Shown: in pieces, positions 1-64,000 of the stretch
How positions within the stretch are numbered: position 1 is the stretch's first letter
Layout of the letters: every line of letters begins with the position of its first letter
Origin: Bacteroidota bacterium
GTDB taxonomy: Bacteria > Bacteroidota > JABWAT01
DNA: 64,000 nt
Reading direction: 5' to 3'
Assembly: GCA_013360915.1 (NCBI GenBank)
Contig: JABWAT010000002.1
Span: 62,001 to 126,000 of the forward strand
Translations under genes and position numbers: made by a program
The notes under the pieces: generated by a model
What the model was told of the DNA's origin: nothing
Seen by the model: only the letters and a program-made list of their open reading frames with translations
Databases searched by the model: none

Positions 1-495
1 GGTTTTCTGGGGAAAACCCACGGAGTGCAGGGATTTATCCGGGTGGTCTCGGAATGCGGATCCGATGAATGGATCCGTCCCGGACAGGTTGTGTTCACAG
101 GAAAGACCGATGGTTCTGCACGGCTGAATGAAATTGCCGAAACCAGAGAATCGGCCGATGGTGACTGGTTTATACGGTTCGAAAAGTACCAAACCCCCGA
201 AATGGCCAGACAATTGTCGGGTCTGAAGGTGTTCCTCCCGGAGGATGAAGTCCCTGAGCCGGTTGAAACGGAATGGGATGAACTGAATGGTTTCGAAATC
301 TCTGATCAGACTTCAGGTATCAGCCTGGGGACGGTTATCCGGATGGAGCCTTCACCGGCCCATCCCATGCTTGTGGTTCTTTTACATACTGAACGGGAAA
401 TCCTGATTCCGCTTGTGGAAGACTGGATCGTCACGGTGAATCCTGGAAAAAAACAGATCACCATGGCACTGCCCGATGGATTGGTTGATTCATGA
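1..495 (+). CDS. rimM: Ribosome maturation factor RimM (5' end outside window)
   Basis: RimM binds ribosomal protein S19 and helps mature the head of the 30S subunit. Frame 1 is open from the first base, and its first residues (GFLGKTHGVQGF) match the N-terminal RimM signature, so the true start is upstream. A GTG at position 25 would cut into that signature and is rejected. The 164 visible residues include the N-terminal RimM domain and a C-terminal PRC-barrel-like part with the usual PHPMLVV-like stretch (here AHPMLVVLL). The stop overlaps trmD by 4 bp (ATGA), as expected for the common rpsP-rimM-trmD-rplS operon. Seen: motif, frame, overlap. Known: function. Confidence 0.93.
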   Translation, partial: GFLGKTHGVQGFIRVVSECGSDEWIRPGQVVFTGKTDGSARLNEIAETRESADGDWFIRFEKYQTPEMARQLSGLKVFLPEDEVPEPVETEWDELNGFEISDQTSGISLGTVIRMEPSPAHPMLVVLLHTEREILIPLVEDWIVTVNPGKKQITMALPDGLVDS

Positions 496-1169
496 TCCGG
501 ATCGATATCCTGACCGGAATCCCCGGTTTACTTGAAAGCCCGTTGAATCATTCAATCATTGGACGGTCTGTCCGGTCCGGACTGGCCGATATCCGGATAC
601 ACAATCTGCATGATTACACGCATGACAAGTACCGGACCATTGATGATTATGCCTTTGGCGGGCAGCCAGGAATGGTTCTGAAACCGGAACCCATTTTTGA
701 ATGCCTCGACCAGCTTACATCGGAACGCCACTATGACGAAATCATCTTCATGACACCCGATGGAGTCACTTTTAATCAGTCGGCTGCCAACGAATTGTCC
801 ATGAAGCAGAACCTGATCTTTATTGCAGGGCATTACAAGGGAGTCGATCAGCGAGTCAGGGATCATTGGGTAACCCGTGAAATCAGTATTGGCGATTATG
901 TGCTTACCGGTGGCGAATTACCGGCGCTCGTGGTGATCGATGGCTTAATCCGGTTGATTCCAGGTGCGCTGGGTGACTCAGAATCGGCATTGAATGATAG
1001 TTTTCAAACACCTCTGCTCGATGCACCGGTCTACACCAGACCGGCATCTTACCGGGGAATGAACGTTCCGGATGTGCTCAGGAGCGGAGATCATAAAAAA
1101 ATACAGGACTGGCAAACTCAGCAATCGCTGAAAAAAACGGCAGAACGCCGGCCGGATCTTTTAAAGTAA
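492..1169 (+). CDS. trmD: tRNA (guanine-37-N1)-methyltransferase
   Basis: TrmD methylates G37 next to the anticodon of tRNAs that read CNN and prevents +1 frameshifting; the donor is S-adenosylmethionine. At 225 aa the length is normal for the family. SPOUT trefoil-knot motifs are visible: [10 protein letters not shown] (residues 52-61), [10 protein letters not shown] (113-122) and [12 protein letters not shown] (133-144). The C-terminal part has the typical [16 protein letters not shown] stretch followed by SGDHKKI. The start ATG overlaps the rimM stop, which implies translational coupling. Nothing unusual. Confidence 0.98.
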
Positions 1170-1197
1170 AGACAGTGTTACAGAAGGAGTGATGAAA

Positions 1198-1545
1198 ATG
1201 GAAAAAATTCAACTGGTTGAAGCAACCCAGATGAAGACCGATTTCCCCGATCTGCGGATTGGTGATACCGTAAATGTCAATGTACGGGTTATTGAAGGTG
1301 ATAAGGAACGGATTCAGGTGTATTCCGGAATCGTGATCAAAATGAAGGGAAGTGGTCTTTCCGAAACCTTTACCGTTCGCAAAATGTCGAATGGGGTCGG
1401 AGTTGAGCGTATTTTCCCGAAACACTCACCGCGGATCGCCGGTGTCGAAGTGGTTCGCCATGGTAAAGTCCGTCGCGCCAAACTGTACTATCTGCGTGAT
1501 CTGACTGGTAAAGCATCCAGAATTAAAGAAAAAATCAACGTCTGA
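1198..1545 (+). CDS. rplS: 50S ribosomal protein L19
   Basis: L19 sits at the 30S-50S interface. The sequence shows the family core [21 protein letters not shown], then [13 protein letters not shown] and [12 protein letters not shown]. Possible starts are GTG 1189, ATG 1192 and ATG 1198. The Shine-Dalgarno AAGGAG at 1184-1189 is 8 nt from ATG 1198 but too close to the other two, so 1198 is chosen (115 aa, the usual L19 length). It is the third gene of the rimM-trmD-rplS operon; mqnE begins 9 nt after its stop and may be read from the same transcript. Confidence 0.97.
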
Positions 1546-1554
1546 GGTAGGTGA

Positions 1555-2667
1555 ATGCCGGTTCCGGATTTTCTGATCGGTGAAAAAATCAACCAGGCTG
1601 GCCTGGAAGATATTTACCGTAAACTGGAAACAGGTGACCGGCTTTCCCGTGAGGATGGCGTACGACTGTTTGAACATCCCGATTTTAATACGGTTGGGAT
1701 GCTGGCGAACCTGGTTCGCGAAAAAAAACATGGTAATGTCACCTACTTCGTAAAAAATCAGAACATCAATTATTCCAATTATTGTGTTCTGAACTGCTCT
1801 TTCTGCGGCTTTAAACGAAAACCGGGTCAGGAAGGCGGCTACACTTTTCAGATTGATGAAATTGTGAAAAAAGTGGCCACTGAGGCTCGGTTTGGTGTTC
1901 ATGAACTCCACATGGTCGGGGGTCTTCACCCCGATATGCCCTATTCCTGGTATATTGACTTACTGCGCCAGATTAAACAATCCAATCCTGAAGTTTACAT
2001 CAAAGCCTTTACCATGATCGAAATCGATCATCTGGCAAGGCTGTCCGGAAAAACTCACCATCAGGTGCTTTCCGAACTGAAAGAGGCTGGTCTGGATTGT
2101 ATGCCCGGCGGAGGGGCCGAGATTTTTGCCCCGAGAGTCAGAACCAAACTGTGTCCTGAAAAGGAAACCGGTGCGGAGTGGCTCCAGATCGCAAAAACCG
2201 CTCACCAGCTCGGCATCAGAACGAACGCCACCATGCTGTACGGTCATATCGAAAATTTTGAAGACCGCGTGGATCACATGCTTGATCTGCGCCAGCTTCA
2301 GGATGAAACCGGCGGATTCTTCGCCTTTATTCCTCTGCCTTATCAGCCCAACACCCCGGGATTCAGTGGCGACTGGACCTCTGGAATTGATAATCTGAGA
2401 ACGCTGGCAGTTGCACGTCTCCTTCTCGATAATTTTGATCATATCAAGTGCTTCTGGATCATGAACTCAAGCCAGATCGCACAGCTGTCGATGTACTACG
2501 GGGTGGATGATATTGATGGTACGGTGACCAACTACACCATTACCAAAACAGCAGGCATCAACGATTCAGTCAGCATGACTCAGAATCAGATCATCAAGCT
2601 GATCCGGGATGCAGGTCGTGATCCTGTTGAACGGAACGCCATGTATCACGTCGTTCAGACCTTCTGA
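1555..2667 (+). CDS. mqnE: Aminofutalosine synthase (radical SAM)
   Basis: MqnE joins the MqnA product (3-[(1-carboxyvinyl)oxy]benzoate) to the adenosyl part of SAM to give 6-amino-6-deoxyfutalosine in the futalosine route to menaquinone. The 370-aa protein has the radical-SAM cysteines C77-x3-C81-x2-C84 for a 4Fe-4S cluster, the family stretch GLDCMPGGGAEIF, and TNATMLYGHIENFEDRVDHM followed by LQDETGGFFAFIPL. The TMLYGHIE form separates MqnE from MqnC, which has a TMMFG-type stretch there. mqnA lies next to it. The cells are therefore expected to respire with menaquinone. The other pathway genes (mqnB, C, D) are not in the window. Confidence 0.93.
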   Translation: MPVPDFLIGEKINQAGLEDIYRKLETGDRLSREDGVRLFEHPDFNTVGMLANLVREKKHGNVTYFVKNQNINYSNYCVLNCSFCGFKRKPGQEGGYTFQIDEIVKKVATEARFGVHELHMVGGLHPDMPYSWYIDLLRQIKQSNPEVYIKAFTMIEIDHLARLSGKTHHQVLSELKEAGLDCMPGGGAEIFAPRVRTKLCPEKETGAEWLQIAKTAHQLGIRTNATMLYGHIENFEDRVDHMLDLRQLQDETGGFFAFIPLPYQPNTPGFSGDWTSGIDNLRTLAVARLLLDNFDHIKCFWIMNSSQIAQLSMYYGVDDIDGTVTNYTITKTAGINDSVSMTQNQIIKLIRDAGRDPVERNAMYHVVQTF

Positions 2668-2686
2668 AACAGAAAGGATCCGGCTC

Positions 2687-3532
2687 TTGTCTTCCCCCCG
2701 CCTCTACGGGGCATCCTGGTTCCTGAATACCCGTCCGATGATTTACGGGTTCAGGAATGATCCCTGGTTCGCCGATAAAATCTCCCTCCGGCTCGATCTT
2801 CCCTGGGAAAGCGATCAATTGCTCGAAGCAGGAAAAGTACGGGTTGCACAAATCCCATCCATTGAATTTGCCAGAAAATCAGCAAAGTATGAACTGATTC
2901 CGGCCGGTTGTATCAGCAGTCCGGGACCGGTCCGCAGTGTGATGTTGTTTTTCAACGAGGCTTTGACTTCTATCCGAACCGTGGCGGTAGACACCAGTTC
3001 ACGCACATCGGTGATGCTCATGCGCCTGATTCTGAAGGAGAAGTTCGGAGTGACCCCCGAACTGGTTCCGATGGCCCCCGATCCGGTCGCCATGCTTCAG
3101 AAAACCGATGCAGCCCTCCTGATCGGTGACACAGCTTTGAAAACCACGCTGTCCAATCCGCATAGTCTGGATCTGGCCGAGGAATGGATGGATCTGACAG
3201 GATTGCCATTTGTATTTGCGGTGTGGGCCGCCAGACGGGAAGGTTCTGATCAGACTGATGTGGAGTACCTGAACCGGTCCCTGGAAATGGGTCTCGACCA
3301 TCTCGATGAGATTGCCAATTCATTTGTGAAAGAATCAGGATGGGGAGCCGATGCAGCCTTTTTCCATTCCTATCTGTCAGAATCGATCCGGTATCCGTTA
3401 AATGAAGAGGCCGAGGCCGGCCTGGCGGAATTTTTCAGACTGGCCTTTATGCACGGCTATCTGGAAGACATCCCCGAAATCAGAAAAACCGGCGATCATG
3501 GGAAAATTTACACGCCCGCCGGCCTGAACTGA
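2687..3532 (+). CDS. mqnA: Chorismate dehydratase
   Basis: MqnA removes water from chorismate to form 3-[(1-carboxyvinyl)oxy]benzoate, the first committed step of futalosine-dependent menaquinone synthesis. The fold is of the periplasmic-binding-protein type. Visible family features are an early YGASWFLNTRPMIYGF, then QIPSIEFARK, VAVDTSSRTSVML and DAALLIGDTAL. The open frame runs back into mqnE, but the family starts just before the first of these stretches. TTG 2687, preceded by AAAGG at 2673-2677, is the most likely start (281 aa). The gene ends 1 bp before the converging gmhA stop, so no terminator separates them. Confidence 0.9.
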   Translation: MSSPRLYGASWFLNTRPMIYGFRNDPWFADKISLRLDLPWESDQLLEAGKVRVAQIPSIEFARKSAKYELIPAGCISSPGPVRSVMLFFNEALTSIRTVAVDTSSRTSVMLMRLILKEKFGVTPELVPMAPDPVAMLQKTDAALLIGDTALKTTLSNPHSLDLAEEWMDLTGLPFVFAVWAARREGSDQTDVEYLNRSLEMGLDHLDEIANSFVKESGWGADAAFFHSYLSESIRYPLNEEAEAGLAEFFRLAFMHGYLEDIPEIRKTGDHGKIYTPAGLN

Positions 3533-3533
3533 C

Positions 3534-4124
3534 TTAACTGTAAAGGGTTTCTTCCACCATCTGGACAATGATATGACCGATGGTGATGTGGGTTTCCTGA
3601 ACGTGATTTGATCCGTTCCAGGGAACAATGACGGACTCATCGCAAAGTGGTGGCATTTTTCCACCGTTTCCTCCCAGCAAACCAATCACTTTCATCCCGT
3701 GTGCGCGTGCATAAACCATTGCCCGGATGACATTTTCAGAATTGCCCGATGTGGAAAGTCCCAACAACACATCTCCGGGCCGTCCGAGGGCTTCCACCAT
3801 CCGTTGGAAGGTATTTTCGAAACCGATGTCATTGGGTCCGGCGGTCATGGCTGAACTGTCGGTGGTCAGCGCAATGGCTGGAAGAGCCGGCCGGTCGAAG
3901 GAACCGCGATACCGGATGGTAAATTCGGTGGCAATGTGCTGACTGTCTGATGCCGACCCTCCGTTACCGCAGATCAGAAGCTTACCCCCGGACCGGAATG
4001 CATCTGTAATCAGATCAGCCATCCGGATGATGGTTTCAGTGTCTTTTCCGGCCACCTGCATTTTTACTTCACAGGATTGACGGAAACTTTGCTGGACGAA
4101 CTCTTGCTTGTTTTTCATATTCAT
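3534..4124 (-). CDS. gmhA: Sedoheptulose-7-phosphate isomerase
   Basis: GmhA converts sedoheptulose 7-phosphate to D-glycero-D-manno-heptose 7-phosphate, the first step toward the heptose of LPS inner core or other heptosylated glycans. The 196-aa SIS-domain protein shows CGNGGSASDSQHIATEF (phosphate and zinc site), LTTDSSAMTA, STSGNSENVIRA and ETHITIGHIIVQMVE, all matching GmhA. ATG 4124 overlaps the end of the GGGP synthase gene by 4 bp, so the two are probably coupled. The remaining heptose genes are not in this window. Confidence 0.93.
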   Translation of the reverse strand: MNMKNKQEFVQQSFRQSCEVKMQVAGKDTETIIRMADLITDAFRSGGKLLICGNGGSASDSQHIATEFTIRYRGSFDRPALPAIALTTDSSAMTAGPNDIGFENTFQRMVEALGRPGDVLLGLSTSGNSENVIRAMVYARAHGMKVIGLLGGNGGKMPPLCDESVIVPWNGSNHVQETHITIGHIIVQMVEETLYS

Positions 4125-4864
4125 GCCTTAATTGCGTGGGCGAAATTGGCGACCTGCTGGTAGCCAGCTTGTTTTTCAAAATGGGTTCCGATAACGATAA
4201 CCGAGGCACCGGCGTTGACTTTTTGCCGTGCCACTTCGGGTGTCCTGATTCCGCCGCCAACCCATACAGGCAGGTTGGTTACCTGTCTGACAGCAGTGAT
4301 GATACTGTCAGGCACGGGTTCATCTGCACCCGATCCGCCTTCCAGATACAGCTGTTTCAGTCCAAGATAATCGGCGGCCAGTGCATGTGCAGCCGCAATG
4401 TCGGGTTTGTTATTCGGGATCGGGAAACTGTTGCTCATGTAGGAAGCCGACGTCGGCCGTCCGGATTCAATAAGCATGTATCCGGTGGAAATGGGTTCCA
4501 GTTTCAGTTGCTTCAGAATCGGACTCACGATCACATGGTTTCCGATCAGATAATCTGCATTCCGTCCGCTGATAAGAGAAAGAAACAGCAGGGCATCTGC
4601 CTCTGCCGATACCTGCATGATAGACCCGGGGAAAATGACAACGGGCAGGGTCGTGTTTTCTTTTAATTGTCTGATCACCGGATTCAGCCGGTCGGTGGTG
4701 AGCAAACTGCCGCCGACCAGGATGAGATCGGCCCCAAGTGAAGCCGCATCTTTGGCAAATGTAGTCAGGGCATCCGGGACCAATTTGTCTGGATCAATCA
4801 GAACAGCCAGCTGCGGCCGGCCATTCTGATGGTGTTTCAGAATTCGTTCGTAGATGCCAGACAT
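4121..4864 (-). CDS. Geranylgeranylglyceryl phosphate synthase, group II (PcrB/GGGPS family)
   Basis: This TIM-barrel prenyltransferase family joins geranylgeranyl diphosphate to sn-glycerol 1-phosphate through an ether bond. It is best known from archaeal lipid synthesis, but group II enzymes occur in Bacteroidetes and relatives. Family stretches seen in the 247 aa are LAVLIDPDKL, LILVGGSLLT, VVIFPGSIMQVS, ISTGYMLIESGRPTSA, the YLEGGSGA phosphate loop and VWVGGGIRTPE. It lies between alaS and gmhA with both junctions overlapping. The bacterial product and its role are not settled. Other members use heptaprenyl diphosphate (PcrB); the TGYMLIESGRPT stretch favours the GGGPS side. Confidence 0.88.
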   Translation of the reverse strand: MSGIYERILKHHQNGRPQLAVLIDPDKLVPDALTTFAKDAASLGADLILVGGSLLTTDRLNPVIRQLKENTTLPVVIFPGSIMQVSAEADALLFLSLISGRNADYLIGNHVIVSPILKQLKLEPISTGYMLIESGRPTSASYMSNSFPIPNNKPDIAAAHALAADYLGLKQLYLEGGSGADEPVPDSIITAVRQVTNLPVWVGGGIRTPEVARQKVNAGASVIVIGTHFEKQAGYQQVANFAHAIKA

Positions 4865-7491
4865 CAGGCAGTCAGTCCCTGCAGAACAGAGGGAAGGGAA
4901 TCAAGTGCTGTCTTCAGTTTAGCCACCGACTTGCCTCCTGCAGTGGCAAGGTGGGGTTTTCCACCTCCGTTTCCATCGACAAGTCTGGCAAGTTCACCAA
5001 CCAGTTTACCTGCCTGAACCTTTTTAGCCACCAGATCATCGGTGACCACTGCCACCAGCATGACTTTCTCGTCGAGCACCGAAGCCAGAACACCAATTCC
5101 GTTGGTCTTCAGCTTTTCACGCAGATAGTCTCCAGCCGATTTCAGTTCATCCATGGATCCGACCGTAATCTGACCAGTTACGGTTCGCATACCATTAAAC
5201 AGAACAGGAACGGCCAGTAAAGAATCGATCTGAGCCTTGGCAAGCTGCAAACGCAGGTCGGATACCAGCTTGTCCTTCATTTTCGATTCGTTAACAAGGT
5301 GCAGAACGGCACCCGGCAGATCAGCCGGTTTCAGACTTAGTTGATGACTCAGATGGGTAACCAGCTGACGTTCCTCATCGGCTAGTGCATCGGCTGCATC
5401 ACCGGTAATGGCCTCAATCCGACGGACACCTGCTGCCACTGAGCTTTCACTGGTAATCCTGAACAATCCGACCTCGGCGGTGTTTGTCAGGTGGGTTCCC
5501 CCGCACAATTCCTTCGAAAAATCACCAATGGTGATGACACGGACTTCATTGCCATATTTTTCACCAAAAAGAGCCATGGCCCCGGCCGATTGGGCTGCAT
5601 CAAAACTCATGTGATCGATGGCAAGGGGCACCGATTTCCTGATTTCCCGCCGGACGATGGATTCAATTTCTTTCAGTTGGAGGTCGGTGACCTTTTCAAA
5701 ATGGGAAAAGTCGAATCGCAGCCGATCGGGTGCAACCAATGAACCAGCCTGCCGGACGTGCTCACCCAGAACCTGACGGAGTGCGGCATGCAGCAGGTGC
5801 GTGGCCGTGTGGTTTCTGGCCGTATTCATCCGGTCGGTCAGATTCACCACGGCCTTCAGAGGTGTGTGTTCCATTCCGGATGGGAAGGATTCCAGGAAAT
5901 GGACAATCCGGTCCTCCGATTTCTGAGTGTCCACCACCGGATAGCGGGTACCATCCACTTCAAAAAAACCGTTATCTCCCACCTGTCCGCCCGATTCGGC
6001 GTAGAAAGGAGTTTTATCCAGAACAATTTCAGTCAGGTTTGGACCTTTTCTGATTTCACGGATCAGGCAGCCTTCCATCGTGATACTGGTATAACCATGA
6101 AAGGCTGAATGTGCCCCTTTTGAAACCGTGGTGAAAGGTTCTGACCCCATCTGATAAGTGGCCGAAAATTTGCCGGCACGGCGGGCACGTTCTTTCTGTT
6201 CACTCATGAGCTGGTCGAATCCAGCCTCATCCAGCTGAAGCGCATTTTCAAGAGCCATTAAACGGGTCAGGTCCGGCGGGAAACCATAGGTATCGTAGAG
6301 TTTAAAGGCGTCGGCACCCGGAAAGACGGAAGCCCCGGACGCTTTCAGGCCGGCTGCAACCTGTTCAAACAGCTGAATGCCGCGATCGAGGGCTGCATTA
6401 AACGATTCTTCTTCGGCCTTGATCACCCGTTCAACATGTTGCTGACGGTTTCTGATTTCGGGGAAGACATCTCCCATGGTGTCGGCCAGGGTTCCAACCA
6501 ACCGGTAAAGGAATGGCTCGGTAAACCCCAGTTTCCGTCCGAAGCGGGAGGCCCGGCGCAAAATCCGTCTGATGACATAACCTCTGCCATCGTTCGAAGG
6601 CACCACCCCGTCTGCAATGGAAAAACTGACCGAACGGATATGATCGGCAATCACACGGAACGGAACCTGGTTGTCTCCTTCATATGGTTTTCCGGAGAGG
6701 ACGGACAGCTTGTCGAGAATGGGTGTAAAAATATCCGTATCATAATTGCTGCGTTTTTTCTGAATCACGCAGGTGATCCGCTCGAAACCCATGCCGGTAT
6801 CGACATGCTTGGCCGGCAACTCTTCCAGAGAACCATCGGGCTTCCGGTTGTACTGAATAAATACCAGATTCCACAATTCGATGTACCGGCCGCAGGGACC
6901 GTTGACAGAGCAGGTATGGTCAATGTGTTTTTTATCACAGGCATCGGGTCCAAGATCGATATGGATTTCGGAGCAAGGTCCGCAGGGACCGGTATCACCC
7001 ATTTCCCAGAAGTTTTCCTTTTCTCCGAACTTTGAGATGTGTTCGTGGGGGATATCGGTGAGGGTTTTCCAGAGTTCAAGAGCCTCATCGTCGGTTTTAT
7101 AAACCGTGGCGTACAACTTATCCTTTGGAAGCTTCCAGACTTCTGTGAACAACTCCCATGCCCATGAGATGGCTTCCTTTTTGTAATAATCACCAAAGGA
7201 CCAGTTTCCGAGCATTTCGAAAAACGTATGGTGGTAGGTGTCTAAACCCACTTCTTCCAGATCATTGTGCTTTCCCGATACCCGGATACATTTTTGTGTG
7301 TCGGCTGCACGTGTGTAGGATCTCGATCCCTTTCCAAGGAAAACATCCTTGAATTGGTTCATCCCGGCATTGGTAAACAGCAGGGTCGGATCCTCAAACG
7401 GGACAACCGGGGCACTGGCGACGATGGTGTGCTGCCTGGACCGGAAGAAATCGAGGAAAGCCTGGCGAACATCTCTTGATGTGGGTGTCAT
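4864..7491 (-). CDS. alaS: Alanyl-tRNA synthetase
   Basis: AlaS charges tRNA-Ala and edits misacylated Ser or Gly. At 875 aa it is full length. The N-terminal class II catalytic domain begins RQAFLDFFRSRQHTIV and contains FTNAGMNQFKD and MGDTGPCGPCSEIH. The editing domain has the zinc-binding HTATHLLH (near residue 570) and CGGTHL (near 670). The C-terminal part contains the glycine-rich VDGNGGGKPHLA stretch of the C-Ala domain. It appears to be the first gene of the alaS-GGGPS-gmhA unit; its promoter should lie in the 131-bp gap before the Yip1 gene. Confidence 0.98.
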   Translation of the reverse strand: MTPTSRDVRQAFLDFFRSRQHTIVASAPVVPFEDPTLLFTNAGMNQFKDVFLGKGSRSYTRAADTQKCIRVSGKHNDLEEVGLDTYHHTFFEMLGNWSFGDYYKKEAISWAWELFTEVWKLPKDKLYATVYKTDDEALELWKTLTDIPHEHISKFGEKENFWEMGDTGPCGPCSEIHIDLGPDACDKKHIDHTCSVNGPCGRYIELWNLVFIQYNRKPDGSLEELPAKHVDTGMGFERITCVIQKKRSNYDTDIFTPILDKLSVLSGKPYEGDNQVPFRVIADHIRSVSFSIADGVVPSNDGRGYVIRRILRRASRFGRKLGFTEPFLYRLVGTLADTMGDVFPEIRNRQQHVERVIKAEEESFNAALDRGIQLFEQVAAGLKASGASVFPGADAFKLYDTYGFPPDLTRLMALENALQLDEAGFDQLMSEQKERARRAGKFSATYQMGSEPFTTVSKGAHSAFHGYTSITMEGCLIREIRKGPNLTEIVLDKTPFYAESGGQVGDNGFFEVDGTRYPVVDTQKSEDRIVHFLESFPSGMEHTPLKAVVNLTDRMNTARNHTATHLLHAALRQVLGEHVRQAGSLVAPDRLRFDFSHFEKVTDLQLKEIESIVRREIRKSVPLAIDHMSFDAAQSAGAMALFGEKYGNEVRVITIGDFSKELCGGTHLTNTAEVGLFRITSESSVAAGVRRIEAITGDAADALADEERQLVTHLSHQLSLKPADLPGAVLHLVNESKMKDKLVSDLRLQLAKAQIDSLLAVPVLFNGMRTVTGQITVGSMDELKSAGDYLREKLKTNGIGVLASVLDEKVMLVAVVTDDLVAKKVQAGKLVGELARLVDGNGGGKPHLATAGGKSVAKLKTALDSLPSVLQGLTA

Positions 7492-7622
7492 AATCAGATT
7501 TACTTCAGATTTTGATAGGTATTGTATGTGAAATTCTATAAATTTTGTAATCCCGTAAAAACCCGGGAAAAACCAAAAAGATAAAAAAAACCTGCAAGGG
7601 ATTCAATTTAAAGGAAACTCCT
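7492..7622. promoter_or_regulatory. Divergent intergenic region alaS / Yip1 gene
   Basis: This 131-bp AT-rich gap separates divergently transcribed alaS (-) and the Yip1 protein (+), so it must hold both promoters. A stretch at about 7548-7556 (TAAATTTTG) is one base longer than the Bacteroidetes -7 consensus TAnnTTTG and is only suggestive. AAAGGA at 7611-7616 is a suitable ribosome-binding site for the + strand gene. No hairpin or repeat is evident. Confidence 0.5.
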
Positions 7623-8342
7623 ATGACCTTACTGGACAGACTGATCAACCTCTTTTCATCTCCCGGCTCTGCTTTTGACGGATTGGATGAGAAACCCCTG
7701 ACTGCCGGCACTGTGGTGTTGGTGATTTCAGTTACGATTGTCATTTCATCCCTGATGTCGGTTTGGTTTACTTCCGATCCTGATATCAGCGAACAAATGA
7801 GATCGGTTCAGATCGGGAAAATTCAAAAGCAGATAGAACAGGGAAAGATTCCGGCTGAACAAGGACAGGTGATGCTTGCCCAGATGGAGGAATTCGGTGA
7901 TTCAAACATGGCATTGGTGTTTGGCATCGTCGGGGCTGTGTTTGGTACCATCCTTTTCTTCTTCCTGATTTCTTTGTATGTGATGGTGATGGCCAAATTT
8001 ATCGGGACCGTTGAACAATACCCCTTCAGTCTGGCCATGAGCGTCACTGCCATCGGATTTATGTTCGGATGGGTTCAGAGTCTGGTGGGTACCGCCATAA
8101 AAATCAGCATGGGCGACATGTATGCCTCCATCAGCCCTTATCTGGTGATATCGGAGTATGACCATTCCAACTTGGTTCATTATGTTCTGTCACAGGCCGA
8201 TTTGCTGATGATTGCCTATCTCGCTATTCTCATCATCGGATTAAAGGTGACCGCCAGAATGTCCTGGACCGGATCGGCTTTGTCAATTGCCATTCCTTAC
8301 ATGATACTTGCCTTCGTTGGGTTCGTCCTGAATTCGCTCTGA
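7623..8342 (+). CDS. Yip1-domain integral membrane protein
   Basis: The 239-aa protein has about five hydrophobic segments: near residues 27-48, 101-128, 137-157, 193-213 and 221-238. Between the first two lies a polar, helical loop rich in Gln, Glu and Lys. The N-terminal LLDRLINLFSSPGSAFDGL matches the Yip1/YIF1 family start (a short amphipathic stretch with an LFxxPxxAF-like pattern). The bacterial function of this family is unknown. It stands alone between a divergent gene and a convergent terminator, so it is probably monocistronic. Confidence 0.72.
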   Translation: MTLLDRLINLFSSPGSAFDGLDEKPLTAGTVVLVISVTIVISSLMSVWFTSDPDISEQMRSVQIGKIQKQIEQGKIPAEQGQVMLAQMEEFGDSNMALVFGIVGAVFGTILFFFLISLYVMVMAKFIGTVEQYPFSLAMSVTAIGFMFGWVQSLVGTAIKISMGDMYASISPYLVISEYDHSNLVHYVLSQADLLMIAYLAILIIGLKVTARMSWTGSALSIAIPYMILAFVGFVLNSL

Positions 8343-8350
8343 GCATAAAA

Positions 8351-8375
8351 AAAGGGTGGCTTCCGGCCACCCTTT
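8351..8375 (-). terminator. Rho-independent terminator after icd
   Basis: A perfect 10-bp stem (AAAGGGTGGC at 8351-8360 with GCCACCCTTT at 8366-8375) closes a 5-nt loop. Read on the minus strand the stem runs into a T tract (the A run at 8347-8353), so it ends icd transcription. It lies between convergent genes and could also slow transcription from the Yip1 gene, although no T run follows on the + strand. Confidence 0.85.
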
Positions 8376-8398
8376 CAGTTTCAAACACCGTTTTCGGG

Positions 8399-9655
8399 TT
8401 ACATGTTTGAGACAATGGCCTTGCCAAACTCGGAACACTTCACCTCGGTGGCACCGGTCATGAGACGGGCAAAATCGTAGGTAACCGTCTTCTTACCAAT
8501 GGTCTTTTTTAGTCCGTTGATGATCAGATCGGCCGCTTCGACCCATCCGAGATGCCGGAACATCATTTCTCCCGATAAAATGACACTGCTTGGATTCACC
8601 TTATCCTGACCAGCGTATTTGGGCGCGGTTCCGTGAGTGGCTTCAAAGATGGCATGTCCGGTCACGTAGTTGATATTGGCTCCCGGTGCAATCCCAATTC
8701 CGCCCACCTGAGCAGCCAGAGCATCCGAAATGTAATCCCCGTTCAGATTCAACGTGGCAATCACATCATACTCAGCCGGGCGAGTGAGAATTTGCTGAAG
8801 GAAATTGTCTGCAATCGCATCCTTGATCAATATTTTTCCTGCCGGGGCGTTGCCACCGCAATCGTCCCAGGAAATCACCCGGTCACCAAATTCTGCTTTG
8901 GCCAGTTCGTATCCCCATTCCCTGAAAGCCCCTTCGGTGAACTTCATGATATTGCCCTTGTGAACCAGGGTAACCGATGAACGGTTGTTTTCGATGGCAT
9001 ATCGGATGGCAGCTCTGATCAGACGCTTGGAACCTTCCTCAGATACTGGTTTGATTCCAATGCTGGAGGATTCGGGGAACCGGATCTTCTTGACACCCAT
9101 TTCCTTCTGCAGGAAATCGATGACCTTTTGTACCTCGGGGGTTCCGGCTTTCCATTCGATACCGGCATAAATATCCTCGGTATTTTCCCGGAAAATGACC
9201 ATATCAATCAGTTCCGGCTGACGGACAGGAGAGGGAACTCCATCGAAATACTGTACCGGACGTACGCAGGCATACAGGTCGAGCATCTGACGCAAAGCCA
9301 CATTGATGGACCGGATGCCACCGCCAACCGGGGTGGTCAGGGGGCCTTTGATCCCAACGATGTACTCACGGATCACTTCAAGAGTATCTTCGGGCAACCA
9401 GGTATTGGGCCCGTAAACCTCGTTGGCCTTTTCACCGGCATAAACTTCAAACCATTCAATCGATTTTTTCCCGCCATAGGCCTTTTTAACGGCTTCATCC
9501 AATACATACTGACTGGCCTTCCAGATATCTGGTCCGGTTCCATCACCCTCAATAAACGGAATGACCGGCCGGTCCGGAACCTGTATCACCCCATTTTTAA
9601 CAGTGATTTTTTCGCCGTTTGCCGGTGCTTTCAGTTTGGTGTAGTGATGGCTCAT
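8399..9655 (-). CDS. icd: Isocitrate dehydrogenase, NADP-dependent (E. coli-type)
   Basis: Icd oxidises isocitrate to 2-oxoglutarate in the TCA cycle. The 418 aa match the homodimeric bacterial type: [13 protein letters not shown] at the N terminus and [23 protein letters not shown]. Ser116 in [10 protein letters not shown] corresponds to the serine phosphorylated by AceK in E. coli. Also visible are [29 protein letters not shown], and the coenzyme region with [19 protein letters not shown]. The Lys and Tyr that favour NADP appear to lie in the following stretch, but I assign NADP by family only. A ribosome site AGGAG lies 8-10 nt before ATG 9655. Confidence 0.95.
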
Positions 9656-9691
9656 CAGAGAGTCTCCTTCATGGAAAGTTTTTGGTTTGGT

Positions 9692-9907
9692 TTAATTTGA
9701 TGTAGAACCAGAATCGGCAGATGATGCTGGTTTCTTATAGTCAGTGATGTAGAACCCCGATCCCTTGAAAACAAAAGATCCGCCTGAAATCACCCTTTCA
9801 GCATCAGAACCGCAGGACTGACACGCTGTCACAGAGGGGTCGCTCATTTTTGAAAATTTTTCAAAAATCACACCACAAGCTGTACACCGATAGTCATAAG
9901 TTGGCAT
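9692..9907 (-). CDS. FmdB-family zinc-ribbon protein
   Basis: This 71-aa protein starts MPTYDYRCTACG and has a second CQSCG pair, giving the CxxC...CxxC zinc ribbon of the FmdB/CxxC_CxxC_SSSS regulatory-protein family. The middle FVFKGSGFYITDY is the usual conserved block, and the tail is Ser-rich. Members are often called putative regulators, but no molecular role is proven. It sits 36 bp upstream of icd on the same strand. Confidence 0.88.
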   Translation of the reverse strand: MPTYDYRCTACGVIFEKFSKMSDPSVTACQSCGSDAERVISGGSFVFKGSGFYITDYKKPASSADSGSTSN

Positions 9908-9959
9908 CGTTTGCTCCTGTTTGTTTACTGCCGGAACTGATTAGCAAGGATTGTGCCGG

Positions 9960-11150
9960 TCAGGACAAGGCTCCCAGTGCGGACCGGAACTGAGACATGG
10001 CTTCCTCCAGCACTTCCATGCTGGTTGCATAACTGAAACGGAGTGAATGAGGGGCTCCGAAGGCATCACCGGGAACGGCCGCAATCCGGAAATCACCAAT
10101 CAGAATCTCACAAAACTGATTGATAGATTGAACCTCCTGACCATTGTAACGCTTTCCGATAATGCCAGACAGATCAGGGAAAACATAGAAGGCTCCGCCG
10201 GGATGCGGGAGGTTTACATAGGGCATCTTGCTTAACTCGCCGATAATGTAACTCCGGCGGTTCAGAAAAGCGTCGTACATGTAACGGACCGGACCCGGAC
10301 CAGCTGTGATAGCGGCCAGGGAGGCCTTTTGAGAAACCGAGCAGGGGTTGCTGGTGGTCTGTGATTGAATTTTGGCGGCCCCATCAATCAGGGCTTTGTT
10401 GCCGGCCATATAGCCAATCCGCCATCCGGTCATGGCAAATACTTTCGAAACACCATTTACAATGACGGAATGATCCCTGAATTCGGGATCACTGGCCGGA
10501 CAGAAATGGGTCACTCCATTAAAAATGAGGTGCTCATAGATTTCATCCGATAAAATCACCACATCATTCTTTACAGCAATCCGGCAAAGGGCTTTGATCT
10601 CTTCGGGCGTATAGACAGCACCGGTCGGGTTGCTGGGAGAGTTCAGAACGAAGACCCGGGTTTTAGGTGTGATGGCACGTTCCAATTGGGCAGGGGTGAT
10701 TTTAAATTCACTTTTCCAGTCGGCGGAAACGATGACAGGCACGCCCTGGGCCAGTTTCACGATCTCGGGGTAAGATACCCAATAGGGTGCCGGTATGATG
10801 ACTTCGTCGCCCGGATTCAGGATAGCCAGAAAAAAATTGGCAATGGAGTGCTTGCCGCCATTGGAGACAAGAATTTCATCGGGCCGGAAACTGGCTCCAT
10901 TTTCATTTAGAAACTTTGCAGCGATGGCTTCCTTCAGTTCAGGAATACCATTGTTTGGTGTGTAGTGGGTAAATCCGCTCCGGATCGCCTGAATGGCTGC
11001 TTCCTGAACGTAATCGGGGGTATCAAAATCGGGTTCCCCGGCCGACAGGCTCAGGACCCTAAGTCCCTGTTTCCGCAGGGCAGCCGCCTTTGCGGTGATG
11101 GCAAGGGTTTGTGATTCATGGATGGTTTCCAAACGGTCAGCCAGTTTCAT
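9960..11150 (-). CDS. Pyridoxal-phosphate aminotransferase, aspartate aminotransferase type
   Basis: Class I/II fold-type I aminotransferase of 396 aa. The PLP lysine is K236 in VNGVSKVFAMTGWRIGY. Other active-site stretches are LSAGEPDFDTP (35-45), HYTPNNGIPELKEAI, NSPSNPTGAVY and SDEIYEHLIF (the Asp and Tyr that contact PLP). The C-terminal arginine stretch LRFSYATS binds the substrate carboxylate. The sequence fits the type Ib aspartate aminotransferases, which may also accept prephenate or other acids. It is 4 bp downstream of coaD in the same direction, in a likely operon. Confidence 0.9.
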   Translation of the reverse strand: MKLADRLETIHESQTLAITAKAAALRKQGLRVLSLSAGEPDFDTPDYVQEAAIQAIRSGFTHYTPNNGIPELKEAIAAKFLNENGASFRPDEILVSNGGKHSIANFFLAILNPGDEVIIPAPYWVSYPEIVKLAQGVPVIVSADWKSEFKITPAQLERAITPKTRVFVLNSPSNPTGAVYTPEEIKALCRIAVKNDVVILSDEIYEHLIFNGVTHFCPASDPEFRDHSVIVNGVSKVFAMTGWRIGYMAGNKALIDGAAKIQSQTTSNPCSVSQKASLAAITAGPGPVRYMYDAFLNRRSYIIGELSKMPYVNLPHPGGAFYVFPDLSGIIGKRYNGQEVQSINQFCEILIGDFRIAAVPGDAFGAPHSLRFSYATSMEVLEEAMSQFRSALGALS

Positions 11151-11154
11151 GACG

Positions 11155-11643
11155 TTATCTCCTGTTAAATTTAATATTCAGTTGCTGCAAAACTGCAGGG
11201 GGTACAAAGTCGCCGATATTGGCACCCAGTCGGGTGAGTTCTCTGATAATCGTGCTGTTCAGGAAAGTGTATTTTTCATGAGGCATCAGAAACACGGTGG
11301 TGATGTCGGGATAAATTTTGCGGTTCATCAGCGCCATCTGAAACTCATATTCAAAGTCAGAAACCTGACGAAGCCCCCGGACGATGGCAATAGCCTTCTG
11401 ATCAGCTGCAAACCGGACCAGCAGACCATTCATGGTTTCGACCGACGTGTTTGGTAAATGACCGATCGATTCCCTGATCATTGATTCGCGCTCTTCAGCA
11501 GTGAAAAGCGGGGTTTTCTGACTGTTGACGGCCAGGGTGATGATCACATGGTCAAATAATTTACAAGCCCGCTCAAGAACATCGATGTGTCCATTGGTGA
11601 TCGGGTCGAAAGTGCCAGGGTAAATCGCCAGTCGGTGTTCCAT
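11155..11643 (-). CDS. coaD: Phosphopantetheine adenylyltransferase
   Basis: CoaD transfers AMP from ATP to 4'-phosphopantetheine to form dephospho-CoA. The 162-aa protein carries the nucleotidyltransferase motif YPGTFDPITNGHIDV (8-22; T/HxGH type), AIVRGLRQVSDFEYE and the C-terminal TFLNSTIIRELTRLGAN, all typical. It follows rsmD with a 1-bp overlap, the classic rsmD-coaD pair. Confidence 0.97.
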   Translation of the reverse strand: MEHRLAIYPGTFDPITNGHIDVLERACKLFDHVIITLAVNSQKTPLFTAEERESMIRESIGHLPNTSVETMNGLLVRFAADQKAIAIVRGLRQVSDFEYEFQMALMNRKIYPDITTVFLMPHEKYTFLNSTIIRELTRLGANIGDFVPPAVLQQLNIKFNRR

Positions 11644-12191
11644 CAGGATTCCGGATTAAATAGGACAATTCTGGTACTGCCATAATCTCTGACAACTTCA
11701 GCCAGATCAAATTCAGGCGCAGAAAAACCGGTACTGGTTTCAAAAACAATCCAGCTGGTTTTCCAGCACCCATTCCTGCCGGTCAGTAAGGACAGGAATG
11801 AAGACCGGTCTGCATAGTCATATGGCGGATCTGCAAAGATAACTGAAAAAGGATTAGAGTTCGATCTGGATGCCCAATTATGTACATCCGCCTTAATAAT
11901 GTCGGCCTTTTCGGTGTCGATGTTTAGGGACTTCAGGTTGGCCCTGATGGTCTTAACCGATTGGGGGTGGTGATCGATAAACTGGACGTGTGAGGCTCCG
12001 CGGCTGAGACATTCGATGCCATAGGCACCTGAACCGGCAAACCAGTCTGCAACAGGTTGGCCGGCCAGCGAAATCCGGCTGGAAAGCAGATTAAAAACCG
12101 ACTCACGTACACGGTCAGAGGTGGGTCTCACATGCGACCCTGCCGGACATTGAATGAGTCTGCCCCGGAAATCCCCCGAAATGATTCGCAT
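11643..12191 (-). CDS. rsmD: 16S rRNA (guanine-966-N2)-methyltransferase
   Basis: RsmD methylates G966 of 16S rRNA. The 182-aa Rossmann methyltransferase shows the N-terminal RIISGDFRGRLIQCP, RPTSDRVRESVFNLL, the SAM site DWFAGSGAYGIECLSRGA and the catalytic DPPYD (121-125). The length is normal. It lies 25 bp downstream of a roadblock gene and overlaps coaD. Confidence 0.95.
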   Translation of the reverse strand: MRIISGDFRGRLIQCPAGSHVRPTSDRVRESVFNLLSSRISLAGQPVADWFAGSGAYGIECLSRGASHVQFIDHHPQSVKTIRANLKSLNIDTEKADIIKADVHNWASRSNSNPFSVIFADPPYDYADRSSFLSLLTGRNGCWKTSWIVFETSTGFSAPEFDLAEVVRDYGSTRIVLFNPES

Positions 12192-12216
12192 CAGAGGGTG
12201 GAAAGAGGAAAAACCG

Positions 12217-12735
12217 TTACTTCTTGTCTTTGGTATTCATGGTCTTGTCGAACTGTTCGTCGAGAAGACTTGAGAAGTTGTCGTCGAAAATCTCTGAAAT
12301 GTCCACTTCCATGGATTCCGATGAGATGATCTGGCGGAGAGCTTCCTTGGCTTTTTTGGAGTAGATCCGGACCGTGCCGGGAGGAATGGAAGCTTTGAAG
12401 ATGATTTCGAGGATATACCGGTCATCCACGCTCATCAGGTAGATGCTTCGTTCCTCGCCTTCGTGGAAAAGGACTTCGAAACTGGCTTTTTCGCCGATTA
12501 GACGGGCCATTTCACTGGTTGCCGTGAAATTCGAGGCAGCCAATACCGAAAACACTTCCAGATCACGGTCTAGCAAACCGCCGATCTTGGAAAGAAGCTG
12601 ACCCGTCATGTCGCCCAGTATAATAGCGGTGGCGGCGGTTTTGGTAAACAGGTCCTTCAGGACATTGTTGGCCAATTCAATCTGATTTTCGCTGAGGTAT
12701 ACCTGACGGAAATCCTCGTTACCCGATTTTCCCAT
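12217..12735 (-). CDS. Roadblock/LC7-like regulatory protein, extended form
   Basis: This 172-aa protein has the roadblock pattern: an N-terminal helix, AIILGDMTGQLLSKIGG, a helix with LAASNFTATSEMARLIGE, then strands FEVLFHEGEERSIYLMSV and YILEIIFKAS. It adds an acidic, helical C-terminal tail of about 50 aa ending in basic residues. Bacterial roadblock proteins such as MglB regulate small Ras-like GTPases. Such a GTPase (MglA type) is encoded at 26.3 kb, and a second roadblock gene lies just upstream on the same strand. The partner is inferred, not shown. Confidence 0.75.
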   Translation of the reverse strand: MGKSGNEDFRQVYLSENQIELANNVLKDLFTKTAATAIILGDMTGQLLSKIGGLLDRDLEVFSVLAASNFTATSEMARLIGEKASFEVLFHEGEERSIYLMSVDDRYILEIIFKASIPPGTVRIYSKKAKEALRQIISSESMEVDISEIFDDNFSSLLDEQFDKTMNTKDKK

Positions 12736-12805
12736 GGACTGTCCTAAAGAATTTTAAAAGAATTTAGTGTACAAATCAGAAAAAGTCTACTTAGTCAGAG
12801 CTGGG

Positions 12806-13162
12806 TTACAGACTTTTTGCAATCTGGTCAGCAAACTTGTTCAGCTGATATCGGACATTACCGATCAGCGCCTTGTCGGTGGCAACCACGGTCAGAATAG
12901 CTCCGTTGTCATTAATGACCCGTGTGAGGATCATTCCGCCTTCATATTCAATCATTGATTGGGAAAGAGTTCCGATTCCGAGGTCTTTTCCCATTTCATC
13001 TGTGTTTCTCACTCCACCCGAAATGATTCCGGCGATGGCATCGGTATCCAGGGAACTGTTGGTAACCGACTCGATGACAAATCCATCGCGGCCGATGACC
13101 ACTGCTGCCGTGATGCCATCCACTGATATCAGGTTGGAAAGAAGGGGCTTCAGTTCTTCCAT
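12806..13162 (-). CDS. Roadblock/LC7 domain protein (MglB-like)
   Basis: A single roadblock/LC7 domain of 118 aa: helix LKPLLSNLISVDGITAAVVIGRDGFVIES, then a helix IAGIISGGVRNTDEMGKDLG, then strands MIEYEGGMILTRVINDNGAILTVVAT and a C-terminal helix. The DG...VIES turn and the overall order match MglB-type GTPase-activating or scaffold proteins. It is the first gene of the leftward roadblock-roadblock-rsmD-coaD unit and is divergent from the chemosensory cluster, so it shares the regulatory gap with the MCP gene. Confidence 0.85.
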   Translation of the reverse strand: MEELKPLLSNLISVDGITAAVVIGRDGFVIESVTNSSLDTDAIAGIISGGVRNTDEMGKDLGIGTLSQSMIEYEGGMILTRVINDNGAILTVVATDKALIGNVRYQLNKFADQIAKSL

Positions 13163-13447
13163 GTTTTATGGATTCCTTCCGGTTTAGAGAGGTTGTCCGA
13201 TAAAAATAGGTGCACGAATGCGTAATTTCAAATAAACCCGGCGAACCGGCAGGCCCGGTCCGGGTGCAGAGGAGCCACTTGTCTTCAAGGTTGCCTGATT
13301 TAACTGGTTTCTTCTTCCTAAATCCTTGAAAAACATATATTTTCTTGACAATTCAATGACGGATTCAGTAATTTAAGTTGAATCGGTGTAAAGTGAGGAA
13401 GTCCCCTCTGAGCCTGATTTTCTGTATTCCATCACACGGAGATTTCA
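13163..13447. promoter_or_regulatory. Divergent control region, roadblock gene / chemosensory operon
   Basis: This 285-bp gap between the roadblock gene (-) and the MCP gene (+) holds both promoters. TTGACA (13345-13350) and TAATTT (13369-13374), 18 bp apart, look like a sigma-70 type promoter toward the MCP. No TAnnTTTG element was found here. A nested hairpin lies at 13236-13265 (listed separately). ACGGAG at 13436-13441 is the likely ribosome site of the MCP gene. Confidence 0.45.
13236..13265. repeat. Nested inverted repeat in the divergent control region
   Basis: ACCCGG (13236-13241) pairs with CCGGGT (13260-13265). Inside it ACCGG (13245-13249) pairs with CCGGT (13255-13259) around a 5-nt loop, with a 3-nt bulge on one side. 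There is no T tract, so it is not a normal terminator. It could be a protein-binding site or a leader hairpin of the leftward transcript. Confidence 0.5.
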
Positions 13448-15958
13448 ATGGCCCTCAAAATTTTTGAAACCGGCATTTTTGCAAGCAACACAGTTCAGGG
13501 AAAGCTGACAAAAAACTTTGCAATTGTGGTTGCGATTCCGGTTTTTCTGATCGCTGCCATTCTTATGTCTACCATCTTCTTTATCACTTCCAGCCAGTCC
13601 TCCAAGTCTGCCCAGCAGCAGCTGGCTTCGGCCAAGGCGGCCATGGAAGAGCAGGGAAAGACCCTTACCCAGACGCTGACTTCCCTGAGCAGTGAGATTA
13701 ATTCGAGGGTGGTGAACACCATCGGATCCTCAGAGTTCATTGACATGATGGTCAAATTTAACCGGGGCAGCAGTGTTCCGATGCGCGAATCCGCCCGGGA
13801 AGACATCAATTCGGTTGTCTATGATAACATTGTTTCTTATGAACTCAGCTTTCTGACCGTTCTTGATAAACGGGGACGTGTTATTACCCGAGCCACTGAT
13901 CCCGGAAATTTCGGTGACGATGTTTTTATGAGGGATTACAGCAAGGATACCACGGTCACACTGGTCAGCCGGTATGTGGATGCTGCGGCTAAAACCACAG
14001 AACCTTTCTCTGGGCTGATGGTGTTGCCAGAGGATATTTTAAAGAAGGAATTGCTCATTCAGGCCAATATTCCCATCAATGTTCAGGGATTCCGGCCAGG
14101 GGAGCAGCATCTGAATGATCTCGCCACCTTCGATGTGACTCAGCCGGATGGATCAGTGAAAAAAGTGTATGCAGGTCTGACCGTCACCGTGGTGATTCCC
14201 ATTACAGACCGTTTGCAGGAAGTACTTGGTGTGGTGGTTGCCGGAAAAGTGATGGCCCGGAACAGCGTTTTTATCACCTCTAAATTCCATACCATCGTTG
14301 AAACCTCCCGTGCTTCTGCATCTATAATATCCAATGGAATCCGGATTGCCACCACCGAATCGTTTCTGGAAGGTGACAAGATGAATCAGATCGCCATCGG
14401 CGAGCCCATCAGTTCTGACTATCTTCTTCAATCTCACACAAGCGGCAGCGTGGTGGTGACCGATGCCAATACCGGTCCCATTTCAAGAGCCTATCTGCAA
14501 GTTTCTGCCCTGACTCCTTCGATGCAGTTCCGCCCGAATCAGCCCGTGCTTGCATACGGTACGGTCACCACACCCTATGCTACTTATGGCGCGGTAATTG
14601 ATGATCTGAAGGCCTCTGCAGATACCCTTCTCTACATTTCCATGTTTATTCTGTTGGTCTCCATCGCCCTTGGTTTCGGATTGGCCATCTTCTTCGCCCG
14701 GCGGTTTTCGGGAACCATGACAACCACGGTGGATAACCTGCTGGTGACCATGGACCGGGTTGCACACGGAGACTTCAATGCCAGGACCAATATCCATACC
14801 GGTGATGAATTTGAGGAACTGGGAACCCGGTTCGATGAAATGATCCGGCGTCTGTCAGCTCTGATCGAAACGGAAGCTGAACGGGACTCCATGCAGAAAC
14901 AGCTCACCAACCTTCTGGTGGTTGTATCGAACTCTGCGGAAGGTGATTTTACCCAGCGGGCGCAGGTAACCGAAGGAGCTCTCGGCGCGCTTGCAGATTC
15001 CTTCAACCTCATGGTGGATGACCTTGGCCGGCTGATCCGTGAAGTTCAGCTCGTAACCCGTCAGGTATCTGAATCTGCCAAAGAAATTCTTGCCTCCACA
15101 GAGGAAATGGCCCATGGAGCAGAGGAACAGTCCATTCAGGTAACGAACGCATCCGCGGCCGTTGAGGAAATGGCTGCCTCCATCCGGCAGGTTGCCAACA
15201 ACGCCGACTCTGCTTCAGAGGCCGCCTCCAAAGCCGCCGAAGTAGCTCAGTCGGGTGGTAACATCGTATTGGAAACGATCGAAGGGATGAGACGGATCCG
15301 TGCAACGGTACAGGATTCCGCACAGAAAATTAAATCTCTGGGTGAATCATCGAATGAAATTGGTAAGATCGTACAGGTGATTGACGAACTGGCCAGCCAG
15401 ACCAACCTGCTGGCTCTGAACGCCACCATCGAGGCCGCCCGTGCCGGTGAAGCCGGCCGAGGATTTGCGGTGGTTGCCGACCAGGTCCGTGAACTTGCTG
15501 AACGGTCTGCAAAAGCAACAAACGATATCAGTCAGCTGGTTCAAACCATCCAGGCAGAAACACAGGAAGCGGTTCATGCCATGGAAAAGGGAACAGCCGA
15601 GGTGGAAAAAGGTACAAGACTTGCCGACGAAGCTGCCCGGGCGCTCGAGCAAATCCGGTCGGTGGTACAACAATCTACCGAGTTGATTCAGGAAATCTCC
15701 CTGGCTGCCAAGCAACAGGATATTGCTTCTGCAGGCGTCGTAATGGCCATGAACGAAGTGTCCCAGATCGCTAAACAGTCTCTGATCGGGTCCCGTCAGT
15801 CGGCAGCCTCAGCCACCGACCTGGTGGAAATCACAAAGCGCCTGTCCCAATCGGTAGCCCGCTTTAAACTTCCCGGTGCCGATGATCTGATTGATGCCGG
15901 CGGAACCCAGTTCATGAGCAATTTTGGCAGCGGAGAAATGAAAATCACCACTAACTGA
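13448..15958 (+). CDS. Methyl-accepting chemotaxis protein with tandem HAMP domains
   Basis: A transmembrane chemoreceptor of 836 aa. TM1 is near residues 25-48 and TM2 near 391-418; between them lies a periplasmic sensor of about 340 aa, perhaps a double-Cache fold (not proven). After TM2 come a HAMP domain and a second HAMP-like segment (about 485-540, with [15 protein letters not shown]). The long signalling coiled coil has its hairpin tip at about 643-676 ([31 protein letters not shown]). No CheR-tethering pentapeptide is visible at the C terminus. It is the first gene of the chemosensory operon, and cheR begins 13 nt after its stop. Confidence 0.95.
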
Positions 15959-15971
15959 TTGAACCAGATCA

Positions 15972-16784
15972 GTGGTTGAAACGGATCTTTTAAGGCAGGT
16001 AAATTTTTACCTGAATCAGAAAACCGGATTGGTTCTGAGCAGGAATCAATCCGGACATCTTCAGGTCCGGTTGAAGAAAATTCTGGAAAACCATCATGCC
16101 GATCCGGCAACCGTATCGGATCTGCTTGACCGGAATCCGCAGTTCTTTGAACAAATTCTGGAAGAAGTCCTGATTAATGAATCTTACTTCTTCAGAAATC
16201 CCGATCATTTCAGAGTGCTCCGGGAAATTATCTTTCCGGTTCTGCTCGATCGGCTGGCTTTCAGGAAGGACAAATCACTCAGAGTACTCAGTATCGGATG
16301 CAGCACTGGTCAGGAACCACTTTCTATCCTGTTTACATTCTATGAAACCAATCATTCAAAGGATCCGGTCGATATACATGTGGATGCCATTGATCTGTCA
16401 AGAAAGGCCATCGTGACCGCACTGACCGGTGAATATACCAGAATGCAATCACGCGGATTGTCTGAGGAAATGACTGATAAATATTTTGTGAGGGGGTCAC
16501 GGGACCGGATCAGGGTTTTAACCGGATTTCTTGATAAAATATCCTATTACCACGGAAACATTCTGGATTTTAATCTCTACGATCACTTTTACGACCTCGT
16601 CTTTGCCAGGAATACATTGATTTACTTTGATGATGTCCGTCAGGAACAGGTCAAACAGAAACTGGTGAAAGGACTGAAGTCGGGTGGGTATCTTTTTCTG
16701 GGTGAATCCGAAATCGGCTATGGTCTTGGTGACCGGATTCAATCAATGAAATTTAACCAGAGCATCGTGTACAGGAAAAGGTGA
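15972..16784 (+). CDS. cheR: Chemoreceptor methyltransferase CheR
   Basis: CheR methylates glutamates of the receptor signalling domain using SAM. The 270 aa show an N-terminal helical domain, NESYFFRNPDHF (69-80), the SAM loop SIGCSTGQEPLSI (107-119), a DAIDLS acidic stretch, and the late FARNTLIYFDD (family RNVLIYF) with GGYLFLGESE. The start GTG 15972 has no clear Shine-Dalgarno; it is chosen because it keeps the family N terminus and follows the MCP stop closely. Confidence 0.95.
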   Translation: MVETDLLRQVNFYLNQKTGLVLSRNQSGHLQVRLKKILENHHADPATVSDLLDRNPQFFEQILEEVLINESYFFRNPDHFRVLREIIFPVLLDRLAFRKDKSLRVLSIGCSTGQEPLSILFTFYETNHSKDPVDIHVDAIDLSRKAIVTALTGEYTRMQSRGLSEEMTDKYFVRGSRDRIRVLTGFLDKISYYHGNILDFNLYDHFYDLVFARNTLIYFDDVRQEQVKQKLVKGLKSGGYLFLGESEIGYGLGDRIQSMKFNQSIVYRKR

Positions 16785-16787
16785 ACG

Positions 16788-17192
16788 GTGGGATTATCCA
16801 AGCTCGAAATTATGGAATTGTTTCTGGTGGAAGGTTTCGATCATGCCCGATCACTGGCAGAGTGTCTGAACCGGATGGAAGGGCACCCCACCGATGAAAT
16901 CCTGGAAGAAATTCACGTTCATGCCCATACCATCAAGGGCGCTGCTGCGATGGTCGGATTTATGAATACCAGTCATGTTGCCCGATTTATTGACAGGGTG
17001 GTGCTCGAAATCATTGAAAAAAAACTTCCATTTGATGACGAAGCCCATGGATTTTTACAGGAAGCCATCCCCATTGTGAACCGGTTCATCAGGAATATCA
17101 CTCTCGGTGAACTGAATGAGGCCATCATTCTGAAAGACATTGCCTCTAAATACGACCGGATCATTTCTAAGGCTGAGACCTCACATGCCTAA
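16788..17192 (+). CDS. Stand-alone histidine phosphotransfer (Hpt) protein
   Basis: A 134-aa Hpt four-helix bundle. The phosphoaccepting histidine is H47 in HAHTIKGAAAMVGF, and the pattern matches the P1 domain of CheA. No kinase domain follows in this frame. It sits directly between cheR and the giant cheA and overlaps cheA by 8 bp (ATGCCTAA). A separate Hpt could shuttle phosphate between the CheA-borne REC and the downstream REC-PATAN-roadblock protein, or act as a phosphate sink. The start GTG 16788 lies 3 nt after cheR. Confidence 0.85.
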   Translation: MGLSKLEIMELFLVEGFDHARSLAECLNRMEGHPTDEILEEIHVHAHTIKGAAAMVGFMNTSHVARFIDRVVLEIIEKKLPFDDEAHGFLQEAIPIVNRFIRNITLGELNEAIILKDIASKYDRIISKAETSHA

Positions 17193-20100
17193 TCTGAAAA
17201 AAATTAATCTCCTCGGACACCTCACCCCCAAAGTTGATTCGGCAGATGATGCTGTCCTCCGTTTTATTAACCTGCTCAGAGACCGGGTGGCGGCTGACAG
17301 CACCTCGGGTTCTGCCTTTCTTCTGTCCGCCATTCTGCAGGCTGCAGGAAACCATCTGTCAAGAGGTTTTCCCTCGTTTCGCCCCTCGGTTATGACCGAC
17401 TTCTTTGACTTTCTGGTCACTTTAAAGTCTGAGTTGAATCCGTCGGACCCGTATGATGAGAAATTTGATCAGTTAACCGCACAGATCCCAGATACAGTCA
17501 ATTATCTGATTTCGGGACTTGAGGGAATTGCCGATCAGGAAATACTTAATGAATTGCACCGGTTTGCGGGAATTCCGGTTCAGTCTTCCCAGGTAACAAC
17601 ACACGCTGAAAACAGACACCCCTCTGTTCCCGGTCAACCGCTTCCGGCCGTTCCAGATCAGCTTTCCATGCCTCCTGGCATGCTTGAGCAACTTTTTGAA
17701 GAAGGAAAACGCCAGGAAACAGTAGCACCCGTTGCACAGGTTCAGGAAATCGTATCCGCCAAACCTGCCTCTACTCTTCAAACGGTGCCGGCTTCCCTTG
17801 ACTTCGGATTTAACCTGGCCGACTTGTTCGGTGCACCTGCCCAGCCAACAGAAGAAACAGGTGCTGTTATCACTCCGGTCGGACAGTTGGTAGCCGACGT
17901 GGATTCAAATCTCCTTAGCGGACTGGTTTCTGAGCCGGAATTGACCGAAGACGTTACCGCTGAGACCGGGGCCATTCTCTTCGAAGAGCCTGAAAGTGAC
18001 ATCGTTGCAATCGACTCCCCCCTTGAAACGATGGTGGAAGAAGAAATTGATGTGGTTCTGACCGATGACCTTGCCGAACCCATCGAAGAAATTCAGGAAG
18101 TGGTTTCATTAACAGATGAGGATCTTACCACTTCAGTCGCCGACATCAGTCCCTCTCCAGAGGAAATCCATCTTGTTGAAGATTCCGGTCCCGTTCTGGA
18201 GGAAACCTCAACCGACCTGATAGAAGAAGCGGTTGAAGATGTGCAGGAAATGGTGACCGAAGAAACTTTCGAATCCACACTTGGTCAAACCGATTCCTTT
18301 GATCTGTCCGAAATTTCCGACGAGTCCGCTTCAGAGGTTTTTGAAGAGCAGGAGCTGGCTGAGGAAGTATCGGAAGAACTGGCCGGATTCCCCGAAGAAT
18401 CACCTGTGGCTGAAACTCCTGAACCAGACAGTTTCCCGGACTTTGCTGAAGTGCCGGAAACAGAACCATTCATTGCTGATAACATGAAATGGATGGTTGC
18501 TGAAATCAGGAAACAGTGGGACGCTGTTTCTGCCGGTGATCCGAATTTCGAAATAATTACCATGGGTCTGGATGAATTAATGAATACATCCGATCCGATC
18601 GCTTCTTTCCGGAACGTCAGCAGTCTGCCGGAATACAATGAATTTGTTGATTTTCTTGAAGCAGTCAGAGACAACCCTTCCTTTGACCGGTCTCTGGTAG
18701 CCAGTGAACTTCCGGTTATTGCAGACCGCGCCTTCCAGTTGTTCAATGATATTCTTTTATTGCAAACCCGTCCTGATTTGGGTGAATTGTCTGAAGGTCT
18801 GACAGATGCTCAATTGGCCGACCACGATCGCCCGGAAGTGACGGGACTGGATGAGGAAACACCCATTGAGGAAGAACCCATCATCAGCGAATCGGTTCTT
18901 GAAGACGGGGTCAGTCTGCTGGAAGGAGAAGCAGTCACTCAGGAGGATCTGATTCCTGAAACCGAGGAACCCGGAAACCGTGAGGAAACGGTACTTGCAG
19001 AACCCGGACTCGAACCAATTGATGAGACTGCGGGTCATGATTTTAAACTGGATGAGAATGCCTTTGCCGATCATGTGATTCAGACTCCGGATCAGACCAT
19101 GCTTTCGGTTCCGGCACCTACCGAACCGGTGTATTTTCAGGTCATTCAGGATGTTTACTCAGATATCAGAAAATTGAATTCCATCGGGTCGAACCGGTTA
19201 ATGATCAACCAGTTTGTTGATTTCAGCCGGAGCCTCAAGGATCCGGTTGAATTGCTTCGCGAACATACCAATGTGGAGTTTGTTCGTGAGTTCATTGAAT
19301 TTATCGATGGGTTGCATGCCCGTTATGATTCTGGTGATCAGTCTGCCTATAACGATCTGGCTACCCACCGGATGCAAATTGCCGATAAGCTGTATGACAT
19401 GCTACTCGAGCACCCGGAAATCACTGGTGAGGAACCTGAAATTTCCGATCAGTTACCTCAGGAAAGTCCGCTCCATCTGGTTCATGATTCAGGTGAATTG
19501 GTGGAAGGCAGTCTCGATCTGATCGATGAACTCTCTCATACCCATGATGAATTGTCTCAGGACCTTGCTAAAAAAGAGGAATCCACAACCGTCCCCGGAG
19601 AAGAAACCGGACTACAGGAACTTTCTGAAATTGAATCATCTGATCTGACCGATTCTTCACTCTCAGGGACCGATGAAACCGTTATTGCTGATGAGTTGGC
19701 CGGTGAAGGACTAATTGAGGAAGAAGTTCCGGTTTCTGAAGATGTGGAATCACCGGTTATTGAGGAGGAGTTCCCGGCTGAAGAGGCAACAGTTCCAGAT
19801 ACCATCGAAGATGTGCTGTCTGAAGACCTCATACAGGAAGAAGCCATTTCTGATCTTGATCTGCCGCAAGAAGTCCAGGCCGGTGACTTGCCTGCAGAGG
19901 GTATCGTTTCTGATGAACTGTCCGTTGAAGAAGCGCTGACAGAGGAACCAGTGATTGATGATACTGCAGTTGAAGAACCTCTTGCTGAAGAACCTCTTGA
20001 GGAGGAGCCGTTAGCGGAAGAACCTCTCGCAGAAGAGCCTTTGGAGGAAGAACTGCTGGCAGAAGAACCACTGCTTGAGGAAGGTCTGGCAGAGGAGCCT

Positions 20101-22635
20101 ATACCTGAAGAACCTCTTGTTGATGACCTGGCTGAACTGACCAGCCTGCCGGATGAACCGGCAGAAGTTGCTCCGGCCGCTCCTGCACCCAGACAAAAGC
20201 AGGTTCTGAATGAGATTCAGCAGGTGTTCCTGCTTGAAGCAGAAGAAAATATCCAGAAAATTTCCGATGACCTTCTGGTCCTTGAAAAAGACCTTGGTAA
20301 TGTGTCGATCATTGACGGAATCCTCCGCAGTGCCCACACCCTGAAGGGGTCGGCCGCCATGATGAAGTTTACCAACATGAGTAAACTGGGTCATAAGATG
20401 GAGGATGTGTTCCAGATTCTCCGTGATGAAAAGCTGTCGGCTGACCGTGATCTGATTGATATCATGCTGAAAGGCACCGACCTGCAGACCCTGATGCTCA
20501 AATCGCTCAGGGAGGATGGTCATGATGAGGTTCCCGGATTGCCGGAGGCCATTCACCATCTGGAACAGTATCTTAAAAAGCTGGAGGCAAAACAGGAAGG
20601 GAAAGCGTTCGTTGCCGAAAAATATGAGGCCCCGGCAGCAGAAACCACCCCGGCCATTGCACCAAAAACCGTACCGGAACCAGTCGGAGATACCTCGAGA
20701 GCGCCTTCACAACAGGATCAGCGGAAGGGAATTGTTGCCGAGCAAACGCTTCGGATCAACATCACCACACTGAACAGCCTCATCAATCTGGCCGCCGAGT
20801 TGCTGATTTCCCGTAACCGGATGAACAACCAGTTGGGATTTATGGAAGGTATTCTCCTGAAACTTCAGAAAGAGAAGATCCTGCTAAACTCCATCATGAA
20901 GAAGGTTCAGAATTTCGCAGGAAAAACCGAAGGCGGGTCCGGATACACCAGCAGCGAAGAGCCTGGCATTCTTCAGGACTTTGCTGAAACCGAGTTTGAC
21001 CGTTTCAGTGAAGTGGATATTATTCTGCGTGACATGCGCAGCAACCTTTCCAACTTTGAAGATCTGAGTTCAGAAATCAGACTGTTCGGTGATGCCTTCC
21101 GTCAGTCCATTTTGTCAGTGTCCTCCATTGCCAATGAACTGAACATTGAAATCATGTCCATGCGGATGGTTCCGGTTAAGCACATGTTTATCCGTTTCCA
21201 GCGGTCCATCAGGGATATCGGACGGGAAGAAAGCAAAGACGTGGATCTGAAAATTGAAGGAGAAGATACCCGTTTGGACAAGACCGTGATGGAAGAAGTG
21301 ATCGAACCGATCATGCACTGTGTGCGGAATGCCGTTTCACACGGAATTGAACTTCCTGAAACGCGTAAGAAGCGCGGAAAGAGTGAAACCGGACTGATTA
21401 CGCTCCGGGCCTACCAGGATGGAAACCAGGTGGTACTTGAGGTGGAAGATGACGGAAATGGGATTGATGCCGCACGGTTAAAATCATCGGCGGTTAATAA
21501 GCGGATCATTTCTCCTGAGCGTGCCGAGCAAATGACCGATACCGAGGCCATGGAACTGATGTTCGTTGCGGGCTTTTCAACCGCAGAAAAAGTGACCTCA
21601 CTGAGCGGTCGCGGTGTCGGTATGGATGTGGTTAAAAATGTGGTCAATAAGTTCAAGGGAACCATTGCCGTTAAATCAACACTTGGCAAAGGATCTTGCT
21701 TTACCATCCGGTTACCACTTACACTGGCGATCAACCAATCCCTGCTGATTCAGGTTGGTGGCCGCACTTATGCCTTCCCGCTGAATACAGTTGAAGAAAC
21801 CGTTGAACTTCACATGGAAAACATTCAACGGATTGGTGATCAGGAATTGATTACGGTGCGCAATGAAACCATTCCGCTGATTCACCTGGCCACCGTTTTG
21901 GGTATGGAAGAAGATCCGTCACAAATGAGGGCTAAATACCCGGTTGTGATCCTTTCTGAAGCCGAACAGAAGATAGCGATCCGTGTGGACCGTCTGATCG
22001 GCAAGGAAGAAATCGTTGTGAAGAATCTTGGCTCGCACCTGAAAAATGTCATGGGTGTCACCGGCGCCACCGTATTAGGAGACGGATCGGTTATTCTGAT
22101 TCTGGACGTTGCTTATCTGTTCCGTTACTGGCAGGGCGGAAGTTCACCATCCTACAGTCCGGTCCGTGCCGATTTGCACCGGTTGCCGGGCGGCGATGGA
22201 GGGAACGTCGAAGCCGAGGAACCAACGACCCCAGCGGTTCCCGACCAGCCCAAAACACGGATCCGCGGAAAAATCAGGGTGCTTTGTGCCGATGACTCGG
22301 TTTCCATCCGCAAATACGTGGAATCCCTGCTTAAACGGGAGGAATTCGAGGTCATTACGGCTCCTGATGGGGCTGAGGCCTTTGACATGGCAGAAAGAAG
22401 CCGGTTTGATCTGATTATGACTGACCTTGAGATGCCAAAGATGCACGGATATGAACTGATCAGTGCAATCCGGTCCAAACCCAATCTCGTCAATATCCCG
22501 ATTGTGATTCTGACCGCTCGTTCAGGTGAAAAACATCGCCGAAGGGGATTGGAACTAGGGGCCAATGCTTTCCTGAACAAACCATTTGACGTGGATGAAC
22601 TTTTAAGCACGATTTACAGTTTACTCCCGCGATGA
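17185..22635 (+). CDS. cheA: Giant CheA-REC hybrid kinase with three N-terminal helical repeats
   Basis: CheA phosphorylates response regulators under receptor control. Start ATG 17185 (overlapping the Hpt stop) gives 1816 aa, two to three times normal. Order: three related helical repeats (about 1-115, 433-530, 650-745) separated by acidic Glu/Pro/Thr linkers; a run of EEPLAEEP-like repeats (about 928-982); the P1 Hpt domain with His1051 in RSAHTLKGSAA; dimerisation helices (from about 1189); the ATPase domain (about 1368-1512; N box HCVRNAVSHGIE, GNGIDAARL, GRGVGMDVV); a CheW-like domain; and a C-terminal receiver (about 1697-1816) with Asp1747 in MTDLEMP. CheA-REC hybrids occur in FrzE- and PilL/ChpA-type systems that control surface motility rather than flagella. 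Confidence 0.95.
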   Translation: MPNLKKINLLGHLTPKVDSADDAVLRFINLLRDRVAADSTSGSAFLLSAILQAAGNHLSRGFPSFRPSVMTDFFDFLVTLKSELNPSDPYDEKFDQLTAQIPDTVNYLISGLEGIADQEILNELHRFAGIPVQSSQVTTHAENRHPSVPGQPLPAVPDQLSMPPGMLEQLFEEGKRQETVAPVAQVQEIVSAKPASTLQTVPASLDFGFNLADLFGAPAQPTEETGAVITPVGQLVADVDSNLLSGLVSEPELTEDVTAETGAILFEEPESDIVAIDSPLETMVEEEIDVVLTDDLAEPIEEIQEVVSLTDEDLTTSVADISPSPEEIHLVEDSGPVLEETSTDLIEEAVEDVQEMVTEETFESTLGQTDSFDLSEISDESASEVFEEQELAEEVSEELAGFPEESPVAETPEPDSFPDFAEVPETEPFIADNMKWMVAEIRKQWDAVSAGDPNFEIITMGLDELMNTSDPIASFRNVSSLPEYNEFVDFLEAVRDNPSFDRSLVASELPVIADRAFQLFNDILLLQTRPDLGELSEGLTDAQLADHDRPEVTGLDEETPIEEEPIISESVLEDGVSLLEGEAVTQEDLIPETEEPGNREETVLAEPGLEPIDETAGHDFKLDENAFADHVIQTPDQTMLSVPAPTEPVYFQVIQDVYSDIRKLNSIGSNRLMINQFVDFSRSLKDPVELLREHTNVEFVREFIEFIDGLHARYDSGDQSAYNDLATHRMQIADKLYDMLLEHPEITGEEPEISDQLPQESPLHLVHDSGELVEGSLDLIDELSHTHDELSQDLAKKEESTTVPGEETGLQELSEIESSDLTDSSLSGTDETVIADELAGEGLIEEEVPVSEDVESPVIEEEFPAEEATVPDTIEDVLSEDLIQEEAISDLDLPQEVQAGDLPAEGIVSDELSVEEALTEEPVIDDTAVEEPLAEEPLEEEPLAEEPLAEEPLEEELLAEEPLLEEGLAEEPIPEEPLVDDLAELTSLPDEPAEVAPAAPAPRQKQVLNEIQQVFLLEAEENIQKISDDLLVLEKDLGNVSIIDGILRSAHTLKGSAAMMKFTNMSKLGHKMEDVFQILRDEKLSADRDLIDIMLKGTDLQTLMLKSLREDGHDEVPGLPEAIHHLEQYLKKLEAKQEGKAFVAEKYEAPAAETTPAIAPKTVPEPVGDTSRAPSQQDQRKGIVAEQTLRINITTLNSLINLAAELLISRNRMNNQLGFMEGILLKLQKEKILLNSIMKKVQNFAGKTEGGSGYTSSEEPGILQDFAETEFDRFSEVDIILRDMRSNLSNFEDLSSEIRLFGDAFRQSILSVSSIANELNIEIMSMRMVPVKHMFIRFQRSIRDIGREESKDVDLKIEGEDTRLDKTVMEEVIEPIMHCVRNAVSHGIELPETRKKRGKSETGLITLRAYQDGNQVVLEVEDDGNGIDAARLKSSAVNKRIISPERAEQMTDTEAMELMFVAGFSTAEKVTSLSGRGVGMDVVKNVVNKFKGTIAVKSTLGKGSCFTIRLPLTLAINQSLLIQVGGRTYAFPLNTVEETVELHMENIQRIGDQELITVRNETIPLIHLATVLGMEEDPSQMRAKYPVVILSEAEQKIAIRVDRLIGKEEIVVKNLGSHLKNVMGVTGATVLGDGSVILILDVAYLFRYWQGGSSPSYSPVRADLHRLPGGDGGNVEAEEPTTPAVPDQPKTRIRGKIRVLCADDSVSIRKYVESLLKREEFEVITAPDGAEAFDMAERSRFDLIMTDLEMPKMHGYELISAIRSKPNLVNIPIVILTARSGEKHRRRGLELGANAFLNKPFDVDELLSTIYSLLPR

Positions 22636-23735
22636 TAAAAGTGGGTGTGATCTGTCCCCAGGCCCGTCAGGAAACCTGGATCAGACAGGTACTGAACGAT
22701 TCAACCGATTTTTTTGTGTCAGGGACATGGCTTCCTGACCGGTCGGTCCTGACTGATGAACATGCTGAACAGGTTGTGGTCTTTATTCTGTTCACACAGG
22801 GAATTGAAGATCTGGTTTCTGCCAAATCCCTGCTCGCAGATCTGTTCCTGCTGCATGGAAAACCCATGGTCCTGATTTCTGAACCGGAACAGGAACCTGG
22901 TCTCAGAGTCTGGAATGCGGACTTTCCGGTTCTCAGGATTTTCCTGACGGATAGCCTTCATCTTCCTGAAGTAAAGGAAGAGATCAGAGAACAGGTCCGT
23001 ATTGGCAGTTATATCGGTCCGGAAGTATTAAAGTCGTTCCGTCAGTCATCCGAGCCGGTGATCAGGCAGGAATCAGAGGTTAGCGGTCCGATTTACTGGC
23101 CGGTGACTGAGAACCAGCAGGCCGATGCGTCCGAATCCGCAGGTCAGGATGACCGGTCGGTATTGCTGATTGGAGCGTCAACAGGCGGGCCCAAAGTAAT
23201 TCTGGAAATATTTAAGGGGATGGGGCCATTTTTGCGGGAATACACGGTGATTGTGGTCCAGCATCTGTCCCATTCCTTTCTTGAAAAATTCAAATCGCAG
23301 ATCGAGACCATCACCCAGCTTCCTGTGGTGATGATTGCAGAGGGAGTGGTTCCAGAGCGCGGAACCATTTATCTGACACCGGTCAGAAGACAATTTATCA
23401 TGGGGCAGGATGGATTTTTTATTCCTGATCCGAACCGGCATCTGTACCCCTTTATGCCAAACATCGATGCCATGTTCCGAAGCACAGCATTGGTGTTCCG
23501 GACAAAAATCATGGCCGTGATTCTGAGCGGACTTGGAAAGGATGGCACAGAGGGATGCAGGATGGTCAGAACCTTTGGCGGAACTGTTATTGCACAGGAA
23601 CCAGCCACGGCAGCTGTCGATTCCATGCCCGGAGCTGTGATTTCTGAAGGATTGCATCATTATCAATTCCCCCCACGTGAAATTTATCGGTTTTTGAAGA
23701 ACAATGGAATCCGTCTTAAGCATGCACACAACTAA
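22632..23735 (+). CDS. cheB: CheB-type methylesterase with degenerate receiver
   Basis: CheB removes methyl groups from receptors and deamidates glutamines. The C-terminal catalytic domain is intact: Ser183 in LLIGASTGGPK, His211 in VVQHLSHSF and Asp304 in LSGLGKDGTEG. The first ~130 aa occupy the receiver position but lack the acidic pocket and the usual D-x-x-MP phosphorylation loop; the matching region reads VVVFILFTQGIED. The N terminus is therefore probably a pseudo-receiver, and CheB activity may not depend on phosphorylation. The start overlaps cheA by 4 bp. Length 367 aa is normal. Confidence 0.92.
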   Translation: MIKVGVICPQARQETWIRQVLNDSTDFFVSGTWLPDRSVLTDEHAEQVVVFILFTQGIEDLVSAKSLLADLFLLHGKPMVLISEPEQEPGLRVWNADFPVLRIFLTDSLHLPEVKEEIREQVRIGSYIGPEVLKSFRQSSEPVIRQESEVSGPIYWPVTENQQADASESAGQDDRSVLLIGASTGGPKVILEIFKGMGPFLREYTVIVVQHLSHSFLEKFKSQIETITQLPVVMIAEGVVPERGTIYLTPVRRQFIMGQDGFFIPDPNRHLYPFMPNIDAMFRSTALVFRTKIMAVILSGLGKDGTEGCRMVRTFGGTVIAQEPATAAVDSMPGAVISEGLHHYQFPPREIYRFLKNNGIRLKHAHN

Positions 23736-24171
23736 GCAGGTGACCCCAACCGGCCGGCTGGTCAGAGGATCCTTTCGTTTGCTGGTTTTCGAAATTGGCA
23801 ATCACCGGATGTCCACACCGGTTGAAACGGTCAGAACCATTGCCGATTATGATGACAGTCTTCAGTTTAATGAAGGCGAAACATCGGGAATCCGGCTGAA
23901 TCTGGTAGACATTGTGAACCTGTATTTTCCTGATGAAACCGGAAATCAGGGGTATGAAAAGAAGCTGATCGTTCTGAAAAGCAACGACCCGGTTATTCAT
24001 GGCATCATTGTGGACCGTGTGTTCGGTGTGGGAACGTTTACCGACATGTATCCGGTGCCTGCGGGAATTTTTAACATTCCCGAGGGTATTATCACCCATC
24101 TGGTGTGTTCCGAGGAACCCTGGATGGAGGTTGTGAATCTGCAGAAAATTGCAGAGATTAATATCACATGA
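23722..24171 (+). CDS. cheW: CheW-like adaptor (first copy)
   Basis: CheW couples CheA to receptors through two SH3-like barrels. The protein shows RLLVFEIGNHRMSTPVETV at the N terminus, RLNLVDIVNLYF, KLIVLKS and HGIIVDRVFGVGTFTD, all in CheW order. ATG 23722 overlaps the end of cheB (149 aa). An in-frame ATG at 23704 would add 6 residues and cannot be excluded. Two different CheW genes in series suggest two adaptor roles, for example array and core linkage. Confidence 0.85.
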   Translation: MHTTKQVTPTGRLVRGSFRLLVFEIGNHRMSTPVETVRTIADYDDSLQFNEGETSGIRLNLVDIVNLYFPDETGNQGYEKKLIVLKSNDPVIHGIIVDRVFGVGTFTDMYPVPAGIFNIPEGIITHLVCSEEPWMEVVNLQKIAEINIT

Positions 24172-24180
24172 GGCAAACTG

Positions 24181-24630
24181 GTGGCTAATCTACAATTACT
24201 GGTATTCAAACTGAGCGATACCGATTTTGCCATGGAAATTTCGGCCATTTCCCGTGTGGTTGATACGCTGCAAAGCCGGTTTCTTTCTACCCTTCGGTCT
24301 GGAATCGAGGGTCTTTTTCTGTTTGAAGGGCGGGTGGTTCCGGTTATCAGGCTCGATGAAATGCTTGGGTTTCCTTCTGCCAACATATTTGCATCCAATC
24401 CGGATGAATCGGTGATTATCGTCAACCAGGCTGGTTACTTTCTCGCCTTCCGGGTTGACAGTGTGGAAGGGATCGATAATATTACCCCTGAAACCCTTCG
24501 GCCAACCTCTGAAACCGATACCAGGGAGGCTGGTCTTAATCATCATATGATCGGTGAGGTCTATCACCGTCAATCCGGACCGGTTTTTAAACTGAATCCG
24601 GATCATTTATTAACTCATTCTATCGGATAA
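24181..24630 (+). CDS. cheW: CheW-like adaptor (second copy)
   Basis: A second CheW-domain protein of 149 aa: LQLLVFKLSDTDFAMEISAISRVV, GLFLFEGRVVPVIRLDEMLGF, SVIIVNQAGYFLAFRVDSVEGI. It is only distantly like the preceding CheW, so it is not a recent tandem copy. The start is GTG 24181, 9 nt after the previous stop. It may serve the CheA-array interface; the division of labour with the first copy cannot be read from sequence. Confidence 0.85.
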   Translation: MANLQLLVFKLSDTDFAMEISAISRVVDTLQSRFLSTLRSGIEGLFLFEGRVVPVIRLDEMLGFPSANIFASNPDESVIIVNQAGYFLAFRVDSVEGIDNITPETLRPTSETDTREAGLNHHMIGEVYHRQSGPVFKLNPDHLLTHSIG

Positions 24631-24640
24631 CAGGATTTTT

Positions 24641-25879
24641 GTGGAAAAGAAAAAGATACTGATCGTTGATGACGAGGAAACCATAGCCTGGGGGATCTCG
24701 AAGACCCTCTCACAGTCCGGTGAAATCCCTGTTGAAACTTCCTACACGACCAAGGCCACCGAAGCAGCCACGCTGCTGGCCTCGAACCGGTATGATCTGG
24801 TGATCACCGACATCCGGATGCCCGATATGTCCGGAATTGACCTGCTGAAGGAAGTCAAAGACAAATACCCCGAAACGGGTGTTATTATTATGACAGCCTA
24901 TGGTTCCACCGAGGTTCAGCAGGAAGCCTCTAAGCGGGGCAGCATTTTCTATATTGAGAAACCATTCGATATCAAGGTTCTCAAAAAGGTGATAACCGAA
25001 TATTTCACCAAGAAGGAAACCGGGGAATCGAAAAAAGAGGTTCAGGATACTCCCGGTGACGATACCTTTAAAGGAAACATTGGAACCCTCCAGTTAATGG
25101 ATGTGGTCCAGATGAACTGTCTCGGACGGATCACCACCTGTCTGAAGGTCACCGATGGGGCAAGGGACGGTATCATTGTCTTTAAAAAAGGAGACATCGT
25201 CCACGCAGAAACCAGTGGAATGGTAGGAAAAGAGGCCTTTTTCAATATTGCTTCCTGGAAAGGTGGCAGTTTTGATATGCTCAATGAGATCCCATCACAG
25301 GTGACCATCATCGATCATTGGGAACAACTGCTAATTGAAGCCCTGCAGGTTTTGGATGACGGTAGTCAGGATAACATTGCCGGAGATGATTTTGACTTTG
25401 ATTTCGGGCAGCCCCCTTCAGGGACGACCCTTGCTGCTGCTCCATCCGAACCGGAAGTACCCCAGGCACCCGTCAGTCCGGTTGAGGCACAAGGTGATCT
25501 GCTGCCATCTGAATTACCAGCCGATGATACCAGCACACTTCTGGACCGTTTGATGAAGATGGTGTCTGCTGAAGCGGTGTTTATCATGACACCAGACGGA
25601 TTTGTCATTGATCGGAAAATCAGAAATTCTGATCTGAAGATTGAACAGTCGGGTGAAATCATTTCCAGGTCCCTGTCCGCATTTATCGAACTGGGAAATT
25701 CCATGGCTTCCGGCGACCTGAACCGTGTGGTGATGTCATACATGGATAAGTATCTGGTGGTGAAGGCCATTCCAAACAGCGAACTGCTGTTTGTTGTGCT
25801 GACCCCGATCTCCCAGAAACTGGAAAGTATCCTTCCGGTTGTTGATAAAGAAGCTCAAAATCTCACGAATCTGATATAG
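24641..25879 (+). CDS. Response regulator REC-PATAN-roadblock fusion
   Basis: This 412-aa protein probably carries the output of the chemosensory kinase. The N-terminal receiver has DD at 10-11, phosphoacceptor Asp57 in VITDIRMPDMSG, Thr84 in MTAYG and Lys107 in IEKPFD. A PATAN/DUF4388 domain follows (about 143-230: FKGNIGTLQLMDVVQMN, GIIVFKKGDIVHAET, FFNIASWKGGSFDM). After a Pro/Glu linker comes a C-terminal roadblock/LC7 domain (about 305-412: EAVFIMTPDGFVID, RVVMSYMDKYLVVKAI, LFVVLTP). Roadblock domains act on MglA-type GTPases, and one is encoded two genes downstream. The inference is a regulator that turns CheA phosphorylation into GTPase control. Start GTG 24641. Confidence 0.88.
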   Translation: MEKKKILIVDDEETIAWGISKTLSQSGEIPVETSYTTKATEAATLLASNRYDLVITDIRMPDMSGIDLLKEVKDKYPETGVIIMTAYGSTEVQQEASKRGSIFYIEKPFDIKVLKKVITEYFTKKETGESKKEVQDTPGDDTFKGNIGTLQLMDVVQMNCLGRITTCLKVTDGARDGIIVFKKGDIVHAETSGMVGKEAFFNIASWKGGSFDMLNEIPSQVTIIDHWEQLLIEALQVLDDGSQDNIAGDDFDFDFGQPPSGTTLAAAPSEPEVPQAPVSPVEAQGDLLPSELPADDTSTLLDRLMKMVSAEAVFIMTPDGFVIDRKIRNSDLKIEQSGEIISRSLSAFIELGNSMASGDLNRVVMSYMDKYLVVKAIPNSELLFVVLTPISQKLESILPVVDKEAQNLTNLI

Positions 25880-25886
25880 GATTGTT

Positions 25887-26252
25887 ATGTCGACCAGCTT
25901 AAAAGATGTTTTGCAGCCATTGACTTCCATGGAAACCGTATTGGGTGTTGTTCTGGTCGATCCGGATGGATTGGTCATGGAATCCACCTTTCCGACAGAC
26001 ACTGACCCGGAATTACTGGCTTCAGTCTATGCCATACTTGACCTGAATATCAAGGGCCAACTTGGTAAACTGGGTGAGTCGGCAAACCAGGTTTTCTTTT
26101 CAACAGGGGATAAACTGATTCTGATTCAAAAGATTGAAGATGTTATCTTAGTATTGTATACTCGCAAATCTGACCTGGCAGAGTTGCAGAGTCGCTTACT
26201 TTCAACCGGAACCAAAGTTATCGAATTTTTGAACCTGTCATCGGCTGTATAA
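25887..26252 (+). CDS. Roadblock/LC7 domain protein (MglB-like)
   Basis: A single-domain roadblock protein of 121 aa: LKDVLQPLTSMETVLGVVLVDPDGLVMEST, then a helix DPELLASVYAILDLNIKGQLGKLG, strands QVFFSTGDKLILIQKIEDVILVLYT and a final helix. It lies 7 nt after the REC-PATAN-roadblock gene and 38 nt before the MglA-type GTPase. The mglB-mglA order is the same as in Myxococcus and Thermus. It is the most likely GTPase-activating partner of the downstream protein. Confidence 0.87.
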   Translation: MSTSLKDVLQPLTSMETVLGVVLVDPDGLVMESTFPTDTDPELLASVYAILDLNIKGQLGKLGESANQVFFSTGDKLILIQKIEDVILVLYTRKSDLAELQSRLLSTGTKVIEFLNLSSAV

Positions 26253-26290
26253 GCCTGAGACGGGTCAGATTGTAATATAAAGAGGTTATT

Positions 26291-27103
26291 ATGGCATCAA
26301 TTAATTATGCAAACCGGGAAATCGTAATCAAGATTGTTTATTACGGTCCCGGTCTCAGTGGAAAAACAACTAACCTTCAGGTGATTCACCAGAACGTTCC
26401 GGATAACACCCGCGGAAACATGATTTCCCTGGCAACGGAAGCTGACCGGACCCTCTTTTTCGACTTACTTCCTCTGAATCTTGGAAGTGTAAAAGGGTTC
26501 AATACCAAGTTTCAGTTGTATACCGTTCCCGGACAGGTGTATTACAATGCCACCCGTAAGCTGGTATTAAAAGGGGTTGACGGTGTGGTTTTTGTTGCGG
26601 ATTCCACACAGGGAAAGATGAACGAAAACATTGAATCACTCCAGAACCTGAAGGATAACCTTGCTGAGTATGGAATTGATTTGAATAATTTCCCGCTGGT
26701 CTTACAATACAACAAACGGGATCTTCAGAACATTTTCACGGTGGATGAGCTTAACAAGGCGCTCAACCCGAACAATGTTCCTTTTGTTGAAGCGTCGGTT
26801 ATCAAAAACATCGGTGTTTTTGAAGTTCTGAAAGCTATCAGCCGTGAAACGCTTGCCCGTATTAACAAACAATCTACACCGGCCACTCCCGGACAGGCAC
26901 AGGCACCTGCTGCCCAACCAGCACCCACACCGGCTCCGCAACCAGCACCCGCAGCTGCGGCTCCTCAACCGGCTCCGCAGCCTGCACCTGCAGCTCAACC
27001 TGCACCTGCAGCCCAGCCTGCCCAGCAACCGGCTCAACCCGGTCAGCCGCAGCAGGGAGGGGCCTTCTTCAAGAATCTCATCAATAAGATGGACAACAAA
27101 TAA
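26291..27103 (+). CDS. mglA: MglA-type Ras-like GTPase with Ala/Pro/Gln-rich tail
   Basis: MglA GTPases set cell polarity and motility direction in gliding or twitching bacteria. Motifs in the 270 aa are the P loop GPGLSGKTT (19-27), the switch II/G3 region TVPGQ (78-82; Gly-Gln in place of the Ras DxxG, as in MglA) and NKRD (141-144). After the GTPase domain (to about residue 195) comes a low-complexity tail of about 60 residues made mostly of Ala, Pro and Gln, ending in a short amphipathic FFKNLINKM segment. The tail is unusual for MglA, and the end could bind a membrane or partner. A strong terminator follows, which closes the chemosensory-GTPase unit. Confidence 0.9.
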   Translation: MASINYANREIVIKIVYYGPGLSGKTTNLQVIHQNVPDNTRGNMISLATEADRTLFFDLLPLNLGSVKGFNTKFQLYTVPGQVYYNATRKLVLKGVDGVVFVADSTQGKMNENIESLQNLKDNLAEYGIDLNNFPLVLQYNKRDLQNIFTVDELNKALNPNNVPFVEASVIKNIGVFEVLKAISRETLARINKQSTPATPGQAQAPAAQPAPTPAPQPAPAAAAPQPAPQPAPAAQPAPAAQPAQQPAQPGQPQQGGAFFKNLINKMDNK

Positions 27104-27130
27104 AAAAAGGCCGGGTAACCGGCCTTTTTT
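27103..27130 (+). terminator. Rho-independent terminator after mglA
   Basis: GGCCGG (27109-27114) pairs with CCGGCC (27119-27124) around a GTAA loop, extended by A6/T6 pairing. The T tract at 27125-27130 completes an intrinsic terminator. It starts at the mglA stop codon and marks the end of the chemosensory cluster. Confidence 0.92.
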
Positions 27131-27179
27131 GTTTCTCACCTTAACATGGCTTCCGGTTTATTTACTGATAACCGGTCGC

Positions 27180-27187
27180 TATCTTTG
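27180..27187 (+). promoter_or_regulatory. Bacteroidota-type -7 element before plsC
   Basis: TATCTTTG matches the Bacteroidetes housekeeping -7 consensus TAnnTTTG. It lies 20 nt before the plsC start and after the mglA terminator. A -33 TTTG is only weakly matched (TTTA near 27157-27160). It would drive the plsC-to-lptB operon. Confidence 0.55.
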
Positions 27188-27206
27188 ACATTTTTCAAAT
27201 AATACT

Positions 27207-27914
27207 ATGCTTCGAACCATCTGGGCCGGCCTCATTATCGTTCCGTGGACTGCTATTTGTGCCACACTCTCTTTTTTTGGTGGAATTCTGATTCCACAGG
27301 GAAGGGGATATCACCAAATGGCCCGTTTATGGTCAGCCGTTATTGTCCCGGTCATTGGCATACGATTAAAAGTGACAGGTCTTGAGCATCTGGACCGGAA
27401 TCAGCAGTATGTTTTTGTGTCGAATCATTCGAGTGCCATCGACATTCCTGTTGTGGTTCACAGTATCCCCTGGCAGATCAGACTGGTTGCGAAAAAGGAA
27501 TTGGCGTGGGTGCCCTTTTTAGGCTGGTCGCTTGTTTGGGGTGATTACCTGCTTATTGACCGGAAGAACCGGTCCAATTCTAAAAAGTCACTGGATGCTG
27601 CGGCCCATAAATTAAAGAATGGTCGTTCCATATTTATGTTTGCAGAGGGCACCCGAAGCAGGGATGGAAAAATTGGTCCCTTTAAAAGCGGTCCCTTTCT
27701 GGTTGCTCTGTGGGCTCAGGTTCCGGTTGTTCCCATCACGCTGAATTTTACGCATTCCATCATGGAGAAAAATTCGCTCCGGGTAAAGGGCGGAGTGGTT
27801 GAGGTTCATATCAGCCCGCCAATTCAGACCACCGGAAAAACGGAAGCAGACCGGAAGGAAATCGTCGATTCTGCATGGAAAGCCGTTATCAGTCATCACC
27901 AATTAACCGAATAG
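27207..27914 (+). CDS. plsC: 1-acyl-sn-glycerol-3-phosphate acyltransferase
   Basis: PlsC adds the second acyl chain to lysophosphatidic acid to make phosphatidic acid at the inner membrane. The 235-aa protein has an N-terminal hydrophobic segment (about 5-30), the catalytic NHSSAID (73-79; NHx4D type), the substrate motif FAEGTRSRDG (145-154; EGTR) and a later VPVVPITL. It is the first gene of the envelope operon, preceded by a TAnnTTTG element. Confidence 0.93.
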   Translation: MLRTIWAGLIIVPWTAICATLSFFGGILIPQGRGYHQMARLWSAVIVPVIGIRLKVTGLEHLDRNQQYVFVSNHSSAIDIPVVVHSIPWQIRLVAKKELAWVPFLGWSLVWGDYLLIDRKNRSNSKKSLDAAAHKLKNGRSIFMFAEGTRSRDGKIGPFKSGPFLVALWAQVPVVPITLNFTHSIMEKNSLRVKGGVVEVHISPPIQTTGKTEADRKEIVDSAWKAVISHHQLTE

Positions 27915-27923
27915 AGAAACACC

Positions 27924-28216
27924 ATGTCAGTTACCCTTAAGGATGTTCAGTACATCGCAGCGTTGGCTCATCTTGAGTTTACTCAGGCCGAAACAGAAGC
28001 GATGCAAAAGGATATGAATGCGGTTCTGGAATACATGGAACAGCTCGGACAGGTGGACACCTCCGGTGTGGAGCCACTCAGATCCATGACCGGAGAACTT
28101 GAGAATGTTTTTCGTGATGATGAGGAAAAGCCCTGCCTTCCGAATGAAACTGCTCTTTCAAATGCACCGGCAAAACTGGGCCCCTTTTTCAGGGTTCCCA
28201 AGGTGATTGAACAGTT

Positions 28217-28220
<4 letters not shown>
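27924..28220 (+). CDS. gatC: Aspartyl/glutamyl-tRNA amidotransferase subunit C
   Basis: GatC stabilises GatA in the GatCAB complex, which converts Glu-tRNA-Gln or Asp-tRNA-Asn to the amidated forms. The 98-aa protein has the family pattern: VQYIAALAHLEFTQAE, then MNAVLEYMEQLGQVDTSGVEPL, and a C-terminal GPFFRVPKVIEQ. gatA and gatB are not nearby. It overlaps kdsB by 4 bp (GTGA). Confidence 0.93.
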
Positions 28221-30612
<2,392 letters not shown>

Positions 30613-30613
30613 A

Positions 30614-31447
30614 ATGAAAGTCGTGGAATCCGGAAATATCAGAATCGGATCGGGTGAACCCCCGGTTCTGTTTGCAGGTCCCTGTGTGGTGGAGAGCAAA
30701 GACCTTGCTTTTCGTACGGCCGATCATATAAGGAAAACGGCCGAGAAACACGGATTTCGTGTGGTTTACAAATCGTCCTACAAAAAGGCGAACCGATCCA
30801 GCGTCAAATCCTTTGCTTCGATGGGAACAGATGAATCACTTGCCATCCTGCAGGCGGTGAAAAAGGAATTCGGATTGCAGATTCTGACTGATATCCATAC
30901 CGAACAGGAGGCCTCGGTGGCCGCTGAGGTTGCAGATATTCTTCAGATTCCTGCTTTTTTATGTCGTCAGACTGATCTTTTACTGGCAGCCGGTGAGACC
31001 GGGAAGGTGGTCAATATTAAAAAAGGGCAGTTTCTGGCACCCCAGGAAATGCAATATGCGGCAGAAAAGGTTGAATCAACCGGAAATAAGCGGGTTTTGT
31101 TGTGTGAGCGCGGGACGACATTTGGATATGGCAACCTCGTGGTCGACATGCGTGGACTGGAAATCATGCGGAATCTGGGATATCCGGTTGTGATGGATTG
31201 CACCCACTCTGTTCAGCTTCCGGGGACTGCCGGTGGGAAGTCTGGCGGCCAGCCTGAGTTTATTTTCGCCATTGCCAGAGCAGCAGCAGCAGTCGGTGTG
31301 GATGCCTTCTTCATGGAAACCCATCCCGATCCGGCCAGGGCCCTTTCTGACTCGACCACCCAATTGGAAATGGCCCGTCTGGATAGTCTGCTTCGACAGA
31401 TCCGGGTGATTTCTGATGCAGTCCGGTCGGTCGGAGTGATGGACTGA
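30614..31447 (+). CDS. kdsA: 3-deoxy-8-phosphooctulonate synthase
   Basis: KdsA condenses phosphoenolpyruvate and arabinose 5-phosphate into KDO 8-phosphate. The 277-aa TIM barrel contains LFAGPCVVESKDLAF, YKSSYKKANRSSVKSF (KANRSS is typical), GLQILTDIHTE, LCRQTDLLLAA, ERGTTFGYGNLVVDMR and DCTHSVQLPG. These separate it from the related DAHP synthase at 35.2 kb. kdsD, which makes its arabinose 5-phosphate, follows 6 nt later. Confidence 0.97.
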   Translation: MKVVESGNIRIGSGEPPVLFAGPCVVESKDLAFRTADHIRKTAEKHGFRVVYKSSYKKANRSSVKSFASMGTDESLAILQAVKKEFGLQILTDIHTEQEASVAAEVADILQIPAFLCRQTDLLLAAGETGKVVNIKKGQFLAPQEMQYAAEKVESTGNKRVLLCERGTTFGYGNLVVDMRGLEIMRNLGYPVVMDCTHSVQLPGTAGGKSGGQPEFIFAIARAAAAVGVDAFFMETHPDPARALSDSTTQLEMARLDSLLRQIRVISDAVRSVGVMD

Positions 31448-31453
31448 TCCGCT

Positions 31454-32425
31454 ATGAGTGAGTCTATCAGGGAAAGTGGTCTCAAAACCATCGATATTGA
31501 AAGCCGGGAAATCGCCCGGCTGCGAGAGAGAATTGACGATCAATTTGTCAAAGCTGTTCAACTGATCCTGGGCTTGAAGGGCCGTCTGGTTGTAACCGGT
31601 GTCGGGAAATCCGGTATCATTGCCCAGAAAATTGTGGCCACCCTTAATTCGACAGGAACTCCGGGAATGTACCTGCATCCCACCGATGCAGTTCATGGTG
31701 ATCTTGGCATGGTTCGTTCTGGCGATGCAGTTATTGCCATTTCTAAAAGCGGCGCCAGTGAAGAGATCGTTCACTTGCTCCCGTTATTCAAGCGGATTCC
31801 GGTGCCCGTTATTGCAATGGTTGGCAAATTGAATTCGAAAATGGCTTCCATGGCAGATATTGTTCTCGATATCAGTGTACAGGAAGAAGCATGTCCTCAT
31901 GATCTGGCTCCCACTTCATCAACCACCGCCACGCTGGTTATGGGCGATGCACTTGCAGTTGCCCTGCTCGAAGCCAGGCAATTTACCCGTGAGGATTTTG
32001 CCTACTTTCATCCCGGCGGATCGCTGGGGCGCCGTCTGCTGCTGACGGTAAAAGAATTCATGGTATCAGGCCCTGAACTGCCTGTGCTTCCGCCGGAAAC
32101 CCCGGTGAAGGAGGTCTTGTTTACCATCACGAGTAAACGACTCGGCGCCTGTCTGATAACCGATCCTGATGGTAATCTGCTCGGAATTGTGACCGATGGC
32201 GACATCCGTCGTGCACTAGAAAAACATGGTTCCATCTTTGAACTGAAGGCCGGTGAGATTATGGGTCACCATCCGAAAACCATCTCGGTTGATACACTGG
32301 CCAGTACAGCTCTTAATAAAATGGAAGCCTTTAATATCACCCAACTGGTGGTTCTGGACGAAAACGGAAGACCTGTTGGAATTGTCCATATTCATGAACT
32401 GATCAAAGCCGGACTTCACTCCTGA
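31454..32425 (+). CDS. kdsD: Arabinose-5-phosphate isomerase (KdsD/KpsF/GutQ)
   Basis: KdsD interconverts ribulose 5-phosphate and arabinose 5-phosphate for KDO synthesis. The 323-aa protein has an N-terminal SIS domain (TGVGKSGIIAQKIVATLNSTG, HGDLGMVRSGDAVIAISKSGASEE, DLAPTSSTTATLVMGDALAV) and two C-terminal CBS repeats, the first with RLGACLITDPDGNLLGIVTDGDIRRAL. KdsC, the phosphatase that often comes next in such operons, is missing; lptC begins directly at the kdsD stop. Confidence 0.95.
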   Translation: MSESIRESGLKTIDIESREIARLRERIDDQFVKAVQLILGLKGRLVVTGVGKSGIIAQKIVATLNSTGTPGMYLHPTDAVHGDLGMVRSGDAVIAISKSGASEEIVHLLPLFKRIPVPVIAMVGKLNSKMASMADIVLDISVQEEACPHDLAPTSSTTATLVMGDALAVALLEARQFTREDFAYFHPGGSLGRRLLLTVKEFMVSGPELPVLPPETPVKEVLFTITSKRLGACLITDPDGNLLGIVTDGDIRRALEKHGSIFELKAGEIMGHHPKTISVDTLASTALNKMEAFNITQLVVLDENGRPVGIVHIHELIKAGLHS

Positions 32426-32955
32426 TGAGGTTTCTTTTTGCACTGATGGCTGCCTTCCTGGCCGCCTGTGGTTCCCCGGAACAGAAAGTGGTTACCGAAT
32501 ACCTGGCGTCGGATGCTCCCACCAACCAGTTGTGGGATATGGAAACCATGATAACCGATTCGGGTGTGGCCAAATCAAAGATCAAGGCCGGTTATGCTGC
32601 CAAATACGGCCGTGCGGGTGACAGCCGGACTTTTCTGGACTCCAGTGTTTATGTCGAGAATTATGACGATGCCGGAAACATTACATCGGTTCTGACCTGC
32701 CAGCGCGGAATCATTGATGATGTGACCAAGGATATGGAAGCGTTTAACAAAGTGAAGGTGGTGAATTCGGATGGCACCATTCTCGAGTCGGAGTATCTGA
32801 AGTTTACTCAATCAACCGGCCTTCTTTCCTCTGATAAATTTGTAACCATCACCAAACCCGACCAGGTTCTGCGAGGAACAGGCTTTGAGTCGGACCGGAA
32901 TATCAGAAATTTCAGGATTTTCAAGGCCAGCGGCGAAGTGGATGTGAAAAAATGA
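32425..32955 (+). CDS. lptC: LPS export protein LptC-like lipoprotein
   Basis: LptC is the periplasmic, inner-membrane-tethered part of the LPS transport bridge. The 176-aa protein begins with a short signal peptide and a lipobox (LAAC, Cys15), so it should be a lipoprotein. The usual LptC has a single transmembrane helix instead. The body has the repeated beta-strand pattern of the LptC/OstA jellyroll (IKAGYAAKYG, RTFLDSSVYVENYDD, VVNSDGTILESEYLKF). It is coupled to kdsD and overlaps lptA by 4 bp. Confidence 0.85.
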   Translation: MRFLFALMAAFLAACGSPEQKVVTEYLASDAPTNQLWDMETMITDSGVAKSKIKAGYAAKYGRAGDSRTFLDSSVYVENYDDAGNITSVLTCQRGIIDDVTKDMEAFNKVKVVNSDGTILESEYLKFTQSTGLLSSDKFVTITKPDQVLRGTGFESDRNIRNFRIFKASGEVDVKK

Positions 32956-34205
32956 GGTTCCTGGTTCTCTCTGGTATTCTGCTGCTCCTTTCCCCGGTTG
33001 TCACGGCCCAGTCTGGTGATCTGGTTAAGCTGATTTATGCAGAAAAATTTTCGGGAACGGTGATCAACGGAGAGGCTGTCCGGATTTTTGAAGGTAACGT
33101 TCATGTGGAACGGGATGGGGTCAACCTGTATTGCAACCGGATGACGGAGTTTACCTCTCAGAATGTGGTTCATGCCGTTGGGAACGTAAAAATTATTGAT
33201 GGAAATGAAACCCTGACTTCCGATTTCGGGAAATACTATCCAGAAACCCGGTTTACCGAGGTAACCCGGAATGTCAGACTGGTGTCGGGCAGCAACACCC
33301 TGACCAGTGAATCGGGGCAGTTTTCATTTCTGACAAACAAAGCCAAATTCTGGAAAAACACCCGAATGGTGGATTCAACAGGAACCATCATACTGGCTGA
33401 TACCCTATTCTATGACCGTCAAACCCGTCAGAGCCGGTTGGTTGGTGGGGTCTCTATTGAATCACCCGCAGACCGGACCCTGATCCTCGGGTCAGAGGCC
33501 GATCATGATGCCCGGACGTTACAGTCGGCGATCACCGGTCGTCCGTTGTTTATTCAATGGCCGGAAGATGCCACAGGAGATACCCTTTTTATAAGCGGGA
33601 CGAGATTGTTTGCAGACCGACGGGACTCGGTTAATCAATTCAAAGCCATGGGAAAGGCTCGTTTTCTTCAGGGAAATCTGGCCGCAGATTCGGATACCAT
33701 GCTAATCTACCGCTCGACCGGTTTGATTGATCTTCGCCGGAATCCGCAGGTTTGGTTTGAAAACAATCAGGTAACTGCCGATACGATACATATTCTGACC
33801 AATGGAAATGAACTTCGAGAAATGCGGTGCTTCGGTACCGGTTTTTCTGCCTCAGTCTATGATTCTGTCAATGGAAAGTTCAACCAGATGAAGGGCCAGT
33901 CCCTGATCTATCGTTTTATGGAACGAAAAATCTGGCAGATCGAGGTGAATGGAACTGCCGAGAGTATTTATCATCTTGATGATCAGGGACAACCATCCGG
34001 TGCGAATGAAATCAGCGGGGATCGTCTTCTGATCTTTTTTTCGGCGGGCGAGGTTGACCGGATCCGGGTAACTGGTGGGGTAGAAGGCAAATTGTTACCC
34101 GAGAAACAGATCGTTACTGATCCCGTTCGGTTACGGGGTTTTTCATGGAATGCAGACCGGAGACCAACCCGGCAGGAATTTTACAGGACACGTGTTCATG
34201 AGTGA
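32952..34205 (+). CDS. lptA: LptA/OstA-like periplasmic LPS transport protein
   Basis: The 417-aa protein begins with a cleavable signal peptide (about 1-20, ending VVTAQ). It carries OstA-type strands: FEGNVHVERDGVNLYCNRMTEF, HAVGNVKIIDGNETLTSD, VSGSNTLTSESGQFSF and similar later units. It is more than twice the size of E. coli LptA (about 185 aa), so it should form several jellyroll repeats and could span more of the periplasm. Position between lptC and lptB supports the role. The end overlaps lptB by 8 bp. Confidence 0.87.
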   Translation: MRFLVLSGILLLLSPVVTAQSGDLVKLIYAEKFSGTVINGEAVRIFEGNVHVERDGVNLYCNRMTEFTSQNVVHAVGNVKIIDGNETLTSDFGKYYPETRFTEVTRNVRLVSGSNTLTSESGQFSFLTNKAKFWKNTRMVDSTGTIILADTLFYDRQTRQSRLVGGVSIESPADRTLILGSEADHDARTLQSAITGRPLFIQWPEDATGDTLFISGTRLFADRRDSVNQFKAMGKARFLQGNLAADSDTMLIYRSTGLIDLRRNPQVWFENNQVTADTIHILTNGNELREMRCFGTGFSASVYDSVNGKFNQMKGQSLIYRFMERKIWQIEVNGTAESIYHLDDQGQPSGANEISGDRLLIFFSAGEVDRIRVTGGVEGKLLPEKQIVTDPVRLRGFSWNADRRPTRQEFYRTRVHE

Positions 34206-34953
34206 ATCAGCAACTGGCAGCCTGACCCTCCGGGGTGAAAATCTGGTGAAGCAATATGGTAAAAGAAAGGTCGTAAAAGGCGTTTCTGTTGATGTGCGGC
34301 AGGGCGAAATTGTCGGATTGCTGGGACCGAATGGAGCAGGGAAAACCACCACTTTTTACATGATCACCGGGATGGTCAAACCATCTGATGGCCGTATTTA
34401 TATCAATGAAACCGATGTGACCCGCGATCCCATGTTCATCAGGGCACAAAAGGGAATCGGTTACCTGCCACAGGAAGCATCGGTCTTCAGAAAACTGTCT
34501 GTGGAAGATAACATACTTTCCATTCTTCAGTTTATGCCGCTTTCAAAGGCACAGCGGAAAGAGAGAACCGATCAGTTGCTGGAAGACTTTAATATCACTC
34601 ACATCAGAAAGTCATTGGGTTACATGCTTTCCGGCGGTGAACGTCGCCGGTGTGAAATAGCCCGGGCGTTGGCTTCAGATCCGAAATTCATCCTTCTTGA
34701 TGAACCATTTGCCGGCGTCGACCCCATTGCGGTCGAAGATATTCAGGGAATCGTGGCCAGTCTGAAAAACCGTGGAATTGGTGTTCTGATCACCGACCAC
34801 AATGTTCATGAAACCCTCAGCATCACCGACCGGGCCTATCTGCTTTTCGATGGATCGATCCTGTTACAGGGTACTGCCGAACATCTGGCCCAGGATGAAA
34901 AAGCACGTCAACTGTATCTGGGAGAAAAATTTACCCTCGAACGATACAAATGA
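34198..34953 (+). CDS. lptB: LPS export ABC transporter ATP-binding protein
   Basis: LptB is the ATPase that powers LPS extraction from the inner membrane. From ATG 34198 (overlapping the lptA stop) it is 251 aa: Walker A GPNGAGKTT (43-51), Q-loop GYLPQEASVFRKLSV, signature LSGGERRRCEIARAL, Walker B FILLDEPFAGVDP and the switch His in ITDHNVHE. The stretch after FAGVDP (IAVEDIQ) is typical of LptB. No lptF or lptG lies nearby. rpoN, which follows lptB in many Proteobacteria, is absent. Confidence 0.96.
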   Translation: MSESATGSLTLRGENLVKQYGKRKVVKGVSVDVRQGEIVGLLGPNGAGKTTTFYMITGMVKPSDGRIYINETDVTRDPMFIRAQKGIGYLPQEASVFRKLSVEDNILSILQFMPLSKAQRKERTDQLLEDFNITHIRKSLGYMLSGGERRRCEIARALASDPKFILLDEPFAGVDPIAVEDIQGIVASLKNRGIGVLITDHNVHETLSITDRAYLLFDGSILLQGTAEHLAQDEKARQLYLGEKFTLERYK

Positions 34954-35154
34954 ATTTGCTCCGATCGGGTTCGCAGGCTTATCTTTCAGCATGACATTTC
35001 CTACGTCTTTTACGACAGTCCGGTTTTATCGTAATTGGTCCAGCCTCTATTGGGCGTAAGCCCGACATATTTTCCTCCCCAGATCAACCCCGGTCTGCAT
35101 TGACAGATCACGAAAAACCAGAACTCACAAAAAGATGTCAGAGGCAAAAATTTT

Positions 35155-36192
35155 ATGGTCGTAGTTTTAGAAAAAAATGCAAGTGAAACCGATATCCAGC
35201 AGGTGATCGGATTTCTGAATTCCTTTGGTTTTGATGTTCACCGCAGCAGTGGCGTCAGTCAGACGGTATTGGGTGCCATTGGGGTGAAACCCGATTTTGA
35301 TATGAGACAGGTTCAGCTGCTCAGCGGGGTCGACAAGGTGTTCCGGGTAACCGAACCTTATAAACTGGCTTCCCGTTCCTTTAATCCGCATGGAACCATT
35401 CTGGATATCAAAGGGGTGAAAATCGGAGGCCCGGGCGTGGTTCTGATGGCCGGACCGTGCAGTGTCGAAAGCGAAGAACAGATTCACACGGTGGCTGCCC
35501 ATGTTGCAAGGCAGGGCGCGGTTATCCTGCGCGGAGGCGCCTTTAAACCCCGGTCATCACCTTACACCTTTCAGGGACTGGGTGAAGAAGGTCTCAGGCT
35601 CATGCGTGAGGCAGCCGATAAATACGGACTTCTGGTCATCACCGAAGTTATGGACAGTTCTCAGATTGATCTGATTGGAAAATATGCCGACATTTTCCAG
35701 ATCGGTGCCAGGAACATGCAGAATTTTAATCTGCTGAAGGATATAGGAAAAACACGTGTGCCGGTGATGCTGAAGCGTGGACTCTCGGCCACCATAGATG
35801 AATGGCTGATGTCGGCCGAATATCTGCTGGCCAACGGGAATCATCAGGTTATGTTGTGTGAACGGGGAATCAGGACCTTTGAAACCGCCACCAGAAATAC
35901 CATGGATATTTCAGCCATTCCGGTGATTCATAAAAAATCGCACCTTCCGATTATTGCAGATCCATCCCACGGAGTGGGCATCCGGGATAAGGTAATACCC
36001 ATGGGACGTGCCGCGATTGCAGCTGGTGCTGATGGTCTGATCATAGAGGTTCATCATGATCCGGAACATGCCCGGTCGGATGGACCACAGAGTTTGTATC
36101 CCGACCAGTTCACCGATCTGGCCCGTCAGGTGCGTGCCATTGCACAAGCCATTGACCGCCATGTTTTTGAATTTGCTCAGGCACCCCTTTAA
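35155..36192 (+). CDS. aroF: 3-deoxy-7-phosphoheptulonate synthase, type I-beta with ferredoxin-like regulatory domain
   Basis: DAHP synthase condenses phosphoenolpyruvate and erythrose 4-phosphate, the first step of the shikimate pathway that also feeds mqnA. The 345-aa protein begins with a ~75-residue ferredoxin-like domain (MVVVLEKNASETDIQQV), the feedback module of the Thermotoga-type enzyme. The barrel has MAGPCSVESEEQI, RGGAFKPRSSPYTFQG, GARNMQNFNLL, KRGLSATIDEW, CERGIRTFE and ADPSHGVG. The 201 bp between lptB and this gene hold a weak GGGC-GTAA-GCCC hairpin and no other clear feature. Confidence 0.95.
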   Translation: MVVVLEKNASETDIQQVIGFLNSFGFDVHRSSGVSQTVLGAIGVKPDFDMRQVQLLSGVDKVFRVTEPYKLASRSFNPHGTILDIKGVKIGGPGVVLMAGPCSVESEEQIHTVAAHVARQGAVILRGGAFKPRSSPYTFQGLGEEGLRLMREAADKYGLLVITEVMDSSQIDLIGKYADIFQIGARNMQNFNLLKDIGKTRVPVMLKRGLSATIDEWLMSAEYLLANGNHQVMLCERGIRTFETATRNTMDISAIPVIHKKSHLPIIADPSHGVGIRDKVIPMGRAAIAAGADGLIIEVHHDPEHARSDGPQSLYPDQFTDLARQVRAIAQAIDRHVFEFAQAPL

Positions 36193-36217
36193 TCAATTCA
36201 CCTAATTCGGATTTACC

Positions 36218-38056
36218 ATGTGTGGAATTATCGGATACATTGGCCAGAAAAATGCCCTTGATGTGATTCTGACCGGACTGAAGCGGATGGAGTACCGGGG
36301 GTATGATTCCACCGGTGTGGCTCTGTATCGTGATGGGGGAATCACCATCCGTAAAAAGAAGGGAAAAGTTTCTGATCTGGAACAGACTCTGAATCGTTCT
36401 GATCTGACTTCCACACTTGGAATCGGGCATACCCGGTGGGCTACTCACGGGCAACCCAACGACACCAATGCCCATCCACACATGGATACATCCGGCACGG
36501 TTGCAGTTATCCACAATGGAATTATCGAAAATTATGCCACTCTGAAAAAGGAATTAATCGCCAAAGGCCACCAATTCAGGTCCGAGACCGATACGGAAGT
36601 GGTGGCTCAGTTGATTGAATCCATTCATACCGCTAATCCGCATCTGAAACTGGATGAAGCTGTGGCAGTCATGCTCACCGAAATTACCGGTACCTACGGA
36701 CTGGTGATCACCTCGACCTGGGATCCCGAGAAAATTGTGGTTGCCAGAAAGGGCAGTCCGATGATTCTGGGTATTGGAGATGGTGAATATTTCGCCGTTT
36801 CAGATGCCTCTGCCATCATTGAACACACCCGCGATGTCATTTACCTGAATGATGGTGAGATGGCAGTCCTTACACGCGAAACCTACTCGGTCCGTGACAT
36901 GTCCAACAGGCAATTACCTGCCACCGTCGATACCATCAACTATGATCTGGATCAGATCGAAAAAGGTGGATATCCTCATTTCATGCTGAAAGAAATCTTT
37001 GAGCAACCCGAGTCGATTTTCAATTCGATGCGTGGCCGTATTGATTATGATGGTCTGACCGTCCGGTTAGGCGGGGTTAGCATGCATCTGGGGCGGTTGC
37101 TGAGAGCAAGACGAATCCTGATTGCTGCCTGCGGGACTTCCTGGCATGCTTCTCTGGTTGGTGAGTACCTGCTGGAAGAATACGCAAAAATTCCTGTTGA
37201 AGTGGAATATGCCTCCGAGTTCCGGTACCGGAATCCGATCATCTATCCGGATGATGTGGTGATTGTCATATCACAGTCCGGAGAAACAGCCGATACCCTG
37301 GCTGCGGCCCGTGAGGCTAAATCAAAAGGCGCTCTCGTCGTTGGCATTGTCAATGTAGTGGGATCCACCATTGCCAGAGAGACCGATTGCGGGGTATACA
37401 TCCATGCCGGACCCGAAATCGGAGTGGCTTCAACCAAAGCATTCACCGCACAGGTCACTGTGCTGGCGCAGATTGCGCTTTTGCTTGGTACGTATACCGG
37501 ACTCGAAATTAACAAAAGGCGGGAGTTTGTTCAGGCTCTCAGGGATATTCCCGATCTGGTTCGTCGTACGCTTGAATTGAATCCGGAAATTGAATCAATC
37601 GCCCACCAATACCATCTGTCGGCGAATTTTCTCTATCTGGGCCGGGGTTATAATTTCCCGGTTGCCCTGGAAGGCGCTCTTAAGCTGAAGGAGATTTCTT
37701 ATATCCACGCGGAAGGTTATCCGGCTGCTGAGATGAAGCATGGCCCGATTGCCCTTATTGATGAGAACATGCCGGTTGTGTTTATTGCCATCAAAGATTC
37801 CACATATCATAAAGTGGTATCCAATATTGAGGAAGTCAGGGCCAGGAAAGGGAAGGTGATCGCCATCGCAACCGAAGGGGATGATCAGATTGACCGGCTT
37901 GCTGAACATGTGATCCGGATTCCCAATACCATTGAACCCCTGACCCCGCTTCTGACCAGCATTCCGCTTCAGCTGTTATCCTATCACATTGCTGTGATGC
38001 GCAATTGTAATGTGGATCAGCCGAGGAATCTTGCCAAATCGGTAACAGTCGAATAG
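36218..38056 (+). CDS. glmS: Glucosamine-6-phosphate synthase (glutamine-hydrolysing)
   Basis: GlmS makes glucosamine 6-phosphate from fructose 6-phosphate and glutamine, entering peptidoglycan and LPS synthesis. The 612-aa protein starts MCGIIGYIG, with Cys2 as the amidotransferase nucleophile. RMEYRGYDSTGVAL and GHTRWATHGQP follow, then two SIS domains (AACGTSWHASLVGEY, VISQSGETADTLAA, STKAFTAQV) and the C-terminal DQPRNLAKSVTVE end. Family complete. Confidence 0.98.
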   Translation: MCGIIGYIGQKNALDVILTGLKRMEYRGYDSTGVALYRDGGITIRKKKGKVSDLEQTLNRSDLTSTLGIGHTRWATHGQPNDTNAHPHMDTSGTVAVIHNGIIENYATLKKELIAKGHQFRSETDTEVVAQLIESIHTANPHLKLDEAVAVMLTEITGTYGLVITSTWDPEKIVVARKGSPMILGIGDGEYFAVSDASAIIEHTRDVIYLNDGEMAVLTRETYSVRDMSNRQLPATVDTINYDLDQIEKGGYPHFMLKEIFEQPESIFNSMRGRIDYDGLTVRLGGVSMHLGRLLRARRILIAACGTSWHASLVGEYLLEEYAKIPVEVEYASEFRYRNPIIYPDDVVIVISQSGETADTLAAAREAKSKGALVVGIVNVVGSTIARETDCGVYIHAGPEIGVASTKAFTAQVTVLAQIALLLGTYTGLEINKRREFVQALRDIPDLVRRTLELNPEIESIAHQYHLSANFLYLGRGYNFPVALEGALKLKEISYIHAEGYPAAEMKHGPIALIDENMPVVFIAIKDSTYHKVVSNIEEVRARKGKVIAIATEGDDQIDRLAEHVIRIPNTIEPLTPLLTSIPLQLLSYHIAVMRNCNVDQPRNLAKSVTVE

Positions 38057-38060
38057 ACGT

Positions 38061-38357
38061 TTACTCTTCAGGCAGGGTTGTTTCTGATTTTTTGGTGATA
38101 GCCAGACGGGCTTTTTCATCCTCGATGTAATCGCGGACCGCTGGCTTCATAATCACCGACTCCAGATTCATACTGCTGTATATTCTCGCCAGAATGACAA
38201 TCCGGGCCTCGGGAGGAATCCGTTTGTTGATAAGAATCATTTTCTGATCATTCAGCACACAATTTCCACCCGAAAAATCTCCGAACTCATACCGGATCCG
38301 GTAACCCAGATCGGTGGCCAGTTTTTCAAGCTCCGTAAGCAGTTCCTGTTTTCGCAT
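38061..38357 (-). CDS. Conserved hypothetical protein, 98 aa
   Basis: Not assigned to a named family. From ATG 38357, which overlaps the upstream stop (TAATG), it is 98 aa. A helical N terminus (KQELLTELEKLATDLGYRIRYE) is followed by GDFSGGNCVLNDQKMILINKRIPPEARIVILARIY and a charged tail. The G-C-L/V-x-NKR pattern with a following helix looks like a small conserved family of Bacteroidota and relatives (from memory, not checked). It is coupled to the outer-membrane-like gene upstream and converges on glmS. Confidence 0.7.
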   Translation of the reverse strand: MRKQELLTELEKLATDLGYRIRYEFGDFSGGNCVLNDQKMILINKRIPPEARIVILARIYSSMNLESVIMKPAVRDYIEDEKARLAITKKSETTLPEE

Positions 38358-39085
38358 TACCAGCATACTCCTGCAGTTAATCCGGTGTACCAAAGGTTAA
38401 AATCACCGGGATCACGTTCAAATTTCCACTTTTCATAAGAGCCAAATCCGCCAATGGCCAATCCGAATTCACCATACAGATCGGGAAAAGCCAGAACGAT
38501 GCGGAAGGAAGTGGCGCTGAGGGTTCCATTATAATCGGTCAGCTCCTGAAAGGCCAGTCCGGCAGAGACCAGCCAGTTGGCAGAAAGCTGAGCAAAATCA
38601 AAAGACCGGGTCATTCCCAGGCCGGTCACCAGTTCAATCGATGAACCGTTCAGACGGGTTTCCGGATTGTCTCCGGGACGTTTCCACTGGGTGAAACGGC
38701 TCGATACTTCCATCGGGACAACCAGGAGACCGCGGGTTTTCAACAGTTGAAACTCGGTGAGTCTCAGGCCTGCCAGTCCGGATAAAAAGGAGGATCTGCC
38801 CGAATCCGAGTCATGAGATCCACGGAAAAACCCGAACCTGGTTCCATGAAACTGACCTTCCAGCACGCCCAGGATCGGGGATGCTTCTGTTGACAACCCA
38901 ACCAGATCGCGATCCGAGGCAACCGTGGAAAGTGCCATTCCTGCGCCGATCCAGTTATAAACCGGCTCTGAATCGAATGCAGACTCGAATGACTGCGAAC
39001 GTGCACCTGCCGAAAACAAAAAGGTGAGAACCAGGATACCGGGCAGTCGTCTGGTAATAACTGAAGCTCTTGGGATTTTATTCAT
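38357..39085 (-). CDS. Secreted, probably outer-membrane beta-strand protein
   Basis: Not recognised. The 242-aa protein has a signal peptide (about 12-31, LPGILVLTFLFSAGARSQ). It is rich in alternating hydrophobic/polar strands with many Gly, Ser, Phe and Trp (for example FLSGLAGLRLTEFQLL, LYGEFGLAIGGFGSYEKW). It ends in an aromatic residue (GVCW), as outer-membrane barrels often do. A small beta-barrel is the best guess. It is divergent from the gene at 39139 with a 53-bp AT-rich gap. Confidence 0.6.
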   Translation of the reverse strand: MNKIPRASVITRRLPGILVLTFLFSAGARSQSFESAFDSEPVYNWIGAGMALSTVASDRDLVGLSTEASPILGVLEGQFHGTRFGFFRGSHDSDSGRSSFLSGLAGLRLTEFQLLKTRGLLVVPMEVSSRFTQWKRPGDNPETRLNGSSIELVTGLGMTRSFDFAQLSANWLVSAGLAFQELTDYNGTLSATSFRIVLAFPDLYGEFGLAIGGFGSYEKWKFERDPGDFNLWYTGLTAGVCW

Positions 39086-39138
39086 AATTTACTATTTTAA
39101 TTTACCAAAATGCATATAAAAAAAGAATCCAACCGTTC

Positions 39139-40008
39139 ATGGCTCTGAAAATCTCGCAAGATTACCTCGAAAAACTTCGGGATCAAACCTTCAGACGAAC
39201 CAAAACCCTTGCCATCCGCAATGAACAGGATGCTGTGGACTTTATCCACAGTGTCGGGTTCTGTATGGCGTTCAAAACCGAGCTTTCCGAATTGCCTTCC
39301 ATCTGGAATGCTCTGAAAGGGGAACGAAAGCCCGATCTGCCAACTTCCATTGATTCCGATCAGGATGTGATCTTCACCTGGGGACTGAAGGACCGGCTTC
39401 CTCAGAACCGGAAGGCCTTTTTCGGTAAGTTTATCAAAAAGCAGCCGACGTTTATCTCACCTGAGTATGTTCCTTACTTTTTTATCCTGAATGCCAATGT
39501 CGGCAACACCGACAGTTCATGGGAAAATTTCGTTCATAAACACATTTCTGAAGCAGAAAAACGGGTGTTGGATTCAATTATGGAAGACCACCCGATTACC
39601 ACGATCAACCTGCGGAAGAAGATGGAGTCGACCGGCAAGTACATCCGGCCAGTGTTTGATAAATCGCTTCAGGAACTGGAGCGGAAAATGTACATTGTGG
39701 AAATTGGAAGACAGGAACATCCTCTCACATCCATCTGGGATCTGGTCGTTTCCCATTTTGAACATGTCGGACCCATCATTGAAACACTGACCGAAGACCA
39801 AGCCAGAGAAAAAATTCTGGAAAAGTATTTTCAGGTCCAGATCATTTCCAATGAAAAGCGTATTCAGGCTCTGTTTAACTGGCAACCCAAAGACATTGAA
39901 AACGCTTTGGAATCCATGCGAAAACAGGGCATTCTTGTGCCGATTTCTCTGGTTGCCTCCCGCGGTCGCTGGCTGGCCCATCACTCGGTTCAGGATATTC
40001 TTCGCTGA
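39139..40008 (+). CDS. Winged-helix protein, possibly AlkZ-related
   Basis: The 289-aa protein begins LKISQDYLEKLRDQTFRRT. It has several helical, winged-helix-like segments: SEAEKRVLDSIMEDHPITTINLRKKM and KSLQELERKMYIVEIG. It ends LVPISLVASRGRWLAHHSVQDIL. The FTWGLKDRLPQNRKAFFGKF region and the domain order recall proteins annotated as AlkZ/YcaQ-related (DNA-crosslink glycosylase superfamily). The catalytic QxQ motif of AlkZ is not visible, so enzyme activity is doubtful. Assignment is tentative. Confidence 0.5.
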   Translation: MALKISQDYLEKLRDQTFRRTKTLAIRNEQDAVDFIHSVGFCMAFKTELSELPSIWNALKGERKPDLPTSIDSDQDVIFTWGLKDRLPQNRKAFFGKFIKKQPTFISPEYVPYFFILNANVGNTDSSWENFVHKHISEAEKRVLDSIMEDHPITTINLRKKMESTGKYIRPVFDKSLQELERKMYIVEIGRQEHPLTSIWDLVVSHFEHVGPIIETLTEDQAREKILEKYFQVQIISNEKRIQALFNWQPKDIENALESMRKQGILVPISLVASRGRWLAHHSVQDILR

Positions 40009-40046
40009 CCTCCAACTCATTTGTATTGACTGAAAGGACACTTCCC

Positions 40047-42068
40047 ATGATCCTCCGTGTGGTTGTTTTTCTGATTTCAACCCTCATTGCTCTTTCTGGT
40101 ATCGCTCAAAAGCGCCCCATGACTGTCATGGACATGATGGAAATGAAGCGGTTAGGAGCCTTTTCCGTTTCTCCGGATGGCAGGCAGGTGGTGTATGCTC
40201 TCGGTCAGGTGTTTTTTTCTGAGAACCGGATCGTGAATGACTTGTTCCTGCTGAACCTGGAAACGGGCAAAGAGGAAAGACTGACCATTGGGGAGGGATC
40301 GAACTTCCAACCGGTTTTTCATCCGGACGGGAAGTCGGTTTTCTTTATTTCCACGCGGACGGGTTCCACTCAGGTGTTCACGTTGGATCTGAAGGAAAAA
40401 TCTGCCAGTCAGGTCACCAACTTTTCCATGGGAGTGAATTCATTCCTTTTAAATCCCACCGGAACCGGCCTGGCCTTTTCCTCGGATGTGTATCCGGACT
40501 GTGCATCCGATACCTGTAATCAACGGTTGAGTGCATTGGCTGATCAGCGAAAATCGACCGGTAAAGTATTCGAGCGGTTACCATACCGGGTGTGGGATAG
40601 TTTTAAAAACGGCCTACGGTCCCATGTCTGGTATTTCGATTTTCAGGAAAAAAGTTACCGTGACCTTACCCCCGGTGATTATGATACACCCCCCATTGAT
40701 CTGGGCGGAGCACAGGATTTTTCCTTTTCTCCCGATGGCCGTTCATTCTTCTTTGTAAAAAATGAAGAACCACAGGTTGCCTGGTCGACGAATAATGATG
40801 TCTTTTACCGCCCGCTTTCCATCGAATCTGAGGTAAACCTGACCGAAGTGAACAAGGCAAATGATAACAACCCGGTGGTTTCTCCCGATGGGAAGTGGTT
40901 GGCATGGCTGGCGATGCGGAGACCCGGTTTTGAAGCTGACCGGTATGAAGTAATGGTCAGAAACCTGCAGTCAGGCGAAAGCCGCAGCCTTACCCAAAAC
41001 CTTGATCGGTCTGCTGGTGATCTGACCTGGTCTCCTGATGGCAAGTTTCTTTATTTCACGGCTGATAATCAGGGCTACCGGTCCCTTTACCGCGTCGATC
41101 CTGCCGGCCGGTTTACCGATCTGATTCTGGAACAGGTGACCATGCTTCATTTTGAGTTTGCTGGTACAGACCGGATCGTTTATTCGGCCAGTAAAACCAC
41201 TTCACCTGCCGAATTATTTGAACTGGACCTGAAAAAACGGAAGGTAAAACCCCTGACCTCGATCAATGAACCGGTCTTGTCCCGCGTTGATCTCAAAGAA
41301 CCCGACAGACTCTGGTTTGATGGAGGAGATGGAATTAAAAATCACACCTGGGTAGTGCTTCCTCCCGGATATGACAAGGGGAAAAAGTATCCGCTGGTCT
41401 ATCTGGTTCATGGCGGACCGCAAGGTTCCTGGGGAGATTCGTGGTCCTACCGATGGAATCCGCAGGCCTGGGCTGCACAGGGATACATTGTCGCATTGCC
41501 CGATCCGACCGGTTCAACCGGCTACGGTCAGGCTTTTACCGATGCCATTTCAAAGGATTGGGGAGGACGGGTCTTCGTGGACCTGATGAAAGGGTTGGAT
41601 GCAGTTATTGCCAGTTACCCGGTGGATACCACCCGGATGGCCGCTGCCGGAGCCAGTTATGGAGGCTATATGATGAACTGGTTTCAGGGCCACACCACCC
41701 GGTTTAAAACCCTCATTTCCCATGCTGGTGTTTATAACCTGTCGGCCATGTACGGAACCACTGAAGAAGTCTGGTTTCCTCATTGGGAATTCGGGGGAGC
41801 ACCCTGGGAAAACCCCGAAATGTATAAGAAATGGTCACCAAGTGAATATGTGAAGAACTTCAAAACTCCGACCCTGATTATTCACGGTGCGCTGGATTAC
41901 CGGGTTCCCGAATCGCAGGCCTTTGAATATTTCACTGCCTTGCAATACATGGGAGTTCCCTCAAAATTCCTCTACTTTCCCAATGAAAACCACTGGATTC
42001 TGAAACCGCACAACAGCAAACAATGGCATGATACGGTCTTTGACTGGCTGGCGGAGTATCTGAAGTAA
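40047..42068 (+). CDS. S9-family prolyl oligopeptidase / acylaminoacyl peptidase, secreted
   Basis: From ATG 40047 (GAAAGGA 8 nt before it) the 673-aa protein has a signal peptide (about 1-20, ending SGIAQ). A WD40-like beta propeller follows (FSVSPDGRQVVYAL, FHPDGKSVFFIST, LTWSPDGKFLYFTAD). The C-terminal alpha/beta hydrolase domain has nucleophile Ser537 in GASYGGYMM, an Asp in GALDYRVPESQ and a His in ENHWI. It is a periplasmic or secreted peptidase that probably trims oligopeptides. It stands alone, with repeat-rich non-coding DNA after it. Confidence 0.92.
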   Translation: MILRVVVFLISTLIALSGIAQKRPMTVMDMMEMKRLGAFSVSPDGRQVVYALGQVFFSENRIVNDLFLLNLETGKEERLTIGEGSNFQPVFHPDGKSVFFISTRTGSTQVFTLDLKEKSASQVTNFSMGVNSFLLNPTGTGLAFSSDVYPDCASDTCNQRLSALADQRKSTGKVFERLPYRVWDSFKNGLRSHVWYFDFQEKSYRDLTPGDYDTPPIDLGGAQDFSFSPDGRSFFFVKNEEPQVAWSTNNDVFYRPLSIESEVNLTEVNKANDNNPVVSPDGKWLAWLAMRRPGFEADRYEVMVRNLQSGESRSLTQNLDRSAGDLTWSPDGKFLYFTADNQGYRSLYRVDPAGRFTDLILEQVTMLHFEFAGTDRIVYSASKTTSPAELFELDLKKRKVKPLTSINEPVLSRVDLKEPDRLWFDGGDGIKNHTWVVLPPGYDKGKKYPLVYLVHGGPQGSWGDSWSYRWNPQAWAAQGYIVALPDPTGSTGYGQAFTDAISKDWGGRVFVDLMKGLDAVIASYPVDTTRMAAAGASYGGYMMNWFQGHTTRFKTLISHAGVYNLSAMYGTTEEVWFPHWEFGGAPWENPEMYKKWSPSEYVKNFKTPTLIIHGALDYRVPESQAFEYFTALQYMGVPSKFLYFPNENHWILKPHNSKQWHDTVFDWLAEYLK

Positions 42069-42069
42069 A

Positions 42070-42111
42070 GAAGTCAGGAAATAGAATTCAGAATTCAGAA
42101 TTCAGAAGTCA
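42070..42111. repeat. Seven-bp tandem repeat GAATTCA
   Basis: Directly after the S9 peptidase stop, GAATTCA occurs three times in tandem (42084-42104), followed by GAAGTCA (42105-42111). Another GAAGTCA lies at 42070-42076. It is non-coding. A slippage-prone simple repeat is the plain reading. Confidence 0.8.
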
Positions 42112-42366
42112 GAATACGGAATGATAAACAGGCGGGAAAAACTCTCAATGCCGGAAGGTTGTCATGCCGGACTTTCAGATATCCCGCAAGTGGGATCACC
42201 AGGGATCCGGGTTTTTCCAATCATGAATCACTAGTAGTCTCTCGTCACTCGTTACCCGTCACGGTAAAAACACTATGGCTTCCCCGATGTCATCGGGGCT
42301 CAGCCAACGGGTTTTTCGAATCCTTCAATGTCCGGGTTTTTCCAATCACCAATCACCTGTTTCCCG
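42112..42366. repeat. Repeat-bearing spacer with duplicated segment and palindrome
   Basis: No gene is supported in this spacer between convergent genes. The 17-mer CCGGGTTTTTCCAATCA occurs at 42207-42223 and again at 42332-42348, with a related ACGGGTTTTTCGAATC near 42307. A perfect palindrome, CCCCGATG-T-CATCGGGG, lies at 42282-42298. A smaller hairpin, ATCCC...GGGAT, lies at 42181-42196. The pattern resembles an extragenic palindromic repeat family. The hairpins lack T runs, so they are not classical terminators. Confidence 0.65.
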
Positions 42367-42897
42367 TTACTTCATTGCAGCCAGATACCGTTCCTGCAGG
42401 ATGTTGATGTGATGCTGGTTGTGACCGGCAACCATCCAGCCGAGACTTCTGGCTGTATACACCACCTTGTTGGCCTTTCCCCGGAAATCGAGCATTTCAT
42501 CGGTCAGATAGCCGAATAGAGAAAGGGTGGCTGACCGGATGGTCACATATTCATGAAGGATATCATCCAGCGTGCGGTGACGGGCATGAGACCGGGGGGC
42601 ATACCAATCTTCATCAAATCCGGGCAATTCGGTGGTATCCTGGCGGCTGAATCGCAAGGCCCGGTAGGCAAAGACCCGCTCGGCATCCGACACGTGAGCA
42701 ATGAGTTCCCCGATTGTCCATTTTCCTTCTGCATATGCAAAATGGCCCTGATCGCTCGGAATGCCATTCACCACCTGCACTGTCAGATCCCGGGTTCTGA
42801 TCAGTTCATGATGCAGGTCGGTGCCGGGAAGCAGATTGATGTATTTCCATCCATAGGGTGGGGTGTCTTCCTGACCGGGACGAATGATCGGGTGCAT
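42367..42897 (-). CDS. DinB/YfiT-superfamily metal-dependent protein
   Basis: The 176-aa protein fits the DinB_2 four-helix bundle. It contains KWTIGELIAHVSDAERVFAYRALRF with the first metal-binding His in IAHVSDAE, and WMVAGHNQHHINIL with the HxxxH pair. Members include bacillithiol or other thiol transferases and damage-inducible proteins; the substrate is unknown here. This name is unrelated to DNA polymerase IV, which is also called DinB. It lies 83 bp downstream of the dnaE2 stop on the same strand. Confidence 0.85.
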   Translation of the reverse strand: MHPIIRPGQEDTPPYGWKYINLLPGTDLHHELIRTRDLTVQVVNGIPSDQGHFAYAEGKWTIGELIAHVSDAERVFAYRALRFSRQDTTELPGFDEDWYAPRSHARHRTLDDILHEYVTIRSATLSLFGYLTDEMLDFRGKANKVVYTARSLGWMVAGHNQHHINILQERYLAAMK

Positions 42898-42980
42898 GGT
42901 GTGTCCTCCTGCTTGTTTCTGATAAAAATATCGATTAAGGGCTGGTTTGTAAATCAGACCAGTTGATTTTCATCGGTCTT

Positions 42981-45900
42981 TCACAGAAAACTGACCTGAT
43001 CCACCTGAAGGGTCAGTGCCGAGTAGTCTTCCAGCACTTTTCCACGCAGAACGTAGGGTTTCACGGTGCTGAGCATGGTGCAGAACCGGGCGTAGGCTTC
43101 CGGAAAGAAAACCGTTTCGTAAATGGCGGTGGTATCCTCGAAACTGACAAACTGCATGGGTTCATCGTCCTTCGTGTAAACCACCTTCCGGGTGATCATC
43201 CAGCCGACCATGGTGATGGTTTTCCCGATGTGTGACCCCATGTCCTTGCCACGCACGTGGCGCAGTGATTCCAGTTTGGGTTTGAACAGGGTTAACGGAT
43301 GAACAGACAGCACAAAATCGAGCGTGAGCATTTCATCCTCGATGACTTTGCTGTAGGGATACTGCGGGGTGGAAGGCACGGGCAGGTCACCGGTATCGAA
43401 CAGATCGAAGGATTCACCTACCTGAACCTGATGATTCGAATAGTGCAGCTCGGCTTCCCACATGAGTTCGGGCCGGGTTTTTCCATTGGCGATGGAATCG
43501 AGGCATCCGGCCCGGATGAGCAACTGAACATCGCTGAGTGGGGGCTGAATGCGGTCAATGAACGCAACCAGCGACTGGTACGGTCCCTTCGATTGGCGGT
43601 CACCCAGCAGCCGGACGGTGGTTTCGCGTGTGAGGCTTTTGACCTGCATGAGTCCGACCCGGAGAATCGGGTATCGTATTCCATTTTTCTGGGGCGAGGG
43701 TTGCATGGGTCGCCCGTTCGGATTCAGGTAGGCTGCTGGTTGTTCATGCACACCGTCGGTGGCCGTGACCGGGGGAACGGTATAGCCGGTGTACTCGTAC
43801 TGACTGGCGTTGATATCGGGGAGCAGAATCTGAATTCCCATCCGTCTGGCTTCTGAGATGTAGCCGAATGCCGAGTAAAATCCGCCCTGATTCGAAATGA
43901 CGGACGCCATGAATTCGGCCGGGAAGTGGGCTTTCAGAAAGGCTGACTGGAAGGAAACCACCACGTACGACGCACTGTGCGGTTTGTTGAACGAGTACCC
44001 GGCAAAACTGTGAATCATTTCCCAGATTTCATCGGTTTTTTCCGGCGTGAGTCCCTTCCGCAGACATCCATCAAAAAAGGCCTGTTTATACCGGATTTTC
44101 ATCTCATTGTCATTTTTCCGGCTGAGCGATTTCAGCAGTTTGGTGGCATCGTACTCATCCATATCGGCCAGTGTCATTCCGGCTTTGATCACATCTTCCT
44201 GATAGCACATGATGCCATAGGTTTCGCTGAGCTGATCGGCAAGCAGCGGATGAATCGGTTCCCAGGTGCCTCCTTTCAGCCGGCGGACGTACTCGGTGAT
44301 GAACTTATTGGCCGCAGGCCGGATGATGGAACTGTGGATGGTGAGATGATCGAAATCGCCACGGCGGGTTTTCTCCTGCAATTGCCGCATGGCGGGCGAT
44401 TCCACATAAAACACCCCCATGGATTTTCCATTGGACAGCATGTCGAGGGTTTTCTGGTCGGTGAAAATATCGATGGTCTCAAAATCGATGAGGCGGCCGG
44501 TGTGCTGGTACACCGTCCGGCGGGTATCGCGGATGACGGCGAGGGACCGGTTTCCCAGCACATCAATTTTGATCAGTCCGGCATCTTCGGTCTGATCCTT
44601 TTCCCATTGCAGGACGGCCACCCCCTTGGGTGCCGGTTCCAGCGGGGCGTGAGTCCGGATGGGTTTGGTGGTAACGACAAAGCCACCGGCATGAACCGAG
44701 ATGTAGCGGGGAAATCCGATGATTTCCGAAGCGATAAGCAATATCTGGCGCCATTGTTCGGCCATTCCGGCGGCCTCGGGTGAGCGTTTGTATTCATCGA
44801 GCACGTGAGATGCGTAATAGGCCGAGAAGGCGGGGACCCGATGGAAAAACTGCTGAATCTCCATTTCGGGGATTCCGAACACCTTGGCCACTTCCCGGAT
44901 GGCCATCCGGTCTTTGAACAGCACGTGATTGCACACCATGGCGCAGTACTCTTTTCCGTACGTCTGGAACAGGTAATCGAGAATGTCATCCCGTTCATCC
45001 CAGCAGAAATCCACATCGATATCGGGCGGATCGTCGCGTCGCATATTCAGAAACCGCTCGAAAAACAGGTTGTGGCGGATGGGTTCCACATCGGTGATGT
45101 TCAGGCAATAGGCGATGATACTGGCCGCTGCCGATCCGCGACCGCAATGCGAAGCCGATTGTTTCACAATCTGATGGACGGTCAGGAAATACTCTGAAAA
45201 ACCCTTGGCCTCGATAATCCGCAATTCCTTCTCAATCCGGTCAATAATCGGTTCGGTCAGTTCCCGGTAGCGGCGGCGGGCCCCCTCATACGTGAGCTCA
45301 CGCAGATACTCGAAGGGATGCATGGCGGGCGGACCCATATACCGGGGCTTGAACCACTCACCCCCCGGGTAGCTCCAGCGGATGCGGGAGGCAATATCGC
45401 TCAGATGGTCGAGGGCATCGGGCAGAATGTCGAACCTCTTTGCGAATTCATCGGGCGGAATCAGATAACCGGCTTCCGGGATCAGGTCGGAGGCAGTCAG
45501 TTGCGACAGGGTCTTATTTGAGCGGATAGCGGCGAGGACTTTGTACCGGTGGTAATCGGAAGGATGGCAGAAATAGACCGGATGGGCGGCCACGGGGCGC
45601 ACGCCGTTTTTCCGGGCCCGTCGCAGTTTCAGCATGGGAATGTGCCAGGAATCCACCTGCAGGTACACCTCCCGGATGCCGCCTTCAATGGCCAGAAACT
45701 CGGCCAGTTCCACCGACGGCGTCATGAAAATAAGTCCGTCGGCGTGAGAGGGAAGCAGAAGACGCAGATTGGCGCCGGGGGTTTCTTTCATGTGGGAGAT
45801 GAGCGTGCACAGATTGGAAAATCCGGATGAACTGGTCACATAGGCCGATACTTCCTGATGGGCATCTTTCAGGTGGGCGGCTGTCATGGTGGTTAACCCG

Positions 45901-46067
45901 AAGGCACGGGCCGCTTCCCGGTAGATAAACTGAATATACAGGTTATTGATATCGGTCAGTGCCAGAGTGGAATAGCCCAATTCGGCCGCCCGGGCACACA
46001 GATCCTCGATGCGGCTGGCACCAGCCCCCAGTGAAAAATTGGAATGAATATTTAAAAGTGGAAACAT
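42981..46067 (-). CDS. dnaE2: Error-prone DNA polymerase III alpha subunit (DnaE2/ImuC)
   Basis: DnaE2 is the polymerase of the SOS mutasome and copies past lesions with ImuB. ATG 46067 (1028 aa) is chosen because the PHP domain begins MFPLLNIHSNFSLGAG; the open frame reaches TTG 46091 through the LexA box. The PHP metal ligands are degenerate (H8-S-N10 instead of HxH; LTDIN instead of LTDHG), so no PHP nuclease activity is expected. The polymerase core is intact, with GRGSAAAS and the catalytic PDIDVDF near residue 347, then a helix-hairpin-helix and an OB-fold (MVGWMITRKVVYTKDDEPMQFVSFED). Length fits DnaE2. A LexA-type palindrome ends 1 bp before the start. Confidence 0.93.
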   Translation of the reverse strand: MFPLLNIHSNFSLGAGASRIEDLCARAAELGYSTLALTDINNLYIQFIYREAARAFGLTTMTAAHLKDAHQEVSAYVTSSSGFSNLCTLISHMKETPGANLRLLLPSHADGLIFMTPSVELAEFLAIEGGIREVYLQVDSWHIPMLKLRRARKNGVRPVAAHPVYFCHPSDYHRYKVLAAIRSNKTLSQLTASDLIPEAGYLIPPDEFAKRFDILPDALDHLSDIASRIRWSYPGGEWFKPRYMGPPAMHPFEYLRELTYEGARRRYRELTEPIIDRIEKELRIIEAKGFSEYFLTVHQIVKQSASHCGRGSAAASIIAYCLNITDVEPIRHNLFFERFLNMRRDDPPDIDVDFCWDERDDILDYLFQTYGKEYCAMVCNHVLFKDRMAIREVAKVFGIPEMEIQQFFHRVPAFSAYYASHVLDEYKRSPEAAGMAEQWRQILLIASEIIGFPRYISVHAGGFVVTTKPIRTHAPLEPAPKGVAVLQWEKDQTEDAGLIKIDVLGNRSLAVIRDTRRTVYQHTGRLIDFETIDIFTDQKTLDMLSNGKSMGVFYVESPAMRQLQEKTRRGDFDHLTIHSSIIRPAANKFITEYVRRLKGGTWEPIHPLLADQLSETYGIMCYQEDVIKAGMTLADMDEYDATKLLKSLSRKNDNEMKIRYKQAFFDGCLRKGLTPEKTDEIWEMIHSFAGYSFNKPHSASYVVVSFQSAFLKAHFPAEFMASVISNQGGFYSAFGYISEARRMGIQILLPDINASQYEYTGYTVPPVTATDGVHEQPAAYLNPNGRPMQPSPQKNGIRYPILRVGLMQVKSLTRETTVRLLGDRQSKGPYQSLVAFIDRIQPPLSDVQLLIRAGCLDSIANGKTRPELMWEAELHYSNHQVQVGESFDLFDTGDLPVPSTPQYPYSKVIEDEMLTLDFVLSVHPLTLFKPKLESLRHVRGKDMGSHIGKTITMVGWMITRKVVYTKDDEPMQFVSFEDTTAIYETVFFPEAYARFCTMLSTVKPYVLRGKVLEDYSALTLQVDQVSFL

Positions 46068-46068
46068 A

Positions 46069-46088
46069 TACTGTAAAAAATTACAGTA
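46069..46088. promoter_or_regulatory. LexA-type SOS box upstream of dnaE2
   Basis: TACTGT-N8-ACAGTA, a perfect 6-bp palindrome with the 8-bp spacing of the E. coli LexA box (CTGT-N8-ACAG). It ends 1 bp before the dnaE2 ATG, so repressor bound here would block initiation or a leaderless transcript. The same sequence type lies before imuB. Confidence 0.85.
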
Positions 46089-46213
46089 CAAATGAAACAG
46101 AATCCGGTGAGAAAGTCAATGTGAAGGAAGATCGGTTGCCGGGTGTGGAAATGTATCGGTCATCTGGTGACGAACGAAGTGAGTCGTATCGAGATGACCA
46201 GAAATGCACACAG

Positions 46214-46240
46214 CGGCGATTTGAAATTCAAACATCGCCG
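46214..46240. repeat. Hairpin in the dnaE2 upstream region
   Basis: CGGCGAT (46214-46220) pairs with ATCGCCG (46234-46240), and inside it TTGAA pairs with TTCAA around one base, with a 2-nt bulge. No T run follows on either strand. It abuts the tandem repeat that follows. Confidence 0.6.
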
Positions 46241-46417
46241 GGCCCCTCGGTATCCGTCAGTGACGGACCTTCAGCACCTCATCCTTGTGGCTTCGAGCGC
46301 CTCAGCCACCGGATTCGGCACACGGGAACCGGGTCCCTCGGTATCTGTCAGTGCCGGACTTTCAGCACCTCATCCTTGTGGCTTCGAGCGCCTCAGCCAC
46401 CGGATTCGGCACTCGGG
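46240..46417. repeat. Tandem direct repeat, two 87-bp units, 91-bp period
   Basis: Two near-identical units (46240-46326 and 46331-46417) differ at only a few positions and are separated by 4 bp. Both contain a GTCAGTGMCGGAC-like core and a CTTCGAGCGCCTCAGCC stretch. They lie in the roughly 400-bp gap between the dnaE2 start and the converging end of the CoA-disulfide reductase gene. The frames open through them read as low-complexity Ser/Pro/Gly peptides, so no gene is called. The rest of the gap (46089-46213) holds only an imperfect inverted pair (TCATCT...AGATGA). Confidence 0.85.
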
Positions 46418-46465
46418 GTCCGGACAAGCGGAATCCCTTCGGGGTCCGGTGATTGGTTATTGTCC

Positions 46466-48163
46466 TTACACCAACACTTCTGCTTCCCACTCAACCGGAT
46501 TGGATTGCTCACAGGTTACCATATCCCAGGTTTTAAATCCACCCGACAGATTCCTGACGTGTGAGTAACCCGATTGGAGCAGAATCCGGCTGGCCAGGTA
46601 TCCACGGAGTCCGATTGCACAGTAAATGACCGTTGGTTTATTCTTCGAAATCCGGTCCAGCTGATTCCGGAGATCATCCACCGGAATATTCACTGCTCCC
46701 TGAATAGATCCACCAGCTACTTCAGATGGACTCCGAACATCTATCAATTGAACGGATGTATCCGAATCCAGAATGGATTTCAGTTCATCCCACTGGATGG
46801 GTTGGATTTTCCTGGTCATTATATTCTCGGCAACAAATCCGGCCATATTTACCGGATCCTTAGCCGAGGAAAAGGGTGGGGCATACGCATGTTCAATGTC
46901 GGTCAGATCGGCGATGGTTCCGCCGGTACGGATCACCGAAGCCAACAGGTCGGTCCGTTTATCGACGCCATCCCTTCCAACCACCTGACCACCAAGTAAC
47001 CGACCGGTAACCGGATCAAAATTGATCTTCAGAGTTAGTGTATCGGCTCCCGGGTAATATCCGGCATGGGATCCGGAGTGGGTAATGGATTCGGCAAATT
47101 CGATTCCTTCCCGGCGTAGAAGTGCAGCGGAGGCTCCAGTGGTTCCTACTGTGAGATCGAAGACTTTCGCAATAGCTGTTCCGATGGATCCCTTATAACG
47201 TTCTGTATTTCCTGTAACGATGTTATTGGCGCAAATGCGTCCCTGTTTGTTTGCAGGTCCGGCCAGATAGGTGATCGTTGGTTTTCCGGTTACCGGACTC
47301 ACGAACTCGATGGCATCACCCACCGCATAAATATCCGGATCGGAGGTCTGCAGATACTCATTTACCTTAATTCCACGGGTCACACCGAGTTCCAACCCGC
47401 TGTTTGCAGCCAGACGACTATCGGGCCGGACACCAATGGATAAAATAACCAGATCGGCAGGAAGCTGAACACCACTGTTCAGGGTTACAATCAGATTTCC
47501 GCCAACACGATCGAACCGGCTGACTGCCTGATTCAGATACAATCCTACCTTTTTCTCTCTGAAATGGTGATGAACAATTGATGCGATTGGAAAATCGACC
47601 GGTGTCATGACCTGAGGAGCCATTTCGACCACAGCCACTTCCAATCCGCGATGATGGAGGTTCTCTGCCATTTCAAGGCCGATGAATCCGGCACCGATCA
47701 CCACCGCCCGTTTTACCGGATTTTCATCGAGATAGGATTTAATTTTATCGGTATCGGAAACAGTACGAAGCGTGAAAATCTGCGGATCATCGATTCCCGG
47801 AAGCGGCGGGCGGACGGGTTCCGCACCTGGCGATAAAACCAGTTTGTCGTAGGTTTCTGTATAGTCTGACCCGGTTTTCAGATCCCGGATGGTAACGGTT
47901 TTAGCCTGCCGGTCAATCTGAATCGCTTCCGACAGCACCCGAACATCGATGTTAAACCGTTTGCCGAAGGATTGCGGAGTCTGGACGAACAATTTATCCC
48001 GTTTCGGGATGATTTCGCCGATGTAGTAGGGCAATCCGCAATTGGCATAGGAAATATAGGGGCCTTTTTCGAGCATGATGATCCGGGCATGTTCATCCAT
48101 CCGGCGAAGTCGGGCTGCAGTGGAAGCGCCCCCGGCGACTCCTCCTATAATGACAACTTTCAT
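46466..48163 (-). CDS. CoA-disulfide reductase fused to rhodanese domain
   Basis: The 565-aa flavoprotein has an N-terminal FAD fold (VVIIGGVAGGASTAARLRR), the redox Cys42 in YANCGLPYY and an NAD(P)-binding motif (VVIGAGFIGLEMAENL). The FAD tail is SDPDIYAVGDAIEF and the dimerisation domain contains HAYAPPFSSAKDP. A C-terminal rhodanese domain (about 460-560) has the active Cys515 in VIYCAIGLRGY. CoADR-RHD fusions reduce CoA disulfide, CoA persulfide or polysulfide with NAD(P)H. They link sulfur handling and redox defence. It stands alone, with repeats downstream. Confidence 0.93.
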   Translation of the reverse strand: MKVVIIGGVAGGASTAARLRRMDEHARIIMLEKGPYISYANCGLPYYIGEIIPKRDKLFVQTPQSFGKRFNIDVRVLSEAIQIDRQAKTVTIRDLKTGSDYTETYDKLVLSPGAEPVRPPLPGIDDPQIFTLRTVSDTDKIKSYLDENPVKRAVVIGAGFIGLEMAENLHHRGLEVAVVEMAPQVMTPVDFPIASIVHHHFREKKVGLYLNQAVSRFDRVGGNLIVTLNSGVQLPADLVILSIGVRPDSRLAANSGLELGVTRGIKVNEYLQTSDPDIYAVGDAIEFVSPVTGKPTITYLAGPANKQGRICANNIVTGNTERYKGSIGTAIAKVFDLTVGTTGASAALLRREGIEFAESITHSGSHAGYYPGADTLTLKINFDPVTGRLLGGQVVGRDGVDKRTDLLASVIRTGGTIADLTDIEHAYAPPFSSAKDPVNMAGFVAENIMTRKIQPIQWDELKSILDSDTSVQLIDVRSPSEVAGGSIQGAVNIPVDDLRNQLDRISKNKPTVIYCAIGLRGYLASRILLQSGYSHVRNLSGGFKTWDMVTCEQSNPVEWEAEVLV

Positions 48164-48467
48164 ACAATATCCTTAGGAATTTAAATTTCGGATTGGACGC
48201 AGAAACCGGAAAATAGAGTCACCGGAAGCGGGGAGGCTGGGGAGGATGTAAGATGGTCAGAACGATGGGCACTCTTTCAATTGTATTATCAGGCAGAGAA
48301 AAGAAAATGGTTTGTCAGAGAATTCATTGGCTGATACCCGAGTTCAATTTCGTTCATTTCCGGCAGGATGTTTTTCTGACTGAGTCAGCCGTGTTTTGTC
48401 AACACCCCGGATGGTGATGGAAAGGTGGGTTAATTGATGATCTGAATGCAGCCATCTGATCGCCATT
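48164..48467. other. Gene-free spacer between imuB end and CoA-disulfide reductase start
   Basis: No convincing gene, RNA, repeat or terminator is seen in these 304 bp. It must contain the promoter of the leftward CoA-disulfide reductase gene and the 3' end of imuB transcription. Only a short inverted pair (CTGACTGAGTCAG, near 48377-48389) stands out and could be an operator half-site. Confidence 0.5.
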
Positions 48468-49625
48468 TCAAGCCACACCGGCAAACCGGACAAGCTGAAG
48501 GCCGTACTTGCCTTCCAGGCGGTCCATGGCGGTGAAGAGCTTTTCCTCGCGGGTGATGTCGCGGTGATCCCACAGCAGCAGTTGCTCGGTGGTCCGGAAG
48601 AGGCGTGTGGCGGTGAGGTCCATCAGTCCAACCTGAATCCGCCGCTGAAGGATGCCGCTGAGCAATCGTTCCAGCTGATCATACACGGGGCGCTCCAGAA
48701 AGGCTCCGTCGGGGAATCCGATCTGCCGGTGATCGGTCTGATGATCGGCAAACTGGACGCTCAGCCGGAAGAGACCAGCCGATTGCTGCCGGCTGCGGAG
48801 TGTGCGGCATAACCGGTGGATGCCATCCATGAGATACAGCCGGATGCGTTCACCATCATTGGTTGGTTCCTGAAAGACGATCTTTTCGGTGAGTGAGAGT
48901 TCCTTCTGTCCCGGGGTGACCGGCCGGTCATCGGTTCCCTGAGCGTACTGATACAACCGGGTCCCGGCCACCCCGAAAAGCCGCCGGAAGTAGGCGGGAT
49001 CGACGGGTTGAACATCACCCACAATGAGCAGGTTCAGATCGCGAAGCCGGACGAGGATATCGGGTGCGGTATCGGGCAGAATGTGAACGGGATGCGGGGC
49101 CAGAAAGGGTTTTTCATCGCCATCCCGAACGGTGAGGATCGACTCCTGATGCCGGAAAGCCTCATCGGCGGCCACCTTGCTCACCAATTTGTTAATGGCC
49201 AGTCCGCCCACGGCCGGCAGCCCGAGTCCGGACCGGAGTTCCTGCTCAATTTTCAGCAGCAGCGATTCGGGTTGTCCCCACAGCCTGCGGGTTCCGGTCA
49301 GATCGATATAACTTGAGGAATAACTGGCCAGTTCGATGGCGGGAGAGTAACGTGACAGGGTGATGCGGATCTGATCCAGTGCTTTCTGATACAATCCACG
49401 GTCGGCCAGGGCCACTTTCACATCGGGCATCCGGCTCAGAACCCGGTGAAGGGGCTGGCCTGTCACCACGCCCTGCCGGCGGGCCTCATCGGAAAGCGCG
49501 AGTACCGGTGACCGCTGCTGCATGGATCCCACAATGACAATCGGGTGACCGCGCCAGTCGGGGTGCCGCTGCTCAATCAGTCGTGTGTAAAACGACTTCA
49601 CTTTCAGGTGACCGATGTTTTTCAT
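48468..49625 (-). CDS. imuB: ImuB-like Y-family polymerase homologue, catalytically dead
   Basis: ImuB is the non-catalytic Y-family hub of the DnaE2 mutasome. The 385-aa protein aligns with Y-family polymerases but lacks all three metal ligands. The motif DMDAFYA is replaced by KVKSFYT (K8, K10), and the SIDE motif reads S101-Y-S103-S104. Palm, fingers and little finger regions remain recognisable (SYIDLTGTRRLWG, NLLIVGDVQPVDPAYFRRLFG). QLLLW (348-352) fits the beta-clamp-binding motif QLxLF. A LexA box and a TATATTTG -7 element lie just upstream. It is shorter than proteobacterial ImuB (about 500 aa), and imuA is not present. Confidence 0.85.
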   Translation of the reverse strand: MKNIGHLKVKSFYTRLIEQRHPDWRGHPIVIVGSMQQRSPVLALSDEARRQGVVTGQPLHRVLSRMPDVKVALADRGLYQKALDQIRITLSRYSPAIELASYSSSYIDLTGTRRLWGQPESLLLKIEQELRSGLGLPAVGGLAINKLVSKVAADEAFRHQESILTVRDGDEKPFLAPHPVHILPDTAPDILVRLRDLNLLIVGDVQPVDPAYFRRLFGVAGTRLYQYAQGTDDRPVTPGQKELSLTEKIVFQEPTNDGERIRLYLMDGIHRLCRTLRSRQQSAGLFRLSVQFADHQTDHRQIGFPDGAFLERPVYDQLERLLSGILQRRIQVGLMDLTATRLFRTTEQLLLWDHRDITREEKLFTAMDRLEGKYGLQLVRFAGVA

Positions 49626-49635
49626 ACAGCAAATA

Positions 49636-49655
49636 TACTGTATATAATAACAGTA
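49636..49655. promoter_or_regulatory. LexA-type SOS box upstream of imuB
   Basis: TACTGT-N8-ACAGTA, identical in arms and spacing to the box at dnaE2, centred about 20 bp before the imuB ATG. On the minus strand it overlaps TATATTTG (49637-49630), a match to the Bacteroidota -7 element TAnnTTTG. A bound repressor would therefore cover the promoter. Confidence 0.87.
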
Positions 49656-49916
49656 TCAAGTCGTAATCAGATCAGGTGTTCCAGATCTTTCTGGCAGTTG
49701 GTTGGATCGCTTTTCAACCCGGAAGGCAGTCCGGTCTAAAGGGGGAGGGTTTTCGGGGTCGATTCCGTAGGCGAGGTAGGTCAGAAAGAGTCCGGCCACG
49801 ATCCGTTCTTCACCCGAACGGGTCAGCCACCACTCCCTGGACTGGTCGGCTTCTTCCAGTGACTGTTTGGAAAAAGCGGTCCGGTCCAGCCGGAATTCAA
49901 AAGATTTCGGTTTCAT
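49656..49916 (-). CDS. Small conserved hypothetical protein, 86 aa
   Basis: Not a functionally known family. The sequence contains two similar blocks, LDRTAFSKQSLEEAD near the start and PPLDRTAFRVEKR near the end, with YWL/RIVAGLFL-type helices between. I recall this pattern in small Bacteroidetes and cyanobacterial proteins of unknown function. It ends exactly where the imuB LexA box begins and reads toward imuB, so the two could share some transcription. It is divergent from tRNA-Arg. Confidence 0.65.
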   Translation of the reverse strand: MKPKSFEFRLDRTAFSKQSLEEADQSREWWLTRSGEERIVAGLFLTYLAYGIDPENPPPLDRTAFRVEKRSNQLPERSGTPDLITT

Positions 49917-49973
49917 GCCGGAAAGTACGACCGGAAAGGCTTCAGAATCAACCCGAACTCAGTTCAAAAACCC

Positions 49974-50004
49974 TTGCATTAGCCCTTCCTGTTCCCTACC
50001 TTTG
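49974..50004 (+). promoter_or_regulatory. Bacteroidota-type promoter of tRNA-Arg
   Basis: TTG (49974-49976), 20 bp, then TACCTTTG (49997-50004). This matches the Bacteroidetes housekeeping promoter pattern (-33 TTTG, 19-21 bp, -7 TAnnTTTG). The tRNA starts 40 nt downstream. This is the clearest promoter in the window and evidence for the host lineage. Confidence 0.75.
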
Positions 50005-50043
50005 TAGTCCTTAAATCAAAATCCGCGGAAAACGGATCGATTT

Positions 50044-50117
50044 GCACCCGTAGCTCAATTGGATAGAGCATCTGACTACGGATCAGAAGGTTTGGGGTTC
50101 GAATCCCTACGGGTGTA
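50044..50117 (+). tRNA. tRNA-Arg (anticodon ACG)
   Basis: 74 nt with acceptor GCACCCG/CGGGTGT (a G-U closing pair at 1-72), D arm GCTCAATTGGATAGAGC, anticodon stem TCTGA/TCAGA with loop CTACGGA (anticodon ACG), and T loop GGTTCGAATCC. CCA is not encoded. It reads CGN arginine codons after A34-to-inosine editing. Confidence 0.97.
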
Positions 50118-50134
50118 CTAAAACGGAGACTGGT

Positions 50135-50440
50135 ATGTATACATTTGTGGTTGTTCTCTCCCTTATTCTGGCTTTCCTTCTGATTGTGGTGATTCTGCTT
50201 CAGAGTTCGAAGGGTAGTGGCCTGGCCGGTACTGCCTTCGGATCGAGTGCTTCTGCTGTGATCGGGGTCCGCCGGTCGGCCGATCTGCTCAGCAAAACGA
50301 CCACGTTTCTGGCAGCCGCTCTTGCAGTTCTCTGCATTCTTTCCAACTACATGATTCCGCGCGGTACAGAAGCGGATGAATCCTTTATCAACAGAGCGCC
50401 TCAGCAATCGGCTCCTGTTGCACCCGGCCCACAAGAGTAA
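50135..50440 (+). CDS. secG: Protein-export membrane protein SecG
   Basis: SecG is the small third subunit of the SecYEG translocon. The 101-aa protein has two hydrophobic segments (about 3-22 and 56-75). Between them is the family stretch LLQSSKGSGLAGTAFGSS, followed by a polar C-terminal tail. It lies between tRNA-Arg and tRNA-Lys, 17 nt after the former, and may share its promoter. Confidence 0.95.
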   Translation: MYTFVVVLSLILAFLLIVVILLQSSKGSGLAGTAFGSSASAVIGVRRSADLLSKTTTFLAAALAVLCILSNYMIPRGTEADESFINRAPQQSAPVAPGPQE

Positions 50441-50446
50441 GCATCC

Positions 50447-50519
50447 GCACCATTAGCTCAGTTGGTAGAGCAACTGACTCTTAATCAGTGGGTCCAAGGT
50501 TCGAGTCCTTGATGGTGCA
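50447..50519 (+). tRNA. tRNA-Lys (anticodon CTT)
   Basis: 73 nt: acceptor GCACCAT/ATGGTGC, D arm GCTCAGTTGGTAGAGC, anticodon stem ACTGA/TCAGT with loop CTCTTAA (anticodon CTT), variable GGGTC, T loop GGTTCGAGTCC. CCA is not encoded. The prophage integrase gene lies directly downstream, so the 3' half of this tRNA is the probable integration site. Confidence 0.97.
50490..50519 (+). other. Probable prophage attachment site (attL) at the tRNA-Lys 3' end
   Basis: The tRNA remains intact and the prophage begins right after it, the normal arrangement when a phage carries a copy of the tRNA 3' end. The exact core cannot be set because the second copy (attR) is beyond the window. The T arm and acceptor strand are the usual limits. 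Confidence 0.4.
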
Positions 50520-50538
50520 CACGAAAAAACCTCAAATC

Positions 50539-50560
50539 AGCCCCGTTTTGGGGCTTTTTT
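50539..50560 (+). terminator. Rho-independent terminator after tRNA-Lys
   Basis: AGCCCC (50539-50544) pairs with GGGGCT (50550-50555) around GTTTT, followed by six T. It ends the tRNA-Arg/secG/tRNA-Lys transcript. Confidence 0.92.
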
Positions 50561-50600
50561 GTTTCTGCGATCGATCAATCGATCTGTCCTGTCCTTGATT

Positions 50601-50633
50601 TTTCTCACCAATTTTTCTCACCGCTTTCTCACC
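50601..50633. repeat. Three direct repeats of TTTCTCACC next to the integrase gene
   Basis: TTTCTCACC occurs at 50601-50609, 50614-50622 and 50625-50633 (spacing 13 and 11 bp), between the tRNA-Lys terminator and the 3' end of int. Position and spacing fit arm-type binding sites of an integrase or excisionase. This is inference from position only. Confidence 0.5.
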
Positions 50634-50670
50634 AGATTTTAGATTGGCCCGTATTCTTAGGCTAAAACTG

Positions 50671-51996
50671 CTAAAATGAAAGCCTGGACAGCATTTCAGT
50701 CCGGATGGTGGTCATGTTAGGCCCACTGACTTGATTGTGATCATAATTCTTGAAAACAATCTCCGGGCTATTGCCTACCATTTTTGCCACCTGATCGACC
50801 GGAATTCCGGCTGCAAGGCTCATGGTGATGAATGTGTGACGGAATGAACCAAAGGCCAGAGCGCGGCCAGGGAGGACCACCCTGACCGATTCTGAGACCG
50901 CATGACTCAGGCTGTGTTTGTTTATCGGTTTACCGTCCGGCTGATGAATGAGAGAGTTGCCAGAGTACCGGGAGAGCAAATCAGAGAAGAATCCGACCAG
51001 ATAATCGTCAAGCGGAATCTCAACCAGTTTTGGCACCCCATCACTCCGGACCAGTTTCTGTCTGAAATACGTCAGTTTCCGGGTTTGAAGATTAACAGCA
51101 GACCGTGGCATCTTACACACATCGATCAGCGATGCACCGGTAAAGACAGCAAGCATGCAGCAGTCGATAAAGGGACGTGCCCGGTGAACCCGCATGTAAT
51201 CCATGAGAATCGCCAGTTCTTCCGGATAGAAGCTCTTAGAGTTTTGGTGCCTCTCTAACCGCTTGACCGCTTCTCGTTCAACAATAATTCTCGGGTATTT
51301 CAGCTGAAAGAACGGGTAGTGACTGGGCCAGTCAAATCCGTGCGACAGGCGGGTGACGTTTGCCATCCCCCATCGCCAGAAGGTCCGTATTTTATTGACA
51401 TTGATCTCAATCGTCCGCCGGCGGAACGGGGTTCCACCCGCGGTTTTCTTCAGTGACATCCAATCAATAAATGCCTGCAGGACTTTGTGAGATATCTGCT
51501 CGACAGGGAATCCCAGTAACGTGATAACTGCCGGTTCGTTGTGGCGGTCCAGCTCAGAGAACCACTTTCCTGCAATCGCATAGTCCACCCAGAACTCATT
51601 GAAATACCTGATTGCGGTCTGGGCTTCTTTTATAGATGCAACAGAATGTTTCAAATTCCCAGGGTTTCCGGAATAGAATCGGAACCACTCGGACGTTAAT
51701 GCCAGCCATCCGTTCTTCGCCACATAAACCGGTGCTGGTTTGGTCAGACCGATAGATTCCCCGGATCTCCGGAGGAACTCATCCAGCTCCACCGGTGAAA
51801 TCTTTCCAGATTCCAACATCTGAAGCCCCTGGCGAAGCCGTGCATTAAGCGCCTGCTCTGTTTCGGCCAGGACACGTTTCTGTGTCGATGAACTCAGGGT
51901 AACTCCGCTGGTTATCTGCCGGATTGTGTTCCCCTTCAGTCTGAACTGGAAATACAGCCGACCGGCCCGTTTCTGAACAATTACATTCCCTGTCAT
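50671..51996 (-). CDS. int: Phage tyrosine recombinase (integrase) with atypical catalytic residues
   Basis: The 441-aa protein has an N-terminal arm-binding and SAM-like part and a C-terminal catalytic domain. The late catalytic stretch reads FGSFRHTFITMSLAAGIPVDQVAKMVGNSP, then FKNYDH with the nucleophile Tyr near residue 417. The second catalytic Arg (near 386) is kept. The first Arg is missing: the usual TGLRxSE is FTGASLIDV. The HxxR His is Gly (GSFR), and the late His/Trp is Asn (MVGNSP). Loss of Arg I is known in Bacteroides integrases such as IntDOT. It overlaps the repressor gene by 4 bp and lies beside tRNA-Lys. Confidence 0.9.
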   Translation of the reverse strand: MTGNVIVQKRAGRLYFQFRLKGNTIRQITSGVTLSSSTQKRVLAETEQALNARLRQGLQMLESGKISPVELDEFLRRSGESIGLTKPAPVYVAKNGWLALTSEWFRFYSGNPGNLKHSVASIKEAQTAIRYFNEFWVDYAIAGKWFSELDRHNEPAVITLLGFPVEQISHKVLQAFIDWMSLKKTAGGTPFRRRTIEINVNKIRTFWRWGMANVTRLSHGFDWPSHYPFFQLKYPRIIVEREAVKRLERHQNSKSFYPEELAILMDYMRVHRARPFIDCCMLAVFTGASLIDVCKMPRSAVNLQTRKLTYFRQKLVRSDGVPKLVEIPLDDYLVGFFSDLLSRYSGNSLIHQPDGKPINKHSLSHAVSESVRVVLPGRALAFGSFRHTFITMSLAAGIPVDQVAKMVGNSPEIVFKNYDHNQVSGPNMTTIRTEMLSRLSF

Positions 51997-52802
51997 TTCA
52001 GTAACTTATCAAATATGGACTGATCCCCAGAATACGTTGCCATGGCCTGAGCCACCCGGCGCTTAAACTCCTGCAAATCGCCTTCGATCTCCGCTATCCG
52101 ACCAGCAACCTCAGAAAATGACGGCAGTCGCTGAGTGATAATTGTCACCACCTCCCAGACCTCGATTATATCACCAAGATTAACCACGCTATCACCGGGA
52201 GACCCCTCAACTGCCTTAACGGTCCGGAGAAACAACATCTTATTCTCCTGTAACCGGTTCACCACATTCCGGACCACAACACCCTTCGTATAGCTTACAA
52301 TTACATACGGGGCATCCGAACGGATACTGGAGTAGTCTATGACCTTTTTTCCAACCACCCAGTCCCCGGAGTAAATTCCGGGTTCCATGTGATCCCCAAA
52401 AACCTCAAACAGACGATGCAAGTTACTATCCTCAATACCAGGAATCCGGTACACTGCAAGCCCGTTTATGAAACTTTGGCTATTACAATTTGTTAAATAT
52501 GTTCCACCAAGCCTGACCGGAACCATCCGAATCATTCCAGGCAGACTTATATCACTACCAGCTGTAATCAATGACGGCCCAACGTCAAAAAGAAACCAGT
52601 TCAAGGAATACCCCAACTCAAGGATTTTCTTTAGTATACGATCAGATGGTGTGTGGGGTTCTGGTGCGTCTGGACTTTTCGCAGGCAAATAACGCGGGAT
52701 GCTGTTTAGGGACATCCCCAGGGCACGTTCTGCCTTTTTATTTACCCCATCAAACCGCTCTTCAATGATCGTAAGGAAATTTCTTGCGCTCACAACTGAC
52801 AT
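51993..52802 (-). CDS. Phage repressor with degenerate S24 peptidase domain
   Basis: Start ATG 52802, with GCAGGAG before it, gives 269 aa; the TTG at 52817 is less likely. A helical, possibly helix-turn-helix N terminus (VNKKAERALGMSLNSIPRYL) is followed by an S24/LexA-type C-terminal domain with VFGDHMEPGIYSGDWVVGKK and VIVSYTKGVVVRNVV. The nucleophile position of the family (GDSMxP) is His138, and the general-base Lys position appears to be Arg178. Self-cleavage is therefore not expected. A polar helical tail closes the protein. It is divergent from the early genes and flanks palindromic operators, as expected for a CI-type repressor. Confidence 0.82.
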   Translation of the reverse strand: MSVVSARNFLTIIEERFDGVNKKAERALGMSLNSIPRYLPAKSPDAPEPHTPSDRILKKILELGYSLNWFLFDVGPSLITAGSDISLPGMIRMVPVRLGGTYLTNCNSQSFINGLAVYRIPGIEDSNLHRLFEVFGDHMEPGIYSGDWVVGKKVIDYSSIRSDAPYVIVSYTKGVVVRNVVNRLQENKMLFLRTVKAVEGSPGDSVVNLGDIIEVWEVVTIITQRLPSFSEVAGRIAEIEGDLQEFKRRVAQAMATYSGDQSIFDKLLK

Positions 52803-52909
52803 GCCACTCTCCTGCAATTAAATTATTATAATAAATAGTAACAAGTAGATATTTTAGCAATTAACATTTGCTACGATACTATAAAAATGCTATCATTGTA
52901 TCGTAACAA
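52803..52909. promoter_or_regulatory. Phage switch region with repressor operators
   Basis: This 107-bp AT-rich region separates repressor (-) and early genes (+). TTGCTACGATAC (52868-52879) and GTATCGTAACAA (52898-52909) form an inverted repeat with one mismatch and an 18-bp spacer. The half-site GTAACAA recurs at 52838-52844, with a degenerate copy (TAGCAA) at 52855-52860. The right arm ends directly before the ATG of the first early gene. The pattern is that of multiple operators for the repressor and a Cro-like protein. Confidence 0.7.
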
Positions 52910-53149
52910 ATGACTACTACAATGGACACATCACCAAAATCTATCCCCCCTCGGGTTATCCGAAAAATCCAAGGGATTTACCATGAACGAACCAACAAGT
53001 TCTTCCATGGAAAGCGCATCCGAAACATGATCAAGAATGAATCAGACATGATCCTTTTGGACATAACCAATCAGGTTCTCCAAGAGGAGATAGTCATTAA
53101 ATCCATGAGGGCCTCTGTTGACAAAAAAATCAGAGAGGTGGCCAAATGA
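52910..53149 (+). CDS. First early phage protein, small and basic (Cro position)
   Basis: Not recognised. It is 79 aa, rich in Lys, Arg and Ile, with PPRVIRKIQGIYHERTNKFFHGKRIRNM near the start and a helical C-terminal half. It is the first gene right of the operators, where Cro or antirepressor genes sit, and the charge fits nucleic-acid binding. ATG 52910 directly abuts the operator; ATG 52922 is an alternative start (75 aa). It is coupled to the next gene by ATGA. Confidence 0.65.
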   Translation: MTTTMDTSPKSIPPRVIRKIQGIYHERTNKFFHGKRIRNMIKNESDMILLDITNQVLQEEIVIKSMRASVDKKIREVAK

Positions 53150-53412
53150 AGTTCGTTGATCCTGCTGAGATTGATAGAATTCTTTCGTCGAACCGGGATT
53201 TAACTGAGCAGGAGGTGCTGGCTTTACTCGGGAGAAAAAGGGTGCCTGTCGACATCCTGAAAACGAAAAGGAGAGTCGGGTCGGTCTCTCTTTATAGCAT
53301 AGATATGCTTCGCGAGAAGTTTTCATATAGGCCCCCTGTTCAGCCGGTTCAGGCTGGGAATTCGGTCCCATTGTATAATCCGGCTCTTTTGCCGGTACCA
53401 CAAAGAACATAA
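53146..53412 (+). CDS. Small early phage protein, possible HTH
   Basis: Not recognised, 88 aa. The N-terminal half (AEIDRILSSNRDLTEQEVLALLGRKR followed by VGSVSLYSIDMLREKF) has the spacing of a MerR/excisionase-like winged helix: a helix, a turn, then a short hairpin. The C-terminal third is Pro/Val-rich and probably disordered. It could be an excisionase or a second early regulator. ATGA overlap with the gene before. Confidence 0.55.
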   Translation: MKFVDPAEIDRILSSNRDLTEQEVLALLGRKRVPVDILKTKRRVGSVSLYSIDMLREKFSYRPPVQPVQAGNSVPLYNPALLPVPQRT

Positions 53413-53430
53413 AAAGGCGGGGAGTAGTCA

Positions 53431-53700
53431 ATGGAAACGATATTAATAAGTACATTTCTGATAATCGTCTTTGCTTTCACCAGCTGGGAAGTCACCCGAC
53501 ATATCCCCGCTTCTCCGAGGTCAACGGAAGAACTCATTGTTCTGAGTGATATGATCAATAGTCCCGTTGCCAGAGCCACCTACTTACTGGAACACCATGA
53601 GCATGTAACCGAGATAGATGGTGGAAGCGCTGAGTTGGAAGAACTTGTTCAACAATCCCGACAAATTATAACGCAGGAGGTTTACAATGTCAGGAGCTAA
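53431..53700 (+). CDS. Small phage protein with N-terminal membrane segment
   Basis: Not recognised, 89 aa. Residues 1-18 (METILISTFLIIVFAFTSW) form one hydrophobic segment with little charge before it, so it should anchor in the membrane with the acidic, helical remainder in the cytoplasm or periplasm. GGCGGGGAG before the start is a plausible ribosome site. It overlaps the next gene by 14 bp. Confidence 0.6.
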   Translation: METILISTFLIIVFAFTSWEVTRHIPASPRSTEELIVLSDMINSPVARATYLLEHHEHVTEIDGGSAELEELVQQSRQIITQEVYNVRS

Positions 53701-54877
53701 TACGGCAGTCCAAAGGTACCTGCCGATCAAAGTGGGGGATCGCGAGATAACCCCAAAAACACCGATGGTCGTCATTGACGCAACGACCGGAAAAGAGTTG
53801 GGTTTCCCGATTCATGGCGCATTTGCCAATGCCCGGCAGCACTGCTTTCCAATCCGGGTAGAACTACGGGAGCGGTATGGCGAATGCGCGATGATCGAAG
53901 GTAAATTGGTTCCAACCATTCCGGGCTATCGCCGGGCCAATCAGTATGCAGGCCTCAATGTGATTAAACCACAAACGGTCAATGCAGAGATGGGAACCAA
54001 TCCGTTTGTAAAGTACGACACCTATGGGTACGTCCGGGAAATCTGGGGACGTGCGCTGGCAATCGGATACAGTCCGACCGGTCAGCTGGTTATCACGGAC
54101 GTGATTCATTATATCAATATGGCAAACGTCCTTGCTCAGGATATCCTGGCCGTGATCAAGAAAAACCCCAAGGTGGGGGTGATCGGGCCGAAAGATGCTT
54201 GTCCGGAAAAGTGGACCACCGAAATCACTAATTGGGAAAACGGCCAGAGACAACAAATCAAAGTCGAAGGCGTTAAGCAATCCACCATGGGATTTCTTCC
54301 AACCATCCAATTTCCGGTAGAAATGGGTATTCACTTCGATACCGCTCATGGCGACCTCATCAAGGCCATCGAGCAGTACACCAACCGGCAGAAGCACATT
54401 CAGGGCATGGTCATGAATATTGCCGAGCGAAACGCTCTTGCGGCACACCCGGCGATTGCTGCCAAGGCAATCAAAATTCTCTCCGAAACCAAAAAAGATG
54501 CAGTCGGTGAACTGGTGGTTTATGCCAGTAAGACCGTTGTAACAGATGAAAAGCTCAAAGAATTGAGCGATAAACTGCAAAAAGGACACGAAGTGGCTGA
54601 GGGGAAGATTGTCACGGTTGAGACCACCCATGAAGTGGAAGATCGTGCCGATTTGACCGAAGACGCTGTTCCGGATGTCACCACAGAAGAAATCACACCA
54701 GAACCAATTACGGAGCCGACAGCCTACCCACACGCAGAACCTAAGACGAAAAAGGAATTCAAAGCCAACATCCTCACCGTATTGGATGAGATGGCCGTCC
54801 TGGACCGGGCGGGAAAAACGCTGGACGAAATGACGGTCAGTGAGATCGCAGTCCTCTGGGGAGAGGTTAAGCCGTGA
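53687..54877 (+). CDS. Unknown 396-aa phage protein in the recombination block
   Basis: Not recognised. It begins with MSGANTAVQRYLPIKVG and has a globular part with YGYVREIWGRALAIGYSPTGQLVITDV, then ITNWENGQRQQIKVEG, and a helical MVMNIAERNALAAHPAIAAKAI. After about residue 300 come an acidic Thr/Glu/Pro linker and a small helical C-terminal domain. A strong AGGAGG (53675-53680) suggests high expression. Placement before an SMC-like ATPase and a helicase is where phages keep single-strand annealing or ssDNA-binding proteins. That role is only a hypothesis, since RecT, Erf or Sak motifs are not visible. Confidence 0.7.
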   Translation: MSGANTAVQRYLPIKVGDREITPKTPMVVIDATTGKELGFPIHGAFANARQHCFPIRVELRERYGECAMIEGKLVPTIPGYRRANQYAGLNVIKPQTVNAEMGTNPFVKYDTYGYVREIWGRALAIGYSPTGQLVITDVIHYINMANVLAQDILAVIKKNPKVGVIGPKDACPEKWTTEITNWENGQRQQIKVEGVKQSTMGFLPTIQFPVEMGIHFDTAHGDLIKAIEQYTNRQKHIQGMVMNIAERNALAAHPAIAAKAIKILSETKKDAVGELVVYASKTVVTDEKLKELSDKLQKGHEVAEGKIVTVETTHEVEDRADLTEDAVPDVTTEEITPEPITEPTAYPHAEPKTKKEFKANILTVLDEMAVLDRAGKTLDEMTVSEIAVLWGEVKP

Positions 54878-54978
54878 TAACGGTACTGGTGGTCACCATT
54901 TCGGTGGTGATCGGATTTGTACTCGGAATTATTTCAGAAAGAAGGGCCAATCATGAAAGCAATCGCAGTCCGGTTTAA
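54874..54978 (+). CDS. Possible 34-aa single-pass membrane peptide
   Basis: GTG 54874 overlaps the previous stop (GTGA). The frame encodes a hydrophobic stretch of about 20 residues (VLVVTISVVIGFVLGIIS), then RRANHESNRSPV and a stop. It overlaps the start of the following ATPase gene by 26 bp. Small coupled membrane peptides are common in phage early operons, but chance cannot be ruled out. Confidence 0.45.
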   Translation: MITVLVVTISVVIGFVLGIISERRANHESNRSPV

Positions 54979-57337
54979 AAACTGGAACAGCAGCCGGACC
55001 CCGACCGAAGTTCGGTTATCCGGAAAGGACCTGTTTTACGGTCCAAACGGATCCGGCAAAAGCCGGGTCCTTGACGCATTCCGCTTTGCCATCACAGGGA
55101 AAGTCGGTAAGGTCAACGAAAAACAACTGTGGGATCTCGCAACGCAGGACCCGGCAATCAATGAGTTTTTCGTTGAGGTGGAGTTTGATAACGGGTTCAA
55201 AGTGCGCCGGACGTTCAGTCGGTCGTATGGACGGGACCGGAAGCCGAAAATCAGCCAGGAGATTGATGTTTACCCAAAACAAGGTGAGCGCACCAATGTA
55301 GAGAGGGAAAACCGGATTCAGGCTGAAATCGGTGGAAACCTGATCGGGTTTGACTTCTCTCTCTTTGACTCCCTATCTGATTCAAAGCAGAGGGAATACC
55401 TTCTGCAGTATTTCCCGGTGGAATGTACCCGGGAGACCATGTGGAATGCGCTGGTTGAAACGCTGAATGCAGATGGCTCAATCGGTGCAGTCAACCCATT
55501 TATGGAAGAAATTCAGAAGGATTTCCTTCTAAACTTCCCGGACAACACCGGTCGGTCTCCGCTTGATCTGGTCAGTTTTACCGCAGATGCCATCCGCGCC
55601 AAGGCGAATGAATTTGCGCTGGAGGCAGAAAAAGCCACCCATGCTGCCGAGAAGATCAGTGAAATCTCCCACGAAAAAGACCAGATTGCGACCCAGCTTA
55701 AAACGCTGAGGGAGGTAAAACGGTCCATTGAGCAGGTGATTCAGTCCGCCAAAGAAGATAAGGCGGTGATGGAATCCAACGCAAAGCGCCGGTTGGAGAT
55801 CGAGCAGGAAATCAGCCGGCTTTCCGGGTCGCTTGACGATCAGACCGAACTGCCAGAGGATATTGATGGACAGTTCAGTGACGTGACGATAGTTCGCCAG
55901 GAGAGGGCAAATGCCCTGAATGAACTCCGGGCAAAAACTGATGCAATCCGGTCTGAAATGGACCATCTGACCTCAAATATCAGATTGGCAGAACGGATCC
56001 GTTCGCTGACAGACCGGATTGATATCCACAAAAAAGCGATCAGCGACATACAGGCCGGGACACAGCCCATACCGGACATTCCGGCGATTGAAGCGCAGAT
56101 TGCAGAAGAAGCCCAAGCGAAGGGAATCTGCAAAAACCAGTTACTTGTCCTGTCCGATCGGATTGCGGTGATCCGCGAATACACTGATGCCATTGAGTCT
56201 GCTCTCAGTCATGACGAGCATGGCCAGTGTCCTCTTTGTAAGTCCTCCGTATCGGTCGAGGTTTTCCGCGCAATGAAGGATTCGTATTCCGAGGAGTTGG
56301 AGACTTGCAATAAGGAGATGGCAGCTGCCAATGGTGTGCTCTCCGGAATAGAGAGTCGCAGCAGAAAGCTCGAAATCGACCTGGATCGGGCAAGGCGTAT
56401 CCGAGTGGAGAACCAGCGGAGAGAGAAAGACATCGCATCTATTCAGGACCAGATTAAACCGTTGGAAACGGAATTGTCCGGAATCGATCAGCAGAAAGTA
56501 AATGAGTCTGTCATCCGGTTTGGTCAGTTGGAAGCAGAGATCAACGACCTGTTACCGACACAGCGTCAGACAGAGGAATCCTATAACGAGGCTGATCAGG
56601 AATATACCCGCCTTGCCAACCTGATCAAAACTGCATCCGTGAAAGCTGAGGCAGCAGTCAGAATCAGTGAATTGCAAAAACAACTGGCCGCCATTCCTCA
56701 GATTGATGGTCTGGTGGATCTGAATGCCAAAATCTCGGATAACGAATCCAAGCTGGCACAGATAAACCGGGATATCGATGAGCGGATCCGTCAGGAACAG
56801 AACAAAGAACTCGAAATGCGGACTCTTCAGCAGTCGAATGTCAGTATTGATAAAAGCCGGGCCTATAAAATAGTAAGTCAAGCCATCGGACCGAAGGGAT
56901 TTCAGGGTGATCTGCTTAAAAACGTCATCCGGCCGTTTATTGACCGGGTAAATGGCTATCTGAACAACGCAGGTCTGAGCGAGTATGCGTTCACTATCGA
57001 AATGACAGACAGCCGTGAGAATGAAGTATTTCGCCCAGCCATCGTTAAGAATGGCGAGATCGTCACCCTTCAGACAATCAACACAGCCCACCGGTTAATG
57101 TTGATCTTCTGCTTCATTGACGCACTGAATATCTCCGGGTATTCCGCAATCATCATGGACAACCTGGAAGTGATTGATGAGCGGAATGAACAGGTATTGG
57201 TCTCTCTGGTTGAGAGCCTGAAGGCCAGCAACATTCTGATCGCTGGAAGCCGGGGAAAATGGCGGTCTGACCATATCCGGGTTCACCAACTCGGGGACCT
57301 GTCTGCTACTGATTACCTGAATAAACTCACAGCCTAA
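54953..57337 (+). CDS. SMC/SbcC-like ATPase with zinc-hook motif
   Basis: From ATG 54953 (AAGG before it) the protein is 794 aa. It has a P loop FYGPNGSGKSRVL (30-40), then long coiled coils, with HGQCPLCKSS (a CxxC near residue 425) at the turn, as in Rad50/SbcC hooks. The second coil and a C-terminal ATPase half follow with IGPKGFQGDLLKNVI. The Walker B position reads AIIMDNLEVIDERN, with Asn where the catalytic Glu is usual. This may weaken hydrolysis or be a phage variant. SbcD-like nuclease is not adjacent. Role inferred: DNA end processing or recombination of replicating phage DNA. Confidence 0.85.
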   Translation: MKAIAVRFKNWNSSRTPTEVRLSGKDLFYGPNGSGKSRVLDAFRFAITGKVGKVNEKQLWDLATQDPAINEFFVEVEFDNGFKVRRTFSRSYGRDRKPKISQEIDVYPKQGERTNVERENRIQAEIGGNLIGFDFSLFDSLSDSKQREYLLQYFPVECTRETMWNALVETLNADGSIGAVNPFMEEIQKDFLLNFPDNTGRSPLDLVSFTADAIRAKANEFALEAEKATHAAEKISEISHEKDQIATQLKTLREVKRSIEQVIQSAKEDKAVMESNAKRRLEIEQEISRLSGSLDDQTELPEDIDGQFSDVTIVRQERANALNELRAKTDAIRSEMDHLTSNIRLAERIRSLTDRIDIHKKAISDIQAGTQPIPDIPAIEAQIAEEAQAKGICKNQLLVLSDRIAVIREYTDAIESALSHDEHGQCPLCKSSVSVEVFRAMKDSYSEELETCNKEMAAANGVLSGIESRSRKLEIDLDRARRIRVENQRREKDIASIQDQIKPLETELSGIDQQKVNESVIRFGQLEAEINDLLPTQRQTEESYNEADQEYTRLANLIKTASVKAEAAVRISELQKQLAAIPQIDGLVDLNAKISDNESKLAQINRDIDERIRQEQNKELEMRTLQQSNVSIDKSRAYKIVSQAIGPKGFQGDLLKNVIRPFIDRVNGYLNNAGLSEYAFTIEMTDSRENEVFRPAIVKNGEIVTLQTINTAHRLMLIFCFIDALNISGYSAIIMDNLEVIDERNEQVLVSLVESLKASNILIAGSRGKWRSDHIRVHQLGDLSATDYLNKLTA

Positions 57338-57350
57338 AATGGAGGGCCAC

Positions 57351-57746
57351 ATGTCACAAGCCGATATCCGGAGTATTGCGCTCCGGATTGAGCAAACAAA
57401 CCGTTTCCGTGCCTTTACAGACGCGGAAATGAACGAAGCACGGGAGCGCTTTACAGAAGCCTCTCTGAAACTGCAGGACATCAAGGAGCGCAAAAAAGCC
57501 TCCGATGAAGTCTTTAAAGCGGAAGCGGAACCTTACCAGGAAGTCGTCTCGGAACTATTTCCTCAGTTAAAGCAAAAGGGTATCCAGGAAGAAGTTACCG
57601 TTGGTCTGGTTCCAGACTATGTGAACAACCGAATGGATTACCTGCACATTGAAACCGCAGAAGTGGTATGGAGCCGTCCACTCACCCTTGCCGAGCAGAA
57701 TGCTCAGGGCATGATTTTCCAATTCAAACCAGCAATCGAAGGATAA
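57351..57746 (+). CDS. Unknown 131-aa phage protein, helical
   Basis: Not recognised. ATG 57351 follows GGAGG at 57341-57345 and gives 131 aa. The first half is a charged coiled-coil-like helix pair (ARERFTEASLKLQDIKERKKASDEVFKAEAEPY). The second half is a small beta part (VTVGLVPDYVNNRMDYLHIETAEVVWSRPL). It lies between the SMC-like ATPase and another unknown; a partner of the ATPase is possible. Confidence 0.65.
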   Translation: MSQADIRSIALRIEQTNRFRAFTDAEMNEARERFTEASLKLQDIKERKKASDEVFKAEAEPYQEVVSELFPQLKQKGIQEEVTVGLVPDYVNNRMDYLHIETAEVVWSRPLTLAEQNAQGMIFQFKPAIEG

Positions 57747-57750
57747 CCAA

Positions 57751-58482
57751 ATGGAAGAACCAGCAAAATACAACATCAATCTCGGAGACCGACCAGTGCA
57801 AACCCTGATCATCCGCGAGGGGAAAGCGCTCCCGGAAGAACACCCGAAGAAGATTGTGATTACCGGTGTCGGGATCGGAGCAATCTCCGCATTCCTCGCC
57901 ATTAAGGAAAATCACAAGTTCATTAAAGAAGGGGCCACTCTGGTGGTGAACCGCGCAAAGGGGACAATGGTCCTTGATGGTGATCCGTCAGCCCCGGTTG
58001 GTGGCCTGGAAATCAAACAGGAAGTCATTCTGGACGAGCGGTTTTTGGAATGGGGAATCAACACCAAGAAGCTCTGGGATAAAACGACCCTGCTTGAATT
58101 TGTCAGGATCCGCCCACATTTCTTTTGCTCGAAACCGGACTATCTGGTACTCATCTCTGCCCTGAATCAGACAAACGCAAAATACTCAGCGATGATCGTG
58201 AACGACAAAGAAGTCAACGGGTCAAAGGAAACACGGAATGCAATCGTTTCCGAGTACAAACCCATTGAATTCACTCTGAAATTCCCGGTTATCGCTGGCA
58301 ACGACCCCATGTCGTTTCTGGTCGCAGTAAACATGGAAATCAGGGAACGGGATTTCAGTTTCTATCTGGAAAGCCCGGAACTGGCAGAAATCCTGTATAA
58401 CGAACGGGAAAAAGCGCTAAAAGGTGAATTGGAAACCGTCCTTTCGCTCAACCTTCCGATTGTGGGAGTTTATCAGAAATAA
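57751..58482 (+). CDS. Unknown 243-aa phage protein
   Basis: Not recognised with certainty; a DUF2303-like phage protein is possible. The sequence has GDRPVQTLIIREGKALPEEHPKKIVITG, a helix-rich LAIKENHKFIKEGATLVVNRAKG, FVRIRPHFFCSKPDYL, and KPIEFTLKFPVIAGNDPMSFLVAVNMEI, then a helical tail. No membrane segment or signal is seen. It ends just before the non-coding RNA-like locus. Confidence 0.65.
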   Translation: MEEPAKYNINLGDRPVQTLIIREGKALPEEHPKKIVITGVGIGAISAFLAIKENHKFIKEGATLVVNRAKGTMVLDGDPSAPVGGLEIKQEVILDERFLEWGINTKKLWDKTTLLEFVRIRPHFFCSKPDYLVLISALNQTNAKYSAMIVNDKEVNGSKETRNAIVSEYKPIEFTLKFPVIAGNDPMSFLVAVNMEIRERDFSFYLESPELAEILYNEREKALKGELETVLSLNLPIVGVYQK

Positions 58483-58488
58483 GTTAAA

Positions 58489-58537
58489 CTCTCCGGTGCC
58501 AGTAAGGGGCAAAAGGGTTCGACCCCCTGCCGGAGAG
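58489..58537 (+). ncRNA. tRNA-like hairpin element lacking an anticodon arm
   Basis: CTCTCCGG (58489-58496) pairs perfectly with CCGGAGAG (58530-58537). Inside are TGCC (58497-58500)/GGCA (58508-58511) with a 7-nt loop, and AGGG (58514-58517)/CCCT (58525-58528) closing TTCGACC, an exact T-loop sequence. The order acceptor, D-like arm, T arm without an anticodon arm recalls a tRNA-like domain. No CCA follows. The 49-nt element lies 6 nt after a stop codon. Structure is seen in the sequence; function is unknown. Confidence 0.5.
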
Positions 58538-58541
58538 CAAC

Positions 58542-58654
58542 GTCTGACTGGATTGTTCTTTTTGACGGGAAGTCGTCCAACCTGTGACAACCCGAAAGCA
58601 ATTGTACGAAAGTCCTGTGAAATATGTAGCAGGTGCCAGTCAGACCCCTTTTTT
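58542..58654 (+). ncRNA. Structured RNA closed by a 10-bp stem and T run, before the helicase gene
   Basis: GTCTGACTGG (58542-58551) and CCAGTCAGAC (58636-58645) are exactly complementary. They enclose 84 nt with further helices: TTGACG/CGTCCAA (58562-58567 with 58574-58580), GTGACAA/TTGTAC (58584-58590 with 58602-58607) and CCTG/CAGG (58614-58617 with 58630-58633). Six T follow at 58649-58654. The helicase ATG is 16 nt further on. It could be a small RNA with its own terminator or a leader that controls the helicase. No known class was recognised. Confidence 0.5.
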
Positions 58655-58669
58655 AATGCAGGAAAAAAA

Positions 58670-60316
58670 ATGAGTATCTCTCCGCTTCAGGAACAAATTA
58701 TTACCGCAGACGACCGATTGCTTTTCGCAATCGCCGGTCCGGGAAGTGGGAAGACCCACACAATCCGGATGAAAACCCTCCGGACGGTAGCGATGGAGGC
58801 CAAGCCATCCATTCTGATCCTTGCATTTAATCAGCATTCTGCTGAGGACATCCGGAAGAAGGTCGGAGCAAAAGCGCAGGTATTCACCTATCACGCATTT
58901 GCCCTACAGTACATCCACTCGAACATTGAGCAATTCCGGAGTATTTCAAAATACCCTATGGGCATCATCCCATCCGTATTAGATGAAGAAACCGAGCAGG
59001 TTCTTATCGCTGAATATTATCAGGCCAGAAGGATCCAGATTAAGAACAAAAGGATCAACCTGGAGTGGGTAAGACAAAACCACCCCAATCACCACAAACC
59101 ACTACTGGCCGAAATCGTTGAACTCGGGCTGATCCGGTTTGATGACCTGATCCCAATGGTAACCAGAATGATCGCGGGACACCCATCAGGATTCAGGTAT
59201 TCCCATGTTTTGATTGACGAAGCTCAGGATAGCAGTCTCGACCAATGGCAATTGGTTGAAGAAATACTGATGGTTAAGACTGTTAAACAAGTCCTTGTTT
59301 TCGGAGACATCGACCAATCCATTTATGAATGGAGATCGGCCGTTCCAAAGCAGGCCATTGAATTCGCATCTGCCCATGAAGCCAGAATCCTCCCGCTGAC
59401 CGTCAGTTACCGGTGCCCGGTGTCGGTGATTAACGCAGCAAACCAAATGATCTGGAATAACAAATTCCGGTTAGAAAAAACCATCCAACCCAAACAGGAT
59501 GCAGTAGCGGGAAGCATCCAGGTAATCACCGCGGATTCATTGGACCAACAATCGTGGTATCGTTTGCTCGACCAGTTGTGCGAACAGATCCTTTCGCAAA
59601 TCGGACTCGGATACAGAAGCATTGCTGTTTTGACCCGGACAAACCGTGACATGGAAGCTGTAAAACGAGCGCTCTCCTCTCACGGAATCGCCATGATTGA
59701 AACAATGGACCGCAGAGCCAACCCGGAAGCAATGGCCCTGTTAAATTTTGCCGAGAAGGTTTTGGAGTCAGAGTTATTTGACCAGACCTGTTCAAAGGCC
59801 ATGCGGTTAATTAATCCTGCCTTCGACCAGGTGGAATTTTACGTCCGGAGCCGGAAGTATGGTGGTGAGATCGAAATGATGAAGGCCGAGTGGCCGGAAT
59901 TGTTTTCCGGGGACACGGAGGCCAGGCTGGACTTTCTCCGGGAAATGTTCGCAACAGCAGGACAGCCCGAGCTTGCTGGTCATGTTCAGGCCATTGTTTC
60001 CGCCATGAGAAAAGCCATGGTGACCAGCATCCAGAAGAAAAAAGTGGATCTGATTGAATTACTGACGGAAACAGAGCAGCAACAAACCGAGGCAGCCATT
60101 GTCCGGGTCAGCACCATTCACGGTGCCAAGGGATTGGAATTTGAAGGCGTTCACATTTTCAATGCAACCGACCGGGTATTTCCAAGCGACAGAGCAACCA
60201 ATATCGAGGAGGAGCGCCGGTTAATGTATGTGGCGATCACCCGGACAATTGTTTCCTGCACGCTGTATGCGCATGGATATCCAAGCCAGTTTATAACCGA
60301 AATGGGACTGAAATGA
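58670..60316 (+). CDS. UvrD/Rep-like superfamily 1A helicase
   Basis: From ATG 58670 (GCAGG before it) the protein has 548 aa. The reading frame is open back to 58424, but that extension runs through the folded RNA locus and is unlike any helicase. SF1 motifs in order: AGPGSGKTHT (22-31, motif I), VLIDEAQDSS (motif II), GDIDQSIYEWRSA (III), SYRCP (IV), STIHGAKGLEFEGVHIF (V) and EEERRLMYVAITRT (VI). It should unwind DNA with 3'-5' polarity in phage replication or recombination. The next gene overlaps by ATGA. Confidence 0.93.
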   Translation: MSISPLQEQIITADDRLLFAIAGPGSGKTHTIRMKTLRTVAMEAKPSILILAFNQHSAEDIRKKVGAKAQVFTYHAFALQYIHSNIEQFRSISKYPMGIIPSVLDEETEQVLIAEYYQARRIQIKNKRINLEWVRQNHPNHHKPLLAEIVELGLIRFDDLIPMVTRMIAGHPSGFRYSHVLIDEAQDSSLDQWQLVEEILMVKTVKQVLVFGDIDQSIYEWRSAVPKQAIEFASAHEARILPLTVSYRCPVSVINAANQMIWNNKFRLEKTIQPKQDAVAGSIQVITADSLDQQSWYRLLDQLCEQILSQIGLGYRSIAVLTRTNRDMEAVKRALSSHGIAMIETMDRRANPEAMALLNFAEKVLESELFDQTCSKAMRLINPAFDQVEFYVRSRKYGGEIEMMKAEWPELFSGDTEARLDFLREMFATAGQPELAGHVQAIVSAMRKAMVTSIQKKKVDLIELLTETEQQQTEAAIVRVSTIHGAKGLEFEGVHIFNATDRVFPSDRATNIEEERRLMYVAITRTIVSCTLYAHGYPSQFITEMGLK

Positions 60317-60987
60317 AAGTATTATTTAACCCATGGGACATTGACGCGCTGGCAGCAGCCGGGATGTTGTCAAAAAAAGGGTACGAGGCAGTACCAGCAG
60401 AAATCCCCGGTGTCGAGTTTGAGGAAACCGGCATTAAATACGCGAGAACCGATCAGATCACCGCATCAGAATCGCAGGAATACCGTCTGGTTCGGTCCCT
60501 GTTTGACGAATTCGCTCCCAGCCTTGTCGCAACACCCGTTGCGGACGTGATCAAATCCACGGCCATGGATTACGTTTTATTTGAGTATAAGGTTTTGGCG
60601 GTGATTATTCTTGAAATGGCGTTCTGGCAGATGGTGACCGACAAGAAGGCCTACGAAGAAAAAACATTTGAGGACATAGAATCCAGCTTCAGACTGAAAA
60701 CCATTAAAAACCTGGTTGATATGTCGATTTCCGGGATTGAAGATGACCAGTATAACTATCCGGTTAATCTGATCGGAGACGTTCCAACTGTTACCCCTCC
60801 ACCGGGGGAGACCTGGATGGCAACAATGAAAACTTTGGCAACAAGTTTCCACACATTTTCACTTATAACCCCACATAATTCAACAATTATCACTCGAAAG
60901 GTTGACCCCAATCACATGAAAAGGTTGAAAATTCAGTATCCCGGTTCAAATCGCAGGTTGGTTTTGACAGCTGGGAGGCCGGAATGA
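60313..60987 (+). CDS. Unknown 224-aa phage protein
   Basis: Not recognised. The N terminus (MKVLFNPWDIDALAAAGMLSKKGYEAVPAE) is followed by a helical middle (DYVLFEYKVLAVIILEMAFWQMVTDKKAYEEKTFEDIE) and a C-terminal part with PPPGETWMATMKTLATSF and several Arg. It is coupled by ATGA to the helicase and to the next gene, so probably a replication or recombination accessory. Confidence 0.6.
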   Translation: MKVLFNPWDIDALAAAGMLSKKGYEAVPAEIPGVEFEETGIKYARTDQITASESQEYRLVRSLFDEFAPSLVATPVADVIKSTAMDYVLFEYKVLAVIILEMAFWQMVTDKKAYEEKTFEDIESSFRLKTIKNLVDMSISGIEDDQYNYPVNLIGDVPTVTPPPGETWMATMKTLATSFHTFSLITPHNSTIITRKVDPNHMKRLKIQYPGSNRRLVLTAGRPE

Positions 60988-61274
60988 TTATCCCCCCAGC
61001 CAGCGTAACAGGAACGCTACCCTCATCAGATTCAGCCCTGAAAATTCCTGTGTTTATCTCGTTACACCGGGGAGAGATCACAAAGCTGGCCTCGATTCAC
61101 GAAGAAAACAGGCTGCCATTAGATAAACAGAACCTTGAATTTGCTCAGGCAGTGGTTCGCCGGGAGGTCCCTGGGTCGTTCACCGGGAAAATCCGGGCAG
61201 TATTTGTCAGGAGACCGGATGAGACATGGGACGACCTGATTCTGATGCAGGTTAATTACTCGAAAAAGGGATGA
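60984..61274 (+). CDS. Unknown 96-aa phage protein
   Basis: Not recognised. A short Pro/Ser-rich start, then KIPVFISLHRGEITKLASIHEENRLPL, RREVPGSFTGKIRAVFVRRPDETWDDLILMQV: a small alpha/beta protein with several basic residues. ATGA overlap with the preceding gene and AAGGGATGAT before the next. Confidence 0.6.
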   Translation: MIIPPASVTGTLPSSDSALKIPVFISLHRGEITKLASIHEENRLPLDKQNLEFAQAVVRREVPGSFTGKIRAVFVRRPDETWDDLILMQVNYSKKG

Positions 61275-61275
61275 T

Positions 61276-62226
61276 ATGGCACGAATAAGGTCAATCAAGC
61301 CTACATTTTTTCTGGACGAAGAGATTGCAAACCTTCCTCTGCTGACGAGGCTTCTGTTTATCGGCCTATGGACCATTGCAGACAGCGAGGGTCGGTTGGA
61401 GGACAGGCCAAAGCGAATCAAGGTCCAAACCCATCCATACGATGACGGGGACACGGATGCTATGTTACAGGAGCTTCATAACGCCAAGTTCATCACCCGG
61501 TATGAAGTAGCCGGCGGGCGGTTCATTGAGATCGCAAAATTCAAAAAACACCAGCGATTAACTGGTAAAGAGGCTGAGACTCCGAGCGCATATCCACCAA
61601 TACCAACCCAAATCACACCCGATACACCACAGGGAAACAACAGGGAAACAACAGGGAAACAACAGAGTGACGATAAAGAAGTACCAGTTGCCCAGGAATG
61701 GAGTATGGGAATGGAGTATAGGAATGGTGTTAGTGTTGTTGGTATAAACAAGGGTAGTGGTGACTACAAGAGCGAGCACGCGCCAGCGGAAACACCAACA
61801 ACACAGGAACCGGAATCCGTTTATTCAAAAACTACCATACCAACCGGGCTTCCATTTGCTCACCATGAGTCAAATGCGTTTTACACACCAGGAGAACTGG
61901 AAGTAAAAGCGGGATTCCCTAATGGTTCGATGGCGGCAAGGTACTTTGTTGATCGGTTTATTGCTTCCAAATTCTCAAAAACAAGGGGCCTGCAGTTTGG
62001 CATTCCGAGCAAGATCGTTGCAGAATTCAGGGCAAACTATCAGTCAAGAGAACCAACATACACAAAGGCCTACATTGACGAATTGGTCAATACTGCAGCT
62101 GAGGCAAGAAACCGGGATGGGTTTGAATGGTGGCTTCGGAATTGGTCAATCATGCAGTTATGGGAAAATCGGGATAAAGTAATAACAGGAACTCTGGAAA
62201 AATATGCGAAGGATTGGACAGAATGA
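61276..62226 (+). CDS. Phage replication initiator-like protein (winged helix)
   Basis: The N terminus (MARIRSIKPTFFLDEEIANL, LTRLLFIGLWTIADSEGRLEDRPKRIK) matches phage replication-organiser or initiator proteins, whose winged helix binds origin DNA. The middle (about residues 105-185) is a low-complexity Thr/Gln/Asn linker encoded by short DNA repeats. The C-terminal half is helical (GSMAARYFVDRFIASKFSK, DGFEWWLRNWSIM) and may recruit the helicase. 316 aa. As in phage lambda O, repeats in the gene are likely the origin itself. Confidence 0.8.
   Translation: MARIRSIKPTFFLDEEIANLPLLTRLLFIGLWTIADSEGRLEDRPKRIKVQTHPYDDGDTDAMLQELHNAKFITRYEVAGGRFIEIAKFKKHQRLTGKEAETPSAYPPIPTQITPDTPQGNNRETTGKQQSDDKEVPVAQEWSMGMEYRNGVSVVGINKGSGDYKSEHAPAETPTTQEPESVYSKTTIPTGLPFAHHESNAFYTPGELEVKAGFPNGSMAARYFVDRFIASKFSKTRGLQFGIPSKIVAEFRANYQSREPTYTKAYIDELVNTAAEARNRDGFEWWLRNWSIMQLWENRDKVITGTLEKYAKDWTE
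61631..61727. repeat. Iteron clusters within the replication gene (candidate phage origin)
   Basis: AGGGAAACAAC repeats three times in perfect tandem (61631-61663, 11-bp period). Thirty bp later GGAATGGAGTAT repeats with a 13-bp period at 61695, 61708 and, shortened to GGAATGG, at 61721. Neither period is a multiple of 3, so the repeats are kept as DNA and not as protein. About one helical turn per repeat fits initiator-binding iterons. Confidence 0.65.
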
Positions 62227-62783
62227 GCGGTAACAGTAACGTCAGGGATTCGTTCAGGTATGTCAGGCGAATAACCCCGGCAGAAACAAACCACATAGAC
62301 AACCTGATCTCAAAGCTTTCATCCATGGGATTAAAACCATCGCTGGTCATGGATACAGTGAATCGGTTGAAGGATAGTAAGCGTCCGGTGGTTCAGTGGA
62401 CGGTGGATGATTTCATGCAGGGCGAAAGTGATCAGGCACCAGTAAGGTCAGATAAATATACTCAGATGGTCGAAATCAGCAGGATACGAGGAGAGATTGA
62501 TTTATATACAAGCATCCTTGATTCTGCAGACGAGAAGATTGCTTTGCATGTAGCCAGAGAAATAGGGTTTCATCGTGAAAGAGCGATTAATCGTCACACC
62601 AGGAACATTTTAACGGCCGATTGGTTCCGAGATCCAGACGTGAAATCCGTAACAAAACAGCAGATCGATCAGTACCGGGCCAACCTGAGATCGATTATCA
62701 GTAATCACCAGAACCGGTTAATAGCAATGGGAATCAGACCACATGAACCAATCACAGCCGAATATCTACGAAATCAGGCTTGA
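62223..62783 (+). CDS. Unknown 186-aa phage protein, helical and basic
   Basis: Not recognised. ATG 62223 overlaps the initiator stop (ATGA). The sequence is helical and charged: SFRYVRRITPAETNHIDNLISKLSSMG, IARIRGEIDLYTS-like segments, ADWFRDPDVKSVTKQQIDQYRANLRSIISNHQNR. The position after the initiator suggests a helicase-loader-like role, but no AAA+ motif is present. Confidence 0.6.
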   Translation: MSGNSNVRDSFRYVRRITPAETNHIDNLISKLSSMGLKPSLVMDTVNRLKDSKRPVVQWTVDDFMQGESDQAPVRSDKYTQMVEISRIRGEIDLYTSILDSADEKIALHVAREIGFHRERAINRHTRNILTADWFRDPDVKSVTKQQIDQYRANLRSIISNHQNRLIAMGIRPHEPITAEYLRNQA

Positions 62784-63111
62784 GAAGCTCAGGTCATCAG
62801 TTGACTATGCAATCAGCCGGACCTACGTTGAGTTCTCAAAACAAACGATTTTGAGGACGCTGGATCAAATCCGCCGGTACGGACAATATGCGGAAGAGGT
62901 AGCAATTGTCGGACGGTCTTATGGAGTGATGGACGCGGAGATCCTCAGCAGGATCCGCGAAGAGAACACCGATGTTGACAGGTTGATTGGCATGGTCAGG
63001 AGAAACGATCCGGTAATTGGAGACTGGACGATAGAAAAATTCGAAGGAATGATCAATGGATTTGCAGAAAGTTACAGCAGAGCATTCGCAGTCGAAGCAA
63101 ACGTCAATTGA
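62743..63111 (+). CDS. Unknown 122-aa phage protein
   Basis: Not recognised. It overlaps the previous gene by 41 bp in another frame. The helical sequence (LEKLRSSVDYAISRTYVEFSKQTILRTLDQIRRYGQYAEEV, then DWTIEKFEGMINGFAESYSRAF) is related in style to the preceding protein: both have a D-W/Q-T-x-x-D/E-F-like stretch (VQWTVDDF there, GDWTIEKF here). The two may share a small domain. It also overlaps the next gene by 56 bp. Confidence 0.55.
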   Translation: MNQSQPNIYEIRLEKLRSSVDYAISRTYVEFSKQTILRTLDQIRRYGQYAEEVAIVGRSYGVMDAEILSRIREENTDVDRLIGMVRRNDPVIGDWTIEKFEGMINGFAESYSRAFAVEANVN

Positions 63112-63289
63112 TTGTTGCCCGTTCTGCAGGAAGCGCCCAAGTGTTTTCAGAACAGACGATTATGCGTTTATTCGTTGCGCAAACGATGAATGCGAAATCC
63201 GCCCGTCCACTCCGATTTACCAGGGGGAAGACCGTATGGTGAAGGCGATAGCAACTTGGAACTGGAGAAAGGCAAAGCATGCAGCATGA
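63056..63289 (+). CDS. Lar-like zinc-finger protein (restriction alleviation family)
   Basis: The 77-aa protein has C21-P-F-C24, C41...C46 and the terminal ATWNWR (66-71), the layout of Lar-type phage and prophage proteins (CPFCG...C..C...W N x R). E. coli Lar modulates type I restriction. Many relatives are only inferred to do so. It overlaps the gene before by 56 bp and directly precedes an adenine methylase, which supports a protective role for phage DNA. Confidence 0.78.
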   Translation: MDLQKVTAEHSQSKQTSIDCCPFCRKRPSVFRTDDYAFIRCANDECEIRPSTPIYQGEDRMVKAIATWNWRKAKHAA

Positions 63290-63309
63290 AACAGTTGGAG
63301 GCACCCTTA

Positions 63310-63867
63310 ATGAACCCTTTTAATCATCAGTCATCAGTCCAGAAAAACGATGAATGGTTGACTCCCCCGGAGATAATCAAAGCTCTGGGTGAATTTGATC
63401 TGGATCCGTGTTCTCCAATCAACAGGCCGTGGAACACAGCAAAAAAGCACTTCACAATTGAGGATAATGGGTTCCTGCAGGAATGGGAAGGTCGAGTCTG
63501 GCTAAATCCACCATACGGACAGTACACAGAAAAGTGGTTGAGTAGAATGGCCAGCCACAACAACGGAATCGTGCTGACGTTTGCCAGAGTAGACACCAAT
63601 TGGTTCCATGAATGGATCTTCCGGTGCGCTACTGGAATTCTCTTCCTTAAAGGTCGGCCACATTTTTATCTGGCAGATGGGACGATGTATAAGAATAACT
63701 CGGGTGCGCCAGTATGCCTCGCTGCTTTCGGAGATGAGAATTTCGATGCACTTAATCGGTCTGGCCTGGCTGGAAAGTTGGTAAGACTTAAAGAGTGTTC
63801 TGATTGCAATGATCTCCGAGTTGAGGTGGAAAGGTGCTACGCGGCACTTCAATTCAAAATACGATAA
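63310..63867 (+). CDS. Phage DNA N-6-adenine methyltransferase (Dam-like)
   Basis: Matches the phage Dam family: EWLTPPEII, FDLDPCSP (30-36, SAM pocket), WLNPPYGQY (64-72, the NPPY catalytic motif), then GIVLTFARVDTNWFHEWIF, GILFLKGRPHFY and SGAPVCLAAFG. ATG 63310 with GGAGG at 63296-63300 gives 185 aa; ATG 63286, coupled to the Lar-like stop, is also possible. It methylates adenine in a site that cannot be read from sequence and probably protects phage DNA from host restriction. Confidence 0.88.
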   Translation: MNPFNHQSSVQKNDEWLTPPEIIKALGEFDLDPCSPINRPWNTAKKHFTIEDNGFLQEWEGRVWLNPPYGQYTEKWLSRMASHNNGIVLTFARVDTNWFHEWIFRCATGILFLKGRPHFYLADGTMYKNNSGAPVCLAAFGDENFDALNRSGLAGKLVRLKECSDCNDLRVEVERCYAALQFKIR

Positions 63868-63870
63868 CAG

Positions 63871-64000
63871 ATGATACGAGATATAGATATACAGGAACGC
63901 ACAGAGGCAAGGCATGAATTTTACCGCATGTTACCTGCTGTGCCTTCTGTGGTGTTCAACGAGGATTGCGAGGTAGGATTAAAACGCTTTCCAAATAAGT
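63871..64000 (+). CDS. Start of an unknown phage gene (3' end outside window)
   Basis: ATG 63871 opens 3 nt after the methylase stop and stays open to the window end (43 codons, MIRDIDIQERTEARHEFYRM followed by a Pro/Val-rich stretch). Too short to assign. The close spacing fits the phage operon. Confidence 0.55.
   Translation, partial: MIRDIDIQERTEARHEFYRMLPAVPSVVFNEDCEVGLKRFPNK

Follow-up and report, generated by a model that had tools for sequence, protein, structure and literature searches.

How a chemosensory signal reaches MglA is still partly open in Myxococcus, because the relay there consists of several unlinked proteins. The stretch of DNA analysed here (the window, 64,000 nucleotides from contig JABWAT010000002.1 of a Bacteroidota bacterium) raises the question of whether the link from sensing to MglA can be made by a single protein, a putative role for a receiver-PATAN-roadblock protein (RPR) which is encoded in one operon with the GTPase and occurs in four families. 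The features on which the answer depends are given below with the evidence for each assignment.

12217-12735, minus strand: MglB orthologue, 172 aa, candidate GAP/GEF with an acidic C-terminal helix (phmmer and alignment)
12806-13162, minus strand: RB1, another small protein of the roadblock type, 118 aa (Robl_LC7, E 3e-12)
13448-15958, plus strand: methyl-accepting chemoreceptor with two HAMP domains and MCPsignal (Pfam)
15972-16784, plus strand: CheR methyltransferase (Pfam, E 4e-41)
16788-17192, plus strand: stand-alone Hpt protein (Pfam, E 2e-9)
17185-22635, plus strand: CheA with Hpt, HATPase_c kinase, CheW and C-terminal Response_reg domains, FrzE-like (Pfam)
22632-23735, plus strand: CheB methylesterase with no recognisable receiver (CheB_methylest, E 4e-42)
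23704-24171, plus strand: CheW 1, divergent (Pfam, E 0.003, below cut-off; orthologues in genomes G001 and G003)
24181-24630, plus strand: CheW 2 (Pfam, E 6e-18)
24641-25879, plus strand: RPR, with receiver (24656-24994), PATAN/DUF4388 (25070-25360) and C-terminal roadblock (25535-25876)
25887-26252, plus strand: RB3, stand-alone roadblock protein, diverged from MglB (Robl_LC7, E 3e-8)
26291-27103, plus strand: MglA, with GTPase domain (residues 1-193), Pro/Ala-rich linker and tail FFKNLINKM (phmmer)
27103-27130, no strand assigned: terminator-like bidirectional hairpin closing the operon (12-pair stem with a T tract)

From the chemoreceptor gene through mglA, the spacing between genes ranges from -32 to +38 bp, with 7 bp separating rpr from the RB3 gene and 38 bp separating the latter from mglA. 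The hairpin after mglA is a strong one. The gene order agrees with the original prediction, which had placed the fusion inside a chemosensory operon ending in mglA and had noted the separate roadblock gene and the MglA-type GTPase that follow it. Such a layout hints that sensing is coupled to steering by an unusually short route. As in the Frz system of M. xanthus, the cluster encodes a chemoreceptor, CheW, CheR, CheB and a CheA with a fused receiver; FrzE of M. xanthus is likewise a CheA with its own C-terminal receiver. The cluster had been described as lacking CheY, which holds for stand-alone genes but not for the C-terminal receiver of CheA (Response_reg, E 4e-28). No FrzX/FrzZ-type single- or double-receiver output was found inside the cluster. 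The N-terminal 173 aa of CheB (22632-23150) gave no Response_reg match, and since no receiver is recognisable there, control of the methylesterase may not depend on CheA. The Hpt domain of CheA is preceded by about 1000 N-terminal residues of acidic, repetitive sequence (17185-20200), and the CheAs of G007 and G086 exceed that of the window in length, at about 2455 aa and 2265 aa, respectively.

RPR is a protein of 412 aa with a GTG start, encoded in a single reading frame. Its residues 6-118 match Response_reg (E 4e-24) and residues 144-240 match DUF4388/PATAN (E 2e-15), and the Pfam match of residues 299-386 to Robl_LC7 is weak (E 0.015), sub-threshold for the window sequence alone. Robl_LC7 matches were obtained for all six aligned orthologues (best E 4.5e-5), and two orthologues exceed the curated cut-off. 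As a phmmer search of the PDB with the roadblock domain alone found no roadblock relative, a fold comparison was needed. The AlphaFold2 model of RPR (mean pLDDT only 57, with values of 68-85 across residues 361-412) shows in its C-terminal region the succession helix-strand-strand-helix-strand-strand-strand-helix, which is the roadblock order, and in Foldseek this region aligned with the MglB chain of the M. xanthus complex of MglA and MglB (6izw_C; E 5e-8, rmsd 2.2, 112 columns). The orthologue matches, the predicted fold order and the Foldseek match together support the roadblock call, and the earlier reading of a receiver with intact Asp57, a PATAN domain and a roadblock domain in one polypeptide is confirmed. 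The phosphorylation residues (Asp57, D10, D11, T85, Y104 and K107) are invariant across the 10 aligned orthologues, so that the receiver should in principle be phosphorylatable; it is most similar to NtrC-type receivers. A chance ORF is ruled out by conservation (38-73% identity over four families). The linker GDDFDFDFGQ, which is acidic-aromatic like pocket-binding acidic helices, was dropped as a candidate since it is limited to the window organism's own family.

The conservation of this arrangement was examined in a sample of 395 Bacteroidota genomes, the genome of the window being G000. As had been proposed, the fusion was searched for beside mglA in other genomes: it is present in full in 16 of the 395, and MglA in 17, so that RPR occurs in 16 of the 17 MglA genomes and MglA in every RPR genome. 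In all 16, mglA lies about 0.45 kb downstream of rpr, with RB3 between them at every locus read; in one genome the contig ends within mglA. CheA adjoins the unit in 14 of the 16. The two others each have a CheA elsewhere in the genome; G280 has only the CheW pair beside the unit, and G136 neither CheA nor the pair. In G136 (G136:C4:841290-843491, L085) the RPR-RB3-mglA genes lie far from the single CheA and have as neighbours a gene for a DnaA-type protein and one for a DNA polymerase of family B. The 16 genomes are spread over four families, and therefore possibly represent few evolutionary events; the co-occurrence may simply be a product of vertical descent within one clade. A Chloroherpetonaceae and a Chlorobiales MAG are among the named relatives, and G007 fits Chloroherpeton thalassium, an assignment which we take as a lead. 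Within the family, identity is 90-92% for MglB and 95% for MglA, and 71-72% for RPR and 60-66% for RB3.

RB3 had been labelled MglB-like, which the alignment contradicts: its hairpin at the Arg98 site is 3 residues shorter and contains no Arg, and there is no C-terminal helix, so that RB3 was rejected as MglB for want of catalytic features. Its predicted model (pLDDT 74) matches roadblock folds in Foldseek with an E of about 1e-7. The actual MglB orthologue is encoded about 14 kb upstream on the opposite strand. Together with RB1 it forms a divergent pair of roadblock genes (12217-13162) with which the cluster begins, and which the original prediction overlooked. The orthologue aligns with M. 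xanthus MglB (6h5b) at a phmmer E of 1.8e-14, C-terminal extension included, and with the NCBIfam MglB model at an E of 4e-19, under that model's cut-off. Arg98, the GAP residue of MglB (PMC11016934), is kept (it is Lys in G007), the position of Asn37 is occupied by Thr, and the acidic C-terminal helix, EIFDDNFSSLLDEQF, is nearly invariant among relatives. The gene adjoins the chemoreceptor gene in G001, G002, G003, G007, G086 and G390. RB1, which is kept in G001-G003, G007 and G086, has neither Arg98 nor the C-terminal helix according to the alignment and is possibly MglC-like. The RPR roadblock domain resembles MglB in fold only: in all 10 aligned RPRs the position of Arg98 is Asp or Glu, Asn37 is not retained, and the protein ends at the last roadblock helix, without the acidic C-terminal GEF helix. 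Of the four roadblock domains in the cluster, only one has catalytic features, and RB1, RB3 and RPR are candidates for an MglC role by their missing catalytic features only.

MglA of the window aligns with M. xanthus MglA (6hjh; phmmer E 7e-74) without gaps across residues 1-193. R53, T54, G81 and Q82 are invariant, and the P-loop, Arg53, Thr54, Gln82 and gapless GTPase-domain similarity are consistent with a group-1-type MglA. The pocket receiving the MglB C-terminal helix in M. xanthus MglA is formed by Leu64, Ile67, Lys181 and Lys185 (PMC6785124), and these positions are occupied here by L64, V67, K181 and R185. The linker and tail (residues 194-270) follow, and the motif FFK(N/G/S)L-x-(N/K)-(K/R)-M closes every one of the 14 distinct full-length MglA sequences that were read at RPR loci. 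It is missing from three other MglAs (L016, L019 and the second MglA of G007). This conserved C-terminal tail on the MglA of RPR loci is a new feature. As a helix it would be modestly amphipathic (shuffle p 0.036), and it may, speculatively, be a membrane or partner anchor.

Related parts were also found as separate genes. At L019, on a contig labelled Calditrichaceae, a HisKA kinase, a receiver, a PATAN protein with a roadblock-like C-terminus, a small roadblock-like protein, MglB and MglA are encoded, and L016 (labelled Caldisericaceae, grouped with Calditrichota by similarity only) has the same gene order; the roadblock assignments at both loci were made by eye, below Pfam thresholds. These loci possibly represent an ancestral form of the module. 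Both (L016:2021-5584 and L019:9989-15195) also encode a HAMP-like membrane protein. The second locus of G007 (L037:7562-9831) has the order MglB, MglA, small protein and a PATAN-roadblock protein without receiver (roadblock E 2e-13). That the parts are fused in one lineage and neighbours in another supports a joint function.

We consider it probable that the window encodes a Frz-like chemosensory system wired to an MglA polarity module held in one cluster, with RPR as the phospho-switch. The receptor and the CheW pair would control CheA, and CheA (and Hpt) would phosphorylate RPR, which has the cluster's sole trans-acting receiver; like that of FrzE, the receiver fused to CheA would serve as a sink or brake. 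The phosphorylation of RPR would then alter the engagement of RB3, RB1, MglB and/or MglA by the PATAN and roadblock domains, the altered contacts would shift the MglB-controlled GTP/GDP state or the location of MglA, and this shift would change the direction or frequency of gliding. The sequences themselves show the domains, the conserved active-site residues, the gene order, the co-occurrence, a canonical MglB and a matching MglA pocket, and from there we infer the phosphotransfer from CheA to RPR, the roadblock contacts and the effect on gliding. The wiring as a whole is supported by the invariable neighbourhood of rpr and mglA, the CheA linkage in 14 of 16 genomes, the invariant RPR receiver, the receiver on CheA, the MglB helix and MglA pocket, the split Calditrichota genes, and the FliG, PilB/PilT, SprA and gliding data given below. 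RPR had been regarded as the natural target of CheA, an argument which overlooked the CheA-fused receiver and the unlinked CheY-like proteins of G000 and G007 and is weakened by them; stand-alone CheY-like receivers are present elsewhere in G000, and such proteins could be the main CheA targets. The NtrC-type receiver of RPR, the HisKA kinase beside its split relatives and the want of a linked CheA in G136 and G280 also speak against the wiring, as does the possible origin of the co-occurrence in vertical descent. An adaptor phosphorylated mainly by a HisKA kinase, the che linkage reflecting shared polar localisation, would account for the receiver type, for the kinase adjoining the split genes and for the G136 locus, but it is improbable given that CheA lies beside RPR in 14 of the 16 loci and that no HisKA-type kinase gene was seen beside the listed fused loci, whose genes were domain-scanned in part.

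As to how RPR would act on the GTPase, phosphorylation had been proposed to act directly on the GTPase cycle, and in its fullest form this would mean that the RPR roadblock binds MglA directly and that phosphorylation switches RPR's own GAP or GEF activity. Consistent with such direct action, the roadblock part of the RPR model finds its best match in an MglB taken from an MglA-MglB complex, and rpr and mglA are invariably neighbours. The signatures it would be expected to leave are however missing, as is apparent from the Asp or Glu at the Arg98 position, the loss of Asn37 and the absence of the GEF helix, and the cluster has its own gene for a canonical MglB, all of which make a catalytic RPR unlikely. 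Since RPR and RB3 are without the known GAP and GEF features, a role as adaptor or regulator (FrzX-, RomR- or MglC-like) seems more likely from the alignments, and the MglB elsewhere in the cluster, together with the CheA receiver and the other CheY-like proteins, makes direct GAP or GEF action less so. An RPR that acts as an adaptor or allosterically, perhaps by way of MglB or of roadblock heterodimers, fits better. One such arrangement, which we put forward tentatively, is that RPR and RB3 (or RB1) form a roadblock heterodimer that recruits MglB or MglA to a pole in a RomR/MglC-like, non-catalytic manner. Having four roadblock domains with a single catalytic one is in keeping with it, as is MglC, which no longer binds MglA but does bind MglB and RomR (PMC7949163); pairing specificity, on the other hand, is not readable from sequence alone. 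The heterodimer is compatible with the proposed wiring of CheA to MglA through RPR, and is its most likely molecular form. It is rather doubtful that phosphorylated RPR acts on MglA via its own roadblock, by itself or paired with RB3, in place of FrzX, FrzZ, RomR and RomX, and that a tail-anchored MglA sets the gliding direction in this SprA-containing lineage without PilT-type retraction.

The RPR-RB3-mglA arrangement is real and conserved, and we read it as a variant of the Frz-Mgl wiring in which the fusion appears to be new. With M. xanthus it shares an extra roadblock paralogue as well as an MglA and an MglB that agree in their GAP and helix features. The cluster differs in that all parts are held together, that one receiver-PATAN-roadblock protein would take the place of FrzX, FrzZ and RomR as output, that there are four roadblock domains and an added C-terminal MglA tail, and that there is no sign of a PilB/PilT pair such as serves S-motility. 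RPR is not of the RomR type, having PATAN and roadblock domains after the receiver and no Pro-rich/Glu-rich C-terminal region. The gene link between PATAN and mglA reportedly goes back to Makarova (2006). PATAN genes near group 1 and 5 mglA are already known (Wuichet and Sogaard-Andersen 2014, PMC4316618), and here too PATAN is encoded beside MglA and MglB, but it forms the middle of a fusion, flanked by a receiver and a roadblock, within a CheA operon. In the papers covered, no description was found of PATAN and roadblock in one protein, or of the RPR fusion in a chemosensory mglA operon. Actinobacterial conservons (CvnA-D) similarly have a kinase, a roadblock protein and an MglA-type GTPase in one operon, but lack a receiver (PMC4316618) and have a CvnA-type histidine kinase rather than CheA.

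The output of the system was addressed in five genomes (G000-G003 and G007). FliG_C is absent from all five while the controls matched, and each of the five encodes SprA of the type IX system. G000-G003 gave a single strong T2SSE ATPase match apiece and G007 gave none, with no sign of a PilB/PilT pair in these matches. Twitching by type IV pili was dropped as the output because the single ATPase of G000 adjoins a secretin-like gene (by eye) and G007 has none. A GldL family search matched no genome, controls included, and says nothing on the gliding motor. With no FliG, no PilB/PilT pair and SprA present, gliding is the likeliest output. The window organism, itself presumably motile, is a relative of the gliding green sulfur bacteria. 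MglA polarity control is thus placed in a lineage with SprA and without FliG or a PilB/PilT pair, which makes the gliding motor of these bacteria a testable question, and C. thalassium, the candidate identity of G007, is a cultured gliding host in which the wiring could be tested. C. thalassium is a glider and Thermochlorobacter is regarded as one, and the Chlorobiaceae lack motility (PMC9318685).

RPR also combines a receiver and PATAN in one protein, in a chemosensory context, as do the cyanobacterial PatA/PixG-type regulators, but unlike in these its receiver is N-terminal and a roadblock follows PATAN. The PatA/PixG order, PATAN-receiver, occurs in a separate cluster of the window organism's genome (G000:C1:252000-260000; L041:3301-8000 and L043), where it is accompanied by CheY, CheW, an unknown protein and a chemoreceptor, without CheA. 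This cluster, which is also found in G007, resembles the Pix-type order of cyanobacteria and possibly draws on the CheA encoded in the window; G000 encodes a second CheA, and G007 shows a single CheA-sized CheW frame.

What the first reader, a model, noticed from the sequence alone, without database searches (positions are those of the whole stretch)
58542..58654. Unclassified structured RNA with perfect 10-bp closing stem before the UvrD-like helicase
The closing helix, three inner helices and a T6 run in 113 nt are far from what is expected by chance in a phage genome with almost no spacers. It lies directly after the tRNA-like element, so the two may be one RNA. It could be a riboregulator of the helicase, an abundant phage sRNA or an anti-defence RNA.
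Basis: partly seen in the sequence, partly recalled or inferred. Interest (0 to 1): 0.66.

Follow-up and report, generated by a model that had tools for sequence, protein, structure and literature searches.

The report
Anticodon-less tRNA plus hairpin in prophage
The flagged 113-base hairpin is a one-off long stem with no detectable relatives, but it sits four bases behind a stripped-down tRNA without an anticodon that belongs to an apparently undescribed family of shape-conserved, non-decoding tRNA-like RNAs in phages of Bacteroidetes-type bacteria.

Summary
The hairpin at 58542-58654 exists: a perfect 10-bp closing stem and a T6 run. Only the closing stem is unusual. The whole element folds better than shuffles (z -3.1, 4/1000), but its inner 84 nt do not (z 0.0), and the 64-kb window holds ten such 10-bp inverted repeats. 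No Rfam match, no relatives, no antisense signal to the helicase start and no scored terminator were found. Covariation cannot be tested on a single sequence.

The larger finding is the preceding element (58489-58537), an acceptor stem, T-arm and D-like hairpin of tRNA-Asn type with no anticodon arm. It lies in the 188-nt gap after a diverged DUF2303 gene of an integrated prophage. In 28 of 37 close DUF2303 loci from viral contigs (32 counting looser cases), against 1.6% of control windows, the same place holds a tRNA-like RNA. Acceptor and T-stems covary strongly (100% paired, 10 pairs changed on both sides) and purine73-C74 is invariant. Twenty-one of 22 distinct members lack a canonical anticodon arm.

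Best reading: a non-decoding tRNA-like processing module (RNase P / 3' tRNase), with the hairpin as the resulting protected helicase-mRNA leader. The family is shown; processing and the hairpin's role are inferred.

The parts
57751..58482 (+). diverged DUF2303/YfdQ-like gene (243 aa); the tRNA-like element starts 7 nt after its stop
   Evidence: phrog_11501; 28% identity to L033 relative, which hits Pfam DUF2303 weakly; the window protein itself has no Pfam hit
58489..58537 (+). anticodon-less tRNA-like domain: acceptor 58490-58496/58530-58536 (TCTCCGG/CCGGAGA, extended by 58489-58537), D-like hairpin 58498-58510, T-arm 58513-58529 (GGGTTCGACCC), discriminator G58537
58538..58541 (+). CAAC: C74-like base and linker between discriminator and hairpin; predicted 3' tRNase cut just before it
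   Evidence: sequence; C74 shared by all 22 distinct members; the cut is inferred
58542..58645 (+). long imperfect hairpin closed by a perfect 10-bp stem (58542-58551/58636-58645); the inner 84 nt fold like shuffled sequence
58646..58654 (+). CCC then T6 run; not scored as an intrinsic terminator; weak alternative pairing with the A8 run of the ribosome-binding site
58670..60316 (+). UvrD/Rep-type helicase gene (ATG 58670, AGG-A8 ribosome-binding site)

Best explanation
The 188-nt gap is an RNA module inside a prophage operon. Its first half (58489-58537) is a minimal, non-decoding tRNA: the acceptor, T-arm and D-like elbow of a tRNA-Asn-type molecule without an anticodon arm. It belongs to a family of tRNA-like RNAs that Bacteroidetes-type phages carry just after the DUF2303 gene. 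The conserved features are those needed by RNase P, the 3' tRNase and the CCA-adding enzyme, not those needed for decoding, so the domain most likely acts as a processing signal. RNase P would cut before 58490, giving the DUF2303 mRNA its 3' end, and the 3' tRNase would cut after 58537. The helicase mRNA would then start with CAAC followed by the 104-nt, 10-bp-closed hairpin, which would protect that new 5' end. Shown: the tRNA-like family, its covariation, its position and the absence of decoding parts. Inferred: transcription, both cuts, and the protective role of the hairpin.
For: 28/37 close DUF2303 loci carry such an RNA within 700 nt downstream, 0/43 distant ones do, 21/1293 control windows; L081, L082, L096 have it about 1 kb away. 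Stems covary: 100% of cells paired against 76.6% shuffled, 10 pairs with two-sided change, 0/500 shuffles. Purine73-C74 in 22/22 distinct members, canonical anticodon arm in 1/22 (a pseudo-arm), 3/3 control tRNAs have one. Many members end about 20 nt before the next start codon. The same TCTCCGG/CCGGAGA acceptor occurs in phage tRNA-Asn genes and in aberrant members L018 (6 of 7 pairs) and L073. RNase P also processes tmRNA, C4 antisense RNA and other tRNA-like substrates, per the review PMC11143913.
Against: No expression data. The hairpin has no relatives, and in most members nothing comparable lies between the tRNA-like end and the next gene, so its role is not supported by conservation. 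L080, L089 and L091 do have a second structured element there, but it is unrelated in sequence. Members with 100-200 nt centres look like more than plain cutting signals. The window's acceptor-plus-T stack may be 13 bp rather than 12.
Confidence: 0.42

Rival explanations
1. The 113-nt hairpin is incidental: a chance 10-bp inverted repeat in a gap that exists because of the tRNA-like gene; it has no function of its own.
For: Inner 84 nt z 0.0, ten 10-bp inverted repeats in 64 kb; no relatives; no terminator, promoter or antisense signal.
Against: The stem fills most of the rest of the gap, starting 4 nt after the tRNA-like domain; by rough estimate such a stem is expected in only about 1% of gaps this long; an extra 104 nt of non-coding DNA in a packed cluster needs a reason.
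Confidence: 0.3
2. The hairpin with the T run is a leaky transcript end after the DUF2303 operon segment; the tRNA-like domain is a small RNA gene at that 3' end.
For: In more distant DUF2303 loci the same place holds ordinary terminator-like hairpins (L107, L110, L112, L155, L156), and L080, L089, L091 have a CCCCGG hairpin with a T run (cut off in the L089 segment) after the tRNA-like RNA (alignment).
Against: Not scored as a terminator; 84-nt loop and a gap of 3 C before the T run; the helicase has no promoter-like site of its own and needs readthrough.
Confidence: 0.17
3. tRNA-like domain and hairpin form one stable small RNA (decoy or anti-defence RNA) released from the operon, the family's variable centre being the active part.
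For: Conserved scaffold with hypervariable centre of 16 to over 200 nt, a pattern expected of RNAs in an arms race; whole gap folds better than shuffles ('both' z -2.95).
Against: The window's own centre is only 16 nt; no target or defence gene found; no expression evidence.
Confidence: 0.1

Closest known systems
C4 antisense RNA of phages P1/P7 (listed as an RNase P substrate in review PMC11143913; further detail from general knowledge)
   Same: a phage-encoded RNA reported to be processed by RNase P
   Different: C4 is an antisense regulator; no Rfam family was matched here and no antisense signal was found
tmRNA
   Same: tRNA-like domain with acceptor and T-arm but no anticodon arm, processed by RNase P
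   Different: no mRNA-like tag; ARAGORN finds no tmRNA and no tmRNA family matched
phage tRNA-Asn(GUU) genes
   Same: identical acceptor TCTCCGG/CCGGAGA with G73, T-arm and U1-A72 pair
   Different: those are full tRNAs with a GTT anticodon; this one has no anticodon arm
YrlA bacterial Y RNA (from general knowledge)
   Same: tRNA-like module plus a separate long stem
   Different: the stem there is Ro/Rsr-binding and encloses the module; no Rfam match and no Ro-like gene was recognised in the genes examined
tRNA punctuation in organelle transcripts (general knowledge)
   Same: tRNA folds used as cutting signals between genes
   Different: there the tRNAs also decode; these do not

Membership tests
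canonical tRNA (RF00005) | acceptor stem plus T-arm with TTCRA loop and purine73 | tested here: met
canonical tRNA (RF00005) | anticodon arm (5 bp, 7-nt loop with T33) | tested here: not met
   (window centre 16 nt); no ARAGORN or Rfam call at 58489-58537
DUF2303-linked tRNA-like RNAs (defined here) | paired acceptor and T-arm, R73-C74, within 700 nt after a DUF2303 gene, no anticodon arm | tested here: met
   window: 7 nt after the stop, all four features; its DUF2303 protein is only 28% identical to L033's
DUF2303-linked tRNA-like RNAs (defined here) | covariation of stems across members | tested here: met
   nine D-arm-anchored members (the window lacks that D-arm and is not in this set; members were found by a scan requiring pairing, one search checks the anchor alone)
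tmRNA | tag-encoding mRNA-like segment | tested here: not met
C4 antisense RNA | match to a curated Rfam phage antisense family | tested here: not met
   no Rfam match at gathering, and at E<=5 only CyVA-1 (E 0.075, minus strand)
RNase P substrate | cleavage at the 5' end of the acceptor stem | not testable with these tools
   needs a cleavage assay or 5' end mapping
intrinsic terminator | GC-rich stem directly followed by a T run | tested here: not met

The most novel reading that the evidence does not exclude
Bacteroidetes-type phages carry an unrecognised RNA class: tRNA scaffolds (acceptor, elbow, T-arm) that hold a hypervariable, non-decoding RNA domain, placed after DUF2303 in the replication/recombination cluster. 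The window shows the extreme case in which the cargo has left the scaffold and follows it as a separate hairpin.
Probability: 0.35. Interest if true: 0.8.

Novelty: new variant of a known kind. Interest (0 to 1): 0.6.

Why it matters
Phage tRNAs are usually explained by codon supply or by escape from tRNA-cutting defences (PMC10264068, abstract seen). A family that keeps the tRNA body but discards decoding fits neither and suggests that phages use the tRNA fold as an RNA processing or delivery device. Annotation tools miss most members or report odd tRNAs with introns, as in the LoVEphage record. Two isolated Bacteroides phages (BI-TP1, BS-TP2) carry members, so the question can be tested in the laboratory.

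Tried and rejected
DNA similarity of the gap to phage records: none; exact-word scan of viral contigs: none; helicase, DUF2303 and upstream-gene single-protein scans of viral contigs: none. Covariance model of the 113 nt: no relatives. CyVA-1 sub-threshold match on the minus strand (E 0.075): rejected, it follows the palindromic acceptor stem. Antisense to helicase start or DUF2303 end: not better than shuffles. An upstream extension of the helicase ORF (open to 58424): rejected, since the helicase profile starts at the ATG at 58670 (residue 2). Decayed tRNA remnant or attachment-site fragment: disfavoured by perfect stems, covariation and recurrence in one place; no second copy of the tRNA-Lys 3' end was found in the 53 kb examined. 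Other R1 hits: L161, L162, L164, L165, L166 look like chance hairpins or coding sequence; L160 is a possible degenerate member. Literature searches on non-decoding phage tRNA-likes and DUF2303 gave no description.

Full report
What was flagged. The window lies in a 3.65-Mb bacterial genome, in a 620-kb contig. From about 50.5 kb it is a prophage: a gene in integrase position beside tRNA-Lys (50447-50520), then recombination and replication genes, with terminase- and portal-like genes further on (identified by eye). A same-family genome with a named record is a 'Bacteroidetes bacterium' MAG (G003, contig JAIUNL010000020.1 with the same 84,294-base length). The gap between the DUF2303-like gene (stop at 58482) and the helicase ATG (58670) is 188 nt (187 non-coding bases), in a cluster whose other genes nearly touch.

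Is the hairpin real? The 10-bp stem is perfect and the T6 run is there. The whole element beats 996 of 1000 dinucleotide shuffles (z -3.07), but with the closing stem removed the inner 84 nt are exactly average (z 0.01). Perfect 10-bp inverted repeats with loops up to 100 nt occur ten times in the window, and many coding stretches fold more stably. So the closing stem is mildly unusual and the inner helices are not evidence. A covariance model of the element finds nothing in 47 loci (best E 0.38) or in 41 genomes (best E 0.58). There is no Rfam match, no scored promoter or terminator, and no antisense signal. The ribosome-binding site is only partly paired.

The neighbour. Four bases upstream ends a small domain, 58489-58537, that folds as a 9-bp acceptor-like stem, a D-like hairpin and a T-arm with the canonical GTTCGA loop. 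A pattern for its 3' half found phage tRNA-Asn(GUU) genes with the same acceptor TCTCCGG/CCGGAGA and G73, and also aberrant versions without a normal anticodon arm: L018 (a Mu-like prophage in the same bacterial family, also found by covariance model at E 2e-5) and L033.

A family after DUF2303. L033 lies just after a DUF2303 gene, as do oddities in phage BS-TP2 (L016) and genome G237 (L014). A DUF2303 alignment brought 80 viral loci. A scan for T-arm plus paired acceptor found a tRNA-like RNA within 700 nt downstream in 28 of the 37 closest loci, none of the 43 distant ones, and 21 of 1293 control windows. L081, L082 and L096 have one about 1 kb downstream and L097 a near copy of L098's. An earlier shuffle control gave 14 hits in 3.2 Mb. 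The window's DUF2303 protein is far from these (28% identity), so its membership rests on anatomy and place.

Anatomy. Using the D-arm sequence TGGCG-AA as an independent anchor, exactly one T-arm per locus gave 7/7 acceptor pairing in all the DUF2303-linked cases that carry this D-arm at the 5' end. Over nine such members every cell pairs, ten pairs change on both sides, and no shuffle of 500 matches that; sliding the partner by 1-3 columns drops pairing to 36-54%. The members were first found by a scan that demands pairing, so this count leans towards the structure; the anchored check and the slid controls limit that. Among 22 distinct members all have purine73-C74, and only one has anything like a canonical anticodon arm, while three control tRNAs all do. 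Purine73-C74 is also found in those three control tRNAs, so it marks the tRNA fold, not this family alone. Centres range from 16 nt (the window) to 223 nt (L100, 254 nt in all). Many end about 20 nt before the next start codon. ARAGORN with introns allowed forces unrelated isotypes on some, and the LoVEphage record calls one 'tRNA-His / tRNA-Undet', joined from two pieces.

How it may work. The conserved parts are the ones used by RNase P, 3' tRNase and the CCA-adding enzyme (general knowledge). RNase P is reported to process tmRNA, C4 antisense RNA and other tRNA-like substrates (review PMC11143913). The best-supported reading is a cutting signal between two operon genes. In this prophage the second cut would leave the helicase mRNA beginning with CAAC and the 10-bp-closed hairpin, a plausible 5' protector. 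Neither cut nor protection was observed. Rivals are that the hairpin is incidental, that it is a leaky transcript end (distant DUF2303 loci have terminator-like hairpins there), or that the gap makes one small RNA.

Known or new. It fails the defining feature of a tRNA (anticodon arm), of tmRNA (tag) and of curated phage antisense RNAs (no match). Searches of the open literature found no description of DUF2303-linked tRNA-like RNAs, but most subscription papers are not in that library. I file it as a new variant of tRNA-like phage RNAs; the flagged hairpin itself stays unproven.

Noticed in passing
L080, L089, L091 downstream of the tRNA-like RNA: a second conserved structured element (GATAGCGCAGG...CCGNRCGGCATCGGTTAGCCGTTGACTCTATCTGAAAGG) followed by a CCCCGG terminator-like hairpin, between the tRNA-like RNA and the next gene
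   Followed up: partly
L100:4787-5040: the longest tRNA-like member, 254 nt, with a deviating T-loop (GTGCAAG) but perfect acceptor and T stems
   Followed up: partly
L160:1501-1555 (G096): a 55-nt tRNA-like element with an acceptor stem and 3' GCAAA between an SSB-like gene and the next gene of a phage-like cluster, but with a non-canonical T-loop
   Followed up: no
L080:425, L081:296, L082:443, L084:296, L104:297: tRNA-like genes, some called tRNA-Asn, with enlarged anticodon loops about 4 kb upstream of DUF2303 in the same phages
   Followed up: no
L087:4764-4941: two tandem tRNA-likes: one with a four-base anticodon call (ggtt), one whose anticodon arm ends in a 4-nt loop GACG
   Followed up: no
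L077:7543-7611 and L083:7845-7915, minus strand: matches to the Bacteroidetes sRNA family FopS (RF04319) inside phage contigs
   Followed up: no
L013:1074-1147: a normal tRNA-Glu(ttc) gene inside or near the prophage, about 21 kb beyond the window end
   Followed up: no
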